Of a stretch of DNA of 64,000 nt, positions 1 through 64,000 are shown in pieces. The notes under the pieces were generated by a model. The model made no database searches, was not told the origin of the DNA, and worked only from the letters and a program-made list of their open reading frames with translations. Source of the stretch: Yarrowia lipolytica (lineage: Eukaryota > Ascomycota > Dipodascomycetes > Dipodascales); assembly GCF_001761485.1 (NCBI RefSeq), contig NC_090775.1:2115001-2179000 (forward strand), read 5' to 3'. A program made the position numbers and the translations under genes. Every line of letters starts with the position of its first letter. Within the stretch, counting starts at the first letter, position 1.

Positions 1-2498
1 GATGCTCCGCAGGTTACTCACGTTTATGAGCGGTACTGTACCTCCAGGCTAGGAGGAAATTGAAGTCTGGGAAATATATCCAATCTACAAGTATACATTG
101 CTGTAGTGTAATGCACAATATGTACTAAATAGTAGAGGTATCTCATTTCGTACAGTACCATATCTGCCTGGTTCGCATCTCTGACAGCAACCGAATTTTG
201 TTCAGAAATCAGGAAGTGCGTGTTTAAAGAGGTGAATATATACAATCAAACCAGAGGCTGTATCTTCACATATCGAAGCTGTATCATCACATATCGAAGC
301 TGTATATAAGTTATATCAGTGAGTCGTCAAAGGTATTTTCCATATTCTGCTCATGTTATGTTGTCCATTTCGACTCAGACAACACCGAAATGAGCAAAGC
401 GTCGCAGACGTGATTGAAATGAACGACTAAAAAGTATTTCAGACATCTGGAACACCAGTTGCTCTACTCAGAGTGCAATTTAATTGCAATTCATAATTGT
501 GAGTTGTTGTAAAACAGTTGGACAGAGTTGTTTGAAATTTCAGAAAGAGAGAGGATCGCTAGGTGGCTTCAATAGTAGCGAGTGAAACGGAAAACAGGTG
601 TAAGGAAGATTCATCGTCTGATGTCAATTGGAGTAATTAGTACTAGAGTTTCAACTTCCTAATTCTGTCAACTTCTGAATTGTGCACAACTTCCGCCGAG
701 AGCACAACCAGACCAACTAAACTCCAGATGGAGGAAGGTGTTCATAAGGGAATTCCTTGGATCAAGAAAATGTATAGGTTCTTCTTGGAAGATGTTAGCG
801 AATTTATTGGAAGCTCTCTGGCACATACTGGAATCCTCTCAGTATCAAATGGCAGAGGAAAGCCATAATACACATTGCTTCAGATACAATGCGTGCGAAA
901 GCCCTCAAGATTGCTATTACCGATGCAAGACTCTTTTTGAATCGGATTTGGTTATTGAATAGTCATGATGAGCGATACAGCTACTGGTACGTACATAAAC
1001 ACTGATGGACGAACTATCTAAACCGTTCTGGAGGTGTCACTCTAGTGGGTATTGGACTCCAAATGTGTAGTACATGTTAATCACCATGTCAAAACCTGAG
1101 CTTTCGGGCTTTCCAGAATTTCCCAGGCGTAAAGGGGGGAAAGAGAAGACAGGATAAAAGTCACAGTTATACTGTTTAGGCCAGTTCCAGTGATACTGCC
1201 CCATCTGCAAGATTGTTGCCAGATTTTCCCACGTCTCAGTGTATACTGTGTAGTACAGCAGCGGATATACTACTGTACGCGTTTTCCTGCCTGCAGTACA
1301 TACTGTACTTATAGTTGTACTTGTACCTACTCTCACCCGTGTCGCAGAGTTCATAAGATGACCCTTTCTGTGTGGAGACATGGAGATACTACCAGAGTCC
1401 TTGCCGGATGGTTCTACTTGTACAGGTTGACTCACTCTCAGTACTGTATATACCATAGCACCCATAATGTCCCTCAAACAGTGGGTGAAGTTCCTCCCTC
1501 ACATGGTCCCTACGTCCACAGCCAGCGGTATGGTGTAGACACAACTTTTCAAGGACTACGGGTTTTGAAACCCCACAACTGAATCCGAACAGACCAGACT
1601 TGCTCCCCCTGAGTCGCTCCCTGTCCTATGCCATGGGCCAATCACAGCTGACAGCACTCCATGACTAAGCTCTGACTAGTTGCGATATCTCGGATCTGCG
1701 AACAAAGGTGTCATTCTTGTGCACACCACACCGCATCCGGCTAATACTCCGGAGACGCAGACGGTCGCTGGCCGATTGGCAAACTTAACTCGAACTTGTT
1801 TTGGCAGTGTTGGCTGCTGCACGGGCGAGATCTGGCAGAAAACAAGTGGTTCCAATGATCTGTACGTGCGTGTCTGGCAAGTTGCAAGAGACGAGTAGAT
1901 CAGTGACCCCATCTAGAGGGATTATGACCTGCAGTGATTGCTCTTAACCAACTATTGCCGGCCTGACACCCAACAACTGTACATTTGGGGGTTGCATCTG
2001 GATGCATCTGGGTTGCTTTCTGCCGTTTGCTTTTTCCGTCCCTGCAAGATATACATAAATCCAAGGGCAAATAAAGCAGAGACAACCAAAAGATTGACGG
2101 CGGGTAGAACGATTCGAATTCTGAGTTTCCGGACCCTGAAACAAGCTGCTTGTATACAAGTGTCCGACACTTGTGTTAGCATTGGTATCAACAACCTCCA
2201 ACAAGTTGCCAAACCTGTGACGAATGCGTAATCGGGCGCACTACAAGTAGCGTGTTGGGTAGTCCGCATCCCCCCAGCCCCTATTCCACACTAGTGACTC
2301 TAGTGCCGTATTATGTGACCACTGTACACGAGAATACAGCACGTGCCGGCACCATCCTGACGTCCAAAATCGTAGCTATAACCGAAGGCTGCATGATGGA
2401 GAATTTAAGGTTTACTCACCCTGCACCTCTTTTTGGACATCGCCATCCGGTCTTCTTTCTCATCCACTACTATTCACCTAAATCACCACAAGCACATT
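1..2498. other. Intergenic region with no recognised gene
   Basis: The open frames here are short, have codon use unlike the neighbouring genes, and match no family I know. The region holds a 21-bp direct repeat near its left end and several TAC/GTA-rich words typical of the intergenic DNA in this window. The last few hundred bases are presumably the promoter of the ubiquitin hydrolase gene that starts at 2499. Confidence 0.6.
257..305. repeat. 21-bp direct tandem repeat, about 2.3 copies
   Basis: The unit begins GCTGTATC and ends ATATCGAA. Two full copies (257-277 and 278-298) differ at one base and are followed by a partial third. It lies in non-coding DNA and its function is unknown. Confidence 0.85.
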
Positions 2499-3212
2499 AT
2501 GACTAAGTCCTTCGTTCCCCTGGAGTGTAACCCCGAGGTCTTTGGCGGCCTGCTCGACGCCTGGGGCGTGTCCAAGGGCTCGTTTCACGACGTTTTCTCC
2601 ATTGACGAGCCCGAGCTTCTGGCCTTCATTCCCCGACCAGTGGCTGCTCTGATCCTGGTCTTCCCCATCTCGAAAGAGTATGAGGCATACCGAGAACAGG
2701 CTGACGCAGCAGCTCCTGACTACGATCCCACCACGGCGCGATCCGAGGGCGCCAATTGGTGGCCCCAAACCATTACTAATGCCTGCGGAACCATGGCACT
2801 TTTGCATTCGGTGGCAAACGGCCTTCCGCCCAGTGCTGTGCCCGAAAACAGTCTGATTGGCCAGATTGTCGCCCAATCGGACACCCTCAGCACAAACGAA
2901 GCCCGTGCCAAATTGCTAGAGGATTCCGAGCCGTTTGAGGCCGCACACGTTTCTGTGTGTGATGAAGGAGAGACCGACGCTCCTGCTGCTGACGACCCTA
3001 TCGACTTCCACTATGTGGCACTGGTCAAGTCGCAGAAGAACGGCCACCTGTACGAGCTGGACGGACGACGAAAGGGACCCATTGACCTGGGCCAGTTGCA
3101 GGAGGGAGAAGATGCCCTGTCGCAGCTGTCCCTGAATAAGGTGAGAGAGTTCATGGAGAGAGAGAAGGAGAGTGGAGGATACTTTTCCATCATTGCTCTT
3201 TCTGAGGATTAG
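2499..3212 (+). CDS. YUH1: Ubiquitin carboxyl-terminal hydrolase, UCH family (peptidase C12)
   Basis: This is a cysteine protease that cleaves small adducts from the C-terminus of ubiquitin, and in yeast also matures Rub1/Nedd8. The 237-residue product matches the usual single-domain UCH length (Yuh1 is about 236). The catalytic set is visible: oxyanion Gln90 in WWPQ, nucleophile Cys96 in NACGT, His171 in DFHYVAL and Asp188 in YELDGR. The His-Asp spacing is two residues longer than in human UCH-L3. The open frame extends 22 codons upstream, but the ATG at 2499 follows a CA-rich leader and gives the family N-terminus (FVPLECNPEVF), so I chose it. The product should be cytosolic, as there is no signal peptide. 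It converges on DCP1. Confidence 0.95.
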   Translation: MTKSFVPLECNPEVFGGLLDAWGVSKGSFHDVFSIDEPELLAFIPRPVAALILVFPISKEYEAYREQADAAAPDYDPTTARSEGANWWPQTITNACGTMALLHSVANGLPPSAVPENSLIGQIVAQSDTLSTNEARAKLLEDSEPFEAAHVSVCDEGETDAPAADDPIDFHYVALVKSQKNGHLYELDGRRKGPIDLGQLQEGEDALSQLSLNKVREFMEREKESGGYFSIIALSED

Positions 3213-3646
3213 AGAAAGGTACGGTACTCGTAGAAGAGAGAGCGGGCGAGCCTCAAGGTAAGTTTCAACTGGCAGAAATGCTACAAAGATCTAAATAGAT
3301 AATTCGTGTTACAATATCTACAACGCACAAGAAGGTAGTATTGTATCGTAGCGTATATATTGTACAGTAATACATTCCAAAATCGTGTTTCATTCATTCG
3401 TACAAGACCTTGCTACAGCTCCCTACAATATGTATAAGTTAACGATATATTACAGTAAACACTTGTTACTGGCTTCTAGGCGATGCAAATAACTATGCAT
3501 CCAATTCAACCTCTTCCTTACTAATTTACATCATCCCTGAACGCTCTGGTGCCCCTTATGTATGACAGACAGCGTTTTCGACAAAAAAAAGTGACAGTAT
3601 GAGGATCCTGACTTCATCCAGTCACTCCGACCCGAACGTTAGACCT
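3213..3646. other. Convergent 3' intergenic region
   Basis: AT-rich spacer between the 3' ends of YUH1 (plus) and DCP1 (minus). It is presumably the two 3' UTRs and polyadenylation regions. I see no other feature. Confidence 0.6.
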
Positions 3647-4276
3647 CTAGTTTGCGTACTGCGTTGTCTGCGTTGTCTGCGTTGTCTGCTGTGTCTGCTG
3701 TGTCTGCTGTGTCTGCTGTGTCTGTTGTGTTTGCTGGGTCTGCTGCGTGGTTTGACCACTCTCATGAAGACACCAGTTGATCAGGCTCAATGCCGGATCT
3801 CTATCTTTCTCATCAAACAGCCAAAGACCATACATCTGGCCATCACTTGCCGAAACCATGATAAAGGAGTCTTCCAAACTGCTGTTCATCTCTGGGATGT
3901 CGTTGGTGTCCTTCTGAACGCCTGCGTTTGTGTAATAAGAGACGTTTTGAGGAATTAGGCCGAGGGAGAAGTTCTCGGGACTAGTTCGGTTGAGAATGAT
4001 GAGGGCATAAGGGTAGGGATCCGTCTCGTCCTCAGGAGTCACTCGCCGACTGTAGATGAATAATGTGCCCAGCACAGGCATCTTCTCCCAGCTGTTGGAG
4101 GTCATGGAGAACTTGTATACTGAGCAGATGGCGGAGTTGAAGAACACCTGGCCAGTTTTCTGATCAATGTTGGTCAGCGCGATGTGGTTGAGCGTTTGTC
4201 GCGAATACTCTTCAAGCTGTTGTTGTTTCTTCTTCAGCTGGGCGTTGCCCTCTGATTGCTTCTTCTTCCGGGCCAT
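3647..4276 (-). CDS. DCP1: mRNA-decapping enzyme subunit Dcp1
   Basis: Dcp1 is the activating partner of the decapping hydrolase Dcp2 and acts in cytoplasmic P-bodies in 5'-3' mRNA decay. The 209-residue product has an EVH1-type domain over about residues 20-165. Recognisable family blocks are SVYKFSMTSNSWEK, VLGTLFIYSRR, the LNR motif and YGLWLFDEKDR. The C-terminus (about 170-205) is an almost pure Gln/Thr tail of TQQ and QTT repeats. It is encoded by a 9-bp tandem repeat and looks prion-like. The open frame runs six codons further upstream but without an ATG, so the start is the ATG at 4276, giving MARKKKQ. The gene is transcribed in the same direction as the F-box gene to its right. Confidence 0.93.
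   Translation of the reverse strand: MARKKKQSEGNAQLKKKQQQLEEYSRQTLNHIALTNIDQKTGQVFFNSAICSVYKFSMTSNSWEKMPVLGTLFIYSRRVTPEDETDPYPYALIILNRTSPENFSLGLIPQNVSYYTNAGVQKDTNDIPEMNSSLEDSFIMVSASDGQMYGLWLFDEKDRDPALSLINWCLHESGQTTQQTQQTQQTQQTQQTQQTQQTTQTTQTTQYAN
3659..3753 (-). repeat. 9-bp tandem repeat coding the Dcp1 Gln/Thr tail
   Basis: On the plus strand the units read GCGTTGTCT then GCTGTGTCT, about ten copies, decaying toward 3753. All lie in frame and encode Thr-Gln-Gln type triplets. A 9-bp unit changes the tail length without breaking the frame, so length variation between strains is likely. Confidence 0.9.
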
Positions 4277-4835
4277 TTTTATACGTGAAGACAAGGTGGT
4301 TGTGTTCGAACGCGTGTTTTTGGTGACGTGGCAAGTTCAATTTTCGTCCAGCTGCGTCTATACTGGTGGGGAAGGTGTATCGCGTGGTGATGCTCGTCGT
4401 GTGTGTTAGACGATGACGATGATGAGTAATGGTGTAGTACCGAAACTTAATATGGCTTACTAAGCAGGGTTGTAGAAGACAGGTAACTAATAGTACAGTA
4501 TGTGCAGTATCAGTATGTGCAGTGTCAGTATGTGCAGGTTTTTCAGGAGCGGTTTCTCATAGAGTAGTTGCACGTGATCTATGTCTTTTCTTTTGTTCGC
4601 TCACAACACATTTATACTTACATAATGCATTTGCACTCGATCCTAGCTCACAGATCATAACAAATAACTCTTTAAAAGACAACATTATAGGTAAAGTTTA
4701 GTTGATCTACTTTGACATGAAAGCGTGAATGAATCACTTTTTTTGGGGGGGAGGGTCTTCTCTTGGATGGAAAAACTTGGGAATCAATGAACAAGAAGAC
4801 AAGGGCCAAGGCGAATTAAATGCAACAAAAACAGA
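4277..4835. other. Intergenic region upstream of DCP1
   Basis: Contains the DCP1 promoter and the 3' region of the F-box gene. It holds a 15-bp direct repeat of about three copies at 4496-4538 (unit CAGTATGTGCAGTRT) and one CACGTG box at 4571-4576. Confidence 0.6.
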
Positions 4836-6014
4836 TTATGGAAACATAATATATCCATCCTCATCTGAAGGTGGTGTACCCTTCAACTTGTTTCTCACAA
4901 ACTCCAGACTGAACACGAAGCACTTCAACACTCCGTCCACGACTCCAGGCATGTATATGGAGCCTTCATTGTCTTGTACAGGCATCTTCAATACGACCAT
5001 GGTTTTCAAGTCAATGATAAACTGCATCACATGCCCGTCACCAACACCACACAGGTATCGTGGGTGTCGGTCGTCCTGCTTGATATATCTGCAGTCAGGG
5101 AAACACGATAAGACCATTTGCTTGCATAATCTTTCTGTGCCCAAATAAGTCACCCTCATCAGCTTGTCATTTGAGAAAAAGTAGAACTTGCCCTCGTAGA
5201 CTGCAACGACTCCACCCTTGAGCGGCTCCGGCTCGGGATGTTCACCAAGATGAAGTTCCATGTCACCATTGATGTAAAGAAGCATATTATCCGGCTCACT
5301 GAGATCGTTGAACAAGTGTGTGCCTGCTAGAAAAGACGTTGAGGCCTCTGAATGTGGATGCCGTATAACTGTGAAATCCGGTTCAAAGCTTTTGACGTTA
5401 GGACCACTAAGTAATTTGAAGCCGTAGATTGCAGTATCGTCAGCGTCATTGTCCCGGGCCTCAATCACAAGCGCCTCTGGACTCATAAAGTCGTCGCAGT
5501 AGGTGTACTTGGCCTTGTCAATTTCGAACGAAATTTGACCGAGGGAGTACTGGTGGTCTATGACAACCATGCCACCCTTGTGCCACGGAAGCCGGGAGTC
5601 AGAAAGATAGACGAGACAATTGCCGCACTGAAGGCCTCGATCGTTGAACCAACACTTGAAAGATGCTCGATAGCCAGCCAGACCAAACTCCCTATCGACA
5701 AAGAATCGTTGTGCGTACTCCATCTGGCCTCCGAGGATGCATTCGAAGCTATCTGGTAAGGGAGAGTTGGTAAGTTCCACGGGAACATCTCCTTCGGTCA
5801 ACCCGCGTGACTCGCAGAAGTAGTTACACACCCCTTCTGGCGTGATGTTGGATCTATACCATGGACAAAAGTGTTTGAACGCATCAACGGTACGAGACGC
5901 AAACAGATTGTAGAGGTTTCGGTTACATAAGCTGATGCTTACTAACTCTCGGATATCAAGATACTGGCCAATATTTAACCAGATTTCATTTGGTATCGCG
6001 GTAGCGGTGGTCAT
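4836..6014 (-). CDS. F-box domain protein
   Basis: The 392-residue product opens with a clear F-box (about residues 7-45: IPNEIWLNIGQYLDIRELVS, then SLCNRNLYNLF). This motif binds Skp1 and makes a protein the substrate-recruiting part of an SCF ubiquitin ligase. The remaining 340 residues do not show obvious LRR or WD40 repeats. They are mostly short predicted beta strands with several Cys and Trp, so the substrate-binding fold and the target cannot be named. The ATG at 6014 begins a normal F-box N-terminus. A family-level call is all the sequence supports. Confidence 0.8.
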   Translation of the reverse strand: MTTATAIPNEIWLNIGQYLDIRELVSISLCNRNLYNLFASRTVDAFKHFCPWYRSNITPEGVCNYFCESRGLTEGDVPVELTNSPLPDSFECILGGQMEYAQRFFVDREFGLAGYRASFKCWFNDRGLQCGNCLVYLSDSRLPWHKGGMVVIDHQYSLGQISFEIDKAKYTYCDDFMSPEALVIEARDNDADDTAIYGFKLLSGPNVKSFEPDFTVIRHPHSEASTSFLAGTHLFNDLSEPDNMLLYINGDMELHLGEHPEPEPLKGGVVAVYEGKFYFFSNDKLMRVTYLGTERLCKQMVLSCFPDCRYIKQDDRHPRYLCGVGDGHVMQFIIDLKTMVVLKMPVQDNEGSIYMPGVVDGVLKCFVFSLEFVRNKLKGTPPSDEDGYIMFP

Positions 6015-6119
6015 GTTGGGTGAGAAAAGTAGGGTTCAATTAACACGTTGAAATATTTATCGGTCCCTACTAAATTTTATGTCGAGATTTTGAACTTCTC
6101 TCTCAATTGAGTGTCACAT

Positions 6120-6191
6120 CAAACGACAGGGAATATCTACTGCGACCCCGACAACGTCAAGAAGGTGCTCAATGAGGTTGGAGCAGTAGCA
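6120..6191 (+). pseudogene. Possible relic of acidic ribosomal protein P2
   Basis: Read in one frame this stretch gives TTGN, then five unrelated residues, then NVKKVLNEVGA. That resembles the N-terminal helix region of ribosomal P2 proteins (TxGGN..PSAxDVKKVLxxVGA). The codons are those favoured by highly expressed genes here. There is no ATG, no upstream helix, and the similarity ends after about 24 residues, so if real it is a fragment. Chance similarity cannot be excluded. Confidence 0.3.
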
Positions 6192-7216
6192 GCTGTAATA
6201 CCCGTGTTGCGCCGCGGCGGCTCACGGGGACACTGCCAATGTTGCTCAGGAAACAAGAGTCCTGTGTTATAAAAGTGGGTCGCAAGTCGATCTACTTGTA
6301 AGGAGTACAGTACTTGTAGATGATACGCGCCAGAACGAGCTCAATGGCAGGGCCTTCGACTCGGGTAAAAGCCCTTCGACAACTATGGCGGTTGTTTTCG
6401 CAACCGGTTGAAGTATTCATGCGGGAACGAGCTACATTGGCTCTTAGCGGAGTTGCTCTATTGTCGGGGATAACACCCTCCATCGAGTGCAAACACCGGG
6501 AACTTCCACTATTGAAGGGATCTCATCGAGGGAGTTCCGGCTGCCAAACCACTCTCCGAGTCAGTTTTCAAGCTAGGGCTCCGGCATGGACAAGTTTCTG
6601 TCTTTTTGGGCTCTGCAACCCCGTCTACAGTCCTGTAAACCGCCATCCAAGCCCATTGTTCAACTTCTTCCAGACTGAAGGAAACTACAGTATAGCTAAT
6701 GATCTGGAAGGAATGTTGGAGCTACTTGAACTCGACATGGTGTGGCGAACAGACGCGGGTGGAAACGGCCATCTTATGAACGAGTCTCGCTCGCTCTTGA
6801 CAGGGACCAAGAAGAACTCTCTCAGGGAGATGTTCGGAAAGGCCCCAATACAATACTCGCTTTAATATACCTGGCTTGCACGCTGTTGTTCTGACAGTGA
6901 ATGCGACAGTGTCTACATCCAGGACCGAGAGATACACAATACATCTCCTATCAATGTTTCCCATTTTTCCAACAGCAATTATTACAAGTACAGTACCAGT
7001 CGAAAAAACGGTGCATCATCATCTACAAGAGTGCAAGCAGCTACTACTTGTGCTGTACTTCAAATGTACACTGCCATTCGAGATGGAGTAGCTACTGCTT
7101 GTATGGTACAGTAGATGGCTCTTCTCTGGGTTGGAGTGGGCGTCCATATCTCCGACGCAATGAACAACGACAGTAAGACATTCACCAAGCCTTCCACCTC
7201 ACCGTCTAGAGGAATT

Positions 7217-7276
7217 TCCGCCGTGTTAATAGGCAATTTCCGCCTTGTTAATAGGCAATCTCCGCCTTGTTAATAG
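7217..7276. repeat. 22-bp tandem repeat, about 2.7 copies
   Basis: The unit begins TCCGCC and ends AGGCAATY. Copies are 7217-7238, 7239-7260 and a partial 7261-7276. It lies about 170 bp upstream of the ASE1 start codon, so it may be a duplicated regulatory site. Confidence 0.85.
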
Positions 7277-7448
7277 TCTCGATATTATCGGCCGGAATCG
7301 AACACACCAAACACACGTACAGCTACACCAGACTGTCAAACTCTACTCGTGTTTGTTTACGAATGTCTAAATGGGGTTAAGGTTGGGTTGGTGCATCATC
7401 ATCATCACAAGTGCAACAAGTATTTTGACATAGCTACGAACACAAGAC

Positions 7449-9872
7449 ATGAAACGACGAACTTCGTATCTTCAGAACGAGCTGGAGCGGCTATCGAACG
7501 AGCTCCAGCTTGTTTTTTCGGACGTGGGGTTCTCGCATGCTGAAAAGGAGGAAAAAGAACGACTACATTTCCAAAAACTGGTGGAAGCGCTACAGATACG
7601 ACTTTTGGAGGAAAAGAGCTACAGAGACGAGCTCAAGCAAAAATGCGTGGACAAGCAGATCCGGCTCAAGGTACTCAAAACAACGTCTCTGCCTGACGTG
7701 GCGGCTGGAGTCACGGCAGCAAGCGGTCTCGTTGCGGTTATTGACGAACCGATACTGCCCCCTTACAAGGAGCTTTTAGAACGGCTGGACCGGTCTGGGA
7801 GCAAGCTGGAGCAGGTATTTGAGGAGCGGTGTGACATTGTGCGACGTGTCCAGAACAAGCTCGACTACCTGGACCAGGTAATGGGCCCCGACACTCACTC
7901 AAATGAGGACTCTTGGAGGGTTGATTTGGACGGATGTGTGCCGCCCAGACTGACACTAGACGTTTTGAAGGGTGTGGAGGATCAATTGGAACGACGACAG
8001 GAGGAGTATGAGTCTCGCAAGTCGCAGATCGACTTTCTGGCCACCGAGATCAACGAGCATTGGAGTCTTCTGGGAGTGGAAAACAACGAGCTGGACGAAA
8101 CTATCATTCACCATCGAAGCGTGCCGTTGGCCCTCACAAACGCAAAGATCACATACCTCCAAGACACTCTCAAGGAATTGCAACTCTTGCGTGAGGAGCG
8201 ACAGAAGACAATTGAGACATACAAGGCCGAAGTGGAGCATTTATGGTCTCGTCTGGACGAGGATGAAGGAGTTATTGGACGGTTCCTGGGCACAGTTGCC
8301 GGTGAGACGGCTGTTGTTGTGGAAAAATGGCACGAGGAGCTACTCAGAATGCGTCAACAAAAACAGGCTCACTTGGAAGTGTTTATTGCCGAAGCTCGTG
8401 ATAATCTCAAGTCTATCTGGGACGCCCTCTATTACTCGGAAGAGCAAAGACATGACTTTGTGCCATTCTACATGACAGAGGACTCGTCAGAGGCCCTTTT
8501 GGAGGTCCACGAGAAGGAAATTGCTGCCAGAGAGGCCGAGCTAACCGAGAATGAAGGTATTCTGGATCTCGTTAAACAACACAAACAGCTGGTTCAGGAT
8601 GCAAAGGATCTCGAAGAGTCGTCTCGTGACCCTGCTCGTCTGATGGGCAAGTCTCAACGTGGAGATCCTGGTCGACTGCTGAGAGAAGAGCAGATGAGAA
8701 AGCAGATTGCCAGAAAGATGCCCAGACTGCTGGTCAGTTTGAAAGAGAGCCTCATGGAATATGAGGAAGAGCAGGGTAAACCATTTCTTGTGTTTGGCAA
8801 GTCGTATCTCCAGGTGATGCAGCAACAGGAGGTTGCGCAAACACCTCGAAGACGTGCAGCAGCTTCTGTGGCACAATCAGCTTCTCGGTCAGTGTCTCAA
8901 TCAGCGTCACGTGGTGGCCCCCCGTCTGTTTCTCGGTCTGTTTCCGCCACTTCTGCACCAAGAAGTGCTCAGGCGTCTCCAACAAAAACAAGAAACATGA
9001 CTCAACCTATCACACGGTCAGCTCCTCGGCCCGGGGCTCGTCCTGTGACTGCTGGAAATGATACGACGAGTATTAGGGGCAATCTAAACTCTCTCAGAAA
9101 CCCTGGACGGCCTTCTACGGTCGGTGCTTCTACTTCTAGAACCGCAGCAAGTCGTATCCTCGGCTCTGTGCCTCGAATGCAACCTCTACAGAACATCTCG
9201 TCCAACCGAATCAACAAACCCAGCACCATTCCTGGTCCCAAGCGAAGATCTCTTAACAAGAAACTGACCGCGGCTCAGGTGAACCACAATCTCATGGGAG
9301 GTCAAGAGACTCCAGTTCGAGAATCTACGCCAATGAAAGACATTAGTGCTTTGCACGCCCAGAGAAATGTTCCTGTCTGGGAACGTCTTTCTCCCAAGAA
9401 GGCGGCAGATACTGAGCCTCGGTCTTCACCTCAGAGATCACCTCAAAAATCACCTCAGAGAAGTCCTGCCAAGTCTTTGAAGACTACTAATTCTCCCATG
9501 GTGACCATAAAGTCCCCTGTGAAGGAGTTTGCGGTTCCTAATCAGTACATTGCTCCCGGATCGGTTTCTTCTACAGTTACAATGTCTCAGAGCCCCAAGA
9601 GAAGCCCGAAAAAGTACGGACAATTGGACAGATTCCACATTGGATGTCCGGAGGCTGAGATACGTTCAGTCTCTGGCAGCTCCACTACGTCGACCACTTC
9701 TTCTGTGTCCGTTTTCTCGGATTCTTGTGATCTGCCGTCGTCAGATGAAGAAGATCCAGAGTACGCTGCTTTGATGATGCAACAACGACGTCAGATTTCA
9801 AGAGGCCTACCGAAGAAGAGATCTGACCAGCCTCGTCTATCTGTTTTCAACTGGGATAAGGATGTCTTCTAA
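7449..9872 (+). CDS. ASE1: Anaphase spindle elongation protein Ase1 (MAP65/PRC1 family)
   Basis: Ase1 crosslinks antiparallel microtubules in the spindle midzone and supports anaphase spindle elongation and cytokinesis. The 807-residue product has a long helical N-terminal half (about 1-330) for dimerisation. The conserved MAP65 core follows (about 330-470), recognised by WDALYYSEEQRHDFVPF, LLEVHEKEIAAREAEL and the run ending GKPFLVFGKSYLQ. The C-terminal 340 residues are disordered, Ser/Arg/Pro-rich and basic. They include clustered SP sites (SPQRSPQKSPQRSPAKS) that look like Cdk targets, as known for Ase1 regulation. The start at 7449 is the first ATG of the frame. The gene converges on TFG2 with a 129-bp gap. 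Confidence 0.93.
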   Translation: MKRRTSYLQNELERLSNELQLVFSDVGFSHAEKEEKERLHFQKLVEALQIRLLEEKSYRDELKQKCVDKQIRLKVLKTTSLPDVAAGVTAASGLVAVIDEPILPPYKELLERLDRSGSKLEQVFEERCDIVRRVQNKLDYLDQVMGPDTHSNEDSWRVDLDGCVPPRLTLDVLKGVEDQLERRQEEYESRKSQIDFLATEINEHWSLLGVENNELDETIIHHRSVPLALTNAKITYLQDTLKELQLLREERQKTIETYKAEVEHLWSRLDEDEGVIGRFLGTVAGETAVVVEKWHEELLRMRQQKQAHLEVFIAEARDNLKSIWDALYYSEEQRHDFVPFYMTEDSSEALLEVHEKEIAAREAELTENEGILDLVKQHKQLVQDAKDLEESSRDPARLMGKSQRGDPGRLLREEQMRKQIARKMPRLLVSLKESLMEYEEEQGKPFLVFGKSYLQVMQQQEVAQTPRRRAAASVAQSASRSVSQSASRGGPPSVSRSVSATSAPRSAQASPTKTRNMTQPITRSAPRPGARPVTAGNDTTSIRGNLNSLRNPGRPSTVGASTSRTAASRILGSVPRMQPLQNISSNRINKPSTIPGPKRRSLNKKLTAAQVNHNLMGGQETPVRESTPMKDISALHAQRNVPVWERLSPKKAADTEPRSSPQRSPQKSPQRSPAKSLKTTNSPMVTIKSPVKEFAVPNQYIAPGSVSSTVTMSQSPKRSPKKYGQLDRFHIGCPEAEIRSVSGSSTTSTTSSVSVFSDSCDLPSSDEEDPEYAALMMQQRRQISRGLPKKRSDQPRLSVFNWDKDVF

Positions 9873-10001
9873 TCGTCACGATGTTTTCAACTTCAACTTC
9901 ATACCCCATTAACCAAGAACTGACCTATTTATTCACTCATTTATATAGTCAATGATATTTATATTTATTCACCTAACCCATGTGCAAACCACTTGTCAAA
10001 T

Positions 10002-11015
10002 CTACAACACAGTCTCCATCTCAACATCATCGTCATCATCGTCTGCACCATCGTCTTCCTCCTGGGCACCTGCAGAATTGGACAGCTGCTTGTACTCCTG
10101 TTGCAGGGAGTATTTCATGGCATAAGGACCAGACTTGTTGAGAACAGCCATGCTATCGAGTACCTCTCGAAGGTACACTTCAGGCTGCTTGGTTCGTTCC
10201 TTAAGACCCTTGAGCGACCAGTAGGGGTACTCTTCGAACAGCTTGAAGAGGATATCCAGAAGCGCAGATCGCTCGATCCGAACGGCCTTTCCGTCCAGCT
10301 TGATATCCTTCTTCTGGGCCTTCATGAAGTGCGACTGAGAGCCAGTGCCACGCAGGTTGGGGGCATTGGAAGAAGCCACCACGCCGGGGAGGTCGTTGAG
10401 CAGAGTGACTCGGGCAGCAGGAGGCTGTTGCAGTCGCTCCTTTCGCTTCTGAATGACCTTTTTGTAATTTGCGTCCTTGAGTGACGGCACAACTGTGCAT
10501 TCGTGGATTACTCGGCCGGCCAGCGCCGTTTTCTTGGGGATTGTTCGTGCAAATGGAAATGCTGATGGCTTTGAGACCTTTCCTGCTGACGATGACGCTG
10601 CCGACGACGACGAGCCGGCTCCACTACTGCCGGCCTCCTCCTTTTCTTTTTCCTTTTCCTTCTTCTGCTCCTTCTCCGTGAACACAAACGTGTTGTTGAC
10701 CACCTCCTTGACGATATCCAACTCATACTCATGTGGAATCTCACTGTTTTCGGGCGTATCACTTAGGCGCAAAGACACCTTTTGTTTCTCGCCGGGAGCT
10801 GTGTTTTCCTTGATCAGCACCTGGCCGAGTCGCTTGTTAGTGTGTTCATCCAGATGGCTCCACTTGTCCACCAAAAACTTGGGCAGTCGCACCAACCATA
10901 CCCGGTTTTCGAGTCCCGCAGTATCCAGGTCGAAAGATCCATCGTCGGCATCAACAGGAGGAGGAGGAATCTTAACATCTTCCTCTTCGGGCTTGACCTC
11001 AGATTTCACGTTCAT
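10002..11015 (-). CDS. TFG2: Transcription initiation factor IIF, beta (RAP30) subunit Tfg2
   Basis: Tfg2 is the small TFIIF subunit. With Tfg1 it escorts RNA polymerase II into the preinitiation complex. The N-terminal dimerisation domain begins at LENRVWLVRLPKFLVDKW. A Lys/Glu and Ser/Ala-rich linker follows, then the C-terminal winged helix (RSALLDILFKLFEEYPYWSL to YLREVLDSMAVLNKSGPYAMKY). An acidic tail of Asp and Glu ends the protein. An in-frame ATG lies 29 codons upstream at 11102. I prefer 11015 because it follows a CA-rich leader and removes an extension that looks unlike the family. Length is then 337 residues. Confidence 0.92.
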   Translation of the reverse strand: MNVKSEVKPEEEDVKIPPPPVDADDGSFDLDTAGLENRVWLVRLPKFLVDKWSHLDEHTNKRLGQVLIKENTAPGEKQKVSLRLSDTPENSEIPHEYELDIVKEVVNNTFVFTEKEQKKEKEKEKEEAGSSGAGSSSSAASSSAGKVSKPSAFPFARTIPKKTALAGRVIHECTVVPSLKDANYKKVIQKRKERLQQPPAARVTLLNDLPGVVASSNAPNLRGTGSQSHFMKAQKKDIKLDGKAVRIERSALLDILFKLFEEYPYWSLKGLKERTKQPEVYLREVLDSMAVLNKSGPYAMKYSLQQEYKQLSNSAGAQEEDDGADDDDDDVEMETVL

Positions 11016-11617
11016 CTTGTCTGTGCGAATGTCGTGAGGAAACGATGATGGAAATGTATCTATCTCGATCAGCGAAACCGCCAAAGTGCTGAGGTTCTGC
11101 ATATATGAACTTTCTTGGTGAAGTTTAAATATGGTACCGTAGGTAATGTATGGACATGTACCTAATGATGGGTGATTGAAGAGTTGCGGGTATAGTTTTT
11201 CCGAGATATTCTTCTCGAATTACTGGTATATATTTGCTAGACTACCTTTTTTCAGTTTTAATGGTCATTGCATGCCCCAATTGTGTGGTCGTGGTGACAG
11301 TTTGGGTTGCTCTCGATGGTCAACTATAGAGCTGTCAAACGAGAGGAATAACAGTTGGAAAGTTAGTTGAAGTATGAGATGCTCCAAGTTCGAGTTCTGT
11401 TCAAGTCGATTCAAACAAAAGCCCCATCTTGACACCAGTTTGGGTCCTCTTTGTGTGCTATAATACGAGTATTAAAGAGGATATTAATCAGCTTGGCCAG
11501 TAACGAAGGTTGAGGAAGGACTTCGGAAGGCTCCAATACCCCATTGTTACTAAGCATTAATGCAAAGCATTATTACTAAGCAAAAAAACTTACATTGTCG
11601 CCACCTTAGTAAGCTGC

Positions 11618-11623
11618 AAAAAA
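11618..11623 (-). terminator. RNA polymerase III T-run terminator of the 5S gene
   Basis: Six consecutive T on the minus strand begin a few bases after the 5S 3' end, the normal Pol III stop signal. Confidence 0.8.
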
Positions 11624-11626
11624 CAG

Positions 11627-11746
11627 AGATTGCAGCACCCAGGATTCTCGTATGGTCTCCCACTACAATACTAACTAGGCTCTCTGGTGCTTGACTATGG
11701 CTGATCGGACGGGAAGCCGTATTTTCACCAGGATATGGCCGCAACC
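11627..11746 (-). rRNA. 5S ribosomal RNA
   Basis: The minus strand reads GGTTGCGGCCATATC at its 5' end, carries CCCGTCCGATCA and GTAGTGGGAGACCATACG, and ends GGTGCTGCAATCT. That is 120 nt, in good alignment with Saccharomyces 5S. Helix II keeps pairing although both sides differ from budding yeast (CTGGTG with CACCAG), which argues for a folded, functional RNA. The GGGTGACC block reads GGGAGACC here. It is not inside an rDNA unit and no tRNA lies directly upstream. Dispersed 5S genes, some fused behind a tRNA, are a known trait of Yarrowia; this one appears to stand alone. Confidence 0.92.
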
Positions 11747-12956
11747 GTTAGGACCAAAAACCGTTAGACTGTTTTGAGAAGACAGATTAGTCACGTGATC
11801 GCAAAAGTTGGTGTCAATTTTAGACCCTTTGAAGGGGGATTTTTGGTATAAGAAAGGGATATGTATGCTAAGCATGACTCTGCGCATGTCTCTGTGCCAC
11901 TCGCAATCAATGATATCGACGAAATATGTTGAAATTGAGACATATTATGATGTTTGGGGTGGATTGTCCAAGTTCCCACTGTACGCACGAGTATGTACTG
12001 TATTCTGGAATATTAGCAATAGTACACACGCAATTGGGCAGCAGAATGATCACAAATGTGCAATTCAATTGAATTTGACCCCATAACCCTCTCCGTATCT
12101 CTCGCGCGCACATCTGCACCGGATCTCCACCTTCATGGTTCCGTTTCTTCCCGCATGTGCTGCTTTGTCGATCAATACAATCAGCCGAGGGTCGGCAATC
12201 ACATTGGGCGTTCTCATAACTGTTGATCCGCTAGCAATAGAGGTCAGCTCACCTTTTTGCCTTTGATCTAACCCAGAAGTCTCGGGTTCAGGCACCCTGA
12301 GACACACAGCTCACCTATACCTGCGCAGCAGAGTTCACCGCCGTTAGACCGAACTGCAATCAAAGTAACTTTCCGAGGAAGAGTTGAGGGGAATATGAGC
12401 GGTCTGTCAGTGAGTGTAGAAGAGACGTATGTAAGAATACATGTACACAAGGTCGAGTTCATCGATGTATCTTAGGTAGTGGCCTCGAGAAGAGATTCAG
12501 AGCTACAAGATGTTGTTTCTGGACGGCATATTTCGAGTGAAGGTCAGAGTTACTTGCGCTTAAAACTAACTAGTTCTATTGTCCTTGTTGAAAGTTACTT
12601 AATATGAACTGAAAAAATCCCATTGGTTGAGTGTGAGGAGAAGTTCGGACTAAAGCAACGAGACGTGGGCAAGAGCGTTACAAGGATAGTATGGAGTCTT
12701 CCAAGAGTGTGAAAATTGCATGTTTGTATCGGAAAAAGGTTTTCTGACTAAGCAACTGCCTCGATTTCTCATTTTCAAGGCGACTTGGTGGTGTCGCCTA
12801 CCTCTCCATATCTGGTCATGGTCGTGCCTCGATAAAGTTGGCAGAGGAAAAAAAGAAGAACGCTGTTTTTAAGGTTGGCACAAAATGTGTTCTGCAGCTG
12901 CATAGATGTATGTGCAGCATCGCAAAAAAACGCTACTTCATTCACAACACACAAAA

Positions 12957-14021
12957 ATGGATTTTGCAGCACTGATTCAGGGCGAAATCTCCAAGAAGAA
13001 AGCTGGAACGGGAGTGGCAGACTACGGCTGTAAGGCAGCGGCTCCCAAGCCCGCCCAGACGACAGTTTCCGACAACTCAGACGACCTCAAGCGCCTGGAA
13101 CGGCTGAAGCAGATGAAGCGACAGAGAGAACTTGACCGGGAAGAAGAGCGACTTGAGCGAGAAGAGGCCAAGAGAGCCAAGCAGGAATCTTTGGCCAAAG
13201 CACCAGCTTCCACAACATCTACCGTATCGACAGAGCATGATGTGGCAACATCGGAACCAATAGAGACAGTGGAAGAAATGGCTGCCAATGACGCGAGAAC
13301 AAACGTGCGAATCGACTGGAGTGACGTAGCCACAAAGAAGGATGCCACAAGGGATTCGGAGACCAAGAAAAAGCTCGCCATGCAGCTGAGAGTGTTTCTG
13401 GCACGGTTATTGAGTGAATGGGAGGGTACTTTGGATAAGGGAGCTGCAGCCCAGGCCAGTGGAGCGGCCGAAGAGGTCTCCGAGGCAGCAAACGCTTACA
13501 AGCGACACACTATCTTCGAAGAAACGCAGACCTCTCTATCTTCTCTCATGGTCTTATTACGACACAATGGTCTCCAAGACGAAGTTCTGGCTATGCTTTC
13601 AAAGGTCATGTACCATGTGCAACATGAGGAACACCACCAGGCCTATGATGTCTATCTTAAATTGTGCATTGGAAACGCCTGTTGGCCCGTTGGAGTGGCT
13701 TCCATTGGCATTCACGCTAGAGCGTCTCAGAACAAGACTATTGCTTCAGCCCGAAACTCGAAGCAGGTGGCACACATTGTCAATGATGATACGAGGCAGT
13801 GGCTTGTGTGCATTAAACGGCTATTGACCTTTGCTGAGGGCTACGAGAGTTGTGTGAGAAAGGCTTTGTTGACTGTTGTGGATATGGAGGATCGGGGGAA
13901 CCGAGTCAACGAACCGCGAGGAAGGGATGTCAAGGGGACAGTCCTGGAGGAGGCTGGGGTTGATGGCAATTCCGAGACTGACCAGAATGCTGAGGTTGAA
14001 CAGAAGGAAGCCTCTGAGTAA
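12957..14021 (+). CDS. PRP18: Pre-mRNA splicing factor Prp18
   Basis: Prp18 acts in the second catalytic step of splicing with Slu7, helping to hold the 3' splice site. The 354-residue product has a charged helical N-terminal region (LKRLERLKQMKRQRELDREE). A low-complexity linker follows, then the Prp18 helical bundle over about residues 170-310. The diagnostic block IGNACWPVGVASIGIHARA lies near residue 236, followed by VAHIVNDDTRQWLVCIKRLLTF. The ATG at 12957 follows an A-rich leader. An upstream non-ATG extension of the frame is not needed. The last 45 residues are acidic and probably disordered. Confidence 0.93.
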   Translation: MDFAALIQGEISKKKAGTGVADYGCKAAAPKPAQTTVSDNSDDLKRLERLKQMKRQRELDREEERLEREEAKRAKQESLAKAPASTTSTVSTEHDVATSEPIETVEEMAANDARTNVRIDWSDVATKKDATRDSETKKKLAMQLRVFLARLLSEWEGTLDKGAAAQASGAAEEVSEAANAYKRHTIFEETQTSLSSLMVLLRHNGLQDEVLAMLSKVMYHVQHEEHHQAYDVYLKLCIGNACWPVGVASIGIHARASQNKTIASARNSKQVAHIVNDDTRQWLVCIKRLLTFAEGYESCVRKALLTVVDMEDRGNRVNEPRGRDVKGTVLEEAGVDGNSETDQNAEVEQKEASE

Positions 14022-14784
14022 GTAACCTCCTGTCCTGTGCTCTGCATCATGGGTCGTGTGTTGATTGCTAGAGAGAAGCTGCTTCCACCCATTAAATTAT
14101 TAATCATTGTATTTTTTGCATTTTGTTGTCTGTTTTGTGAAATGGTTAGTCAGAGTCTCGCCGGGTAGCATTGTATTGTTCTGTCTTGCAATGTAGAGCT
14201 ACAAGCCGTGGGATTGCAGTAAACCAGATCTGTAGACAAGAGGGTAGCAAGACTCATACAAGTAGAACTGCCGGGGCACACAATACATTTTCGGATTGTG
14301 TCAGCTCTTCTTTTTGACTTACTGTCCGTCTGATTACACCATATTCGGGTTGACAATGTCAACTCGTTGCAAGGATGTGTTCTGACAGACATGACAAAAA
14401 GGCATACAAAACCAAATGAGGAGCTTGGTTAAGAGCACAAGCTAGATTGATCTAAAAGATTTCATTCTTTTTCTTTTTTTAATCCCCCTCCTTTCAGATC
14501 TCTTGAAGATGCCATATCTGTTTTCCCCAATTGGACATGTCAATAGAATCCATGCATGGAAGGTCAAAAATTTCCTGAACGGGAACGGACAATGAATCAC
14601 AGAGATGATTCTAGACAAGACCAGTATCGAAGCAATTTGGTAATCACCCAAGTTCATTGACGGATCTGTTTTGAAACGTGAATGTGACAAAGCCTCCCTG
14701 TTGCCTTATGTCTATAAGTAACAGTACAATCCCTCCCGTGAAGTCCATCAAACAGAAAGAACCACTACTACAACAACTAACACA
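14022..14784. other. Intergenic region upstream of the first CVIA mini-gene
   Basis: Contains the PRP18 3' end and the probable promoter of the small gene at 14785. GAATGTGA at 14680-14687 also occurs upstream of the second mini-gene. A TGAAACG just before it resembles the Ste12 pheromone response element TGAAACA; this is inference only. Confidence 0.5.
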
Positions 14785-14898
14785 ATGAGCAAGGCTATCC
14801 CTCGAGCATATGGCACCGACTCCTACCGAGTCAACTCCAACGTTACAATTGTTGGCGGATACCGAACCTTCCAACCCTCCTCTTGTGTGATTGCCTAA
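14785..14898 (+). CDS. Probable a-type mating pheromone precursor, copy 1 (37 residues, CVIA CaaX)
   Basis: A 37-codon gene that opens MSKAIPRAYG and ends GGYRTFQPSSCVIA. The last four residues are a CaaX box identical to that of Saccharomyces a-factor. Precursor length (37) is also like Mfa1/Mfa2 (36 and 38). By analogy Cys34 would be farnesylated, VIA removed and the Cys carboxyl-methylated. The N-terminal cut is unknown; a cut after Asn19 would leave a 15-residue peptide. A CA-rich leader precedes the ATG, as in other genes here. A second gene at 19462 encodes the same peptide with 14 different synonymous codons. That is strong evidence for selection on the protein. Export would be expected through a Ste6-type ABC transporter, not visible in this window. 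Confidence 0.82.
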   Translation: MSKAIPRAYGTDSYRVNSNVTIVGGYRTFQPSSCVIA

Positions 14899-15178
14899 CC
14901 GAGAGTCGAGTTTCAAATCGCACACATGTTGGACATATCGATAATTGATTGGACATATCAAAAAATGACTACCTATGTAGGCTAGTAGACCATGACGTAG
15001 TTGGGCCCGCGATAACATACAGAGACATGCTCTTGAATCTTGGTTCTATTACACATACCTAAGAATACATGAGTTGTACTGTGCAAGACAATGCCTACAA
15101 AGCCCACCCCGACGATAATCAATAAAACAAATGCATTACTCTATCACCTCCTTCCCATCATTGTTCCCCATTGGCCGT

Positions 15179-16531
15179 CTACTTTCGGTTCTTCTTATTA
15201 CTGTTAACGTATCGTCCTCGACCAACCTTGACACCAGTATGTCTGGTAGCTTCTCGAGCAGAACCAGTGGCAGCAAAGGGAGACATGACATTCTCGGCAG
15301 AGCCTCCTCCGATCCAATGATCGAGAATCTTCTCGTTCTGTCGACGCTTCCATTCGTCGCTCTTGATGGCCTTGGCGTACTCCTTCTGGTCCTCTCTCAG
15401 CAACACATCGTTGAACTCGGGCTGTCGCTGGTGTCGACTGTTCTTTGACTGGGGCTTGGGCAGAGTGTACTTGTTGCCTCGGGTCGACCAGTTCATCTTC
15501 TTCTTGAGATGCACCTGGATCTTGCCGTCGTTTCCAACCGTGACGGAACATCGCATCAGCGTGTTTCCTCCACACTTGGGGCAAAAGTGCTTGACGCTAC
15601 CGTCCTTGGGATAGGGCAGAAGATGGAAACATCCATGGCATCGCAGCATGGAGTTTCGGATTCGCTGAATCTGTCGGCCATTGGTAGCGTTCACAAGAAC
15701 CATGCCCATCTTGAGAATGACGTTCTGCATGGCAAAATCACCCGTAGAGGTGGCAGCCAGAATATGTTCAGGTTCGACATCGTCGTCAACAACCTGTCCG
15801 GCATCCTTGATAAGCGACTCCTGCAAGTTCTCGGGAGTGATCCACTCTCCTCCATCACTGTCGTCCTCACTGTCGTACTCAAAGGGAATAGCGGGCTTGT
15901 CCTCCTTGGCAGGCTGGGTGAGACCGGCGTTACCCCAGAAAGTGCTACCTCCAACTTTCTTGCCCTGTTTTCGGGGAGCTCTAGACTTTTTCGTCACAGT
16001 CTCCCATCCATCATCTTCCTCTTCCTTCCCAGGCTCCTCCTGCTCGGGCTCCTGCTCGGGCTCCTGCTCCTGTTCCTGCTCCTGTTCCTTATCCTCCTCA
16101 GACTCGACAGGCTCGGTATCCTCAGCTTGTGTAACCTCCTGGGGCTGCTGCTTCACAGCCTTGAGATGTTCAACCCCACCGTGGAGCTCAACGTCAATCT
16201 CGTATCCCAGAGCAATCAGAGCAATATCGGTGGAAGACAAAACTCCGTAGTCACCGGTCGATCTGGCGACATCGGAAACAGCCTTGACGGAACCGGCCTT
16301 GGGCTGTCGAATGACCAGTCGATCGCCCCATAGCAGCAGGTTGGCTCGAGAATTGTCGTCCTTCAGCTCGGTGATAACTGAGGGAGTGGTGTAGAAATGG
16401 TCGGCCATGTTGTGGAGAGTCTGGAAGGATTGGGTGATAAGAGGTCCCGCATCGAGAACCAACGAGTTAATCTGCTTCTCACCGGAGGCTGTAGATGCCG
16501 GCGTCACGGGTTTCACTTCTTCAGCAGACAT
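15179..16531 (-). CDS. NOB1: 20S pre-rRNA D-site endonuclease Nob1
   Basis: Nob1 makes the final cut that forms the 3' end of 18S rRNA in cytoplasmic pre-40S particles. The 450-residue product starts with a PIN nuclease domain, with first metal-binding Asp27 in SLVLDAGPLI and a later acidic site in SSTDIALIALG. A highly acidic linker (repeated Glu-Gln and Glu-Pro) follows. The zinc ribbon is at about 293-318 (CHGCF, then CPKCGG). A basic C-terminus ends GVKVGRGRYVNSNKKNRK, typical of Nob1. The ATG at 16531 gives a normal N-terminus. The gene is divergent from SGT1. Confidence 0.95.
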   Translation of the reverse strand: MSAEEVKPVTPASTASGEKQINSLVLDAGPLITQSFQTLHNMADHFYTTPSVITELKDDNSRANLLLWGDRLVIRQPKAGSVKAVSDVARSTGDYGVLSSTDIALIALGYEIDVELHGGVEHLKAVKQQPQEVTQAEDTEPVESEEDKEQEQEQEQEPEQEPEQEEPGKEEEDDGWETVTKKSRAPRKQGKKVGGSTFWGNAGLTQPAKEDKPAIPFEYDSEDDSDGGEWITPENLQESLIKDAGQVVDDDVEPEHILAATSTGDFAMQNVILKMGMVLVNATNGRQIQRIRNSMLRCHGCFHLLPYPKDGSVKHFCPKCGGNTLMRCSVTVGNDGKIQVHLKKKMNWSTRGNKYTLPKPQSKNSRHQRQPEFNDVLLREDQKEYAKAIKSDEWKRRQNEKILDHWIGGGSAENVMSPFAATGSAREATRHTGVKVGRGRYVNSNKKNRK

Positions 16532-17373
16532 TTTGTATCAATAAGGGATTCCAAAATGGTTTCGGTGTTGTGTCTGTTCAGGCAACAATTTTTTTTGGAA
16601 GAATCATGTATCTCCATGCATCGAGAGCTTAATTTGGGACTAACAGTGCGCTTAGTAAGCCAATATGAGTAGGACTCGTAGTGACTGTTGGTCCAGCCTT
16701 CTTTGGCGTGGAAGAGGTCCAAGTGATGGAAAAGGGAATTATTATGCTCTCAGTTCTCAGATTCTCCTTTTTAGAAACCCCTAATCTGTATTTGATATCA
16801 TAAAAACTGTCATCTCTGAGGAAGACGACTGGCGGAAGAATGATAAGGTTCCCACACACCTCCATAGTCAACACCATCAGGCCTGATATCTGTAATGGAA
16901 GCTCGTTTATTTGATTTTGATTCTGTAAAGCTGGTGTTGAATCTGACTAAAGTAGCCGCAAATAATACCCTGAAAAAATCTAACGCGATTAGACCAATCC
17001 TGGGCTAGTTCTGGCGATCATATTGTATGAAATCCATCTGCAGGTTCGAGTTTCGTGCAGGTTCGAGTTTCGTGCAGGTTCGAGTTTCGTGCAGGTTCAA
17101 GTCTCGACTGTGATGTTGAATTAGACAGGCGTGATCAGTCTCAACTCATTGTGAAAAGAATGGCGATTTGCACGGCAGTACTTGAACTTTTGGTACTTTG
17201 AATTGCCACTAAAAAGTTTTCGACGCGGTTACTAGGGAGTGCCTTGACCACTCCTCTACTTCCCAATCAACCCAACAAACTTTTGCCTCACATATTGCAT
17301 GCAACACAGTACTGTAACTAACAACTCACAACCATCTTCAGTTATCATAGCTACCACACACGTACACTCCAAC
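16532..17373. other. Divergent intergenic region between NOB1 and SGT1
   Basis: Promoter region for both genes. The only distinctive element is a 17-bp tandem repeat at 17041. Confidence 0.6.
17041..17107. repeat. 17-bp tandem repeat, almost four copies
   Basis: Three perfect copies (17041, 17058, 17075) of a unit starting CAGGTTCGAG, plus a diverged fourth. Each unit contains GGTTCGAG, which looks like a Pol III B box, but there is no tRNA fold around it. It lies about 270 bp upstream of the SGT1 start. Confidence 0.9.
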
Positions 17374-18933
17374 ATGGCTGATAGCGCGCAGAAGGCGTTC
17401 GATGAAAAACGATATGTCGACTCGGTCAAATTGTTCAACGTGTTCATGAAGGATCATCCCAAACGGACCACCCCCGACCACTTCCTACTCCGATCTACTG
17501 CTCTCCTTCGACTGGGCAAAAAAGAGGCTGCTCTGAGAGACGCAGACCGAGCAACTCGTCTAGCATACGCTCAGAAGAGCAATGAGGCGCTTGGAAAGGC
17601 GCAGATGAGACGAGCAGTCACCTATGTGTCTCTCGGAGACAATGCTGCTGCCAAAAAATGTGTGGACTTTGCAGAGACTGCCAACCCCGAAGAGCGCACT
17701 ATCCCTGTATGGAAGGCCAAGATTGGCATGAGCAGCGGTTCCAACGAGGCGTCCGACGTGCCCCAGATTCCCGACATTGACATCTCCTACGTTTGGAAGG
17801 GACCCACAGACGTACCCGTGAAACATGAGGTCAAGCCTGAGGTCAAGAAGACCGAGGCCACTGCTACGACCAACGACACCAACAATGAGACTCAGACACC
17901 AAAGCCTTCTGTCAAGCCTGCTGCCACTCAAGAGACTCCCTTCAAGGTCCCTACTTCTGAGTTCAAGTTTGAGCCCAAACCAGATGTCAAGTCTGATCCT
18001 ATGCCTGCTCCTATGGATGATTCTAAATCCACCGCGTCTTCTCGGTCCGATGAAGCCAACACCTCTTCAATTTCATTTAATGGCCCCAAGGAAGACCTCC
18101 GCACAGACTTCTTCCAATCCAACGAAAAAATCACAGTGTCGATTTACAGAAAAAACACACCAAAGGATGCAAAGTGCGACATCCAGCCTACATCCATTTC
18201 GATCATCTGCTCAATGTACAGTTGGAGCACCCAGTTGTATGCCCCCATTGTGCCCTCTGAGTCCTCCGTGCAGATTTACGGAACCAAAGTTGATTTCACT
18301 TTGATGAAGAAGACACCCGCAAAATGGCCCACCGTCAGTGGAAACGCATCTCTCAATGATGATTCGGAAACCCCTATAAAGTCTCCTAGCAGCACCACAA
18401 AATCTGGACCTTCTCAGATCACTAACATCGACTTCTTCCAAACCCCTACACATATCAACGCCTATCTCTACATGCCCAATCTTGTCGAGTACGAGCCTGC
18501 AGTGATTGGCACACCCTCAAGCTTTACGGTCACATTTACTAACAACAACGATCCCAAAAATTCGTTTGTAAAGACTGTCTTTCTGCATGGGCTCATCGAG
18601 CCTGAGCTGCTGCAGTTCAAGGTGTACCCCACGAAGCTAGAGGTCCAGATGCGAAAGAAGACGTCTGGAAATTGGCCTTCTTTGGAAAAGGGGGTTTCCA
18701 ACACCTCTTCTTCGGCCATTGCTCCTCCCACAACAAAAGATTGGTCCAAGATTCAGATTGAAGACGACTCAGATGACGATCTGAACTCTGAAAACCCAGA
18801 CGACTTTTTCAAGGCTCTTTATGCTGATGCAGACGACGACACGCGACGTGCTATGATGAAAAGTTTCGTTGAGTCTGGAGGCACGTCGCTGAGTACGGAT
18901 TGGGACAAGGTGGAGAAGGGAGAGCATAGCTAG
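17374..18933 (+). CDS. SGT1: Sgt1-type Hsp90 co-chaperone with two CS domains
   Basis: Sgt1 links Hsp90 to Skp1 and is needed for kinetochore assembly and SCF ligases. The 519-residue product has an N-terminal TPR region (about 1-125) and a Pro/Lys/Thr-rich linker. A first CS domain follows at about 240-325 (LRTDFFQSNEKITVSIY, then TKVDFTLMKKTPAKWP). A second CS-like domain is at about 347-436 (ITNIDFFQTPTHINAYLY, then TKLEVQMRKKTSGNWP). The SGS region closes the protein (about 450-519: PDDFFKALYADADDDTRRAMMKSFVESGGTSLS, quoted from separate parts). Budding yeast and animal Sgt1 have one CS domain, so the duplication is unusual. The ATG at 17374 gives MADSAQKAFDEKRY, a normal TPR start. Confidence 0.9.
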   Translation: MADSAQKAFDEKRYVDSVKLFNVFMKDHPKRTTPDHFLLRSTALLRLGKKEAALRDADRATRLAYAQKSNEALGKAQMRRAVTYVSLGDNAAAKKCVDFAETANPEERTIPVWKAKIGMSSGSNEASDVPQIPDIDISYVWKGPTDVPVKHEVKPEVKKTEATATTNDTNNETQTPKPSVKPAATQETPFKVPTSEFKFEPKPDVKSDPMPAPMDDSKSTASSRSDEANTSSISFNGPKEDLRTDFFQSNEKITVSIYRKNTPKDAKCDIQPTSISIICSMYSWSTQLYAPIVPSESSVQIYGTKVDFTLMKKTPAKWPTVSGNASLNDDSETPIKSPSSTTKSGPSQITNIDFFQTPTHINAYLYMPNLVEYEPAVIGTPSSFTVTFTNNNDPKNSFVKTVFLHGLIEPELLQFKVYPTKLEVQMRKKTSGNWPSLEKGVSNTSSSAIAPPTTKDWSKIQIEDDSDDDLNSENPDDFFKALYADADDDTRRAMMKSFVESGGTSLSTDWDKVEKGEHS

Positions 18934-19461
18934 ACTATGATGTAGATAGTGACAAACGTGTCTTTCAAATGATACTGTCTTTCAAACAAGGAGCTCTGCG
19001 TAGTCTTGTATAGATGTGCTTAGGTAGCCATTTGTGGTACAGTACATGCCGTACACTCGAACGATACGATACTGTATATTGGTGTGTAACCGAAAAGGAT
19101 CATTCAAAGCAGCCATTCTGAAGCAATGGCCGTTAAAACAGCTGACATCTAAGCTCCACCTTGCGCCACCTTGCGCCTTTCTATTGAACCTCCCTACTTG
19201 GGTTGCCGGATCTGGACAAGTCAATAGAGCTCCACGCACCCTGCAAGCACGGAAGTATTCAAACAAGAGAATGTGATTGATACTGGAGTTGATACAGTGG
19301 ATGCTGGTGTTAATAGCCGAGATCCCCGCAGTGAGCAGCCGTTATTAGGTCGAGGCCCGCTCAACAGAGGATTATATATAGGTTCTTGCGACCCATCCTA
19401 AAAGTACCAAACAACCACCTCTCTCCCTACAACCACCGTCACCATCATTACCACTATCAAC
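18934..19461. other. Intergenic region upstream of the second CVIA mini-gene
   Basis: Holds the SGT1 3' region and the probable promoter of the small gene at 19462. GAATGTGA occurs at 19269-19276, as it does upstream of copy 1. TATATATA-like sequence lies at about 19373-19381. Confidence 0.5.
19373..19381 (+). promoter_or_regulatory. Probable TATA box of pheromone-like gene copy 2
   Basis: A TATATATAG-like run about 85 bp before the ATG at 19462, with a CA/CT-rich leader between them. Confidence 0.5.
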
Positions 19462-19575
19462 ATGAGCAAAGCTATCCCTCGAGCATACGGCACCGACTCT
19501 TACCGAGTCAACTCCAACGTGACCATCGTTGGAGGCTACCGAACCTTTCAACCTTCGTCCTGTGTTATTGCTTAG
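19462..19575 (+). CDS. Probable a-type mating pheromone precursor, copy 2 (37 residues, CVIA CaaX)
   Basis: Encodes exactly the same 37-residue peptide as the gene at 14785 and ends in the same Cys-Val-Ile-Ala CaaX box. Fourteen sense codons and the stop codon (TAG against TAA) differ, all silently, while the flanking DNA does not align. The duplication is therefore old and the peptide has been held constant. Both copies are on the plus strand 4.7 kb apart, separated by NOB1 and SGT1. Two precursor genes for one pheromone is also the arrangement in Saccharomyces (MFA1, MFA2). Mating-type-specific expression is expected but not shown by the sequence. Confidence 0.82.
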   Translation: MSKAIPRAYGTDSYRVNSNVTIVGGYRTFQPSSCVIA

Positions 19576-19733
19576 CCACCAAAGACCTTGAACTAATTGA
19601 TTTTCTAGTATTATACGCGAGCAGAGCCTCATTATACTACCTCGTAGACAAGAATTGGTTGGGTACTTGTGGATCACGTCCACAATTCTCCTTCAACAAG
19701 TGTTACAATCTATCAATTATATATACTAAGTGT

Positions 19734-21218
19734 TTAAGCCTTGCTGTCAGTCTTCTTGGCGGCCTCCTTGACATCGGGGGGAGACATTTCAAAGAATTCC
19801 TTTGCTCGCTCGGTCTCGGCTCGCTGGGCCTCTCCTCGAGCCTCCTCCTTCTTGGCCTCTTCCTCGTCGAGGTTGAGGTCATCCTTGACCTGGATGATAT
19901 GTCCAGACTCCTCCTCCTGCTGGTTTTCCTCCTGGATCAGCTCCTGCTGTTCTCGAACAACCTCCAGACGCTGCTTGTTAGTAGCCTGGTCGGTAGCATG
20001 GGCATACTCGAGATCGGCCTCGTGGAACAGCTCCTCGGGGATGGCAGACAGAACGGCCTCCAGAGCGTCGTAATGGGAGTTGAGATCATCAGCCTCTCCG
20101 TAGGTGAAGGCAGACGATAGAATGAGCAGGGTGGAGGGCACCTTCTGTCTCAGACGCAACTCCAGCCAGTTGTTGAGATCCTCCGCAAGTCGGGCCTTGG
20201 ACAAAGCATGAGTCTTGATACCTCGAGAGGCACAGGCGATCTGAAGCTCAGTGAGAGACAGAGAGTCGACTCCCTCGGCGTAGATGGCTCGATCGTCAAT
20301 CTTAATCTGTCGCATCTTGTATCGAATGGAGTATCGCAGCATCAGGTTAGTTCCAAAGTGCTGCAGGTTCATGTACTTGGCCATAGCCACAAGCTGGGGT
20401 CGGGACAGGTTATCGAGGACCAGATCATCCTTGAACATTTGAGCAACGGAAATGAGCAGTTCTCGAGAGGGCTTCTCTCCATGGGCTCGGACCTTGTCGA
20501 AGAACTCGACGAACTGCTGTCGCTGTTCGGGAGTGATGGAAGTGGGGGCAGTAAGACCAGACTCGTTGACAGTGTCCTTGAGGAAAGAAGAAACGGAACC
20601 TCGGGTCTTTCGCAGGCTTCGGGCTCGCTTCTCGATATCGTTGGAAGACATGTAAGTGGAGGGGAGCAGACCGGGGAAGAGCTTAAGGGCGACAGGGAGC
20701 AGCAGTTCAGCAAAGGGGATAATGAGGAACATGGCGAAGGGAACAACTCGGACAATGTCCTGGGTGGTTCGCTTGAGCTGTCGCTTTTCTCGTCGGGTCA
20801 GTTCGTAGCCGGCAGCCAGCTTCATGGCGAGCTTGGAGGACACCTTGATTTCAAAGCCAAGCAGCTTGGTTCCGTCCCAGTAGTGTCGTGCAGCCTCCTT
20901 GATGGTCTCCTTCCAGGTTTTGGGGGTCTTTTCCTCCTTCTTGGCCACGGCTCCGTCAGCAGGAGCAGCAGCAGCAGCAGGAGCCTTCACGTCGCTCTTC
21001 TGCTCAGCAGAAGTGGCCTTGGTGTTCTTTTCCAGATTGGCCTTGGTCTCCTTGGCATCAGCATCCTTGGTCTGATACACGACAGGTCGCGTGTGGAAAC
21101 GTCGAGTAGCAATGGTGTGAGTCGTGGCGACGACAGTGGCCCGGGCAAGCTGCTGTTTGGTCACCAGACCGAGATATCGGTTGATTTTCACCGAGTCGGA
21201 CGAAATTCTTCGAAGCAT
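19734..21218 (-). CDS. MDM38: Mitochondrial inner-membrane LETM1-family protein Mdm38
   Basis: Mdm38/Letm1 proteins sit in the inner mitochondrial membrane, support potassium/proton exchange and bind mitochondrial ribosomes to aid insertion of translated proteins. The 494-residue product begins with a basic, hydroxylated presequence (MLRRISSDSVKINRYLG to RRFHTRP). An Ala/Lys linker and the LETM1 core (KTWKETIKEAARHYWDGTKLL) follow. One membrane segment lies at about 155-180 (PFAMFLIIPFAELLLPVAL) and the ribosome-binding-like region extends to about 380. The C-terminal part is a Glu-rich coiled coil. The frame extends 40 codons upstream, but the ATG at 21218 gives the targeting sequence. Confidence 0.93.
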   Translation of the reverse strand: MLRRISSDSVKINRYLGLVTKQQLARATVVATTHTIATRRFHTRPVVYQTKDADAKETKANLEKNTKATSAEQKSDVKAPAAAAAPADGAVAKKEEKTPKTWKETIKEAARHYWDGTKLLGFEIKVSSKLAMKLAAGYELTRREKRQLKRTTQDIVRVVPFAMFLIIPFAELLLPVALKLFPGLLPSTYMSSNDIEKRARSLRKTRGSVSSFLKDTVNESGLTAPTSITPEQRQQFVEFFDKVRAHGEKPSRELLISVAQMFKDDLVLDNLSRPQLVAMAKYMNLQHFGTNLMLRYSIRYKMRQIKIDDRAIYAEGVDSLSLTELQIACASRGIKTHALSKARLAEDLNNWLELRLRQKVPSTLLILSSAFTYGEADDLNSHYDALEAVLSAIPEELFHEADLEYAHATDQATNKQRLEVVREQQELIQEENQQEEESGHIIQVKDDLNLDEEEAKKEEARGEAQRAETERAKEFFEMSPPDVKEAAKKTDSKA

Positions 21219-23151
21219 GGTGGTGGGTGGGATCGTATGTGTGACGATTAAACGGGTCGTGGAGCTGGGTGGAGTCGTAGTTTCAAAGCAATTGATTCCG
21301 TCTCGATTCCGTGTACGCTGATAAAGGTCGAATTCCAAAGGGTTTGTATCGTTCGTCGTCTAGCCCAATAGTGAGCTTGCGGGTTTCGGGACTCGGAATT
21401 TTCACACTTTACCTCTTAGTTAATTTTCAAAGTTTAATGGCTCACCATGCAGCAGGTGGCAAACGTGTGCCATGGCTGTGTTTGGTGTATTGAGAGGCCT
21501 CTCGGCCTTTGGCTCGGGCAATCTCGAGGCAATCAACGGTCCAATGTGTAGTTTTTTCCTTCCTGTCGCCACCCCAACAATCGGTTTGTGTTTCCCAGGG
21601 CCTTAACCTACAAACGGTATAATTACGAAATATAGACACCCCACGTGTTAGGCGTGGAGAGTTGATTTGGAAGGTGTAAAAAAGTCCACCTAAGACGAAC
21701 GGGCTGGAGAAGGGCCCAGATACTCGGCTCGCAGGCGCCCAATCGGCATTGTTGGTGGCGCGATTACATAAGACCATCATCTGGCTCCTCGTGGTTGGCC
21801 AACTCTGATCATACAGACGTGACTGAGACCTGCGAGAGGCATTGTCAGGCGTCTGAGGCAGCACAACTTAGTGGACAGCGAGAAAGGCGTGAAACTGATT
21901 TGTGGGGGGAGAGATAGAGATATAAATAGAACTCGGGTGGTTGGTGGGGTGGGTTTTCAGACTCTAAACGCTTCTCGGGTATCGCCAGTGGCACCATTGG
22001 CCTTTCTCTATGAGAATTTATAGACCTGCAATAGACCCCACAGCAGCAACTTCAGCATGTTGCAAACTCCAAGGGGATCCAAATGCCGATTGTAGATGGT
22101 TATTAAATCTGAAAAAATAGGGAGAAATATCCAGCATTCCTGGAGATATATAATTCTCGATCATTGCCCAATTGAAAATCTTTCTGAATGAAGCGTAGGG
22201 AAACATCTGTCTCTCTTGTATAATACCACACTAGATTTAGAACTTGATGGATAGCATTTTCCAGGGCCTCGATTGACATCCTCTACCGGACCTTTGGTTC
22301 GTCTTTTCGGACTTTGAAAGCTATCGACACCCTCCCCGCAATTGTAAGATTTTAATGGTTGTGTATTTCTCACTCCGGCGCGTATATATATCTCAAGTTC
22401 GAGCTCCTCATGTCAGAAACACCGAGCACCGCCCAACCACACACAACGCATGAACTGTACATGCTAATTAACAAAAATGCAACCCACTGGGCCTGACTTG
22501 CGACGCAAGGAAGAACACCCGAAATCCCCGTTCCCAGGCCGCTACGAGCTCGGTAAGTACATTTTCGTGTTTGTCTCGTTCGGAAAACCCCCTCTGTCGG
22601 TTCCGATTAAGGCAATTGCACCAAAATAATATCGCGCCAAGGCCTATATGAAGATGAGCTGCACCATCTCGGTGCATCTGCAAGGCTATTGTTCAACATA
22701 CCTCTGAACACACTTGTGCGACTCGCATTTCTGGATCGTGTGGAATCGGAAAGAAAAACGGAAAGAAAAAAAAAACCACGTCTTCGGGTGAAAGGGATTA
22801 AGTCGGGATGCGTGTTGATTGGCCTGATGCGATTGCGACGGACGGTGCTTGTGGCGGCTTAATAATACAGCTAACCCAGACGCTAATAGAGAAAGTTGTT
22901 TATGTAATTTGTCAACAGCAGGTCGATTGACACTCCACTGTCCTACTCTGTTCGTCTCCAAAGCGACCACCCTCAAAACGGCCCAACAAAAAAAAAATAC
23001 GTAAACCAACCTTATTTTCACCATCTTGGTGGCACTCCCAAAACGACTCAGCCAAGCAAAATCACATGTTTGAACCTTAATAATCACGGTCTATCGTGCA
23101 GAATCGCGAATATCACGAGTATCTCGTCCCCAACACAACAAGGCAAACACC
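21219..23151. other. Divergent intergenic region between MDM38 and SPC34
   Basis: Nearly 2 kb without a recognised protein gene. From about 22380 it contains TATATATA, several ATGs, a GTAAGT donor at 22553 and a CTAACCCAG acceptor at 22871. Together they look like a spliced transcript or a spliced SPC34 leader (see findings). Confidence 0.5.
22477..23003 (+). other. Candidate spliced small transcript or spliced leader of SPC34
   Basis: A possible first exon (ATG at 22477, reading MQPTGPDLRRKEEHP) ends at a GTAAGT donor at 22553. A typical acceptor CTAACCCAG ends at 22879. Splicing would remove 327 nt and keep one frame open to about 23003, giving 66 codons. The peptide matches no family I know. 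The same signals could belong to a 5' UTR intron of SPC34, whose ATG is at 23152. Confidence 0.3.
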
Positions 23152-23781
23152 ATGGACAAAAATCTCCAGAGTCTACAGGCCTCGTCGGAGTCGATACAGA
23201 CGCTGTACTTTCGACCGCCGTACATGTTCACCAATTCCGTCACCACAAACCCCAACATCATCGACCTCATTCGCGACCCAGAACCAGATGAAGCGCGTCT
23301 TTTCACCATCAACAAAGATATGGTACCTGAGCTCGACGTGTATCAGGGCACGAGTAGTGCGATTCAAGCCGCCAAAGAGATCAGACGGGCGTATGAGAAG
23401 AGCCGGGAAGTCAACGTTGATGTGGTATGCGACGCAGTTGACAACCTGACCAGATCATACCCCATGCCAGGAGTCGAAGAGAAGACGGTACGATTGCGGA
23501 AAAAGGCCCATGATCTGGCAGCCTCTGTTCACAGCTTGGAGAGCGTAATTGAAGACCAGGAGCGTCAGTTGAAGAAGCTCGATGCTACTCTTGAGAACAA
23601 AAAGCTACAGCCCTCGTTCCTGCTGTCATCACGCACTTTTGGTGTCCCTTCCTTAGGAGGTGGTTTGTCCGAGAGATTACCACGAGACAAGGCGACGTGG
23701 CAGAAACAGGTGGACAAAGAGAAGAACGAGATTGAGCAGCTGAAGGCGGAGCTGGCTCGCAAACGTTCCGAAATGGAGTGA
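23152..23781 (+). CDS. SPC34: DASH/Dam1 complex subunit Spc34
   Basis: Spc34 is part of the ten-subunit DASH ring that couples kinetochores to microtubule ends. The 209-residue product has the family N-terminus (ESIQTLYFRPPYMFTNSV, then IIDLIRDPEPDEARLF). A helical middle follows (about 110-145, VRLRKKAHDLAASVHSLES) and a final coiled coil (about 178-209, WQKQVDKEKNEIEQLKAEL), as in budding yeast Spc34. It is shorter than the roughly 295-residue Saccharomyces protein because the central insert is missing. The ATG at 23152 has a CACC context. Confidence 0.85.
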   Translation: MDKNLQSLQASSESIQTLYFRPPYMFTNSVTTNPNIIDLIRDPEPDEARLFTINKDMVPELDVYQGTSSAIQAAKEIRRAYEKSREVNVDVVCDAVDNLTRSYPMPGVEEKTVRLRKKAHDLAASVHSLESVIEDQERQLKKLDATLENKKLQPSFLLSSRTFGVPSLGGGLSERLPRDKATWQKQVDKEKNEIEQLKAELARKRSEME

Positions 23782-24075
23782 TTGTTTGCGCAAGCATTCT
23801 TCCTCTGTCACCAACTTCATCAAGTCCATCTACTTTCACATCATCAACATGAACATAATCTGAAATGTCTACATACCACCTTTTCAGGCAGAGACTTCCA
23901 ACGGGGAGATCTCTTTATTTATTCAATCAAATTTATAACCCATTAAAGGCTCGAGCTACAGTAGAGCCAAGATAATCCCTGTTCATGGTGACTTCTAGTT
24001 AGCCTCTTCACAGCTTGTTCTAAAAAAGAATCAATCAATACATAATTTTTACAAATGCACTTCGTAAGTCGTGAT

Positions 24076-25225
24076 TTACTGCAACTTGTCGTCCTTCTTG
24101 CCCTCCCGCAAAAGCCGTCGCTTCTTCTTGACAATGTAGTTGTTGTAGGTTCCCAGCAGGAAAGAAAAGAGAGAGAAAAAGGGAACCCAAGCGTGCTCGG
24201 GAATAAAGGCCTGAGCAATAGCCAGCACGATAGGAGAAGCCACCCAAGAAGATCGCAGTACGGGCAACAGAGACACCTTGAGCGAAGCAATGACGGACTT
24301 GACGTCCCGAGCGCCAGCAAAGATGGACATGAACACCAGGAACACGGTGGATGTGATGGGAGTCACAGTCAGCAGAGATGTGAGAATCTGAGCCAGCTTC
24401 CATTGGATCCCCTTCTTTCCCTTGAAGGCAGCCTGCAGAGCACCGACAAGGTAGTGTGACAGCGGAGCGGACACAAAGAATCCGTAGAGACCCATCTTGT
24501 AGATTCGGGATGACAGATACGATCCGTTAGCGTCCTTCTCTCCAGCGAAGTAGGATGCCAGGAACTCGGCCAAAGCGTTGAGAGTTCCAGAGGTGCATGA
24601 TTTGGTGCTTTGTTAGTGAATTGAACTGAGGCCGTGGGTATTAGATAGAAGATTGTAGCATCAGATCATTCTTTGTCAGCAGGATGGCGAACTCTCTCAT
24701 ACTAGACGAGTCGGTCCTGATCCTTGTAGACGTGGCCACTATCTCTTTGCAACAGATTAGTCATCGGTTTGCCGAATCGCAATATCAATTAGTGATCCAC
24801 ATGTTGGTGCCGAGGAGATAGGAGATTGGCGTCAACGTCGGGTAGCCCGGCGTCCCGTTGCGGTAAGATAAGATAAGTAATGATCCTATCAATAATTGTC
24901 GTGTCGAGTGATGACATATCCGGGACAATAACAGATCACCTAATCTATTCGTCTGATCCAGAGAGTCTTGGTCACGAGATACCACCTCCTACGATTCGTT
25001 GACGACCCGCAATGTCCTGCGTTTACACCTTCAAGCAAACATCAGTTGTACCCGTCCCTCGTAGTCCGTTTTCGGGCCCCATGATGGAGCACGTCATCTG
25101 TCGTGTGGAGCTGTGTCCAAGGGTACCATTGGAATCGTGTATACTCACAGAATGGGTCGCTGCTGCAGAGACAGCAGGTACTGCTGCAAAAGAGTCGCTT
25201 CGGCGGGAGAAAGAGGTTTCGACAT
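24076..25225 (-). CDS. Peroxisomal membrane protein PMP22 / Mpv17 family, two exons
   Basis: The PMP22/Mpv17 family comprises small four-helix membrane proteins of peroxisomes or mitochondria. I assembled two exons. Exon 1 is 25149-25225 (MSKPLSPAEATLLQQYLLSL, then QQRPI and the first two bases of Leu). Exon 2 is 24076-24607 (TKSCTSGTLNALAEFLASYF onward). The 541-nt intron has a GTGAGT donor and a CTAACAAAG acceptor, and the frame is kept. The joined 202-residue protein has the family order: LTK.CTSG near the N-terminus, four hydrophobic helices, and SSWVASPIVLAIAQAFIPEH leading to LGTYNNYIVKKKRR. PMP22 of peroxisomes is the nearest match in length and C-terminus; a mitochondrial Sym1-type role is less likely. 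It diverges from the SWI3-like gene. Confidence 0.85.
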
Positions 25226-26262
25226 GGCTGCTGTGACGTCCCTTGTACACTGGTATCGTAGCAGACGGGGGAGACAGAGAGATTATAAGCGCGGGGGAGG
25301 AAAGATAGGCTTTCTCCGAACAAGGCCGTAGCCCCAACCCTGGCGAGAGTGGGGAAAATGTTGGGGGGAGGTGGTTGTGGGTGTCGGTAAGGGTGGGCCG
25401 AGGCGGGTGGTATTTTCCTGTGTTGCTGGCACTTGTGGGAGCAAAAACATGTCTTTCATGTTGTTATTCACCTACTATACACCAGTTTATGGGACGTCTT
25501 GTTGCTCCTCCTACATGTTCCCAATATGCGTCAGAAGTTCCCACGGAGAAACAGGAAGCGAGGTTTGAACTGTGGAGAAGCCGTTGAAACGGAATTGGCG
25601 CATGGCCGTTGTGCTCCGAATTCCCGTCCAAGTAAATTCCGATCTTTGTTTTCCGTATTTCGCGCCCCACACCCGTTTTTTTGAGATCATATTCCAACTT
25701 GACCCCCACGCAAAACTATACACCAGACACTCAGGTTGGCTGCACGGAGATAACCAACTTGCACCGTATCCGCAGCGGACAAACGACTCAGGTGAGGCCC
25801 GGAAAAGTTTGGTCTTTCCGATAACAATGTACACTTACCCTCGGGCAGTGTTGGCTTCAAAAACACCAAATATACAAGTTGCAAAGCCACAGTTATGATA
25901 CCTGTCTATCCTTGTACTTTGTCGTACAATGTAAACGATGGATGCTCTTTCTAGAGCCGCCAATAGTTGGATAAAAGTTGAGAGAATCGATTGAAGACCC
26001 TTTGCATGTTTCATTCCAACCTCCCACATCTCAAATGAGATCCCACACACACATCACCTGTACATCCAAAAAGATCCATGTCGCTACTTGTACCATCTTT
26101 TTTTAAGGTTTCGGTATCGCGGTATCTCTTCCATGATTGTGGGGAAGTCTAGAAGATCACAAGTAATAGATCAAAGACAATTTGATCGCCTCTTGTATAG
26201 TGTTTGGGTTCCGACAACGGGCAGATGAACTTTCTCAAGAGGCGCGGATTGGAGGTGGCAAT

Positions 26263-26301
26263 CACGTGACCACACACGTGCCACTCTCCTCGGTCCACGT
26301 G
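26263..26301. promoter_or_regulatory. Cluster of three CACGTG E-boxes
   Basis: CACGTG occurs at 26263, 26275 and 26296, starts 12 and 21 bp apart, close to one and two helical turns. Basic helix-loop-helix factors of the Cbf1/Pho4 type bind this core. Which factor acts here is unknown. Confidence 0.6.
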
Positions 26302-26720
26302 ACCCATCATTGCCGTTGCTCTTGTCGTATCCCTTTCGGATGCATGTCGGGGAATGTAGTGTCCCGATCCAGGCATTATTGATTAGTCGGGCTTTTTGAG
26401 CGTTGCCAAGCCCGTTTCTTGGAGTGAATGAAACTTTTGTAACTTGTCAGAAATGGAGGTAAGTAGAGATGATCCACAAACATTGCAAGGACATTTGAAA
26501 TATGACATCGAACGGTCTTCTTCTATCCGGCGCTGTCGGCAAGTACATTATGAGTACAGTACATTATGAGTACAAGTACTGTGGTGATATCATGTGCCGG
26601 GCAGGTGGTAGTTCCTCAAGTATGGTGCAGATGTTCTGAGATGGTAACTCGACTGGGAATTTCGTCTGTGTCTGTATCTAACACACCTGCATCTATTTGT
26701 GTCTCGTTATTATTTTTGTC

Positions 26721-26840
26721 TTGTTTTATCACATTTTATCGCTTTTTATCGCTTTTTATCGCTTTTTATCGCTTTTTATCGCTTTTTATCGCTTTTTATC
26801 ACATTTTATCGCATTTTATCGCATTTTATCGCATTTTATC
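26721..26840. repeat. Twelve 10-bp units of GCTTTTTATC type (phased T-tracts, GATA cores)
   Basis: Twelve consecutive 10-bp units all end in TTTTATC. Six are identical GCTTTTTATC; the outer ones start TT, AC or GC followed by ATTTT. The complement of each unit carries GATAAA, a GATA-factor core. T-tracts repeated every 10 bp are expected to add up to strongly bent DNA. Confidence 0.95.
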
Positions 26841-27409
26841 TCACATGCTTAGTTATTGGGAAGTCGAAATAATACCCTCAAAATGATTCAATGGTCAAGC
26901 GTGACATACCCATCCCAATTAACGAAAATGAACTCTAAAGACACTAATACCCACGTGACTTACTCCACATATCACGTAATGTACCTCCTATCACCCTTTA
27001 GCCCGTGTATCGTACGTCCCTGTGCTGTACCTTACATGCGTCACACACTCCTCCAAGTGCAATTATCAAATCGAGACGATTCTCCAGCCTCTCCCAATTT
27101 CACGTTGAACTTTATTTTGCTGACGTAAGCAGTCCTCTGCAACGGATGGGTTTGATAACATGTGGTTCCAGGTGGTCAATGGGTGAGAAATTTCAACAGC
27201 AGATTTAAAAAAACTGTTTATTTCCATCCCATTGATTTCCAACCAAGTTCTTCGCCAGAAAACATACATTTCGCCGATATCAATCTCCCCTACCAGATTA
27301 ACCTCTGGAGTTACCCTGCCGAAGTCGCACAAGCCAGACAACAGTAAACGGTATACGCGACAGCTCGCAGTTGTACGCGTGAAGACAGCCCCGACTTTTG
27401 CGACACAAC

Positions 27410-29987
27410 ATGTTTTCCGAGGGAGATTTTGGAGCCGGCGGCAGCGCAGACGCCCCCAATGGCGCCCCCACGTCGACCGATGGCGTCTCCAGTGCCGCTG
27501 CGCCCGTCGACGACCTCAATACGACCGACAACAATTCCATCACAGAGCCCACTACCGCAACCTCAGCGACTTCCAACACCGAGGCCACGGCTGAGTCGAT
27601 GGAGCATGCCGAGCCCGTGATTCATGCTGACGTGGCAGGTGGTGATGAGCCTGCCCCCGATGTTGATGCTGTTGCTGACACTGCACCCGTTGAACCTCCT
27701 GCGGGTGCTGATACTCCTGTTGACGCTACGGCTTCCTGTGGAGACCCACCACCCACCACCACCACCACCCACCACTGTGACCGAGGAGCCCGCCACAGAC
27801 ACAATTAACGACGGTGCTGTTGTTACAGAGACCACCTCTTCCACTACCGAGAGTCTTCCTGCTGCTGAGGGTGCTACTACTGCCACTGACACTGCTGAAG
27901 AGGCCGCAAACGGTGCAGATGCAGATGGTGCAGCAAACGGTTCCAGCTCTGAACCCAAGCCTGAGACCTCTGAGCCTGCTGCTGCCACGTCACCTGCACC
28001 GGCACTGCCCTCAGATGGTATGGATGTAGACTACATGCCTGCGGACCAGGACGACAAGGAGGATGACTGGAACATGGACCTGGAGCCTGAGTGGGAGGCC
28101 ACCGGTGGAATCGCCGAGACCACCAAAGTCGAGCCCAAAGCCTCCGCAGAGCCCAGGGACGACAAGGAGGCTGACTCGGAGATGCTTGACGCAGACACAG
28201 CCATCCCCGACGACCAAAAACTCAAGGAGACCAAGCCCGTGGTCGCCCCACCACCCGTGCCCCGAAACGCGGTGCCCGATTACATCCCCCAGGCGCACAC
28301 TATTGTGATCCCGTCTTACGCCAGCTGGTTCAACGTGAACCGCATCCACTCGATAGAGAAGAAATCCATTCCCGAGTTCTTCAATCAGCGCAACAACTCT
28401 AAGACACCTGAGGTGTACAAGCGGTACCGTGCTTTCATGATCAACACCTACCGACTGCACCCCACGGAGTACCTAACTGTGACTGCTGTGAGACGAAACT
28501 TGCTAGGCGACGTGTGTGCCATCATGAGAGTGCACCAGTTTCTCGAAAAGTGGGGTCTCATCAACTACCAGGTTGATATTGAGGCCCGACCCCAAATGGT
28601 TGCCCCTCCCTTTACAGGCCACTGGGAGGTGACTGAGGACATGCCACGTGGTCTGTTCCCCTTCCAGGCATACAGGGGCACTCGTTTCCTGAAACGGGCT
28701 GGCGAGAACGGCTCCATCGAGGAGGGTGGCTCGATTGAGGCCAAAAAGCCGAAGGTGGAGGGTGATGATACTGCCGATGCTGTGGATGGTGGCAACAGCA
28801 ACGACAACAAGGATACCAGCAGTAAAGAGGGTGGGGCCGAGGTAGGCACCCAGGGCGACACAGTGCGAGTCAAACCCGAACCCACAACTCCCCAGGTTGA
28901 GCCATTTGTGCAGTCCGATCCCGAATGGACTAAGCGGGAGGTGTACAACCTGCTCAACGGTATCGAGGAGCATGGAAACGACTGGACCGCCATTTCCGAG
29001 ACAGTCGGCAACAAGACCCGGGAGCAGTGTCTGCTCAAGTTCATCTCCTTGTCTACCGAAGACAAGTATCTGGGCAAGAGTGGCGATGTTTCAGCGTCTA
29101 CATCTGGCCAGGACATCAAGGTGTCTCCTCTTCAGGTGAGTCCCAAGTACCTGCCGTTTGACCATGTGGATAACCCTGTTTTGTCGGTGGTTTCGTTCCT
29201 GACTGGTCTTGTGGACCCTACTGTGGTGTCTGCCATGACCGGTCGAGGTGTGGAGGAGATTCGAAAGACCCTCAAACTCGAAATGACTGAGCAAAAGAAG
29301 CAACAGCTGCTGGAGCGAAGACGAAAGCGAGAGCAGGAAAAGAAGGATAAGGAGGCTGCTGCTGCCAAAGATGGTGACAGTAAGGACGGTGGGGAGAAGG
29401 AAGGTGGAGAAGGAGATAAGGACGACAAGGACGCCGTCAAGGAGGAGGGTTCTGATGATGACCCAGCTCTGTATCCCCCGGGAGCATCTGACTCTACCGA
29501 TGCCGGCACCTCCATCAAGGACGTGCCTCTTGAGACGCTCACGTCGCTGGGCTACTCTACCCTGGGCACCAAGGCGCAGGTCTTTGCCGACTTTTCCGAG
29601 AAGGAAATGTACCGGGACATGTTTGAGCTGACCAAGGCGCAGGCCACAAAGATGGAGATGAAGATGGAAAAGTTTGCCGAGTTGGAGCGCATCATCGAGA
29701 TGGAGCGACGGCAGCTGCAGATGGAGCGTGAGCAGGTGTTCCTGCAGCGTCTGCTGCTCAACAAAAAGGTGTCGCAGGTGGACAATCTGCTTACACAGGC
29801 TGCTGAGGAGACCAAGAACCAGCAACTGATTGACCAGGCCCGTTCCATTGTGCGGGGAGCCACCAAGCTGTCGTTTGCACCTACTGTGCAGGACCAGGCG
29901 CTGGAGAACAGTTGTGTGGAAAACTCGCTGGACAATGTCACTCCTGTGACCCAGAAGAAGCAGACCTTTACTTTCTGGCAGGCTTAG
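27410..29987 (+). CDS. SWI3: SWI3/RSC8-family chromatin remodelling subunit, with a frame break in a CCA tract
   Basis: This is a core subunit of SWI/SNF or RSC remodellers. The SWIRM domain (IPSYASWFNVNRIHSIEKKS to KWGLINYQVD), the PRGLFPF motif, the SANT domain (DPEWTKREVYNLLNGIEEHG to LLKFISLSTEDKYLG) and a C-terminal coiled coil are all clear. The acidic N-terminus starts at ATG 27410 (MFSEGDFGAGG) in one frame; everything from VTEEPATDT onward is in the next. The switch lies in a CCA/CCC tract at about 27746-27777, where one extra base would explain it. The span length is 3n+1, consistent with that. It could be a sequencing slip, a strain polymorphism or recoding; no intron signals fit. 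The full product would be about 858 residues. Confidence 0.88.
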
Positions 29988-30332
29988 GTCTAGGGAGACA
30001 GATGAGGAGGAATACAGGGAGGCGTGTTGCTAACGGTGAAGATGGTTGTATATTAATAAATTGTTTAATTGATGTCAAGAGAGGAGCGAGAACTCACTTG
30101 GCTATAGTACGATGGCGAAGTGGTGATAGTTGCTGGCCAAACTGTGCTGCATATCCTCATGACTGGTCATCGGGACACTGTAGAGAGTGTTTTATTGTGT
30201 CTATTGACGGGTCATGTGGTTTCAAAAACAAAACAAACGTTTGTACCGTCGTGAGATACTGCTATTGTTAGCTACTCTTCTTTCTCTATATAATGCGTTG
30301 TGAGATCGGAGTGTCCCTGCCACGACTCAACC
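29988..30332. other. Intergenic region between the SWI3-like gene and the gene at 30333
   Basis: Contains a TATATAA-type element at about 30287-30294 before the next gene. Nothing else is recognised. Confidence 0.5.
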
Positions 30333-31082
30333 ATGATCGACAAACTATTAGACCAGTACATTGGAGATGTGAGTTTTTCGAACGTTTATTCCGCCGAGGA
30401 GCCGTGGAGTATCTACGACGAGTATCCTGAGATTCCGCCGCGTGTTCAACCAGTGGAGAATTCTCTGATTGGAGACTTGGACAATTTCAGTCTCAGTGTA
30501 CCTTCTGAGATTTCTTTGGACGCGGGCGGTTTGGAAATCACGTCATCGGTCACCGTTGTCACCAAGAGAGCGGACAGAGTTGCAGGCGGTCAGACTCTCT
30601 ATGGAGACATTCTGGGGAGTTTGAGTGGTTTGGATGGGTATGGGCAGGCTGGTTCAGAGAGAACTCATCAAGTGACACTGGAGAAGTCGACTGAAGCAGA
30701 TGGGCTGGGTAAGAGCGTGTTGGAGGAGCTGTCTGAGGAAGAGAAGTTTGAGGCCACGAAGGTCAAGGGCGAGGAAGAGTTAGTACAGGACACGGACAAG
30801 GTGTTTGGAGCTCCCGATCTCGCCATTTACAAGAAGCGGTTTGCCTACGGCGAGAAACTTGTGCTGGCCGAACTCAGAGCTAGGAAGAAGAGGTTGAAGC
30901 AACTTATTGAGCGCATCTCGGCAACCAAATCCAAGCGGGAGAGAGAAAGAACCAATATCCAGCTTTCCCTGTCGCCTTTTTATGCCTGGGCCGACGAAGA
31001 TGAGTTCGATGAGGAGCTTGCCCGCTGGGATGGAAGTTATGATGATATTAACGCTAGTAGTGGTATAAGAAGAGGTATTTAA
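30333..31082 (+). CDS. Hypothetical protein with charged C-terminal coiled coil
   Basis: I do not recognise this 249-residue protein. The ATG at 30333 (MIDKLLDQYIGDVSF) is preferred over an upstream non-conserved extension. The N-terminal half is acidic and low in helix-forming runs. From about residue 170 there is a strongly basic helical segment (YKKRFAYGEKLVLAELRARK and KKRLKQLIERI) followed by an acidic stretch (FYAWADEDEFDEELARWDG). The basic-then-acidic helix suggests a partner-binding or nuclear protein, but no family can be named. Codon use fits a real gene of modest expression. Confidence 0.6.
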   Translation: MIDKLLDQYIGDVSFSNVYSAEEPWSIYDEYPEIPPRVQPVENSLIGDLDNFSLSVPSEISLDAGGLEITSSVTVVTKRADRVAGGQTLYGDILGSLSGLDGYGQAGSERTHQVTLEKSTEADGLGKSVLEELSEEEKFEATKVKGEEELVQDTDKVFGAPDLAIYKKRFAYGEKLVLAELRARKKRLKQLIERISATKSKRERERTNIQLSLSPFYAWADEDEFDEELARWDGSYDDINASSGIRRGI

Positions 31083-31742
31083 TATTGCAATTGTTGTTAT
31101 TCCACTGATTAAAAAAATAGCTTGCTACGAGTACAGTACCCGTACTTTCACTTGCACTCCTACTGTATATACCGCATTTGCTTGTAGAGTTAGACTCCTA
31201 CGGACAGTCCAACTCTCTCAAGTCACCAAGTACAAGTACTTGTAAATGGGAGCCATATACTGCTACGGAACTCGTCTCTAAAGTCTCGGCTGTCTTCACA
31301 TGTGGCCTGCGGGCCGTTGTGCTGCGCTCGTGCTTCCGTTGTGCGGCGTTGTAAGAATGTGGAGACGATGCCGTGGTCGAGAGAAGGCAGCGTTCTTCAT
31401 GAGCAGACACGAAATGATACTCGTCGTCAGTGATGCACAAACACATTGAACGAGTTGTTTACATTGATACCAAGGCATTGATACCCCCTACTGCCAAACT
31501 CGACATCCCTTACTGAAACCCGTCCGTCGAGCACAACATCACGCACATCATGCACATTATGCGGAGAGCCGCTCAGATCGGAGTATACTCGATCCTATCC
31601 ACGGATAGTGCTGGTGTTCTTGTGCGGCGGGAGCTTCTGGATTATGTAAGACCATTGGACTTTGGTACTTTCGTACCATATATAAGACGATCAATCACCC
31701 TGTTCAGTCTCCATCAAACAACACCCATTTCAACATTACATC
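31083..31742. other. Intergenic region upstream of formate dehydrogenase
   Basis: Contains the palindromic AAGTACAAGTACTTGTA at 31228-31244 and a TATA box at 31679. No gene is recognised; minus-strand frames at 31198-31478 are unconvincing. Confidence 0.55.
31679..31686 (+). promoter_or_regulatory. TATA box of formate dehydrogenase
   Basis: TATATAAG 64 bp before the ATG. The same TATATAAGAC string precedes the GPR1-family gene at 57831, suggesting strong, regulated promoters. Confidence 0.65.
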
Positions 31743-32840
31743 ATGAAGGTCCTTCTTATTCTCTACTCTGCCGGTTCTCACGCCGTTGACGAGCCCAAGC
31801 TACTCGGTTGCACTGAGAACGAGCTCGGTCTCCGAAAGTGGCTCGAGTCCCGGGGCCACACGCTTGTGACCACCTCTTCAAAGGAGGGAGCCGACTCTGT
31901 GCTCGACAAGGAGATTGTCGATGCCGACATTGTCATCACTACTCCCTTCCACCCCGGTTACATCACCCGAGAGCGAATCGCCAAGGCCAAGAACCTCAAA
32001 ATTTGCATCACTGCCGGTGTTGGTTCGGACCACGTCGATCTTGATGCTGCCAACGAGCGAGATATTGCCGTTCTCGAGGTCACTGGCTCCAACGTGCAGT
32101 CTGTGGCTGAGCACGTTGTCATGACCATGCTGGTCCTGGTCCGAAACTTTGTGCCTGCCCACGAGCAGGTCATGGCTGGTGGCTGGGACGTTGCTGCTGT
32201 CGCCAAGGACTCCTACGACATTGAGGGAAAGGTCATTGGTACTGTGGGAGGTGGCCGAATTGGTCAGCGAGTCCTAAAGCGAGTTGCTCCCTTCAACCCT
32301 AAGGAGATGCTCTACTACGACTACCAGGGTCTGTCTGCTGAGACCGAGAAGGAGCTGAACTGCCGACGAGTCGAGAAGCTCGAGGATATGCTTGCCCAGT
32401 GTGATATCGTCACCATCAACTGTCCCCTCCACGAGTCCACCAAGGGTCTCTTCAACAAGGAGATGCTCTCTCACATGAAGAAAGGTGCCTGGCTTGTCAA
32501 CACCGCTCGAGGAGCCATCTGTGTCAAGGAAGACGTTGCTGAGGCTCTCAAGAACGGCCAGCTGCGAGGCTACGGAGGTGACGTCTGGTTCCCCCAGCCT
32601 GCTCCCGCTGACCACCCCTGGAGATCCATGCGAAACAAGTACGGAGCTGGAAACGCCATGACCCCCCATATCTCCGGTACTTGCATCGATGCCCAGGTTC
32701 GGTACGCCCAGGGAACCAAGAACATTCTCGACATGTTCTTCTCCGGTAAGCAGGACTACCGACCCCAGGACATCATCTGCATCAACGGTCACTACGGAAC
32801 CAAGGCCTACGGTGATGACAAGGAGCATGCTAAAAAGTAG
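31743..32840 (+). CDS. FDH: NAD-dependent formate dehydrogenase
   Basis: Oxidises formate to carbon dioxide with NAD+, giving cytosolic NADH and removing formate from one-carbon or methoxy-compound metabolism. At 365 residues it matches yeast FDH (Candida boidinii 364). The Rossmann glycine motif reads GGGRIG, and VGSDHVD, catalytic Arg256 in NTARGAI, the PQPAP loop and His309 in [11 protein letters not shown] are all present. There is no mitochondrial presequence ([14 protein letters not shown]), unlike plant FDH. Codon bias is strong, so high expression is likely. Yarrowia carries many FDH paralogues; which one this is cannot be decided here. Confidence 0.95.
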
Positions 32841-33425
32841 GCTGGACGTCGAAATAAACACATTGTTCATCTCTGGGTAGCCCAATAGTAAATAGGTAAG
32901 CTGTGATCATTAAGCCAGTTGTTTTTTGTAGGGAGATAGTACATTGTAGAACCCATTATGTTCAATCTACACAACTTCTTACAACGACTTACTAGTAAGC
33001 TATATAACGACCGACTACTTTCTATCTCATCCAGTTCCAATTTCATATAACATGCCTGTGTTCGATTGCCTACAAATATCTGTCCACGTTGGTTGTCGTG
33101 TCCTCGTTCAAAGCTAAGTATAATCTTTAACTAAACATTCCGCTTCCCAAGTATTTTCAACTAGTTTAAAGTTCAGTCTTATGCCCAATTCGTGTCAGCC
33201 TCCAGAATGTGTTTGGGGCAATATTTTCGAAATATGAGTTCACAGATAGGTTTCTCTTGCCGTATACATTGTTTTTTTCCAAACCCCAGCTCTCTACGAG
33301 GCTCACACCACTCCATTAAGACGCTTCCACCCTCGTGCCCTCCAACCCTATTCTCCCCTAACCCCCATCTGCATGAATTTTTCACCTTCTGGCATAACAC
33401 ACACCACACACCCTCAACCCCCAAA
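32841..33425. other. Intergenic region between formate dehydrogenase and eIF3h
   Basis: FDH 3' region followed by the eIF3h promoter and a CA/CT-rich leader just before 33426. Nothing else is seen. Confidence 0.55.
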
Positions 33426-34469
33426 ATGACTACGACTCGTGTGTGTATCGACTCTTCGGTTGCTCTCAAAATCGTGCGGCACTGCCAGGAAAGCGCGCCT
33501 TCCATTGTCGCCGGTCAGCTGCTCGGTTTGGATGTGGATGGCGAGCTTCGAATCTCCCATGCCTTTGCCTTCCCCCAGAATGCCGCTGGAGGCAACCCCA
33601 ACTCCGACGACGGCCTCAGCTTGCGTCTTAAGGCCGTGGCCAAGTACCAGCCCGAGATGATCGACCATCTGAAGGAGGTCAACGTCGATTCCAACAGCGT
33701 CGGCTGGTACCAGAGCACTGTTCTGGGCCGAATCTACAACGCTTCGGTTATTGAGAACCTCGCCGTGTTCCAGGAGAAGAACCCCGACTCTGTCGTTCTT
33801 GTGTACGATGTAGCCGGTTCCGAGGTTGTTTCCGACACCGATCCATCTTCCACCGGCCCCCAGGGACATACCACCACCACCCCCTCCGGCTTCAACCTGC
33901 GAGCCTTCCGACTGTCTGAGGAGTACCTCAACGTGCGAAAATCCGGCAAGTTCGACACCGCCACCCTCACAGAGAACAATCTAACCTACCACGATGTGCT
34001 GGTCGAGCTGCCTGTGGAGATCAAGAACTCCAATCTGGCCACTCTGCTGCTGTACCAGCTGGGCCAGCAGTACCCCAACTCGCCCTTTGCCGAGTCCTCC
34101 TTCTCCAACCTCAACGTCTCAGTTGACCCCTTCCTTGAGAAGAACATCGAGGCCATCTTCGACTCAGTCGACGACTTCCACTACGACCAGGGTAACTACA
34201 ATTACTACCAGCGACAAATGACCCGAGAACAGGCCAAGATCACCCAGTGGCAGCAGAAGAGAAAGGCCGAGAACGCGGCACGAGAAAAGGACGGCCGACC
34301 GGCTCTCCCCACAGACGAGTGGAAGCGGCTCTTCAAGCTTCCCACCGAGCCCTCGCGACAGGACAACCTGCTGATTTCCGCGCAGCTCAACGAGCACTGC
34401 TCCGTCATCGAGGAGTTCGGTGCTGCCGTCAACAGCAAGCTGTTTGCTACCCAGGGAGGACTGCTTTAG
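33426..34469 (+). CDS. eIF3h: Translation initiation factor eIF3 subunit h
   Basis: eIF3h is an MPN-domain subunit of the octameric core of eIF3. The 347-residue product has the MPN fold at about 1-140 (VCIDSSVALKIVRHCQES, VAGQLLGLDVDGELRISHAF, DSNSVGWYQSTVLGRIYN). The JAMM metal ligands are absent: the usual WYHSH reads WYQST, so it is structural and not a protease, as known for this subunit. The C-terminal helices (YYQRQMTREQAKITQWQQKR) form part of the eIF3 helical bundle. Saccharomyces cerevisiae lacks eIF3h, so this marks the fuller eIF3 of this lineage. The ATG at 33426 is chosen over a long upstream extension with no family similarity. Confidence 0.93.
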   Translation: MTTTRVCIDSSVALKIVRHCQESAPSIVAGQLLGLDVDGELRISHAFAFPQNAAGGNPNSDDGLSLRLKAVAKYQPEMIDHLKEVNVDSNSVGWYQSTVLGRIYNASVIENLAVFQEKNPDSVVLVYDVAGSEVVSDTDPSSTGPQGHTTTTPSGFNLRAFRLSEEYLNVRKSGKFDTATLTENNLTYHDVLVELPVEIKNSNLATLLLYQLGQQYPNSPFAESSFSNLNVSVDPFLEKNIEAIFDSVDDFHYDQGNYNYYQRQMTREQAKITQWQQKRKAENAAREKDGRPALPTDEWKRLFKLPTEPSRQDNLLISAQLNEHCSVIEEFGAAVNSKLFATQGGLL

Positions 34470-35482
34470 AGGTAGTATGCTAGAGAGGATGAAAAATGTG
34501 TGGATAGACAACACACGACAAAAGGATGGATTACAGTATGTTAGATAAGCATTGATAAGAGGCAAGCAGAGTGTAGCTAGTGTGATATTCCGAGATATTG
34601 CATGAATAGTACTTGTGGTAGTGGTTGTGGTTGCGGTTGCGAGTCCAGGACAGAACTGGGGCTTTCTACAACATTACCAAATCAATATCCCTCCTGTAGC
34701 AATCTCCGAGGTACTTAGATTGTAGATGATAAATCGACTATACCATATACAGTACTTGATTGCCTCGAAGTAGCATCTCCGAGACGCACTAAACCGCTAT
34801 GTACTAAGGTCGAATGACCGCTACTACAAGTACAGCGTGTATATAGCGGGGGGAAGAGGGCGTCAACCGCGGGTTACTTGGTTTGTAATCTGTGTCCATA
34901 CGGCTCGGATGCTCCACATGTGTTGGAGATTGAGCAGTTCCCGAGACATCACTAGCCCAGCTTTCCGACACCAACAATGACATTGTCGCTACGCTAAAGA
35001 GATGCCAACTCCGAGTGGGTACCAGTGCCGTGGATCTAGGACTCCAAGGTTTCGAGATTGGTTCTTGAACGCCTTTAGTTTCGGATATCCACCATCGGAG
35101 CCGAGTACAATATCGGCATTAAAAGTGGTCCAAGTACAGTTCTTGACTGTACCTATACATCCCCGACCTTTAAGAGAGCTGACAAGACATGATCAACCTC
35201 CTACAACTCACCAAGTTCATCAAATATGTTCCAGCAGTTTTCTCTTGACGGTCCTTACAAGTCCCTCGCAACCCCCACGGAATAATAACACTACTGCGCT
35301 TCTGTTGAGCGGGGTATCTTAGTCTCTCAGTGGACTGGCATGTTGTCTTTCGGAATCAGTTAATGAACCAACTTCGACACTAACATAATGATATCTACTA
35401 GATACTGGACAAAGAGCGCGGCTTCTGTAGCCTGCCAATGGACATAAATAGATGATAACGACTCATCCGATGTTCCTCAAGA
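34470..35482. other. Intergenic region upstream of the GH3 beta-glucosidase
   Basis: About 1 kb with no recognised gene. It contains TACAAGTAC-type words near 34830 and an ATAAATA element at about 35445, some 40 bp before the ATG at 35483. Confidence 0.55.
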
Positions 35483-38017
35483 ATGATCTTCTCTCTGCAA
35501 CTACTACTGACGACGGCACTAGCGGCCTCTTCGCCTGACTGGTACCCCACACCCGAAATCGGTTCAATTACCAGTGATTGGGCCGATGCTCTTGGTGAGT
35601 CCATGGACATCCTGGCCCAATTGACTCTTCCCGAAAAGGTCAACATCACCACCGGTACCGGATGGAGAGGTGGGCAGTGTGTTGGAAACACAGGGGCTGT
35701 TCCTCGTCTCGGAATCAAGGGCCTGTGTCTCCAAGACGGTCCTCTGGGCGTCCGTTTTGCCGACTTTGTCAATGTCTTCCCTTGCCAGAACGCAATGGCC
35801 GCCACCTTTGATCGTATCCTAGTTCACCAACGAGGAACCGCTATTGGACGTCAGTCTAGACTCAAGGGAGTCGATGTTCATCTCGGACCAGTGGTGGGAC
35901 CTCTTGGACGACACGCTACCGGCGGAAGAAACTGGGAAGGTTTCTCCCCCGACCCATATCTGTCTGGAAAGCTCGCCTTCGAAGCAATTCTTGGAGTCCA
36001 GGAAGAGGGAGTTCTTGCAACCATCAAGCACTTCATTGGAAACGAACAAGAACATTACCGGCGAGCCGAAGAGTGGAGAGACGGCTTTGGATTTAAAGAC
36101 CTGAAGGACGCCGTCTCTTCCAACATTGAAGACAGAGCTCTACATGAGTTGTACATGTGGCCGTTTGCCGATGCTGTTAGGGCTAATGTCGGCTCAGTCA
36201 TGTGCTCCTACAACTACGTGAACGGAACCCAGGCTTGCCAGAACAGTGACTTGCTCAACGGAAAGCTCAAGTCCGAGCTCGGTTTCCAGGGCTTTGTCAT
36301 GTCCGACTGGTTTGCTCAGGGAAGCGGAGTGTCTAACGCTCTGGCTGGAATGGACATGAGTATGCCTGGAAATGACGTTGATGAGTTAGAAACTGTCTTC
36401 TGGGGAGAACAGCTGACCCGAATGGTTGCCAACGGTACCCTTCCAGAAGCCCGTCTCGATGATATGGTTCTGCGAATTCTGACCCCTCTCATCTACTTTG
36501 GGATCGACGATCGAACACCCAACTTCTCCTCCTTTGTCGACACTACAGTGGGAAGTCCCCACCCCGCTGCTAAGCACTCCAAGAAAGTCAAGGATGTTAT
36601 CACCAACTACCATCTCGATGTGCGAGACCAGTTTGCAGCCAATGTTGCTCTTGATAGTGCTCGAGGAGCTGTTGTTCTGCTTTTCAATGACGGTATTCTT
36701 CCCCTGAAGAACATTTCCGCTATTGGAGTATTTGGAGTCGGCTCTAGACTTGGCCCCAATGGAGCTGTTTGTGGGGAAAACATGCAGTGCTCAGACGGAG
36801 CTCTTATCGAAGGATGGGGAAGTGGAACTGCTTACCCTACGGAGTACGAAAGCCCTTACGAAGCTCTCCACAAAAAGGCTTCTCTACTTGAAGTGTCAGT
36901 GACAGGAACCACCGAGTCATGGGATATGAGACTTCCTCTTGAGCTGGCTGGAGACACTGACGTGAATATTGTTTATGTATTGGCAAATTCAGGAGAGTCT
37001 ACTGCCAACGTTGATAAGAACCTTGGGGATCGCCGAAATGTCAGTCTATGGCACAATGGCGATGAACTTATTAATACAGTTGCCAGTCAGGGACAGACTG
37101 TCGTTGTTGTCACTACGGTTGGACAAGTTGACATGACCGCTTGGCTCAACCACCCCAACATCAGTGCCGTTCTTCTGACTGCTCCTGCTGGTGATTACGG
37201 AGGAAAAGCCATCGCTGATGTGTTATTTGGAGAGGTTAATCCCTCAGGAAAGCTGCCTTATACTATCGCAGCAAATACTTCTGATTATATTCCTATTGTC
37301 ACCAAGATCCCTCGAGATGGAGCTCCCCAGTCCGACTTTGTGGAGGGAATCTATCTTGACTACAAGTGGTACGACAAGTTTGAAAGGACTCCCCTCTACG
37401 AATTTGGTTACGGTCTGTCATACACCACCTACTCCTTCAGCAATCTGCATCTTGATGTTAAGGAGATTAGTGAGTTCCTTCCTCCCCGGCCTGTTCCTGT
37501 ACAGGTTACTAAACCCAAGATGACCAATATCGACATTGAGGACCTTTATGTCCCCAATGACTTTAAAATGATTGACGGTCTTGTTTACCCTTGGATTCTC
37601 AACGCCAGTGCGCCCCTCGCGGACTCTCAGACTCAGTTCCCCTTTGCAAATGGAGCTGGACATGTCAGTGACGCTTCTGGAGGAGTGGGTGGTCACCCCT
37701 GGCTTTGGTCTAACGCTGTTACTGTCACTCACAACACCACCAACTGCGGTGATGTTGCTGGACGAGTAGTTTCTCAGCTGTACGTTGCCTTCCCTGAAAC
37801 CCTTATCGACTCTCCTCCGGTGCAGCTTCGAGGATTCGACAAGTCCAAGCTCCTGAACCCTGGTGAGTCTCAGATGACCGAGTACAACCTCAACTGGCGA
37901 GATCTGGCCATTTGGGACGTGGAACTGCAGAGCTGGAGAGTGCAGCGAGGCGAGTATTCCGTGTACATTGGTCATTCCAGCCGAGAATTCGAGCTATGTG
38001 AGACTTTCACTTTGTAG
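35483..38017 (+). CDS. BGL1: Secreted beta-glucosidase, glycoside hydrolase family 3
   Basis: Hydrolyses terminal beta-glucosides such as cellobiose at the cell surface or outside. The 844-residue product starts with a signal peptide (MIFSLQLLLTTALAA, likely cut before SSPDW). The GH3 N-terminal barrel follows, with KHFIGNEQEHYR and nucleophile Asp275 in GFVMSDWFAQ. The second domain carries the probable acid/base Glu505 in LANSGEST. A C-terminal FnIII-like domain begins near GRVVSQLYVAF. These positions match fungal BGL1 enzymes (Asp280 and Glu509 in Aspergillus aculeatus). Many N-glycosylation sequons are present. The symbol rests on my memory of Yarrowia BGL1 lying beside an FDH gene. Confidence 0.93.
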   Translation: MIFSLQLLLTTALAASSPDWYPTPEIGSITSDWADALGESMDILAQLTLPEKVNITTGTGWRGGQCVGNTGAVPRLGIKGLCLQDGPLGVRFADFVNVFPCQNAMAATFDRILVHQRGTAIGRQSRLKGVDVHLGPVVGPLGRHATGGRNWEGFSPDPYLSGKLAFEAILGVQEEGVLATIKHFIGNEQEHYRRAEEWRDGFGFKDLKDAVSSNIEDRALHELYMWPFADAVRANVGSVMCSYNYVNGTQACQNSDLLNGKLKSELGFQGFVMSDWFAQGSGVSNALAGMDMSMPGNDVDELETVFWGEQLTRMVANGTLPEARLDDMVLRILTPLIYFGIDDRTPNFSSFVDTTVGSPHPAAKHSKKVKDVITNYHLDVRDQFAANVALDSARGAVVLLFNDGILPLKNISAIGVFGVGSRLGPNGAVCGENMQCSDGALIEGWGSGTAYPTEYESPYEALHKKASLLEVSVTGTTESWDMRLPLELAGDTDVNIVYVLANSGESTANVDKNLGDRRNVSLWHNGDELINTVASQGQTVVVVTTVGQVDMTAWLNHPNISAVLLTAPAGDYGGKAIADVLFGEVNPSGKLPYTIAANTSDYIPIVTKIPRDGAPQSDFVEGIYLDYKWYDKFERTPLYEFGYGLSYTTYSFSNLHLDVKEISEFLPPRPVPVQVTKPKMTNIDIEDLYVPNDFKMIDGLVYPWILNASAPLADSQTQFPFANGAGHVSDASGGVGGHPWLWSNAVTVTHNTTNCGDVAGRVVSQLYVAFPETLIDSPPVQLRGFDKSKLLNPGESQMTEYNLNWRDLAIWDVELQSWRVQRGEYSVYIGHSSREFELCETFTL

Positions 38018-38092
38018 TAGTCAGTCACCCGTATTAACTAATCAATAAATCTATTATAAATGCATCCCAATCCTTCTCTTTTATATATCCCT

Positions 38093-39031
38093 CTAGTTCT
38101 TTCTCTTCATCTCGACCGCTCGCTTGTATGGTGGGCAAGTAGGGCTCTGAACGGGGTCCAAGCTGACTCGAACTCCCTCTCCACTAGGGAGAGTGTAAGT
38201 AGCGTCTGAGTCGTACTCCGACAGGTCGCCACAGGCCACAAAGGGAGCGACGACCCGCTCGGAAATAGGCAGAGGGAGCTCCTTGTTGACCATGACGCCA
38301 GTAGCGAGATCGGGAGACCATCCCGATCGAGGCTTGTATCCCTGACACACGATGAAAGACTCGAGAGAAGAGCCTCTGGAAGATCGGGGCTTTGCACAAG
38401 TGACCTGCTCGAACAACAGACCCAGCTGGAAGTACATGAGATCAATATCTCGTCCTCGGAAGATTTTGGCGACAAAGTTTCCTCCGGGTCTCAGTAGCTG
38501 GGTGGTCAGCTGAAGCGCAGACAGAATCAGCTGTGCCTGTGTGTACTCGTCGAGATCGTGCAGACCAGTGACATCGGGAGCTCCGTCAGAACACACAAAG
38601 TCGGCAGGCTCGCCTCCAAACTCGTCCAGAATCATCTTCAGAGTTTGAGGATGCGTGATATCGGCCTGGATAGTGGTGACACCAGCAATGGGAGCCATGG
38701 GTTGCAGATCAACAGACACAATCTTGGCCTTCTCCATGGTGGATGATTTTTGAGCAGTAGATTCCCCGGTGACAACCTTGCCTCCAAATGTCGACCCAGC
38801 CACCGTCTTACCGCTGCCAGCCTCGATACCTCGCTTCTCAAACAGCTCTCTGCTCAGCACCTGACTCCAGGACCCAGGAGCAGCACACAGATCCACAACT
38901 CGCTGAACACCGTCAAACAAGTGGAACTGCTGATCCAGCTGAAGCAGTTTGAAGGCGGATCGCGCTCGCCAGCCCTCCTCCTTGGCTTTTCGGTAGTAAA
39001 TGTCTCTCTTGTCCTTGCTGCTTTTTCCCAT
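38093..39031 (-). CDS. TRM7: tRNA 2'-O-ribose methyltransferase Trm7 (FtsJ family)
   Basis: Methylates the ribose of nucleotides 32 and 34 in the anticodon loop of tRNA-Phe, Trp and Leu, with partners Trm732 and Trm734. The 312-residue product carries the FtsJ catalytic set: Lys28 in [10 protein letters not shown], the SAM-binding [15 protein letters not shown], Asp in [10 protein letters not shown], Lys in [10 protein letters not shown] and Glu in [12 protein letters not shown]. It has a 35-residue insert between beta strands 1 and 2 ([17 protein letters not shown]) that resembles neither the Saccharomyces nor bacterial protein. The ATG at 39031 gives [10 protein letters not shown], the canonical Trm7 start. 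Confidence 0.95.
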
Positions 39032-39789
39032 TTCTGTCGAGTGTAGTCAGAGTGAAAAATAAAAAAGCTAATCTGAAAGTTTGATAGTGGTGGTGATGCG
39101 AAGGCGGGGGTCTACAATGTCTACAATAGTTGCATTTGACGCGGCTTTCTATAAAAAGAAGTGCAAACAGCTCTGTCTCTTTAAGTGCTCAACAATCGAG
39201 TCCATTTGTATTTTCAGCTAGTGCGTTTTTTTTTGCATTTCTGAGAGGTATTATTCTTACTAATCGAAGGTGGAAATCCAAACTGACTTTCTTATAATTT
39301 AGTTGATAATTAGTTAAGAAATTAAAAACTCTAATATGCACACTACAATGCCCTCGAAGAGTCTACAGACTGTATATTCTCCATCTTTATGGTCAGCCAA
39401 GTAACTAGTACACTACTTGGACATTTCTCATCTCATCATTACACCCTTGTCTGTCAAATTACGGGAGAGCATTTGTAATGATGCATGCATTTAGGTTCAG
39501 AGAGCGCAGTGCGGGGTGTTCAGAGATGGGTCCTAAAAGTGCGCTTTTAATCGACAATTTAGGAGATTTGGCCATTAATATTACTCAGCGGACCTTTCTG
39601 TATCATGTGACATCCATATTTCACCTCTGCAATGCTTACTAAGTCAACTAATTACTCTCCTTGTCCCCTCCGATATTTGCCCCCCGATAACCTACTTGTT
39701 CGGTTGGGACTACAACCTAAACCACCTTGAAACATCACCACTGCAAATTACTTTTTCCGCATCAAAAACTACACACACCCACACACACA
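39032..39789. other. Divergent intergenic region between TRM7 and BOL3
   Basis: Promoters of both genes. AT-rich, with a (CA)n leader directly before the ATG at 39790. Nothing else is recognised. Confidence 0.55.
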
Positions 39790-40131
39790 ATGCTGCGACA
39801 AATGATGAACTCCCGGCTCTTTGCCGCCCGACCCGCGTTTGTGCGACCCTTCTCCACTACTCAGATTGCGCGAAATGCCTCGTGGAGACGTCCAAACGAG
39901 CTGAACGACTACGAGAAGCAAATCAGCCAGATGCTGACCGACGAGTTCAAACCCGTGAGTCTGGATGTGCGGGACATTTCCGGCGGCTGCGGCTCCATGT
40001 TTGCCATCCAGATTGTGTCCGACAAGTTCAAGGGCATCCCCATGGTCAAGCAACATCGTCTGGTAAACGCTCTGCTTGCTGACGAGATCAAGCAGTGGCA
40101 CGGTCTGCAGCTCGTCACCAAGGCTGCTTAG
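39790..40131 (+). CDS. BOL3: Mitochondrial BolA-like protein (Bol3/Aim1 type)
   Basis: BolA-like proteins of this type work with glutaredoxin 5 and Nfu1 in handing 4Fe-4S clusters to mitochondrial proteins such as lipoate synthase. The 113-residue product has a basic presequence (MLRQMMNSRLFAARPAFVRP, then FSTTQIARNASW). The BolA fold follows: ELNDYEKQISQMLTDEF, DVRDISGGCGSMFAIQIVS and MVKQHRLVNALLADEI. The conserved His in KQHRLV and the Cys in GGCGSMF are the expected cluster ligands. The ATG at 39790 is the first in the frame; an upstream extension is non-ATG. Confidence 0.9.
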   Translation: MLRQMMNSRLFAARPAFVRPFSTTQIARNASWRRPNELNDYEKQISQMLTDEFKPVSLDVRDISGGCGSMFAIQIVSDKFKGIPMVKQHRLVNALLADEIKQWHGLQLVTKAA

Positions 40132-40512
40132 AGGAAGCGATAGGGATATGTGCATCAACAAAGAGATGTTAGACAAGAGCCTGTGAGCCTTGAGATGAGG
40201 ATATGTATATAGTCAAGGAGACATTGGACGATATGAGAGTTGCTACTGAACCACCTGTGGCTAGAAGAGGAGGTAGGGGCAGTAAGTACATGCCAGTAGT
40301 GTTGTTGTATGGATATGTCGTTAATAAATGTTCTACCGGGAGTGTCTGTATCTTACTACAGAACAGTGTGATACACAGTTCTTTGCCACCTTGATGACAT
40401 GAATGGCCTTTTGGAAAGCATATTAATGTAATGATTGCACACAATATGTACAGTTTGTAGCGTTACCCCCTTTTTATTTATTCCTTGTCATATCCCCCAG
40501 TTCGTCCTTCTC
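40132..40512. other. Convergent intergenic region between BOL3 and the transporter gene
   Basis: 3' regions of the two converging genes; nothing further is recognised. Confidence 0.55.
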
Positions 40513-41727
40513 TTAAATGATGTCGTCGTCACTATCACTATCTTCTGCCTCCTCGCCGAGCTCCTGGAAACTGGCGTAACTGAGCATGATGAAGGCTCCA
40601 ATGATGATAAGACCTCCAATCACGCCTCCAGTTCCAATAGGCGTGTCGAACAGAAGCCAGTCGACAATAGCCACCAGGAAGATGGTCAACAGGGCAGCGA
40701 CCGATCCGATAACGGGAGAAGTCAGGGCCATGAGAATCAGAAAAGCACCTGAGAAGATGGCGTTGGACGCAATGTTGGCAATCATGATGCCGGCAGCTGA
40801 TCCATGGGGCAGCTCAAACGGCTCCAGGCCGGTCCAGTGAAGGATGGGAAGCAGCAGCCACAGGAACAGCAGAGTACAGAGACCGATACAAAAGGCCACC
40901 ACGTTGGCAAAGGCAGCCTGACGACGTGGGGAGATGGTGTTGGGAGGGCAAGCCAGCTTCTTGTACATGACTTCATAGAGACCATAGAGAATGGCTCCCA
41001 CTCCGATAATGAGGTTTCCGATACCTCTGTGGGGGTAAGAGACCTCGCCTTCTCCCTCGTTAGTGTCCCAGTAAGACACAATGAGCACACCAATAATAGC
41101 GACCACCACACTGACCACCTTGGCAGGCTTGAGAGACTCTCCCAGCATCGGCACGGAAAAGGCATAGGCGAAGAAGGCCGAGCAGTTGTAGATGGCGGTC
41201 AGGTCACTGGGGGTGGTGAGGTTTACGGCAATGTACCAGGAGGATCCAGCGAAAGACAGGGCCACAAACAGCCAGAAAGATGTGACCATAATATACTTGA
41301 GCGGATGTTGACCGGAGAAGTCACCTGCGTGTTCTTGAGTGGCTCGGGCGGTGTTCAACACGAGCTCGTATTGCCGACGCAGAAAGACTCTCCATGGGGT
41401 CTTCCATCGCTTGAAGATCTTGATGAACAGCAGCTGTAATGGTAACAGAAAGACCCACGACGAATGTGTCAGGTACAGCATAAAGATGGGTTTCTTGTAC
41501 TGCAGGTTATGAGCCACGTAGCCGGCTGTCTCGGTCTGAGCCACAAACGCGATCAAACTGACCACCAACGAGATTCCAGCATATAGATACCGTTTGTCGG
41601 GTTTGGTCTCGGACTTGAAGCTGTGAGAGGGACGTCGATGTTGAGAGGTCTCACGTGTGTCATAGTCGTGGACGTGGTCACGAGAGTCGCGTCCACCTTG
41701 CTCCAGAAATCCGTCTCGTTCGCTCAT
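40513..41727 (-). CDS. EamA/DMT-superfamily membrane transporter (SLC35F-like, YML018C type)
   Basis: The 404-residue product has a charged cytosolic N-terminus of about 45 residues, then about ten hydrophobic segments from LYAGISLVVSLIAFVAQ to GGVIGGLIIIGAFIMLSYAS. It ends in an acidic tail. The paired EamA repeats are marked by LTTPSDLTAIYNCSAFFAYA with SVPMLGESLKPAKVVSV, and later LTSPVIGSVAALLTIFLVAI. This pattern matches fungal vacuolar-membrane proteins such as YML018C and animal SLC35F members. The substrate of these is not established, and none can be inferred here. The ATG at 41727 is a clean start. Confidence 0.85.
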   Translation of the reverse strand: MSERDGFLEQGGRDSRDHVHDYDTRETSQHRRPSHSFKSETKPDKRYLYAGISLVVSLIAFVAQTETAGYVAHNLQYKKPIFMLYLTHSSWVFLLPLQLLFIKIFKRWKTPWRVFLRRQYELVLNTARATQEHAGDFSGQHPLKYIMVTSFWLFVALSFAGSSWYIAVNLTTPSDLTAIYNCSAFFAYAFSVPMLGESLKPAKVVSVVVAIIGVLIVSYWDTNEGEGEVSYPHRGIGNLIIGVGAILYGLYEVMYKKLACPPNTISPRRQAAFANVVAFCIGLCTLLFLWLLLPILHWTGLEPFELPHGSAAGIMIANIASNAIFSGAFLILMALTSPVIGSVAALLTIFLVAIVDWLLFDTPIGTGGVIGGLIIIGAFIMLSYASFQELGEEAEDSDSDDDII

Positions 41728-43389
41728 TTCGTTCTAGCAAGGGACTTATAGGCGAATTATCCAATTATCGGAGACCGAAGACGTTGCACGTTTCAGCATT
41801 CGACAGATGCTGCACTGCACGGAAACCCTAACCCGAAGGGTTTAATGTCGTGTCAAACGCGGCCTGGAAATCTCCTTTTTGGAGAGATTGGTCACGTGTA
41901 TGATAAATAATTCCCACGTGATGCGGTGTATAGCAATGGTGTATCTTTTGGCAGGCCCTAGGTCTTATCTGGATTGGTCAAAGGTGCGGTTAAGCGAAAA
42001 CTTTAAATCACGGGTTGTGCTGGAGTTTTAACTTCTGGGGGAGGACAACACAGGTTATGAGTTTGGGAAGGAGACGAACTACACGTGGGGACGTACAGTA
42101 ACCGAGAAAGTCCTCCCTATGTTGGAGTCCTTTAACTTTATACTCTCGTGCATATTCATTTCACGTGACTTGAAGAATCATGACATTCTCGACTGTAGGT
42201 TACTTGCTTGTACTTGTATGTCCATTGTAGCTTGGGGGCTTTGGCTCGATATACCTGTGAGTGCGGTCACGTGACTTGTCAGGGGGTAGAAATAAATCTG
42301 CTGTACAAGTACAAGTACAATTGCCACCAGTATAGAGTCTTATTCCCGAACGAGACTGCTCCTTGGCTCTTAAAGGTTAGGACGGCTATGGAGAGCCCAT
42401 TTAACCTGTTTAATGATGTCGACAGAAGGTCAACAAAGGTCATTTGGCATATGTTCTCTTAGAGGAATCGGTGTTTCAGATGGCAGATTATACATGGGTG
42501 GAGGGGTTAAAAAGCGCTACTGGGGACTTTTCCTGAAGGAGGGGGCTTATGACTACTTGTACTTGTATCTTGTACTTGTATCTTGTACTTGTACTTGCAC
42601 CACCACGTTGATTTGCATTCAAGAAAATCAGATGTTACGAGACTGTTCGTCACTTGGTCCATGAGTGGACTGTCTATTTGAGAGATGCTTGGAGACTGCA
42701 AGTACCAAAAATAAAGCAGTAAGAAACTATTGAAATACTGTTTTATACGATTGAAGTACTTACGGTACGAAGACGGTATGTACTTGTGATAGACCAAGCT
42801 TGCTCAAACATTCTTCAACAAACATTCTTTAATAATGTTAACTAAGATCCTTGATCCAAGTAAACCAAACAAGACTTCAGTACAGACTTCAGTACAATAT
42901 ATACAAACACTGATATCTGATATTGTCGTTAATTATGACCACTTCTGAAAACCGCAACTCTTCCATACGTTACACGCTCGACCTACTTGTAGACGTGCTC
43001 ACAATTACCGGTTCTTGTTATTCCACTCACTCTCACAGATGGCACCAAGCAACCCCGACTCAACCCCGACTCATTCTCAGAGAACGATTCAACCTGTCTA
43101 ATAATGCACCGATCTCAAATCAGAAAACTGCACCCCCCTCATATCACACACGTGTCAATATTTCGCGTCCATGATATCCATATCACGTGACCAACCCACG
43201 GTATTGCTAATAGCCACCAGAAAACAAACTACTGTACAGTATGCACATGAGCTCGGTCCTGATCCTGATGCTGGGTCCATTAACATTAAGGTTTGTGTTA
43301 CCCTCTCTTGGTGAAAAAAAGCTGCGTGTGCGATTTGAATCAAAGGGTAAAATTATAGGCCCTTCATACCACCACCACCACCACGAAAA
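41728..43389. other. Divergent intergenic region between the transporter gene and eIF3b, rich in CACGTG
   Basis: 1.66 kb without a recognised gene. Seven CACGTG boxes lie between 41893 and 43189. There is an AACCCTAACCC telomere-like word at 41824-41834 and tandem TACTTGTA words at 42302-42320 and 42555-42600. A (CCA)n leader precedes the eIF3b start. Confidence 0.6.
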
Positions 43390-45543
43390 ATGACTGTGGA
43401 GGATAACCTCGATATTGACTTTTCCGATCTGGAGGAGAAGTACGCTGTCAACGCGGACGAGGGCTTTGAGTCTTTCATCGTTGTCGATGGAGCTCCTGTG
43501 ATTCCCCAGGCCAAGCAGGCAGCCCTGGCCAACGTCATGAAGAAGTTCTTTGGCGCTGTTGGCAAGATCAAGGAAGACGGCATCTTTATTCCCTTCGACG
43601 AGGCCACCGGTAAGTCCACCGGATTTGTCTTCATTGAGTACGAGACGGGCGAGATGGCTGCTGCTGCCGTCAAGTCTTTCCACAACAAGCAGTTTGACAA
43701 GAACCATAAGCTGCTTGTCAACAAGCTGTCCGAGGTGGAGAAGTACGGCATGCAGTACGACACTCTGAAAACCGAGGAGTTTGTCGAGCCCGAGACCGAG
43801 CCTTTTGTGGAACAGGGACATCTGCGAAGCTGGCTCATGGACCCCCAGGGCCGAGACCAGTTTGTGCTCCATCGAGGAGACACAGTCGGAGTCTTCTGGA
43901 ACAAAAAGGGTGATACTCTGGAGGCTGACGTTGACCGAGAGCGATGGACCGAGACCCAGGTCTACTGGTCTCCCACCGGTACTTACCTTGTGTCTACTCA
44001 TACTCAAGGTGTTCAGCTGTGGGGTGGCCCCGACTGGGCTCCTCCTATCTGCAAATTCCAGCATCCCAACGTCAAGATGGTGCAGTTTTCTCCCTGCGAG
44101 AAGTTCCTTGTCACCTGGTCTAACGTTCCTCTCGTTCTCCCTGATGACGAGGAGAAGCGAAAGAGCATTCCTTTTGGCCCCGCTGACGAGGGCAAACAGA
44201 TCATTGTATGGAACCTCGAGACTCGACTTCCCGTCCGAACCTTTGCTATGCCCCCGGAGAAGAAGGGCGCCTCTATGTCCTGGCCCATTCTCAAGTTCTC
44301 TCCTGACGACAAGTACGCTGCCCGTATGATCCCCGGAGAGCAGCTGTCTATCTACGAGACCGAGACCATGTCTCTGCTGGATAAGAAGTCCGTCAAGGCT
44401 CCCGGTATCGTCGACTTTGAGTGGGCTCCTGCTCTTGTTAACCTGGAGGGACGACAAAAGTCCGCCACTGAGTCTGTTCTCTGCTACTGGACTCCTGAAA
44501 TTGGCAACCAGACCGCTCGAGTGGTCCTCATGAAGGCTTCCAACAAGGAGGTGCTGCGAACCCGAAACCTGTTCAACGTGGCCGATTGTAAGATCCACTG
44601 GCAGGACCAGGGACGCTTCCTGTGCGTCAAGGTCGACCGACACACAAAGTCCAAGAAGTCTACCTTTACCAACCTCGAGTTCTTCCGACTGTGCGAGCGA
44701 GGAGTGCCCGTCGAGGTTATGGAGCTCAAGGACACCGTCACCAACATGGCCTGGGAGCCCCACGGAGACCGATTCGTCACCATTTCCAACTCGGACTCCA
44801 CCACCAACTACGACGGTCCTCTGCCCGCCAACCGACACACTCTGTCCTTCTACGCTCTTGAGCGACACAAGGGAACCCAGGGCACATGGAAGCTGATCAA
44901 GGCATTTGACAAGAAGAACTGTAACTCTCTGTTCTGGTCCCCTAACGGTCGATTCCTCATCACTGTCATGATTGAGGGCTCTAACTCTATCGATCTCGAC
45001 TTCTGGGACATGGACTACGAGGGTGACCGAAAGCACGGTGACAAGGATCTTCCTGCCAACCTGCACTTCCTCGGCTCGTCCGAGCACTACGGTATCTCTG
45101 CTCTCGAGTGGGATCCCTCTGGACGGTTTGTCGCCACCTGGTCTTCCTACTGGAGACACCACACCGAAAACGGATACAAGATCTGGGACTTCCGAGGCCA
45201 GCTGCAGCGAGAGGAGTCCATTGACCGATTCAAGCACTTTTCCTGGAGACCCCGACCCCCTACTCTGCTCTCCAAGCAGCAGAAGAAGGATATCCGAAAC
45301 AACCTGGAGGAGTACTCTCGAAAGTTTGAGGAGATCGACGCCATGGAGGCTTCCGAGGCTTCTCGAGAGCTTATCATGCTGCGGAAGCGACTGCTCGAGG
45401 AGTGGACCGCCTGGAGAGCCCAGACTGACAAGAAGCTCGAGGAGCTGGGTCTTGTCGAGCCCGAGCCTGCCGAGTCCGAGTACACCACCATCGAGGAGAT
45501 CAAGGAGGTTGTTGTCGAAGATAAGGAGGAGGTTTGCGAGTAA
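43390..45543 (+). CDS. PRT1: Translation initiation factor eIF3 subunit b (Prt1)
   Basis: eIF3b scaffolds the eIF3b-i-g module and contacts the 40S subunit near the decoding site. The 717-residue product has an acidic N-terminus and a non-canonical RRM at about 28-112 (FIVVDGAPVIPQAKQAAL to KSTGFVFIEYETGEMAAAAV). A nine-bladed beta propeller follows at about 140-600, with blocks such as WSPTGTYLVSTHTQGVQLWG and NLFNVADCKIHWQDQGRFL. A C-terminal helix binds eIF3i (RKRLLEEWTAWRAQTDKKLE). The length is close to Prt1 (763). Codon bias is very strong, as expected for an abundant factor. The 676-codon open frame on the opposite strand is a shadow. Confidence 0.96.
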   Translation: MTVEDNLDIDFSDLEEKYAVNADEGFESFIVVDGAPVIPQAKQAALANVMKKFFGAVGKIKEDGIFIPFDEATGKSTGFVFIEYETGEMAAAAVKSFHNKQFDKNHKLLVNKLSEVEKYGMQYDTLKTEEFVEPETEPFVEQGHLRSWLMDPQGRDQFVLHRGDTVGVFWNKKGDTLEADVDRERWTETQVYWSPTGTYLVSTHTQGVQLWGGPDWAPPICKFQHPNVKMVQFSPCEKFLVTWSNVPLVLPDDEEKRKSIPFGPADEGKQIIVWNLETRLPVRTFAMPPEKKGASMSWPILKFSPDDKYAARMIPGEQLSIYETETMSLLDKKSVKAPGIVDFEWAPALVNLEGRQKSATESVLCYWTPEIGNQTARVVLMKASNKEVLRTRNLFNVADCKIHWQDQGRFLCVKVDRHTKSKKSTFTNLEFFRLCERGVPVEVMELKDTVTNMAWEPHGDRFVTISNSDSTTNYDGPLPANRHTLSFYALERHKGTQGTWKLIKAFDKKNCNSLFWSPNGRFLITVMIEGSNSIDLDFWDMDYEGDRKHGDKDLPANLHFLGSSEHYGISALEWDPSGRFVATWSSYWRHHTENGYKIWDFRGQLQREESIDRFKHFSWRPRPPTLLSKQQKKDIRNNLEEYSRKFEEIDAMEASEASRELIMLRKRLLEEWTAWRAQTDKKLEELGLVEPEPAESEYTTIEEIKEVVVEDKEEVCE

Positions 45544-46209
45544 TCTATTCGTGAACTATTAAAATCGGTCGTCGTATGCGACCATAAGCAAAGAGTTTAA
45601 AACTACTTACGATTGTATGAGAGATGTTGTAGACAGGGTGTCCATTGTGTGCCCTAGATATCGTATTGTACTGGTGCAATACCAGTAGTATCGGTCAAGG
45701 AAAGTTGCAGTAAGTAGGTACTGTACATACTGTAACATTAGTAGAGAATATACATACGACAACTTGTACAGTACCCAGAATACTTCTCATATACAACTCA
45801 TTGATACTTGGGTGCCAGTGGTAGTGTACAAGTATAGGCAGCTGGATCAACAAATTGTTGCTTCAGTGTTGTATGAGAGATTATATATAGTCTTCGCCTG
45901 AATCCTGCCTCTACCGCCCGATGTTTCACTTCTGCAACAGTAGCAGCCAAAAAAACGTATACTTGGGCAGCTAGAGAGAACACTCATTCCCATAGTCTTG
46001 CTTTGTCGATGTTACTCCGCCAACAAAATCAGATTGGCTTGAACATACGCCTTGCATATTCTCTCAACATTCGCCCTATTGCTTACCGTTCAACATCAGC
46101 TCTCATAGCTCCGGCACTAGTTGTACAGTAGTTCCAGCAAGATCATCTGCGATCTAAACTTTTTTCAGTTTTTTTTTGGACCAGCATCTCACCACTATAC
46201 AAACACATC
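45544..46209. other. Intergenic region upstream of TAN1
   Basis: eIF3b 3' region and TAN1 promoter. TA-rich with several TACAGTAC-type words; no gene is recognised. Confidence 0.55.
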
Positions 46210-47328
46210 ATGGGCAAACGAAGCGGATCAGGAGACGCCAACAAGCGCAACAAAAAGGCGCGGTACTTGCCCGGAGCCATCAAGAATGTGGAACCCCGCT
46301 ACCAGGGAGTGTACGTAAGTTACACCCGAGGCAAGGAAAACATGGCCAAGAACGAGGTGCGACTGATGATGAACGAGTGGTGCGACAAGCTGTATGGAAC
46401 GACTGTGGTGGAAAACGACGAGGAAGGCGACGACATTGAAGACGTGGACGACATTGATAAGGCCATGGCTGCCGAGGTGGCTGCCATGAAGGATACCAAG
46501 AAGGATCTCATCACTCCATTGCCTCTGGGATGTGAATGCATGTTATTTGTGCGAACCAGAAAGCCCGTGGTGCCCGTGGACTTTGTCAAGGCCATCTGCC
46601 AAGGAGTCAAGGACACTGGAAAGAAGTCCACTCGGTTTGTTCAGCGTATGACTCCCGTCACTCTGACTTGCAGTGCTAGCAAGCCCGAGCTGGAGAAGCT
46701 GTGTGATATTGTTCTGGGTCCCCACTTTCACCTGAAGGAGGGTCAGAAACCGCTCAAGTACGCCATTCGACCGACGATGCGAAATTTCGACGGCATGAAC
46801 CGAGACGAGGTTATCCAGTCAGTCGCTTCTCGAGTGGGCCAGGACCACGGCCATTCTGTCGACCTCAAGAACTACGACAAGCTCATTCTCGTCGACTGCT
46901 TCAAGGCCTCCATTGGAATGTCTGTTGTTGGCAACGTTGAGGAGTACGAGGGACTTGCCAGATTCAATATTGAACAGCTGTGGGAGCGACACAATGAGGC
47001 CGAAACAGGCACCAGTCGAGTCAACAAGACCGACCAGACGGTGAAGGACATAGAAGATGAGGCCGAGAAGGCCGTGTTGAAGGAGGAGATTCAAAAAGAG
47101 GCTGATGAGACCGAAGCAAAGGCTGAGAAGGCTCTCAAGGAGCTGGACGAGCTGAAAAAGGGAAACAAGGATTTGGAGGAGGACAAAAATAAGACGAGCA
47201 TCCAGGTCGATGAGCTGGAAAAGGACGCTGAGAAAAAAGTGCTCGAAGGTGAAGTTGATGAGGTGATTGACGAGGCCAAAAAGGTGAGAGAAGATGTCCG
47301 GGACTTGAGAAAGGAAGTGTCTGAGTAG
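46210..47328 (+). CDS. TAN1: THUMP-domain tRNA acetylation cofactor Tan1
   Basis: Tan1 binds tRNA-Leu and tRNA-Ser and helps the acetyltransferase Kre33/Rra1 form N4-acetylcytidine at position 12. The 372-residue product starts MGKRSGSGDANKRNKKARYL and has the N-terminal ferredoxin-like region (GVYVSYTRGKENMAKNEVRL). The THUMP domain is at about 140-255 (FVQRMTPVTLTCSASKPELE, LKYAIRPTMRNFDGMNRDEV, VDLKNYDKLILVDCFKASIG and MSVV). About 90 residues of highly charged coiled coil follow, making it longer than the 289-residue Saccharomyces protein. The ATG at 46210 is the first in frame and fits the family. Confidence 0.92.
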   Translation: MGKRSGSGDANKRNKKARYLPGAIKNVEPRYQGVYVSYTRGKENMAKNEVRLMMNEWCDKLYGTTVVENDEEGDDIEDVDDIDKAMAAEVAAMKDTKKDLITPLPLGCECMLFVRTRKPVVPVDFVKAICQGVKDTGKKSTRFVQRMTPVTLTCSASKPELEKLCDIVLGPHFHLKEGQKPLKYAIRPTMRNFDGMNRDEVIQSVASRVGQDHGHSVDLKNYDKLILVDCFKASIGMSVVGNVEEYEGLARFNIEQLWERHNEAETGTSRVNKTDQTVKDIEDEAEKAVLKEEIQKEADETEAKAEKALKELDELKKGNKDLEEDKNKTSIQVDELEKDAEKKVLEGEVDEVIDEAKKVREDVRDLRKEVSE

Positions 47329-47644
47329 TTTATATTTAGTATTTATGATATCTGTCAATGACAGAGTGACTGGAGCGAAGATGTATGCTTCTGACACTTG
47401 AAAGAAACCATATGCTATGCCATCTGTAACAAACGACAAGAACATCTAAAATTTACGGTGTATTGTATGTAATATACCTACAGTATATACAGTACGAGCA
47501 CTGGACTGTACTGGTAGTGGGTGTATTATTATTGTTTCATGCAATATATTCATTATTCATAAGGTGTCTATGTAAAAGGTTGACACATGCAAAAGACTGT
47601 TAGTAGCGATGGTTGTTGTTTTTGGTTTTGAGTGTGGTCACTCT
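47329..47644. other. Convergent intergenic region between TAN1 and the kinase gene
   Basis: AT-rich 3' regions of two converging genes; no other feature is seen. Confidence 0.55.
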
Positions 47645-49780
47645 CTATTGAGTGTCACTAACAAGGGCTTCAGCCAGAGATTCAAAAACAGAGGAGGTCA
47701 GAACCTGACGAATAGAGGCACGCTCCTCAGGATCCACGGTCAAACACTTCTCCAGAAGCTCAACCCAGTCGTCGTTGCCGTCACCCAGCTTGCTCTTAAG
47801 AAGCTCCCGGTCCCATTGAGCGTTCTGAATGAGACCTCGAAGCTTGGGAACAAAAGAATGGGTGAAAGGCAAGTTACCTACCAGGAGGGCGTAGACCACC
47901 ACTCCATAGGACCAAATGTCGACGGAAGGATGGTAAATGGGCTCGGCTGTAGAAAGCAGCTCAGGAGCAGCGTAGGGAAGGGAGCCAAGGTTGTCTCGCT
48001 TCACCGAGCCTCCCTGAGAAGAGGGAGTGGAAGGCACAGGAGTAGCAGTACCATTGGCGGTGGTAGTGCCCCCTCTTAGAGTAGAAGAATAGGTGGAGGG
48101 ACCAATGGGTCGGTTCTGTCGTCGAGAGTTCTCATGCTCCTCGTCCTGGTTGATGTAGTCAGACATGCCGAAATCGCACACCAGCAGGTTGTACGAACCA
48201 TCATCCTGGGGGTCCAAGAGACAGTTTTCAAGCTTTATGTCTCGATGGACAATGTGCATGGACTCATGTAGGTACGACATGGCACAAGCCAGTTGGAAGG
48301 CATATTGTCGAGCAGTCTCCACATCAATGCCCTGTCGGTTATTCTTGACCAAATCAAACAGTGTTCCTCCCATAATCTTGGAGGTGAAGCAGTAGATGGC
48401 TCGGTTGTCCTCATAGACATACTCCAGATCCAGTACATTAGGGTGTCGAAGCGTGCGCCAAATGTTGACCTCCTGCAGCATCTGCAAATGTTCCTCGGAC
48501 GGGACAATTGCACTTCGGCTTGTATCGTTAATACTGCCAACAGAGTTGGAGTTGCGTCTAGAGTTGAAGGCAGAAGAGTCAGCAGACTCCATACTGGAGA
48601 GGTCAGACTCGCTGGTTCGAGCAGCCAGCCGGGCGTTCTTCTTCACCACCTTGCACGCCTTGGGTTTGTTGGGCTCTCCTCCACGAAGAGACTTGCAGTC
48701 GGCCTCGTAAACGTCCGAGAACCCTCCGTATCCAATCTTCTGTCCCAGAGTGTATCGTCCAATCTCTTCACCAGTGAGTGCGTCAGCAGTCAGAGAAAAT
48801 TCTGCGTTGCCAGATGGGGTTCCGGCCACCACTCCCTCGGGCTGACTGCCCAGGGTAGTCATGTTGCCCATGTTCACGGAGGCAGACCGAGACACTGAGG
48901 GCGAAGAGAACTTGGCGAGAAAGTTCTGAGCAGGCGAAGAGGCTGCAGAAGAAGCAGAGTCTTGGGTCGAGTTGAGCAGGGTGTTGTTTCGAGACCGTCG
49001 CTTGGAAAAGGGGATAGCGGGAGGGGGACCCACAGAGCCGCCGTAGGAGTTCTGGCCAAACGACTGCGGGGAGAACAGTGAGTTTGCAATATGGTCATCC
49101 TTATGCGAAATGGACATAGGCGACGACACTGTGTTAAGGGGCGACATCTGCATCTCGGCAATGGCAGATCGCAGTTTCTTTCGGGTGCTGAAGGGCAAAG
49201 ACTTCCAGTCTACAGAAGCAGCGGCCGAAGCAGCGAGGTCGACAGAACTGGAGCCCGTGCTGATATCCCTGAACTCTCCGGTATCCGAACGTCGAGGAGA
49301 AGCCACCGAGGCTGGTCCCGACAGGTTGGTGGTTGCGTCGCTCTTGGTGTCGCCCTGCTGCTGCGTGAAGTCCATGCCGGGGACATATTCGTCGGACTCT
49401 CCAAAGGGCACACGTTCTCGGAACGTATAGTCACTATCTCTGTACGACTTGGAGAGTGTCTGCGACAGCCTTGAGAAGTGTCCCTTGCCTGCTCCTCCTC
49501 CAAGCACGTCTACGGGCTGTGGCTGTTCGTCCGCCTTGAGGTTGTTGAAAGTGTTTGCCTTGGCGAATCGCGAGGTGTACTGGCACGGTTTCTGTGGCGA
49601 CTGCGTTTCTGCGTTCATGTCTGTGTCGTTGTCATCGTCGGTCTGGGGCTCTGCTGGTGGCGAGTTGAGCTGCATGGGCGAGTCGCACTCGAACCCCTTT
49701 GCTACCGTCATGGCATCGTCGGGGTTGCGGGTGATGCCAGTGGTGGGTCCTGATTTTCCAGGAAATAGAAAGTCTTCCAT
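47645..49780 (-). CDS. Serine/threonine protein kinase with long disordered N-terminus
   Basis: The 711-residue product has about 335 disordered, Ser/Thr/Pro-rich residues, then a kinase domain (about 338-700). The Gly loop (GQKIGYGGFSDVYEA), the Lys in KACKVVKK, HRD in IVHRDIKLENCLL (near 510), DFG in VCDFGMSDY (near 536) and APE in LPYAAPELLS are intact, so it should be active. A Ser-rich insert of about 45 residues lies after the first Lys, and another in the activation segment. The overall pattern resembles fungal Nnk1-type kinases, linked in Saccharomyces to nitrogen and TORC1 signalling, but I would not press the orthology. The ATG at 49780 is the first; upstream codons of the open frame lack one. 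Confidence 0.85.
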   Translation of the reverse strand: MEDFLFPGKSGPTTGITRNPDDAMTVAKGFECDSPMQLNSPPAEPQTDDDNDTDMNAETQSPQKPCQYTSRFAKANTFNNLKADEQPQPVDVLGGGAGKGHFSRLSQTLSKSYRDSDYTFRERVPFGESDEYVPGMDFTQQQGDTKSDATTNLSGPASVASPRRSDTGEFRDISTGSSSVDLAASAAASVDWKSLPFSTRKKLRSAIAEMQMSPLNTVSSPMSISHKDDHIANSLFSPQSFGQNSYGGSVGPPPAIPFSKRRSRNNTLLNSTQDSASSAASSPAQNFLAKFSSPSVSRSASVNMGNMTTLGSQPEGVVAGTPSGNAEFSLTADALTGEEIGRYTLGQKIGYGGFSDVYEADCKSLRGGEPNKPKACKVVKKNARLAARTSESDLSSMESADSSAFNSRRNSNSVGSINDTSRSAIVPSEEHLQMLQEVNIWRTLRHPNVLDLEYVYEDNRAIYCFTSKIMGGTLFDLVKNNRQGIDVETARQYAFQLACAMSYLHESMHIVHRDIKLENCLLDPQDDGSYNLLVCDFGMSDYINQDEEHENSRRQNRPIGPSTYSSTLRGGTTTANGTATPVPSTPSSQGGSVKRDNLGSLPYAAPELLSTAEPIYHPSVDIWSYGVVVYALLVGNLPFTHSFVPKLRGLIQNAQWDRELLKSKLGDGNDDWVELLEKCLTVDPEERASIRQVLTSSVFESLAEALVSDTQ

Positions 49781-52700
49781 GGCGGTGTGGGACTTTGTGG
49801 ATGTAGCGGTGTAGCGATGTACGGTCGTAGTTGTGGTTGAAGTGTCGGGTTTACTCTTGTGTGTATCGATTGGTATCGTCTGTGTATTGTGTGTATTGTG
49901 TGTATTGTGTGTATTGTGTGTATCAAGAGTAACTTGCACTAAGGTGGAGCAGATGAAGAAAGAAAACCTCCGTACTTACTGTAGTGTTTTATTTCATGTC
50001 CGCAGCAGTAGCTTTGTGTTTCACACCACCTCAGCTTAGACTTAACACTAACATACCATACGGGCCCAATTCACAGCCTGCGCGCACCACCGGATCATTG
50101 TCTGGAAACTCTATTGAAGATGCACCGCAGGTTTGGTGCAATATTTATTCCGGCGCCATACCCTGGGCCGCCGTGTGGGCCGCCCCAGTCGCGTTCCACG
50201 CCCCGTCGCTCGCTAAGAACCCTTACGTTATCGTAGCTCCATCCATGCTTACCCCCCTTATGTCTTCATTTTTCCCCTCATGCTAAAGTGGTGACTGAAT
50301 CTCTATTTCCTTACCTTAATCCCTTAACACCCTCGCACATTGGCTTTTTTTCCCTTGTCTGGAGCGCATCATTGGGCTGTCTATCTGATGCGGGGCGACC
50401 AATCATCTGGCCGAGTGTGCTTACCTCATCCTCCCAAACGGCCGAGAACAAAAAGGCTTGAGTGGAAATTCACAATCCCAAACTCAAAAAGAGAAAGGAA
50501 ACGAGAAAAAAAAAAATTCTCCCAAATTTTATCTGTTCAAGACTGCAGAAGCCGAGGTGGAAGGAAGCGACCCGCATGTGAGGGCATTCTTAACGGCCCC
50601 GGAGACTGGCCGGGTGTACGGGGGCCGTGTTCCCCGTTCCGCCATCCGTTTCGGGGCTGTTTTTCCGCCCACAGCAGCGCCTATTTTTGCCTTTATTTTA
50701 CCCTTCAATATCACCACGCTCCTCTTTCTATCTCGCATGTTTAGTGCTGCCCAGCCCGCAACTGGGTCATCAAACTCTTTAGAGTTGCCCGACGGAGCTT
50801 AAAAAACAGCCCACCGCAAGTGACTGGAAATAACCTTGCGAGGGAGCTCATGTGGCCCGGTCACGTGGGAGTAAAGAAGTCACACACGTGTATGGAGGTC
50901 TCAGCGGGAAAATTAGACAACAATTGCTCCACGTATACATCAATACGATAGCTCGCATACCCTTTCCCCACCCGTTTTCTGGGCACCAGTCATGTGATGC
51001 CCAAAAGCTGCATGGTGGTTCCCCTCCTCTTACAAGAGCTTGAGAAAGAGCTTGAGAAAGCGCATGACGTCACTTTTCAACATTCACCCACGCTACAGCA
51101 ATTGTCGGCCGACTTGGGTACACTATGTACTGTACTTGTAGAATGCTGTATGGGACACGCGTTAGAGTCTCCGTCTTGAGGGGTACTTTAGTCTATGATG
51201 TCATTGTCTCAAAGTTCGATATGAGTACAGTATACCGTTCAAGTGGACAAGTACAAGGTGGAGAGTAGGACTTGTATCGAACTTGTGTGTACTGTATCAC
51301 TCGTATTCGCGATCTCTTGCTGTCTGCAGAACTTGCGCTCGGTACGCCACAAGTACTCGCTCGAACATGTGAAAACATTCCTTTGACCACACTGGCGCGC
51401 TTACAGCTGTATTCGTACCATGCCTGGTCATGCCTGCTTATTGGCATAGGTAAACACGGCCCTTGAATGGGAGCAGAGTCTCACCTCAGAGGGTTGTTGA
51501 GGGGAAGTGTCTGGGAATATTATTGCTACAACGGAGCGGGGTTTTCCACGAGAATATATTGTATATGTATATTTGCGGCTTTTCAGACCCTTGAAACCAT
51601 TCTCTGACGCATCTATCACTTTTTTGAGCCCCATGTTGCTGCTGCTCCTCCATTTACTGTCGACAGAGTTTGGCGGCCTGCGTCGGAAAAGACCGTTTGA
51701 AACTAGACGGCTATAGACGCGAGGAAAAAAGGAACTTCGGGTAAACTCAGACGTCTGAGGTGCGGCTGGCTAGGCTTCGGAAATACGCGGGAATACGTGA
51801 AACATTTCTGACTCCAAGAGAGCAGAAGTTGCAGGCGATTTGGTGAGGAAACAGAAGAATTCAGAAGAATTCAGTTCAAAACACGTCCTGACGCCAATAT
51901 GGTTGCCGCTTTAGTCTTGCCACTATTATCTACGCTATTTTAGTTGGTCTCTATGACGTAATTAGATCAACCAGGTGCTACACAACCAAGTACAAGTAGC
52001 GAGAATAGTCCCACAGGAGGAAAGACCTAGTCTTGTTTCCTTGAAAACATTCTGGTGACCCAGCAACCATAGCGCCATTCACAAACAAACCCCTCGTAGG
52101 TACGATACTGTAGAAGGTGGTTCGACATGTCGGTAACTCGGTCCCCGGCATCTGAAGCCAGACGTGAAGGACAAGGAAGGATCAAGCTTGACCTTCTTAT
52201 ATAAAGTGGGCCAATCGTGTCTTGGGGTAGAGGGCTGCAGATTGTGTCTCGGATCTCCCCGGTCTAGTCTCACCAAGTTGATCTTGTGATCCACAACGGT
52301 GGCAAGAGATCCTCACGATATGTCACTGGTTAGTGGTCTCCAGGACGGTATTCGCCATCAGCAGTACAGACCACCACCATGCAAGTTTGTTTCGAGTTTT
52401 CATTCACTATGGAACACTTTCTTACAGTCAGCTAAAGTATTTTGTCTAAAAACTCCTTCACCAATATACGGAGTGAGAAAGTGAATACATCGACAGTACA
52501 TATGTTTAGGTCTCCTGGTATTTAAAAGCCCCCACGCGTGTCCCTTGACCCATCCCATCATTAACCACCGCTAGTCAATGTTTGTTTGCTTAAACAGTCT
52601 AGCCCAAGCCTGTGGCTACAACTATTGACGGTCCAGATGATTGACTAGACCAACTCGAGAACCGTGCTGTCTAGCACTATGAAAACCTCATTAGTGCTTT

Positions 52701-53040
52701 AATAATCCAGGTAGGTACTGTACCCTTGGAGGATTGCACCACCCATGTCGAAAATATTCTCCTGTCAAGGATATAAGAAGTAGGGTATTTTACAGTACAT
52801 ACAACACGAAAACTGGGTAGCGTCTCGCTTTCACGGTCGTTATTAGTCATTACTACATACTATTCAAACAATCTGTCCTTCCTGCTATGTAGCGTAGTTC
52901 GTCCTGGTACTTGTAGCTTTGAATTGCCTGCGCTTGAGTCGCTCTCGTGTGCCGTTCACAGACTCACTCCCGCCCCACCAATCCATCCATGTTAACGTAT
53001 CTATTAGCTATAATAAAGAAGTGTCGATATTCAGTGCAGA
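49781..53040. other. Longest gene-free stretch, 3.2 kb
   Basis: Lies upstream of the kinase gene and downstream of VMA6. It contains a 9-bp repeat at 49881, a relatively GC-rich block at about 50050-50240, poly-A/T runs near 50500 and two CACGTG boxes at 50862 and 50885. Tandem AGCTTGAGAA words occur near 51040. I examined both strands for exons with GTGAGT/GTAAGT donors and CTAAC acceptors and found no convincing gene. Confidence 0.5.
49881..49922. repeat. 9-bp tandem repeat (TGTGTATTG), about 4.7 copies
   Basis: Perfect tandem copies in the kinase gene leader, about 100 bp before its ATG. On the transcribed strand it reads CAATACACA repeats. Confidence 0.9.
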
Positions 53041-54410
53041 CTAAAAGACACTAATGTAGTTGTTGATTCGGTCCTTTTGATTCTGGGCAATGCACTCTGC
53101 AATCCAGGTGATATTTCGCACCTCCTGCTCTCTGGTTTTAATCCAGGCCCAGATGGTGGAGTAAGTAAACTGCTGTGTGAAGGCCATCTTGCACATGTCC
53201 ATCTCCCGCTTGTAAAAGTGGTCGGCCAGCGACTTGTTGTCCGTGGTGTCAAACACACCCTTGTAGTCAGACAGACCGTCGATGATGGCTCGGACCTGCT
53301 CCACGTCTTCAGCTCGAGACAGAGCCTCGGTTCCAACGGGGTACAACTGGCCAAACTGGGGCATAAGGGACAGTCGATCGGAGGAAGACAGACCAGAGCC
53401 AAAGGAGTTGAGGGCAATGTTGATGGATCGTCGGTCCGCCTCAAAATCGAGCAGCTGCTTCATAATCTGGTCAGAGGGGCTTGGCAAGGTCATGCTGAAG
53501 TTGTAAAAGTCCTCGAGGTAAGCCTTGTACAGCCGGTTTCGGATGATTTCAATGTTGAGCTCATCCAGCTCATGCACGCCACCCTGGAAGCAGTCCTTGA
53601 AGTAGGGGGCCAGAGGAGTGTCAACAAGCACAGTGTCGTAGAGAGATTCCACATCAGTGGCCACAGACAGAGTGGGCAGGGTGTCGAACCATCCCAGAGG
53701 GTGGCATCGCTCCAGCATCTCGGTGTTGTCTCTCTCGTGAAGAGCTCCATTGATGAGCAGAGCAACGTTATCAATCATATATCCATAGGAAATGTAGTCC
53801 ATGAACTTGGTCATGGGCTCCACGCTCTGAGCACGCACATATCGAAACTCGGCAATCAGCTTGGCCGCGGCCTTCTCCTGGATTGTCGATGTAGAGATGG
53901 GTGAGGGCACATTGGACAGAAAGTTGCCGTACTCGGTGGACGACAGTTGGGTCTTGAAGTCCTCCAGCGAGTCACACTGGGTGAGGTTGGTGTAGTTGCT
54001 GGACTTGAGCAGACCAGACTGGTAGCCTCGAACGAGAGCCTCAACGTAGCCGCTGGGTTAGTAATGGAGCGCGCGGAAACGACTGGCCGTACGACTGTAC
54101 GTCAAGAGCGAACAATAGGGGTTGGTGCGACCATGTCACTTGCTAAAGTCGAAAATGAATTAAATAACGTGGTTCATCTAGACATCCTTCAAGCCATTGA
54201 TTATCACATTAGATCTTGTGATATCACCCAGATGTCGTGATGTTCTGTTCACATATGCCACTGTGTAGGGGGCGGTGCTATAGCACTCGTCGAGCGGCCG
54301 TTTTTTTCAACCAATTCGTGCATTCCACCAATAATTGGCCTCTCCAATTCTCCGCAAGCCTCCAAAGCCTGACATACTCACTTGTTGATGTTGAAATACA
54401 AGCCCTCCAT
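53041..54410 (-). CDS. VMA6: V-type proton ATPase subunit d (Vma6), two exons
   Basis: Subunit d couples the central stalk of the vacuolar H+-ATPase to its membrane c-ring. Exon 1 is only 29 nt (54382-54410: MEGLYFNIN plus two bases). Exon 2 is 53041-54052 (GYVEALVRGYQSGLL onward). The 329-nt intron has a GTGAGT donor and a TTACTAACCCAG acceptor. Joined, the protein is 346 residues against 345 in Saccharomyces. The conserved blocks are LTQCDSLEDFKTQLSSTEYG, FMDYISYGYMIDNVALLING, RCHPLGWFDTLPTLSVATD and REQEVRNITWIAECIAQNQ. The open frame within exon 2 alone would miss the N-terminus. It converges with nothing close downstream and diverges from COG8. Confidence 0.95.
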
Positions 54411-54825
54411 TGCTGTGTAATGTCGACGAGTTACATGTGCGATTGTATGCAATAAGATCTCGGCCGGGTAACCAGGGGGGAGATTTGTAGGAAGAGGCCA
54501 ATTTTGGGCAATAAGAATGATTTTTGGATAAATCAAACTGTCTGAGCGGGTATAAAGGATCTATATGGATTTTTTACCTATAAAATAGGCACATCTCCCC
54601 ATTCATGAACGTGTTGTGGACCCTGGAAACCCCAGAAAATAAACTCCGACCGACACGTACTCACCACCATAGTTTGGTGAACATTGTCAGAAGAGCTACA
54701 GAAACACCTACAAGTACAGCATATTCAGAGACGCCAAGTCTTGGCATACTACACAAAATCGTGGATTTACACAATTGCTTCGGCTCCTCTGCATCATCGA
54801 CACTCTGCCCACATCACTATCGACA
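54411..54825. other. Divergent promoter region between VMA6 and COG8
   Basis: Short shared promoter region, including a TATAAAGG-type element near 54552. Nothing else is recognised. Confidence 0.55.
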
Positions 54826-55923
54826 ATGGATCTGCTATTCGATACCCTGACACAAGATCTGCTGCCGTCTGAAGCAGCTGTTATCAAAAACGACCCGTCT
54901 GCCGTGACATACCTCGAGACTCTGCGCCACTTGTCAGCAGGAGACGCAGGAGACGAGTTCGACAAGGAAGCCCAATATCTGGAAACATCATACAACAACA
55001 ATGTCAAAACCCTGGCTACTTTGGCTGAAGGAGGACATCGACAGTTCTTGAGTGCAGCTAAGAACCTCAGTGGATTTGAGCAGGAATACAAGTCATTTAG
55101 TGCTAGCTCGAGCAAAGCAGCTGAGCTGAAAATCGACGCGGAAATCCCTGCTCAGGGAAACCAGAGAGATACGCCAGCTCTTCTGCTACGAAACATTGAC
55201 AAGGTGAGCGAGATTCTCGAACTGCCTACTCTCACACGTGCCTGCGTGACTAATGGACTCTATTCAGAAGCCCTAGATATCGTCGGACATGCCAAGCTGC
55301 TGTCTTCTCGATACCCCAACATCAAAATCATTCAGAAGTTGCTGCAGGAGGTGCTCTCTGTGCAGTCTCTACTTGTCAACGAACTGCTCGCCCAACTAAC
55401 CAAAACCGTCAAACTGCCACAAATCATCAAAACCATTTCATATCTGAAGCGCCTACCTCCTTTCAGTGACCTGGCATCTGCAACAGAGTCAACCAGAGCA
55501 CTGCATCAGGTGTTTTTTGCCTCGCGCATTGCCTACATCAAAAGCCAATTGGCTGATATTCCCCATAAGGACGCCAGTGACAAGTACCTCAAGCGATACA
55601 TCGAGATTGTGAGAGAACACGCCTTTGCAACCATCACAAACTTCCGTCTGACATTCACGGACTCTGGTAACGAGTCTGCTGGCGAATTCCTCCGATGCAT
55701 TGTTCTCCAGCTGAGTCAGCAGCTCGATGAGCACTTACCCAACCTCAACGAGACACAAACCGCCAACATTTGGCTGCAGTTGGCATACTGCTCTCAGTCA
55801 ATGGGTAGAGTGGGGGGAGAGTTTGGTCAGGTGCTCGTGGGATTGGTAAAGGACGAGAACGCAGAGAAGGAATGGTCTGCAGCGGTTGAAAAGCAGAAGG
55901 AGATTTCTATTAGCATTGCCTAA
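54826..55923 (+). CDS. COG8: Conserved oligomeric Golgi complex subunit 8 (Cog8/Dor1)
   Basis: Cog8 belongs to the COG tether that returns Golgi enzymes in retrograde vesicles. The 365-residue product shows the Dor1 signatures: PSAVTYLETLRHLSAGD, LLLRNIDKVSEILELPTLTR, ACVTNGLYSEALDIVGH and KTISYLKRLPPFSD, with alpha-helical repeats throughout. It is much shorter than the roughly 610-residue Cog8 of Saccharomyces or human, ending soon after the Dor1 core. No further exon with good splice signals is evident downstream. The ATG at 54826 gives MDLLFDTLTQDLLPS. Confidence 0.88.
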   Translation: MDLLFDTLTQDLLPSEAAVIKNDPSAVTYLETLRHLSAGDAGDEFDKEAQYLETSYNNNVKTLATLAEGGHRQFLSAAKNLSGFEQEYKSFSASSSKAAELKIDAEIPAQGNQRDTPALLLRNIDKVSEILELPTLTRACVTNGLYSEALDIVGHAKLLSSRYPNIKIIQKLLQEVLSVQSLLVNELLAQLTKTVKLPQIIKTISYLKRLPPFSDLASATESTRALHQVFFASRIAYIKSQLADIPHKDASDKYLKRYIEIVREHAFATITNFRLTFTDSGNESAGEFLRCIVLQLSQQLDEHLPNLNETQTANIWLQLAYCSQSMGRVGGEFGQVLVGLVKDENAEKEWSAAVEKQKEISISIA

Positions 55924-57887
55924 AGAACGGGGACAAGCGTACCTACAAGAATACATTTAGCATATCATGTGTACGAAGAGGTGGGGAAAGGGCTGGTGTA
56001 TGTGACCCGTGCCTATTCGAGTAATCAGACAGACTTGGAACTTCTACACCGTGTTACAGGACATACTGCAGAGGGTGAGCCAGCAGAGTGCTCCGGTAAT
56101 GAGGCTGGAAGAGCAGCTGACGAGTGGTATAGAAAGGAGGTGTCTGGCACTTCAAACCAATCACTTCAAGCATTCAGTCACTAAAACGTAAATGGACACT
56201 TGTACTGCAAATTTTCCAGATCATGCTTCTTGTGGATATTCTATTGTGTGAACTGTGCTCGACTACTAACACAGCAAAAACGAGTGCATGATAACTGAGG
56301 CGATTCTGTAGAAGTGACCCGTTGGTTGTATCCCGGATACTATTCGCGCATCTGTCTATAGTAAATAATTCTACAAACAACAGTTCCTCGTAGGATTCTT
56401 ACTCTCTTCCCAAGCAGGGTACTTTGTAGATGGTTGGTCTTGATCTTCCTTCATCTCTGGGCTGCTCATTCTCGCCGTCTCCAACAGCAACCTCACATAA
56501 TACTTGCAACATCCATTCATCCGATTTCTCGTTTAAACCTCCTTCAGTCGCGTCGACTTTCCATCTCTTCATTACAGCCCCCCTGGGTGGTTATGCCAAG
56601 CCTGTGGGCACAAGAGAATGGTGCGATGCATTTTGGTACAGTACACTAGAGATTTGGGCCAGTCTGAAGGTGGCCATTAAGTCGATTTGCACGTGCTTTC
56701 GGTCGTTTTTTGTAGTCAAACTTGCTAGGAACGTTCATGTTGGTGTTTGCACCACGCATCATCAAAATTTAGGAGGTCATTCACACTCCATTCACCATTA
56801 GATGCTGTCTGTTGGTTTCCTTTTTTTTGCGCTGTTCTCAAACAGGGTTTCTGCTCTAAACTCTCGCCAAACCCTAACTAACTCTGCCATCAACGAGCAG
56901 TAGTGTCGAGAATGCTAAAAAGATTATTTGTGTGCCAAAAAACACATTTTATTAGTTCTAGAATGTGTGTGCCTCTTTTGCACTAATTTTTATCTCTTTA
57001 CCCTATATATAGCCCCCACAGGCTTGCTTCAAAACTTCGCTGCAACGTGGATTCCCAAAGTAGGTTTTTGAATCTGCATGTACCCCGAACATCCCCCGAT
57101 ATTCGAGCGTCTGTGATACCGTAACAGGCTGGCGTTTCTGCAAGGCTGTTACTTTGGAAGCGTATCAATGCGGGGTACATACGCACAGCCTCGCAGGTCT
57201 CGGCTTTTGTGCCACAAGGGCAATTTGCAGCCTTGCAATTTGTTCCTACCTCGAGGGCTTTTGAGTTTGCTTGGGTTCTTCAGTACATCCATCTTAAGAG
57301 TGGTCTATTCAGATATCTATGAAAAGTAGAGTAACGAAGAGTTGATAGTCATATTCACCATATTTTTCTGGTCAGATTAATGTCTTCAGGGTTTTTCTAG
57401 CTCCACTTTTCACCCTGTGGTATCACTCTAAAGCCGCTAACACCGAACAATGGTTCAGGGCAAAAAACGGCGTGATGACGAGGGGTAAATTTCGTTGTGT
57501 AATACGGTCGGCAAGTTTGCGGCTTCAAAAATACCCTGCTCGTTAAGTCGACTTTAGTCATATCAAGTGGCTGAGTCATTATGGCTAACCAGGAGTAATG
57601 GATGAACTTGTGGTTGTATTGCACGTGTATGACCACTCCATCACCCAGCCTTCCATACAGCTGGATACAGAACCTGGGGAAAGCATGAATCTATTTTGGA
57701 CTCGAAAATCGAAAAGTCGAACAGTTGCCATATTCACTTGCTGTACAAAAGCGCCTACTGCTCATTGTCCTGCAGTCTCAGGAGGATGCACGTGTAGCGG
57801 TATCGCCTGGATGTTGGTGACTGAATAGAATATATAAGACAGGTGATATACGCACCATCAAACACACACATACACACACACAATCAC
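55924..57887. other. Intergenic region upstream of the GPR1-family transporter
   Basis: Nearly 2 kb with no recognised gene. A 123-codon frame at 56430 lacks family similarity and good codon use. It contains a CCCTAACTAA word near 56872, CACGTG boxes near 57621 and 57788, and a TATA box at 57831. Confidence 0.55.
57831..57838 (+). promoter_or_regulatory. TATA box of the GPR1-family gene
   Basis: TATATAAG 57 bp before the ATG at 57888, followed by a CACACA-rich leader. Confidence 0.65.
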
Positions 57888-58769
57888 ATGTCTCACACTG
57901 TTGATCTCGAACACGGATACAGCCTGAATCACCAGGTGTCGCATCGATCAAAGACCCAGGCTATTGACGAAGAAGCTGTTGCTTCTTCCAACGCCTCCAA
58001 CATCCAGGGTCTCACTGGTGATGAGTGCTCTGACATCAAGTTGGCCAAGGTCGAGACCTCAGGCACCAATGGCGAGTACATTCACATTGCCGGGGTCAAG
58101 TATCACAAGGACGATTTTATGAGCGCATTTGGAGGAACTCTTAACCCTGGTTCTGCTCCTATTCCTTCTCGGCGGTTTGCAAACGCCGCTCCCATTGGGC
58201 TTTTCTCCTTCTCTATTACATGTTTCATTCTGGGTATGTGTCTTGTTAACGCTCGAGGAGTCCATGCCCCCAATGTCATGGTTGGATGTGCTATTTTCGG
58301 AGGGGGTCTAGTTGAGTTTGTTGCTGGAATCTGGGAAATTGTTGCAGAGAATACCTTTGCCGCCACCGTCTTCCTTTGTTTCTCGTGTTTCTGGTGGTCC
58401 TGGTCTCTGCTGCATCTGCCGATTGGAATCGAAAAGTACTACGAGACAGCCGACGAGTTTTCGCAGGCCGTGGGTCTCTTCCTCATGGGCTGGTTCATCT
58501 TTGCCATTCTCATGACTCTGTGTACGGTAAAAGCTACAGTAGCCTTCTTTCTGCTCTTCTGTTCCCTTGACCTGGCGATCATCTTTCTCGCATCGGGCCA
58601 CTTTCTCAACAACCCCAAGCTCGTCCAGGCAGGAGGCGGTTTCTGCATTTCAACCGGTCTCTTGGGTTGTTACAATGGCTTTGGAGGTGTGGCCACTCCT
58701 CAGTCTACCTTCACCTGGATCATTCCCCGAGCAATCATGATGCCAGGAGCTCACAAGAAGGATTACTAA
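57888..58769 (+). CDS. GPR1/FUN34/YaaH (AceTr) family acetate/ammonium-type transporter
   Basis: Members such as Yarrowia Gpr1 and Saccharomyces Ady2 are plasma-membrane proteins linked to acetate uptake or acetic-acid tolerance. The 293-residue product has a hydrophilic N-terminus of about 75 residues, then the family motif as NAAPIGLFSFSITCF. The prototype is NPAPLGL, so Pro is replaced by Ala. Six membrane helices follow, including the signature FGGGLVEFVAGIWEIVAENT in helices 2-3 and a final NGFGGVATPQSTFTWI. Yarrowia has several paralogues; this is one of them but I cannot say it is GPR1 itself. The ATG at 57888 follows a (CA)n leader. Confidence 0.92.
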   Translation: MSHTVDLEHGYSLNHQVSHRSKTQAIDEEAVASSNASNIQGLTGDECSDIKLAKVETSGTNGEYIHIAGVKYHKDDFMSAFGGTLNPGSAPIPSRRFANAAPIGLFSFSITCFILGMCLVNARGVHAPNVMVGCAIFGGGLVEFVAGIWEIVAENTFAATVFLCFSCFWWSWSLLHLPIGIEKYYETADEFSQAVGLFLMGWFIFAILMTLCTVKATVAFFLLFCSLDLAIIFLASGHFLNNPKLVQAGGGFCISTGLLGCYNGFGGVATPQSTFTWIIPRAIMMPGAHKKDY

Positions 58770-60234
58770 TTGCATGTATATAATATAATCGTTTGAGAAT
58801 TTACAATAATAAAACACTACTAGTACAAGTACAAGTACAACATATCATACTTGCAAACATACATTCAGTCAACTTGGCTCAGAAAAACTTACAAGATGAC
58901 TTAAGTTGCTCAACATTTTCCAACCGTAGACCAGGGAAACAAAACAATGACCTCATCACTTGAAACTGTGACTGTCACCCTGCTTTTACACTTACTCGTT
59001 GAGCTTGAGCACGAATTTTCGCCTTGAGCTATACCACTTGCCAATATGAGCTACAACACTTGTAAATATACTAGGAATCAATAATTAAAGCCTTTACTTG
59101 GATGCTATGCTCCTTGGAGAAGCAATTTTCGAACTCAGCAGATCCATTCTTCGCATGAGGGTTGTCGTATATACAGTCGCATACTGACATCTTCAGCACC
59201 ATAAATGGACATGGTATTATGGATTGGAAAGTTAAGAGAGAGAAGATGAATCATTAGTTGTAACTCCAGAATCCATACAACGTGAAAAATTACAGTCTGT
59301 CCTCTCTCTAATACTCCGCAACAGTGTGGTATAACAATTTTTATATTTTAATGACCCATTACAGCTATGTACGTACTGTACCTACTTGTAGTAATCCTGT
59401 TATTGACGCGCTCTAATAAATCATATACATGATAATTGTTTCGGGGTGCGTTTCGGTGAGTTCTGGTGAGTTTGAGGCTGCCAAACTCGCTCTTGTCATG
59501 GTCACTTGGTAGTCTTTTCTATTCTAGAGAATGGTTTTTTTGTTTTTTTGTTTGTTTGTTTTTTTTCTCAGCTACTTGAGGGCTAAAGACCCGTTATGCC
59601 CACAAATCGGATTCAGATTGGGTTGTTCGGACCAGCGAGCGTATGGCATTCGTATTCGCTTGTTCAGGTAATATTTCTGACTCATCTCTTCACCGAATTT
59701 TTTCCCTTTATTCTATAATTCATTAAAAAATTCATTCTTTTTTCTCTTGTTTTAAAAAATTCTAACAATTCATCTTTTTTTTTTCCTTTTTTTTCTTTTA
59801 TTCTAATGATTCATTACAGCTATATACCTAGTAAGCCGGGTTGTTGGCGTTCAATAAACGACTTATGACTAAGCATGTGTTTCCTAACATAATCAACTTT
59901 TTTTTGCTATTCAACTTTCGGTATCCTGGCCGGCGCGGTCTAAAGGCGCCAGGTTAAGGCTAATATCTTAACCGAATTTCCCTGGTCTCTTTCGGAGGCG
60001 TGAGTTTCGAATCTCAACGGAATATCATTTTTTTGCACGCCTTGCTTTTTTGAGGGAGGGGATTCCTCGATTGGATCGGTCCTCTCACGTTCTACACACT
60101 GCCCTGACTAACCCAGTGTTCTTTCACAGGTACATAGCGCCGAGTCTAATAATACTCTTTATCCTTTCAAATCATATATTGTTGTCCGCCTCTGGCCTCT
60201 GGCCATCAGCTTCCGTCTCTACTCCGTTCGCTAT
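58770..60234. other. Convergent intergenic region with a tRNA-Leu-like locus
   Basis: 1.46 kb between two converging genes. It holds TACAAGTACAAG repeats at 58821 and a 7-bp hairpin GAGTTTG/CAAACTC at 59468-59488. Long T-rich runs span 59540-59800, a tRNA-Leu-like element lies at 59920, and a telomere-repeat-like word CCCTGACTAACCC lies at 60102. Confidence 0.55.
59920..60022 (+). tRNA. tRNA-Leu (AAG)-like gene with short intron, possibly decayed
   Basis: An A-box-like TGGCCGGCGCGGTC, the anticodon stem pair CCAGG/CCTGG and a type II variable arm (CTCTTTCGGAG) are present. A B-box-like GTTTCGAATC and a T7 run at 60028-60034 follow. The anticodon reads AAG (Leu). About 20 nt lie between the anticodon and its 3' stem, including TCTTAACC, which can pair with GGTTAAG as yeast tRNA introns do. 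Odd points: extra bases in the D-loop and T-arm, and an acceptor stem (GGTATCC against GGAATAT) that no longer pairs well. It may therefore be a tRNA pseudogene. Confidence 0.55.
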
Positions 60235-61983
60235 CTACTCCTGCTGCTCCTTCTTATCGGAGGTCTGTTCAGGCTTCATGGCGGGGAACAGAAGAACCTC
60301 CTTGATAGTGTTGGAGTTGGTCAGGAACATGGTGAGTCGATCAACACCACAACCCCATCCGGCAGTAGGGGGCAGACCGTACTCAAGGGCGGTGCAGAAG
60401 GTCTCGTCAACAAGCTGAGCCTCATCGTCACCGGCGTCCTTCTGTCGAGCCTGCTCCTCGAATCGCTGTCGCTGGTCAAAGGGATCGTTCAACTCGGTGT
60501 AGGCGTTACAGATCTCCTTGGTGGCCACAAAGACCTCGAATCGCTCACAGATACCGGGTCGGTCTCGAGAGTACTTGGCCAGAGGAGACATCATCTCAGG
60601 ATGGCCGTACAGGAAGGTGGGGTTGATACAGGTGTCCTCCAGGTAGTCGCCAATCAGCTTGTCCAGCATTCGGGCATTGGTAAGAGGAGGAGTGCAGACA
60701 AGACCGACCTTCTTGAGCTGCTCCTGCAGGAACTGGTTGGTCTCAGCGGTGTGCAGCTGATCTCCAGGAGGGAACTTGACACCCAGCTTCTCCTCAAGAG
60801 TGCCGATAATGTCGAGTCGCTTCCAGGGTCGAGAGAAGTCAATGGTGAGAGTCTCGCCCTCGGGGCCCTGGGGCTGGTACTCAATTTTGTATCCTCCGGT
60901 GATCTCCTTGACCATCTCGGAGAAGAGCAGCTCGGTGGTCTCCATGAGGTCGTAGACGTCGGCGTAGGCCTCGTAGAACTCACAGGTTGTGAACTCGGGG
61001 TTATGGGTCTGATCAATGCCCTCGTTTCGGAACTGTCGGCCAATCTCGTAGACTCGCTCCATACCTCCAACCACAAGCTGCTTCAGGTACAGCTCGGGGG
61101 CGATTCGCATGTACATGTCGAGGTTGAGGTCGTTGTGGTGGGTGACGAAAGGCTTGGCGGTGGCTCCTCCGGCAATGATGTTCATCATGGGGGTCTCGAC
61201 CTCAATGAAGTCCTTGTTGTCCAGGAACTTTCGGATGTACTGGATGATCTTGGATCGCACAATGAATCGCTCTCGGGTGGAGTCGTTCATGATCAGATCA
61301 AGGTATCGCTGTCGGAATCGGGTCTCAACGTCCTTAAAGCCAGACTGGTGGGTAGGCAGCATATGCAGAGAGGGGGTCAGCAGCACGAGCTCCTTGCAAA
61401 AGACGGAAAGCTCACCCTCACCACCCTTCTTGGGCTCGGTTCGGCCGGGGTAACCTCGGATACCAATGACATCTCCTCGTCGGATCAGATCATGGATACC
61501 CCAGTCACCCTCATTGTCCTGGCCCTGGGCCATGATCTGCACGGTCTTGCCCTCCTGGTGGAGAACGTAGAATCGCAGCTTAGAGCCAGCAGCTCGCAGG
61601 GTGTGCACTCGGCCAGCAACAGAAACCTCCTCGTCCTTCTTGATCTCTCCTCGAGCAAGACCCTTGTACTTCTCCACAAACTCGTCCACCTTGGTAGTGA
61701 CGTTGAACTTGTGGGGGTAAGGGTTGGGAGTCTTGGACTGTCGCAGAGCATCAATCTGTCGAGATCGGATCTCAAAGTACTGGTTGGGGGTCAGCTCCTC
61801 CTCGTTGGGGCCCTTCTCCTTCTTCTCGGTCTTGGGCTGGGCGGCAGCCTTCTCGGCCTTCTTTCGGGCCAGATCTCGAAGCTTCTGTCGCTTCTTGAGT
61901 TCGGACTTGGAGACCTGCTCGCCGGTCTCCTCGTCGAGATAGGTCTTGGCCAGAGCCTCGGTAGTTTCCTTAATATCAGACAT
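60235..61983 (-). CDS. KRS1: Lysyl-tRNA synthetase, cytosolic class II
   Basis: Charges tRNA-Lys. The 582-residue product has a eukaryote-type basic N-terminal helix (about 1-65: [20 protein letters not shown]). The OB-fold anticodon-binding domain is at about 118-215 ([20 protein letters not shown]), followed by the class II catalytic core. Motif 1 includes FIEVETPMM, motif 2 reads [20 protein letters not shown], and motif 3 reads [13 protein letters not shown]. The ATG at 61983 is a clean start. Codon bias is very strong. There is no mitochondrial presequence. A 470-codon frame on the opposite strand is an antisense shadow of the biased codons. Confidence 0.97.
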
Positions 61984-62888
61984 GGTGTGGTGGTGGAAGG
62001 AGAGAATCGATGAAACTTTTCACCAAGTCTAAATTTCGAGATAACAGACGGTAGGGTAAGTGGGTTGGGAAACATTTATATACAGCGTGCACATCACAGT
62101 GAAAAGAGTGTGACTCATTGAGGTTAGGGCTGGACACGATGACTCGCCATATACTCCGTGTCTTTGGTCTATAGGAGGAATGTTGAAATCCCGATCGAAT
62201 GAAGTTCAAGTAGGTTGTATCGCCTGTATATTTGTGAAGCGCTTCCTTCAAGTACAAGTAAAGATGTTCCTATTGTTGGACTCCTTTGTTTTTCCTCCCA
62301 ATTCAATACTGTGAGCCGTGACTATTCAGGTTAGAGTACTTGTATTTCTAGTTGGGACTTTAAGTAGATGTGACGACAAGAAAGGAACAACATAGAGAGA
62401 GCTGTTGGAGATGTCTGGTGTCATTCTGGGGGCGATACAACATGAGAAGGCTGTTTTATGGTGTCTTTTATTGGTTCTTTATTATTTATTTTTGTTGTTA
62501 AATCTCATTTAACCTGTTTTTGGTACGTTATTGATACCGATCTTGACCATTTGACCATCCGAGTGTACTTGACTTTAATTATAGCGTAATAGACTTTAGT
62601 TAGAGCGTACTTGACTTTAATTAGTTAGAGTAACAGACTTAGTTAATCCAGCTTTGCAACAATCATCACAGACGGAGTATGTTAGTCAGCAAGAGTACAA
62701 GAGTACAGGCATTAGCACAGGGTAATCTGCGAGACCAAATTTTGTCACCTGACTTCATGGCTTCAGACCAAGCGTTGGTTTATCCATGGATTTATGTTGA
62801 CTGATTGTATGCACGCGAAATTTCAATTAACAAACTCAATTCGCGTTCTCCACACAACACCAAGGCAGATCAGCCAACCAAGTACACC
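61984..62888. other. Divergent promoter region between KRS1 and RTT109
   Basis: 0.9 kb with TAGAGTA and TACAAGTA-type words and AT-rich stretches; no gene is recognised. Confidence 0.55.
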
Positions 62889-64000
62889 ATGAATGATGGA
62901 ACCAAAAGTCTAGTTGACGAACAGTTTGTGCGGGCGCTCGCAAAGGTTCTTCCCAAGCTGCCCGGTGACTTTGTCTTCCACCACTACCATACTAAGAAGC
63001 GTCAGTGCAAGCGGTCTCTCATTTTCCAGGACGATGTTCTCGATGGCTTTGACGAGGGAGATGATGCGGAGGAGGCGAAGGCAGCCGATGAGTCAGCTGA
63101 TAAGCCTACTGGGTCCACTGAATCCGATGAACTCGAGAAGCTACCTGAAGCAAAGAGAGAATCTGTTTCTGACTCTGGGACAACTGAGGCCAAGGACAAC
63201 GAACAGAAGCCTGTGACTGGAGTGAAGGAGGCTGGAGTGGAGGAGGATGGAGTGGAGGAGGATGGAGTGAAGAAGGTATCCGAATCGGATTTCAAAGGAG
63301 CTGGCTCTTTGGATGGGGACAAGACCGCTTCTAAGTATACAGACGCCGCCGAATCCAAAACCATCAAAACTGTCCCCCCAGAGATCTTGGAACGACGAAA
63401 GAAACATACTGTGATCACCCACATGTTTGTCTTGTCGTACGAAAATACCATTCTCTTCGCGCTCGAAATCTACACCTTTTACGATCCCACAGGAGTCACT
63501 CTGTTTGTTTCAAAGGCAGACTCCACTGGCCAGTCTCCCCTGGTTGACGGCGAGTCTGTCCGAGTGTCGATGAAAGACGTTTCCAGAGCCATCATCGATG
63601 TGCTTCTCAAGCATCATCCCGGCCAGCGGGTCCGTATCTGTCTTTTTGCCCGACCCGAAAAGCAATACCTTTTCCCTTTCTCGGCTGACTACCCCAAAAA
63701 GCATTTCCTCAGCGGCCCTCAGCTCACAAAGTGGTGGATAGCCTGTCTGGACGGTCTCCTCGATGACTTTGAGAACCCCACTGCCACTCTGCGAATCCCC
63801 GGCGCAGAAAACCGAACAATTCAGAGCTTCCTCGAGGGCCTTCCTAGATGGACCATGGGCGACATCTTCAAGTACCAGAAGCCCGAGGTCGGAGAAGTGC
63901 CTGAATCTGACGCCAAACTCGCCATCTACCAACTCCCCCGGTTCCCTGATGACCCCAAATCTCGATTCCTCGACTTTCTCGCGTCTGAAGGACGAACTAC
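62889..64000 (+). CDS. RTT109: Histone acetyltransferase Rtt109, cut by the window end
   Basis: Rtt109 acetylates newly made histone H3 on Lys56 and Lys9 with chaperones Asf1 and Vps75, in replication-coupled nucleosome assembly. The frame runs from ATG 62889 through 370 codons with no stop and leaves the window. Recognisable blocks are FALEIYTFYDPTGVTLFVSK with ADSTG, and LFARPEKQYLFPFSADYPKK with HFLSGPQLTKWWIACLDGLL, both diagnostic of the fungal family. Between about residues 53 and 160 there is an acidic, Glu/Asp/Ser-rich insert with short repeats (GVEEDGVEEDGVKK), probably a disordered loop. The C-terminal basic region is not in the window. Confidence 0.92.
   Translation, partial: MNDGTKSLVDEQFVRALAKVLPKLPGDFVFHHYHTKKRQCKRSLIFQDDVLDGFDEGDDAEEAKAADESADKPTGSTESDELEKLPEAKRESVSDSGTTEAKDNEQKPVTGVKEAGVEEDGVEEDGVKKVSESDFKGAGSLDGDKTASKYTDAAESKTIKTVPPEILERRKKHTVITHMFVLSYENTILFALEIYTFYDPTGVTLFVSKADSTGQSPLVDGESVRVSMKDVSRAIIDVLLKHHPGQRVRICLFARPEKQYLFPFSADYPKKHFLSGPQLTKWWIACLDGLLDDFENPTATLRIPGAENRTIQSFLEGLPRWTMGDIFKYQKPEVGEVPESDAKLAIYQLPRFPDDPKSRFLDFLASEGRT

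Follow-up and report, generated by a model that had tools for sequence, protein, structure and literature searches.

Two short genes in the window encode the same CaaX-ending peptide

The window, a 64,000-bp stretch of the Yarrowia lipolytica genome (C6:2115001-2179000), contains two short genes whose translations are both MSKAIPRAYGTDSYRVNSNVTIVGGYRTFQPSSCVIA (Table 1). Translation confirmed what the preliminary description had read from the letters, namely the same 37-residue CVIA peptide in both ORFs, 14 synonymous changes, no replacement and different stop codons (TAA and TAG). More specifically, 14 of the 37 codons differ between copies 1 and 2 and all 14 differences are synonymous, an outcome with a probability of about 6e-9 under unconstrained replacement sites (25.8% of sites being synonymous); the corresponding NG86 estimates are dN = 0 and dS = 0.79. 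The nearest upstream in-frame stops lie 22 codons (copy 1) and 21 codons (copy 2) away, with no extra in-frame ATG in between. Pfam annotation identified the neighbouring genes as Prp18, NOB1 (PIN_6 and NOB1 Zn-ribbon), SGT1 (CS and SGS) and a LETM1-like gene.

A CaaX end by itself is uncommon, yet not unique: of the 514 ATG ORFs in the window that are 20-100 aa long, 3 end in such a box (defined as C, then two of A/V/I/L/M/C/F/G, then any residue), and these are the two copies and one unrelated ORF. The N-terminal end of the predicted mature peptide is placed according to the known processing of a-factor, which gives a probable cut after Asn19.

Table 1. Positions of the genes, predicted peptide features and promoter sites discussed in the text. 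Bare coordinates are those of the window; coordinates with a contig name are those of the genome.
Feature	Position	Strand	Remarks
a-factor precursor gene (nearly certain), copy 1	14785..14898	+	37 aa, RAYG form, TAA stop
a-factor precursor gene (nearly certain), copy 2	19462..19575	+	peptide identical to that of copy 1, 14 synonymous differences, TAG stop
CaaX box CVIA, copy 1	14884..14895	+	seen in the sequence; farnesylation at Cys34 predicted from the a-factor family
CaaX box CVIA, copy 2	19561..19572	+	seen in the sequence; presumably prenylated
Predicted mature peptide, copy 1, VTIVGGYRTFQPSSC	14842..14886	+	cut site (after Asn19) predicted from the S. cerevisiae a-factor analogy
Leader with CATCAAACA block	14744..14784	+	common to copies 1, 3 and 4; 0 and 1 of 500 shuffles
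Putative composite operator, copy 1, CCCCAATTGGACATGTCAATAGA	14525..14547	+	far edge 260 bp 5' of ATG
Putative composite operator, copy 2, CCGGATCTGGACAAGTCAATAGA	19206..19228	+	far edge 256 bp 5' of ATG
Copy 3	C5:1046998-1047108		residue 8 is D, not A
Composite site, copy 3			far edge 248 bp from ATG
Copy 4	C6:1323605-1323706		frame enters 50 nt that bear intron signals (GTGAGT...TACTAACACAG)
Composite site, copy 4			inverted, far edge 170 bp from ATG
Decayed fifth copy	C6:754429-754503		frame and several residues lost
Composite site, STE6			far edge 109 bp from ATG
Composite site, adhesin-like gene side	C1:1582090		inverted; near edge 747 bp, far edge 769 bp from ATG
Composite site, adhesin-like gene side	C3:692478		in the ORF's own orientation; far edge 479 bp
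Adhesin-like gene, C1	ATG at C1:1581343		element inverted 5' of ORF
Adhesin-like gene, C3	ATG at C3:692957		element 5' of ORF, same orientation

Four intact genes, an intron and a relic

The copy number of two given in the preliminary description has to be raised, as the peptide search of the whole genome (20.5 Mb, six contigs) found five loci, four of them intact and one decayed. Three copies are uninterrupted, the two in the window and the one at C5:1046998-1047108, and the exons flanking the 50-nt stretch of copy 4 encode the same peptide with D at residue 8. A short precursor of 37 aa with a CVIA end is thus present at four loci, copy 4 being counted after removal of the 50-nt intron. Residue 8 (A or D) is the only variable residue across the four intact copies: two of their six pairs have no replacement and the other four have one (A8D), next to 7 to 18 synonymous codon changes per pair (NG86 dN 0-0.018, dS 0.33-1.46). 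Several genes for a near-identical peptide are maintained under strong purifying selection. The intron-bearing copy 4 is the most diverged (dS 1.12-1.46 against the other three), so that the pattern would be explained if the common ancestor of the other three lost the intron once, or if copy 4 gained it. A protein database search with a 57-aa query returned no homologue, and a literature search with the peptide strings gave no match.

The flanks of copies 1 and 2 had been described as unalignable, which holds for the downstream 300 bp (113 of 500 shuffles score equally) and fails for the upstream 400 bp, where a 25-bp block aligns at near-equal distance from both genes with a score equalled in 1 of 500 dinucleotide shuffles. 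Over the same upstream length, no more than 1 of 500 shuffles equalled the alignment score in five of the six pairs of intact copies; for copies 2 and 4 the figure was 28 of 500. The best-aligned block is the putative operator for copies 1-2 only; it is the leader for 1-3, 1-4 and 3-4, and another block for 2-3. Downstream, copies 3-4 align (2/500) and copies 1-3 align weakly (19/500), and no alignment over 300 bp was found in the other four pairs, copies 1-2 included (113 to 397 of 500).

A promoter element common to the pheromone genes and STE6

A by-eye reading of the promoters of copies 1-3 yielded a first pattern, GGACANGTCAATARA, which matches the genome exactly at five sites (Markov expectation 0.39), whereas the reversed-pattern control has none. 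Allowing one mismatch gained the copy 4 promoter and a site at C5:717784, 101 bp 5' of a 1279-aa ABCB transporter ORF (STE6, see below). Such single-mismatch matches mean little alone because the pattern then has 18 sites and its control also 18. Eleven of the 13 single-mismatch sites lie elsewhere than at copy 4 and STE6; for these the surrounding ORFs of at least 200 aa were listed, Pfam was run on three ORFs, and the sites were not used. CC stands six bases ahead of GG at STE6 and at each of the four pheromone genes, a feature of 7 of the 18 sites overall; it recurs in two of the remaining 13 sites with at most one mismatch, at C1:1582098 and at C4:725531, the latter a single-mismatch site with no clear gene adjoining. 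Among the exact matches to the first pattern, C1:1361565 was taken as due to chance: it is without the CC and begins 12 bp after a Metallophos ORF has ended in its stop.

With this feature included, the pattern becomes the composite CC-N6-GG-A-N3-GTCAATARA, for which the genome contains seven exact sites where a Markov estimate from the composition of the window predicts 0.316; when up to one mismatch is allowed, the composite has 19 sites and the control 8. The seven exact sites are those of the four pheromone promoters, STE6, C1:1582090 and C3:692478. Because the CC-N6-GG part was added once copy 4 and STE6 had been seen, the two sites on the adhesin side are the only ones that played no part in building the motif, and of these the C1 site had already been matched by the first pattern. 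When a matrix was built from the four pheromone sites alone, none of 2900 random 600-bp pieces reached the score of the STE6 promoter (3000 overlapping pieces were drawn from this window only, and 100 that overlapped the two promoters and genes were dropped). By the same scoring, no clear operator stands out at STE2, where 23% of the random pieces from the window do as well as the promoter, and the element is not convincing at STE3 (80%). The best element match at the decayed fifth copy has four mismatches. A composite site is thus found upstream of all four intact a-factor genes and of STE6, and not convincingly upstream of STE2.

CC-N6-GG is the core of the MADS-box (Mcm1) site, and TCAATAG resembles the sites of HMG mating-type proteins. 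The element accordingly presents, as a sequence pattern, a MADS-box core adjoining an HMG-type site, and we read it as a putative a2-type operator, with Mcm1 and HMG parts, that would control an a-specific regulon.

Pathway genes and mating type of the genome

Section 10 of PMC7243462 names 15 wild-type residues of the exporter YlSte6. All 15 are matched by the 1279-aa ABCB ORF, while in register only 1, 2 and 2 of the 15 are found in three further full-length ABCB ORFs, and at most 4 of 15 at any shift within 60 residues. Judged by these residues, the 1279-aa ORF encodes the published YlSte6, and the fit is independent evidence that the genome is that of Y. lipolytica. The best matches of YlSte6 in the PDB are animal ABCB pumps; an a-factor exporter by name, 7qkr, is one among the best 60 of 585 matches. 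The genome further contains one STE3, one STE2, an ICMT (STE14-type) gene and a Peptidase_M48_N (STE24-type) gene, and at the level of gene presence it thus holds the exporter Ste6, the receptor Ste3 and the processing enzymes (ICMT, M48_N).

The MAT stretch (L042), between an APN2-like ORF and SLA2, comprises one ORF with a homeodomain and two others, of 291 aa and 119 aa, without a Pfam match. The longer of these two occupies the expected place of an HMG protein, and we take it as a candidate for that protein by its position and signature only. For the MAT-locus ORF at L042:1448-2323, which has no Pfam match, the structure model was of low confidence (mean pLDDT 52.6) and was not used. A search of the genome for a MATalpha1 box found none; it was equally silent in the control genomes. 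Because of this result and the content of the MAT locus, we read the genome as MATA, which PMC7243462 gives as the equivalent of MATa.

Two adhesin-like genes next to the remaining sites

The ORFs on the gene side of the C1 and C3 sites are paralogs, with 47% identity over 132 aa. Both proteins have a hydrophobic start and, by eye, a Cys-rich head, followed by Ser/Thr/Pro-rich repeats; a hydrophobic GPI-like tail was seen by eye in one of the two genes, in another reading frame, and in this assembly both genes have frame breaks within the repeats. Searching the genome with the C3 head gave, besides the query (1.4e-57), the C1 gene at 3.2e-22 and a single ORF with three weak matches, C3:2545503-2546477 (E 0.01-0.06), whose 3-kb piece holds no operator (best match with 4 mismatches). 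The C1 and C3 genes are therefore the only two strong members that we found of what appears to be a secreted, Ser/Thr-rich family. Pfam gave no match for either protein, the protein database search with the adhesin head returned one protein only, which is identical, and the structure prediction of the head was poor (mean pLDDT 42.5) and was not used.

We propose the pair as candidate a-type sexual agglutinins. PMC7730094 describes the sexual agglutinins Aga1/Aga2 and Sag1 of S. cerevisiae, which the Y. lipolytica pair resembles in the hydrophobic start, Cys-rich head and Ser/Thr-rich repeats; it differs from them in being without a Pfam match and in the frame breaks in the repeats. Passages from some of the papers listed by a literature search on Yarrowia agglutinin and mating name no Y. 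lipolytica agglutinin.

Discussion

On balance we lean towards a reading in which the element would be an a-specific operator, its seven sites a compact regulon, and the adhesin-like pair so far unrecognised a-type sexual agglutinins. The link between the two adhesin-like genes would be a coincidence if the C1 site served another gene, an explanation that we regard as possible but the less probable one: the site is inverted and its near edge is 747 bp from the adhesin-like ATG, and an alternative target, a 104-aa ORF (L013:4881-5195) for which Pfam gave no match, lies downstream of the site when this is read in its own direction. Against it, the C3 site lies 5' of the one further gene found to belong strongly to this adhesin-like family; given a site marking one gene of a two-gene family, the chance of another within 800 bp 5' of its only strong paralog is about 4e-5, by post hoc arithmetic (800/20.5 million).

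It is improbable that the shared element is a mere remnant of gene duplication with no regulatory role. Its near-equal distance from the ATG in copies 1, 2 and 3 (far edge 260, 256 and 248 bp) is what duplicates would show, but the element also occurs at STE6 and at two paralogous adhesin-like genes unrelated to the pheromone genes, and at copy 4 it is inverted, with its far edge at 170 bp. Read as an operator, the element is like the Mcm1-a2 operator of Candida albicans at the level of the core pattern, a MADS-box-like CC-N6-GG beside an HMG-type ATTG core. Unlike in the Mcm1-a2 a-specific gene set of C. albicans, STE2 of Y. lipolytica is without a clear site. Neither the operator nor the adhesin link was seen in the literature searched on Yarrowia a-factor, Mcm1 a-specific genes and agglutinins, a scope outside which the 2023 Srikant paper falls.

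As to the peptide itself, both mini-genes are, with near certainty, two of the four genes for the precursor of the Y. lipolytica a-factor, the farnesylated mating pheromone. The preliminary description had put them forward as candidate a-type pheromone genes, and this assignment is now supported by the CaaX end, the four-gene family, the promoter element shared with STE6 and the published pheromone (PMC7243462). A prenylated peptide with a non-mating role, for example a small membrane-anchored regulator, is very unlikely: a CaaX box is not specific to pheromones, as the one unrelated ORF among the three CaaX-ending mini-ORFs of the window illustrates, but the element is common to STE6 and, of its seven exact genome sites, to just two further loci, and a farnesylated pheromone is reported as validated in this same species (PMC7243462). 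That the ORFs arose by chance or are decayed and functionless, as their short length and the existence of a decayed fifth copy might suggest, is rejected because of the substitution pattern between copies 1 and 2 (14 of 14 changes synonymous), the promoter element moreover being retained at all four intact copies, and we give this explanation practically no weight.

PMC7243462 (Srikant, Gaudet and Murray, 2020) states, citing a 2019 thesis, that the farnesylated pheromone of Y. lipolytica was identified and experimentally validated, that it is exported from MATA cells by YlSte6, that ste6-deleted MATA strains mate very poorly, and that this a-factor is without any sequence similarity to that of S. 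cerevisiae. We infer that the 37-residue peptide is the precursor of this published a-factor, with which our genes agree in species and, by prediction, in the farnesylated nature of the pheromone and in YlSte6 export from MATA cells; the intron, the relic and the promoter element come from the present analysis. Candidates for MFa and MFalpha are also mentioned for Blastobotrys adeninivorans in PMC4022394.

The a-factor finding is already known in substance and is not a new discovery. In the 2023 Srikant paper, Y. lipolytica a-type cells in which all four related genes are deleted reportedly do not mate. The four intact genes counted here agree with these four related genes. Compared with MFA1/MFA2 of S. 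cerevisiae, the Y. lipolytica genes are alike in the short precursor, the CVIA end, the presence of more than one gene and the probable cut after Asn; they differ in that there are four genes and not two, one of them with an intron.

Taken as a pathway, MATA cells would transcribe the pheromone genes through the operator, an Mcm1 site joined to a site for the HMG protein MATA2. The precursor would then be farnesylated at the cysteine of CVIA, trimmed by Ste24/Rce1, methylated by Ste14 and cut by an N-terminal protease, probably after Asn19. Ste6 would export the mature pheromone, and Ste3 on MATB cells would sense it.

The pheromone thus agrees with published work, and its genes are now placed: four in number, of which one contains an intron. 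The main addition is the promoter element common to the pheromone genes, STE6 and two adhesin-like genes. The Yarrowia lineage is far from both Saccharomyces and Candida. If the element is an a-specific operator, the Mcm1 plus HMG logic for a-specific genes would extend to this distant lineage, and a biotechnology yeast would gain two named candidates for mating adhesins.

The candidate pheromone operator beyond the a-factor genes

Both paralogous adhesin-like genes, whose products are predicted to be secreted, carry the pheromone operator, a candidate Mcm1 plus HMG site, and in this assembly the frame of each is broken within its Ser/Thr-rich repeats. A further ORF weakly resembles their Cys-rich N-terminal part (the adhesin head); no operator was found in the 3-kb piece searched around it. 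The receptor gene STE2, of which a-specific expression is expected, has a degenerate GGCGATGTCAATGGG in its promoter (L015), where no clear operator was found. An operator-like site on C4 has one mismatch and keeps the CC, and no clear gene was found adjoining it in the piece L027.

Coordinates of the features (C, genome contig; L, piece cut from the genome; bare numbers, window)
Feature	Position	Strand	Remark
Adhesin-like gene, C1	C1:1581343 (L013:3149-3844)	-	operator present; paralog of C3 gene
Adhesin-like gene, C3	C3:692957 (L046:2158-3060)	+	operator present; paralog of C1 gene
Adhesin-head-like ORF	C3:2545503-2546477 (L049)		repeated Cys motifs
Operator-like site	C4:725523-725545 (L027)	+	
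MAT-locus ORF	L042:1448-2323	-	291 aa
STE6-like piece	C1:1154054-1154347	-	98 codons
Decayed fifth a-factor copy	C6:754429-754503 (L005)	-	frame lost
CaaX-like mini-ORF	39096	+	41 aa, C-terminal CIFS
Tandem repeat	17039-17106		upstream of SGT1

Other ORFs and partial copies

The MAT-locus ORF occupies what we take to be the place of an HMG protein; it had no Pfam match, and its predicted structure is a low-confidence model. The CIFS mini-ORF, third of its kind in the window, is probably due to chance. Near SGT1, a 17-bp unit, TGCAGGTTCGAGTTTCG, stands in four near-perfect tandem copies. The STE6-like piece shares 74% identity with residues 5-102 of the pheromone exporter YlSte6; it lies within a 108-aa open frame and is apparently a partial copy of STE6.
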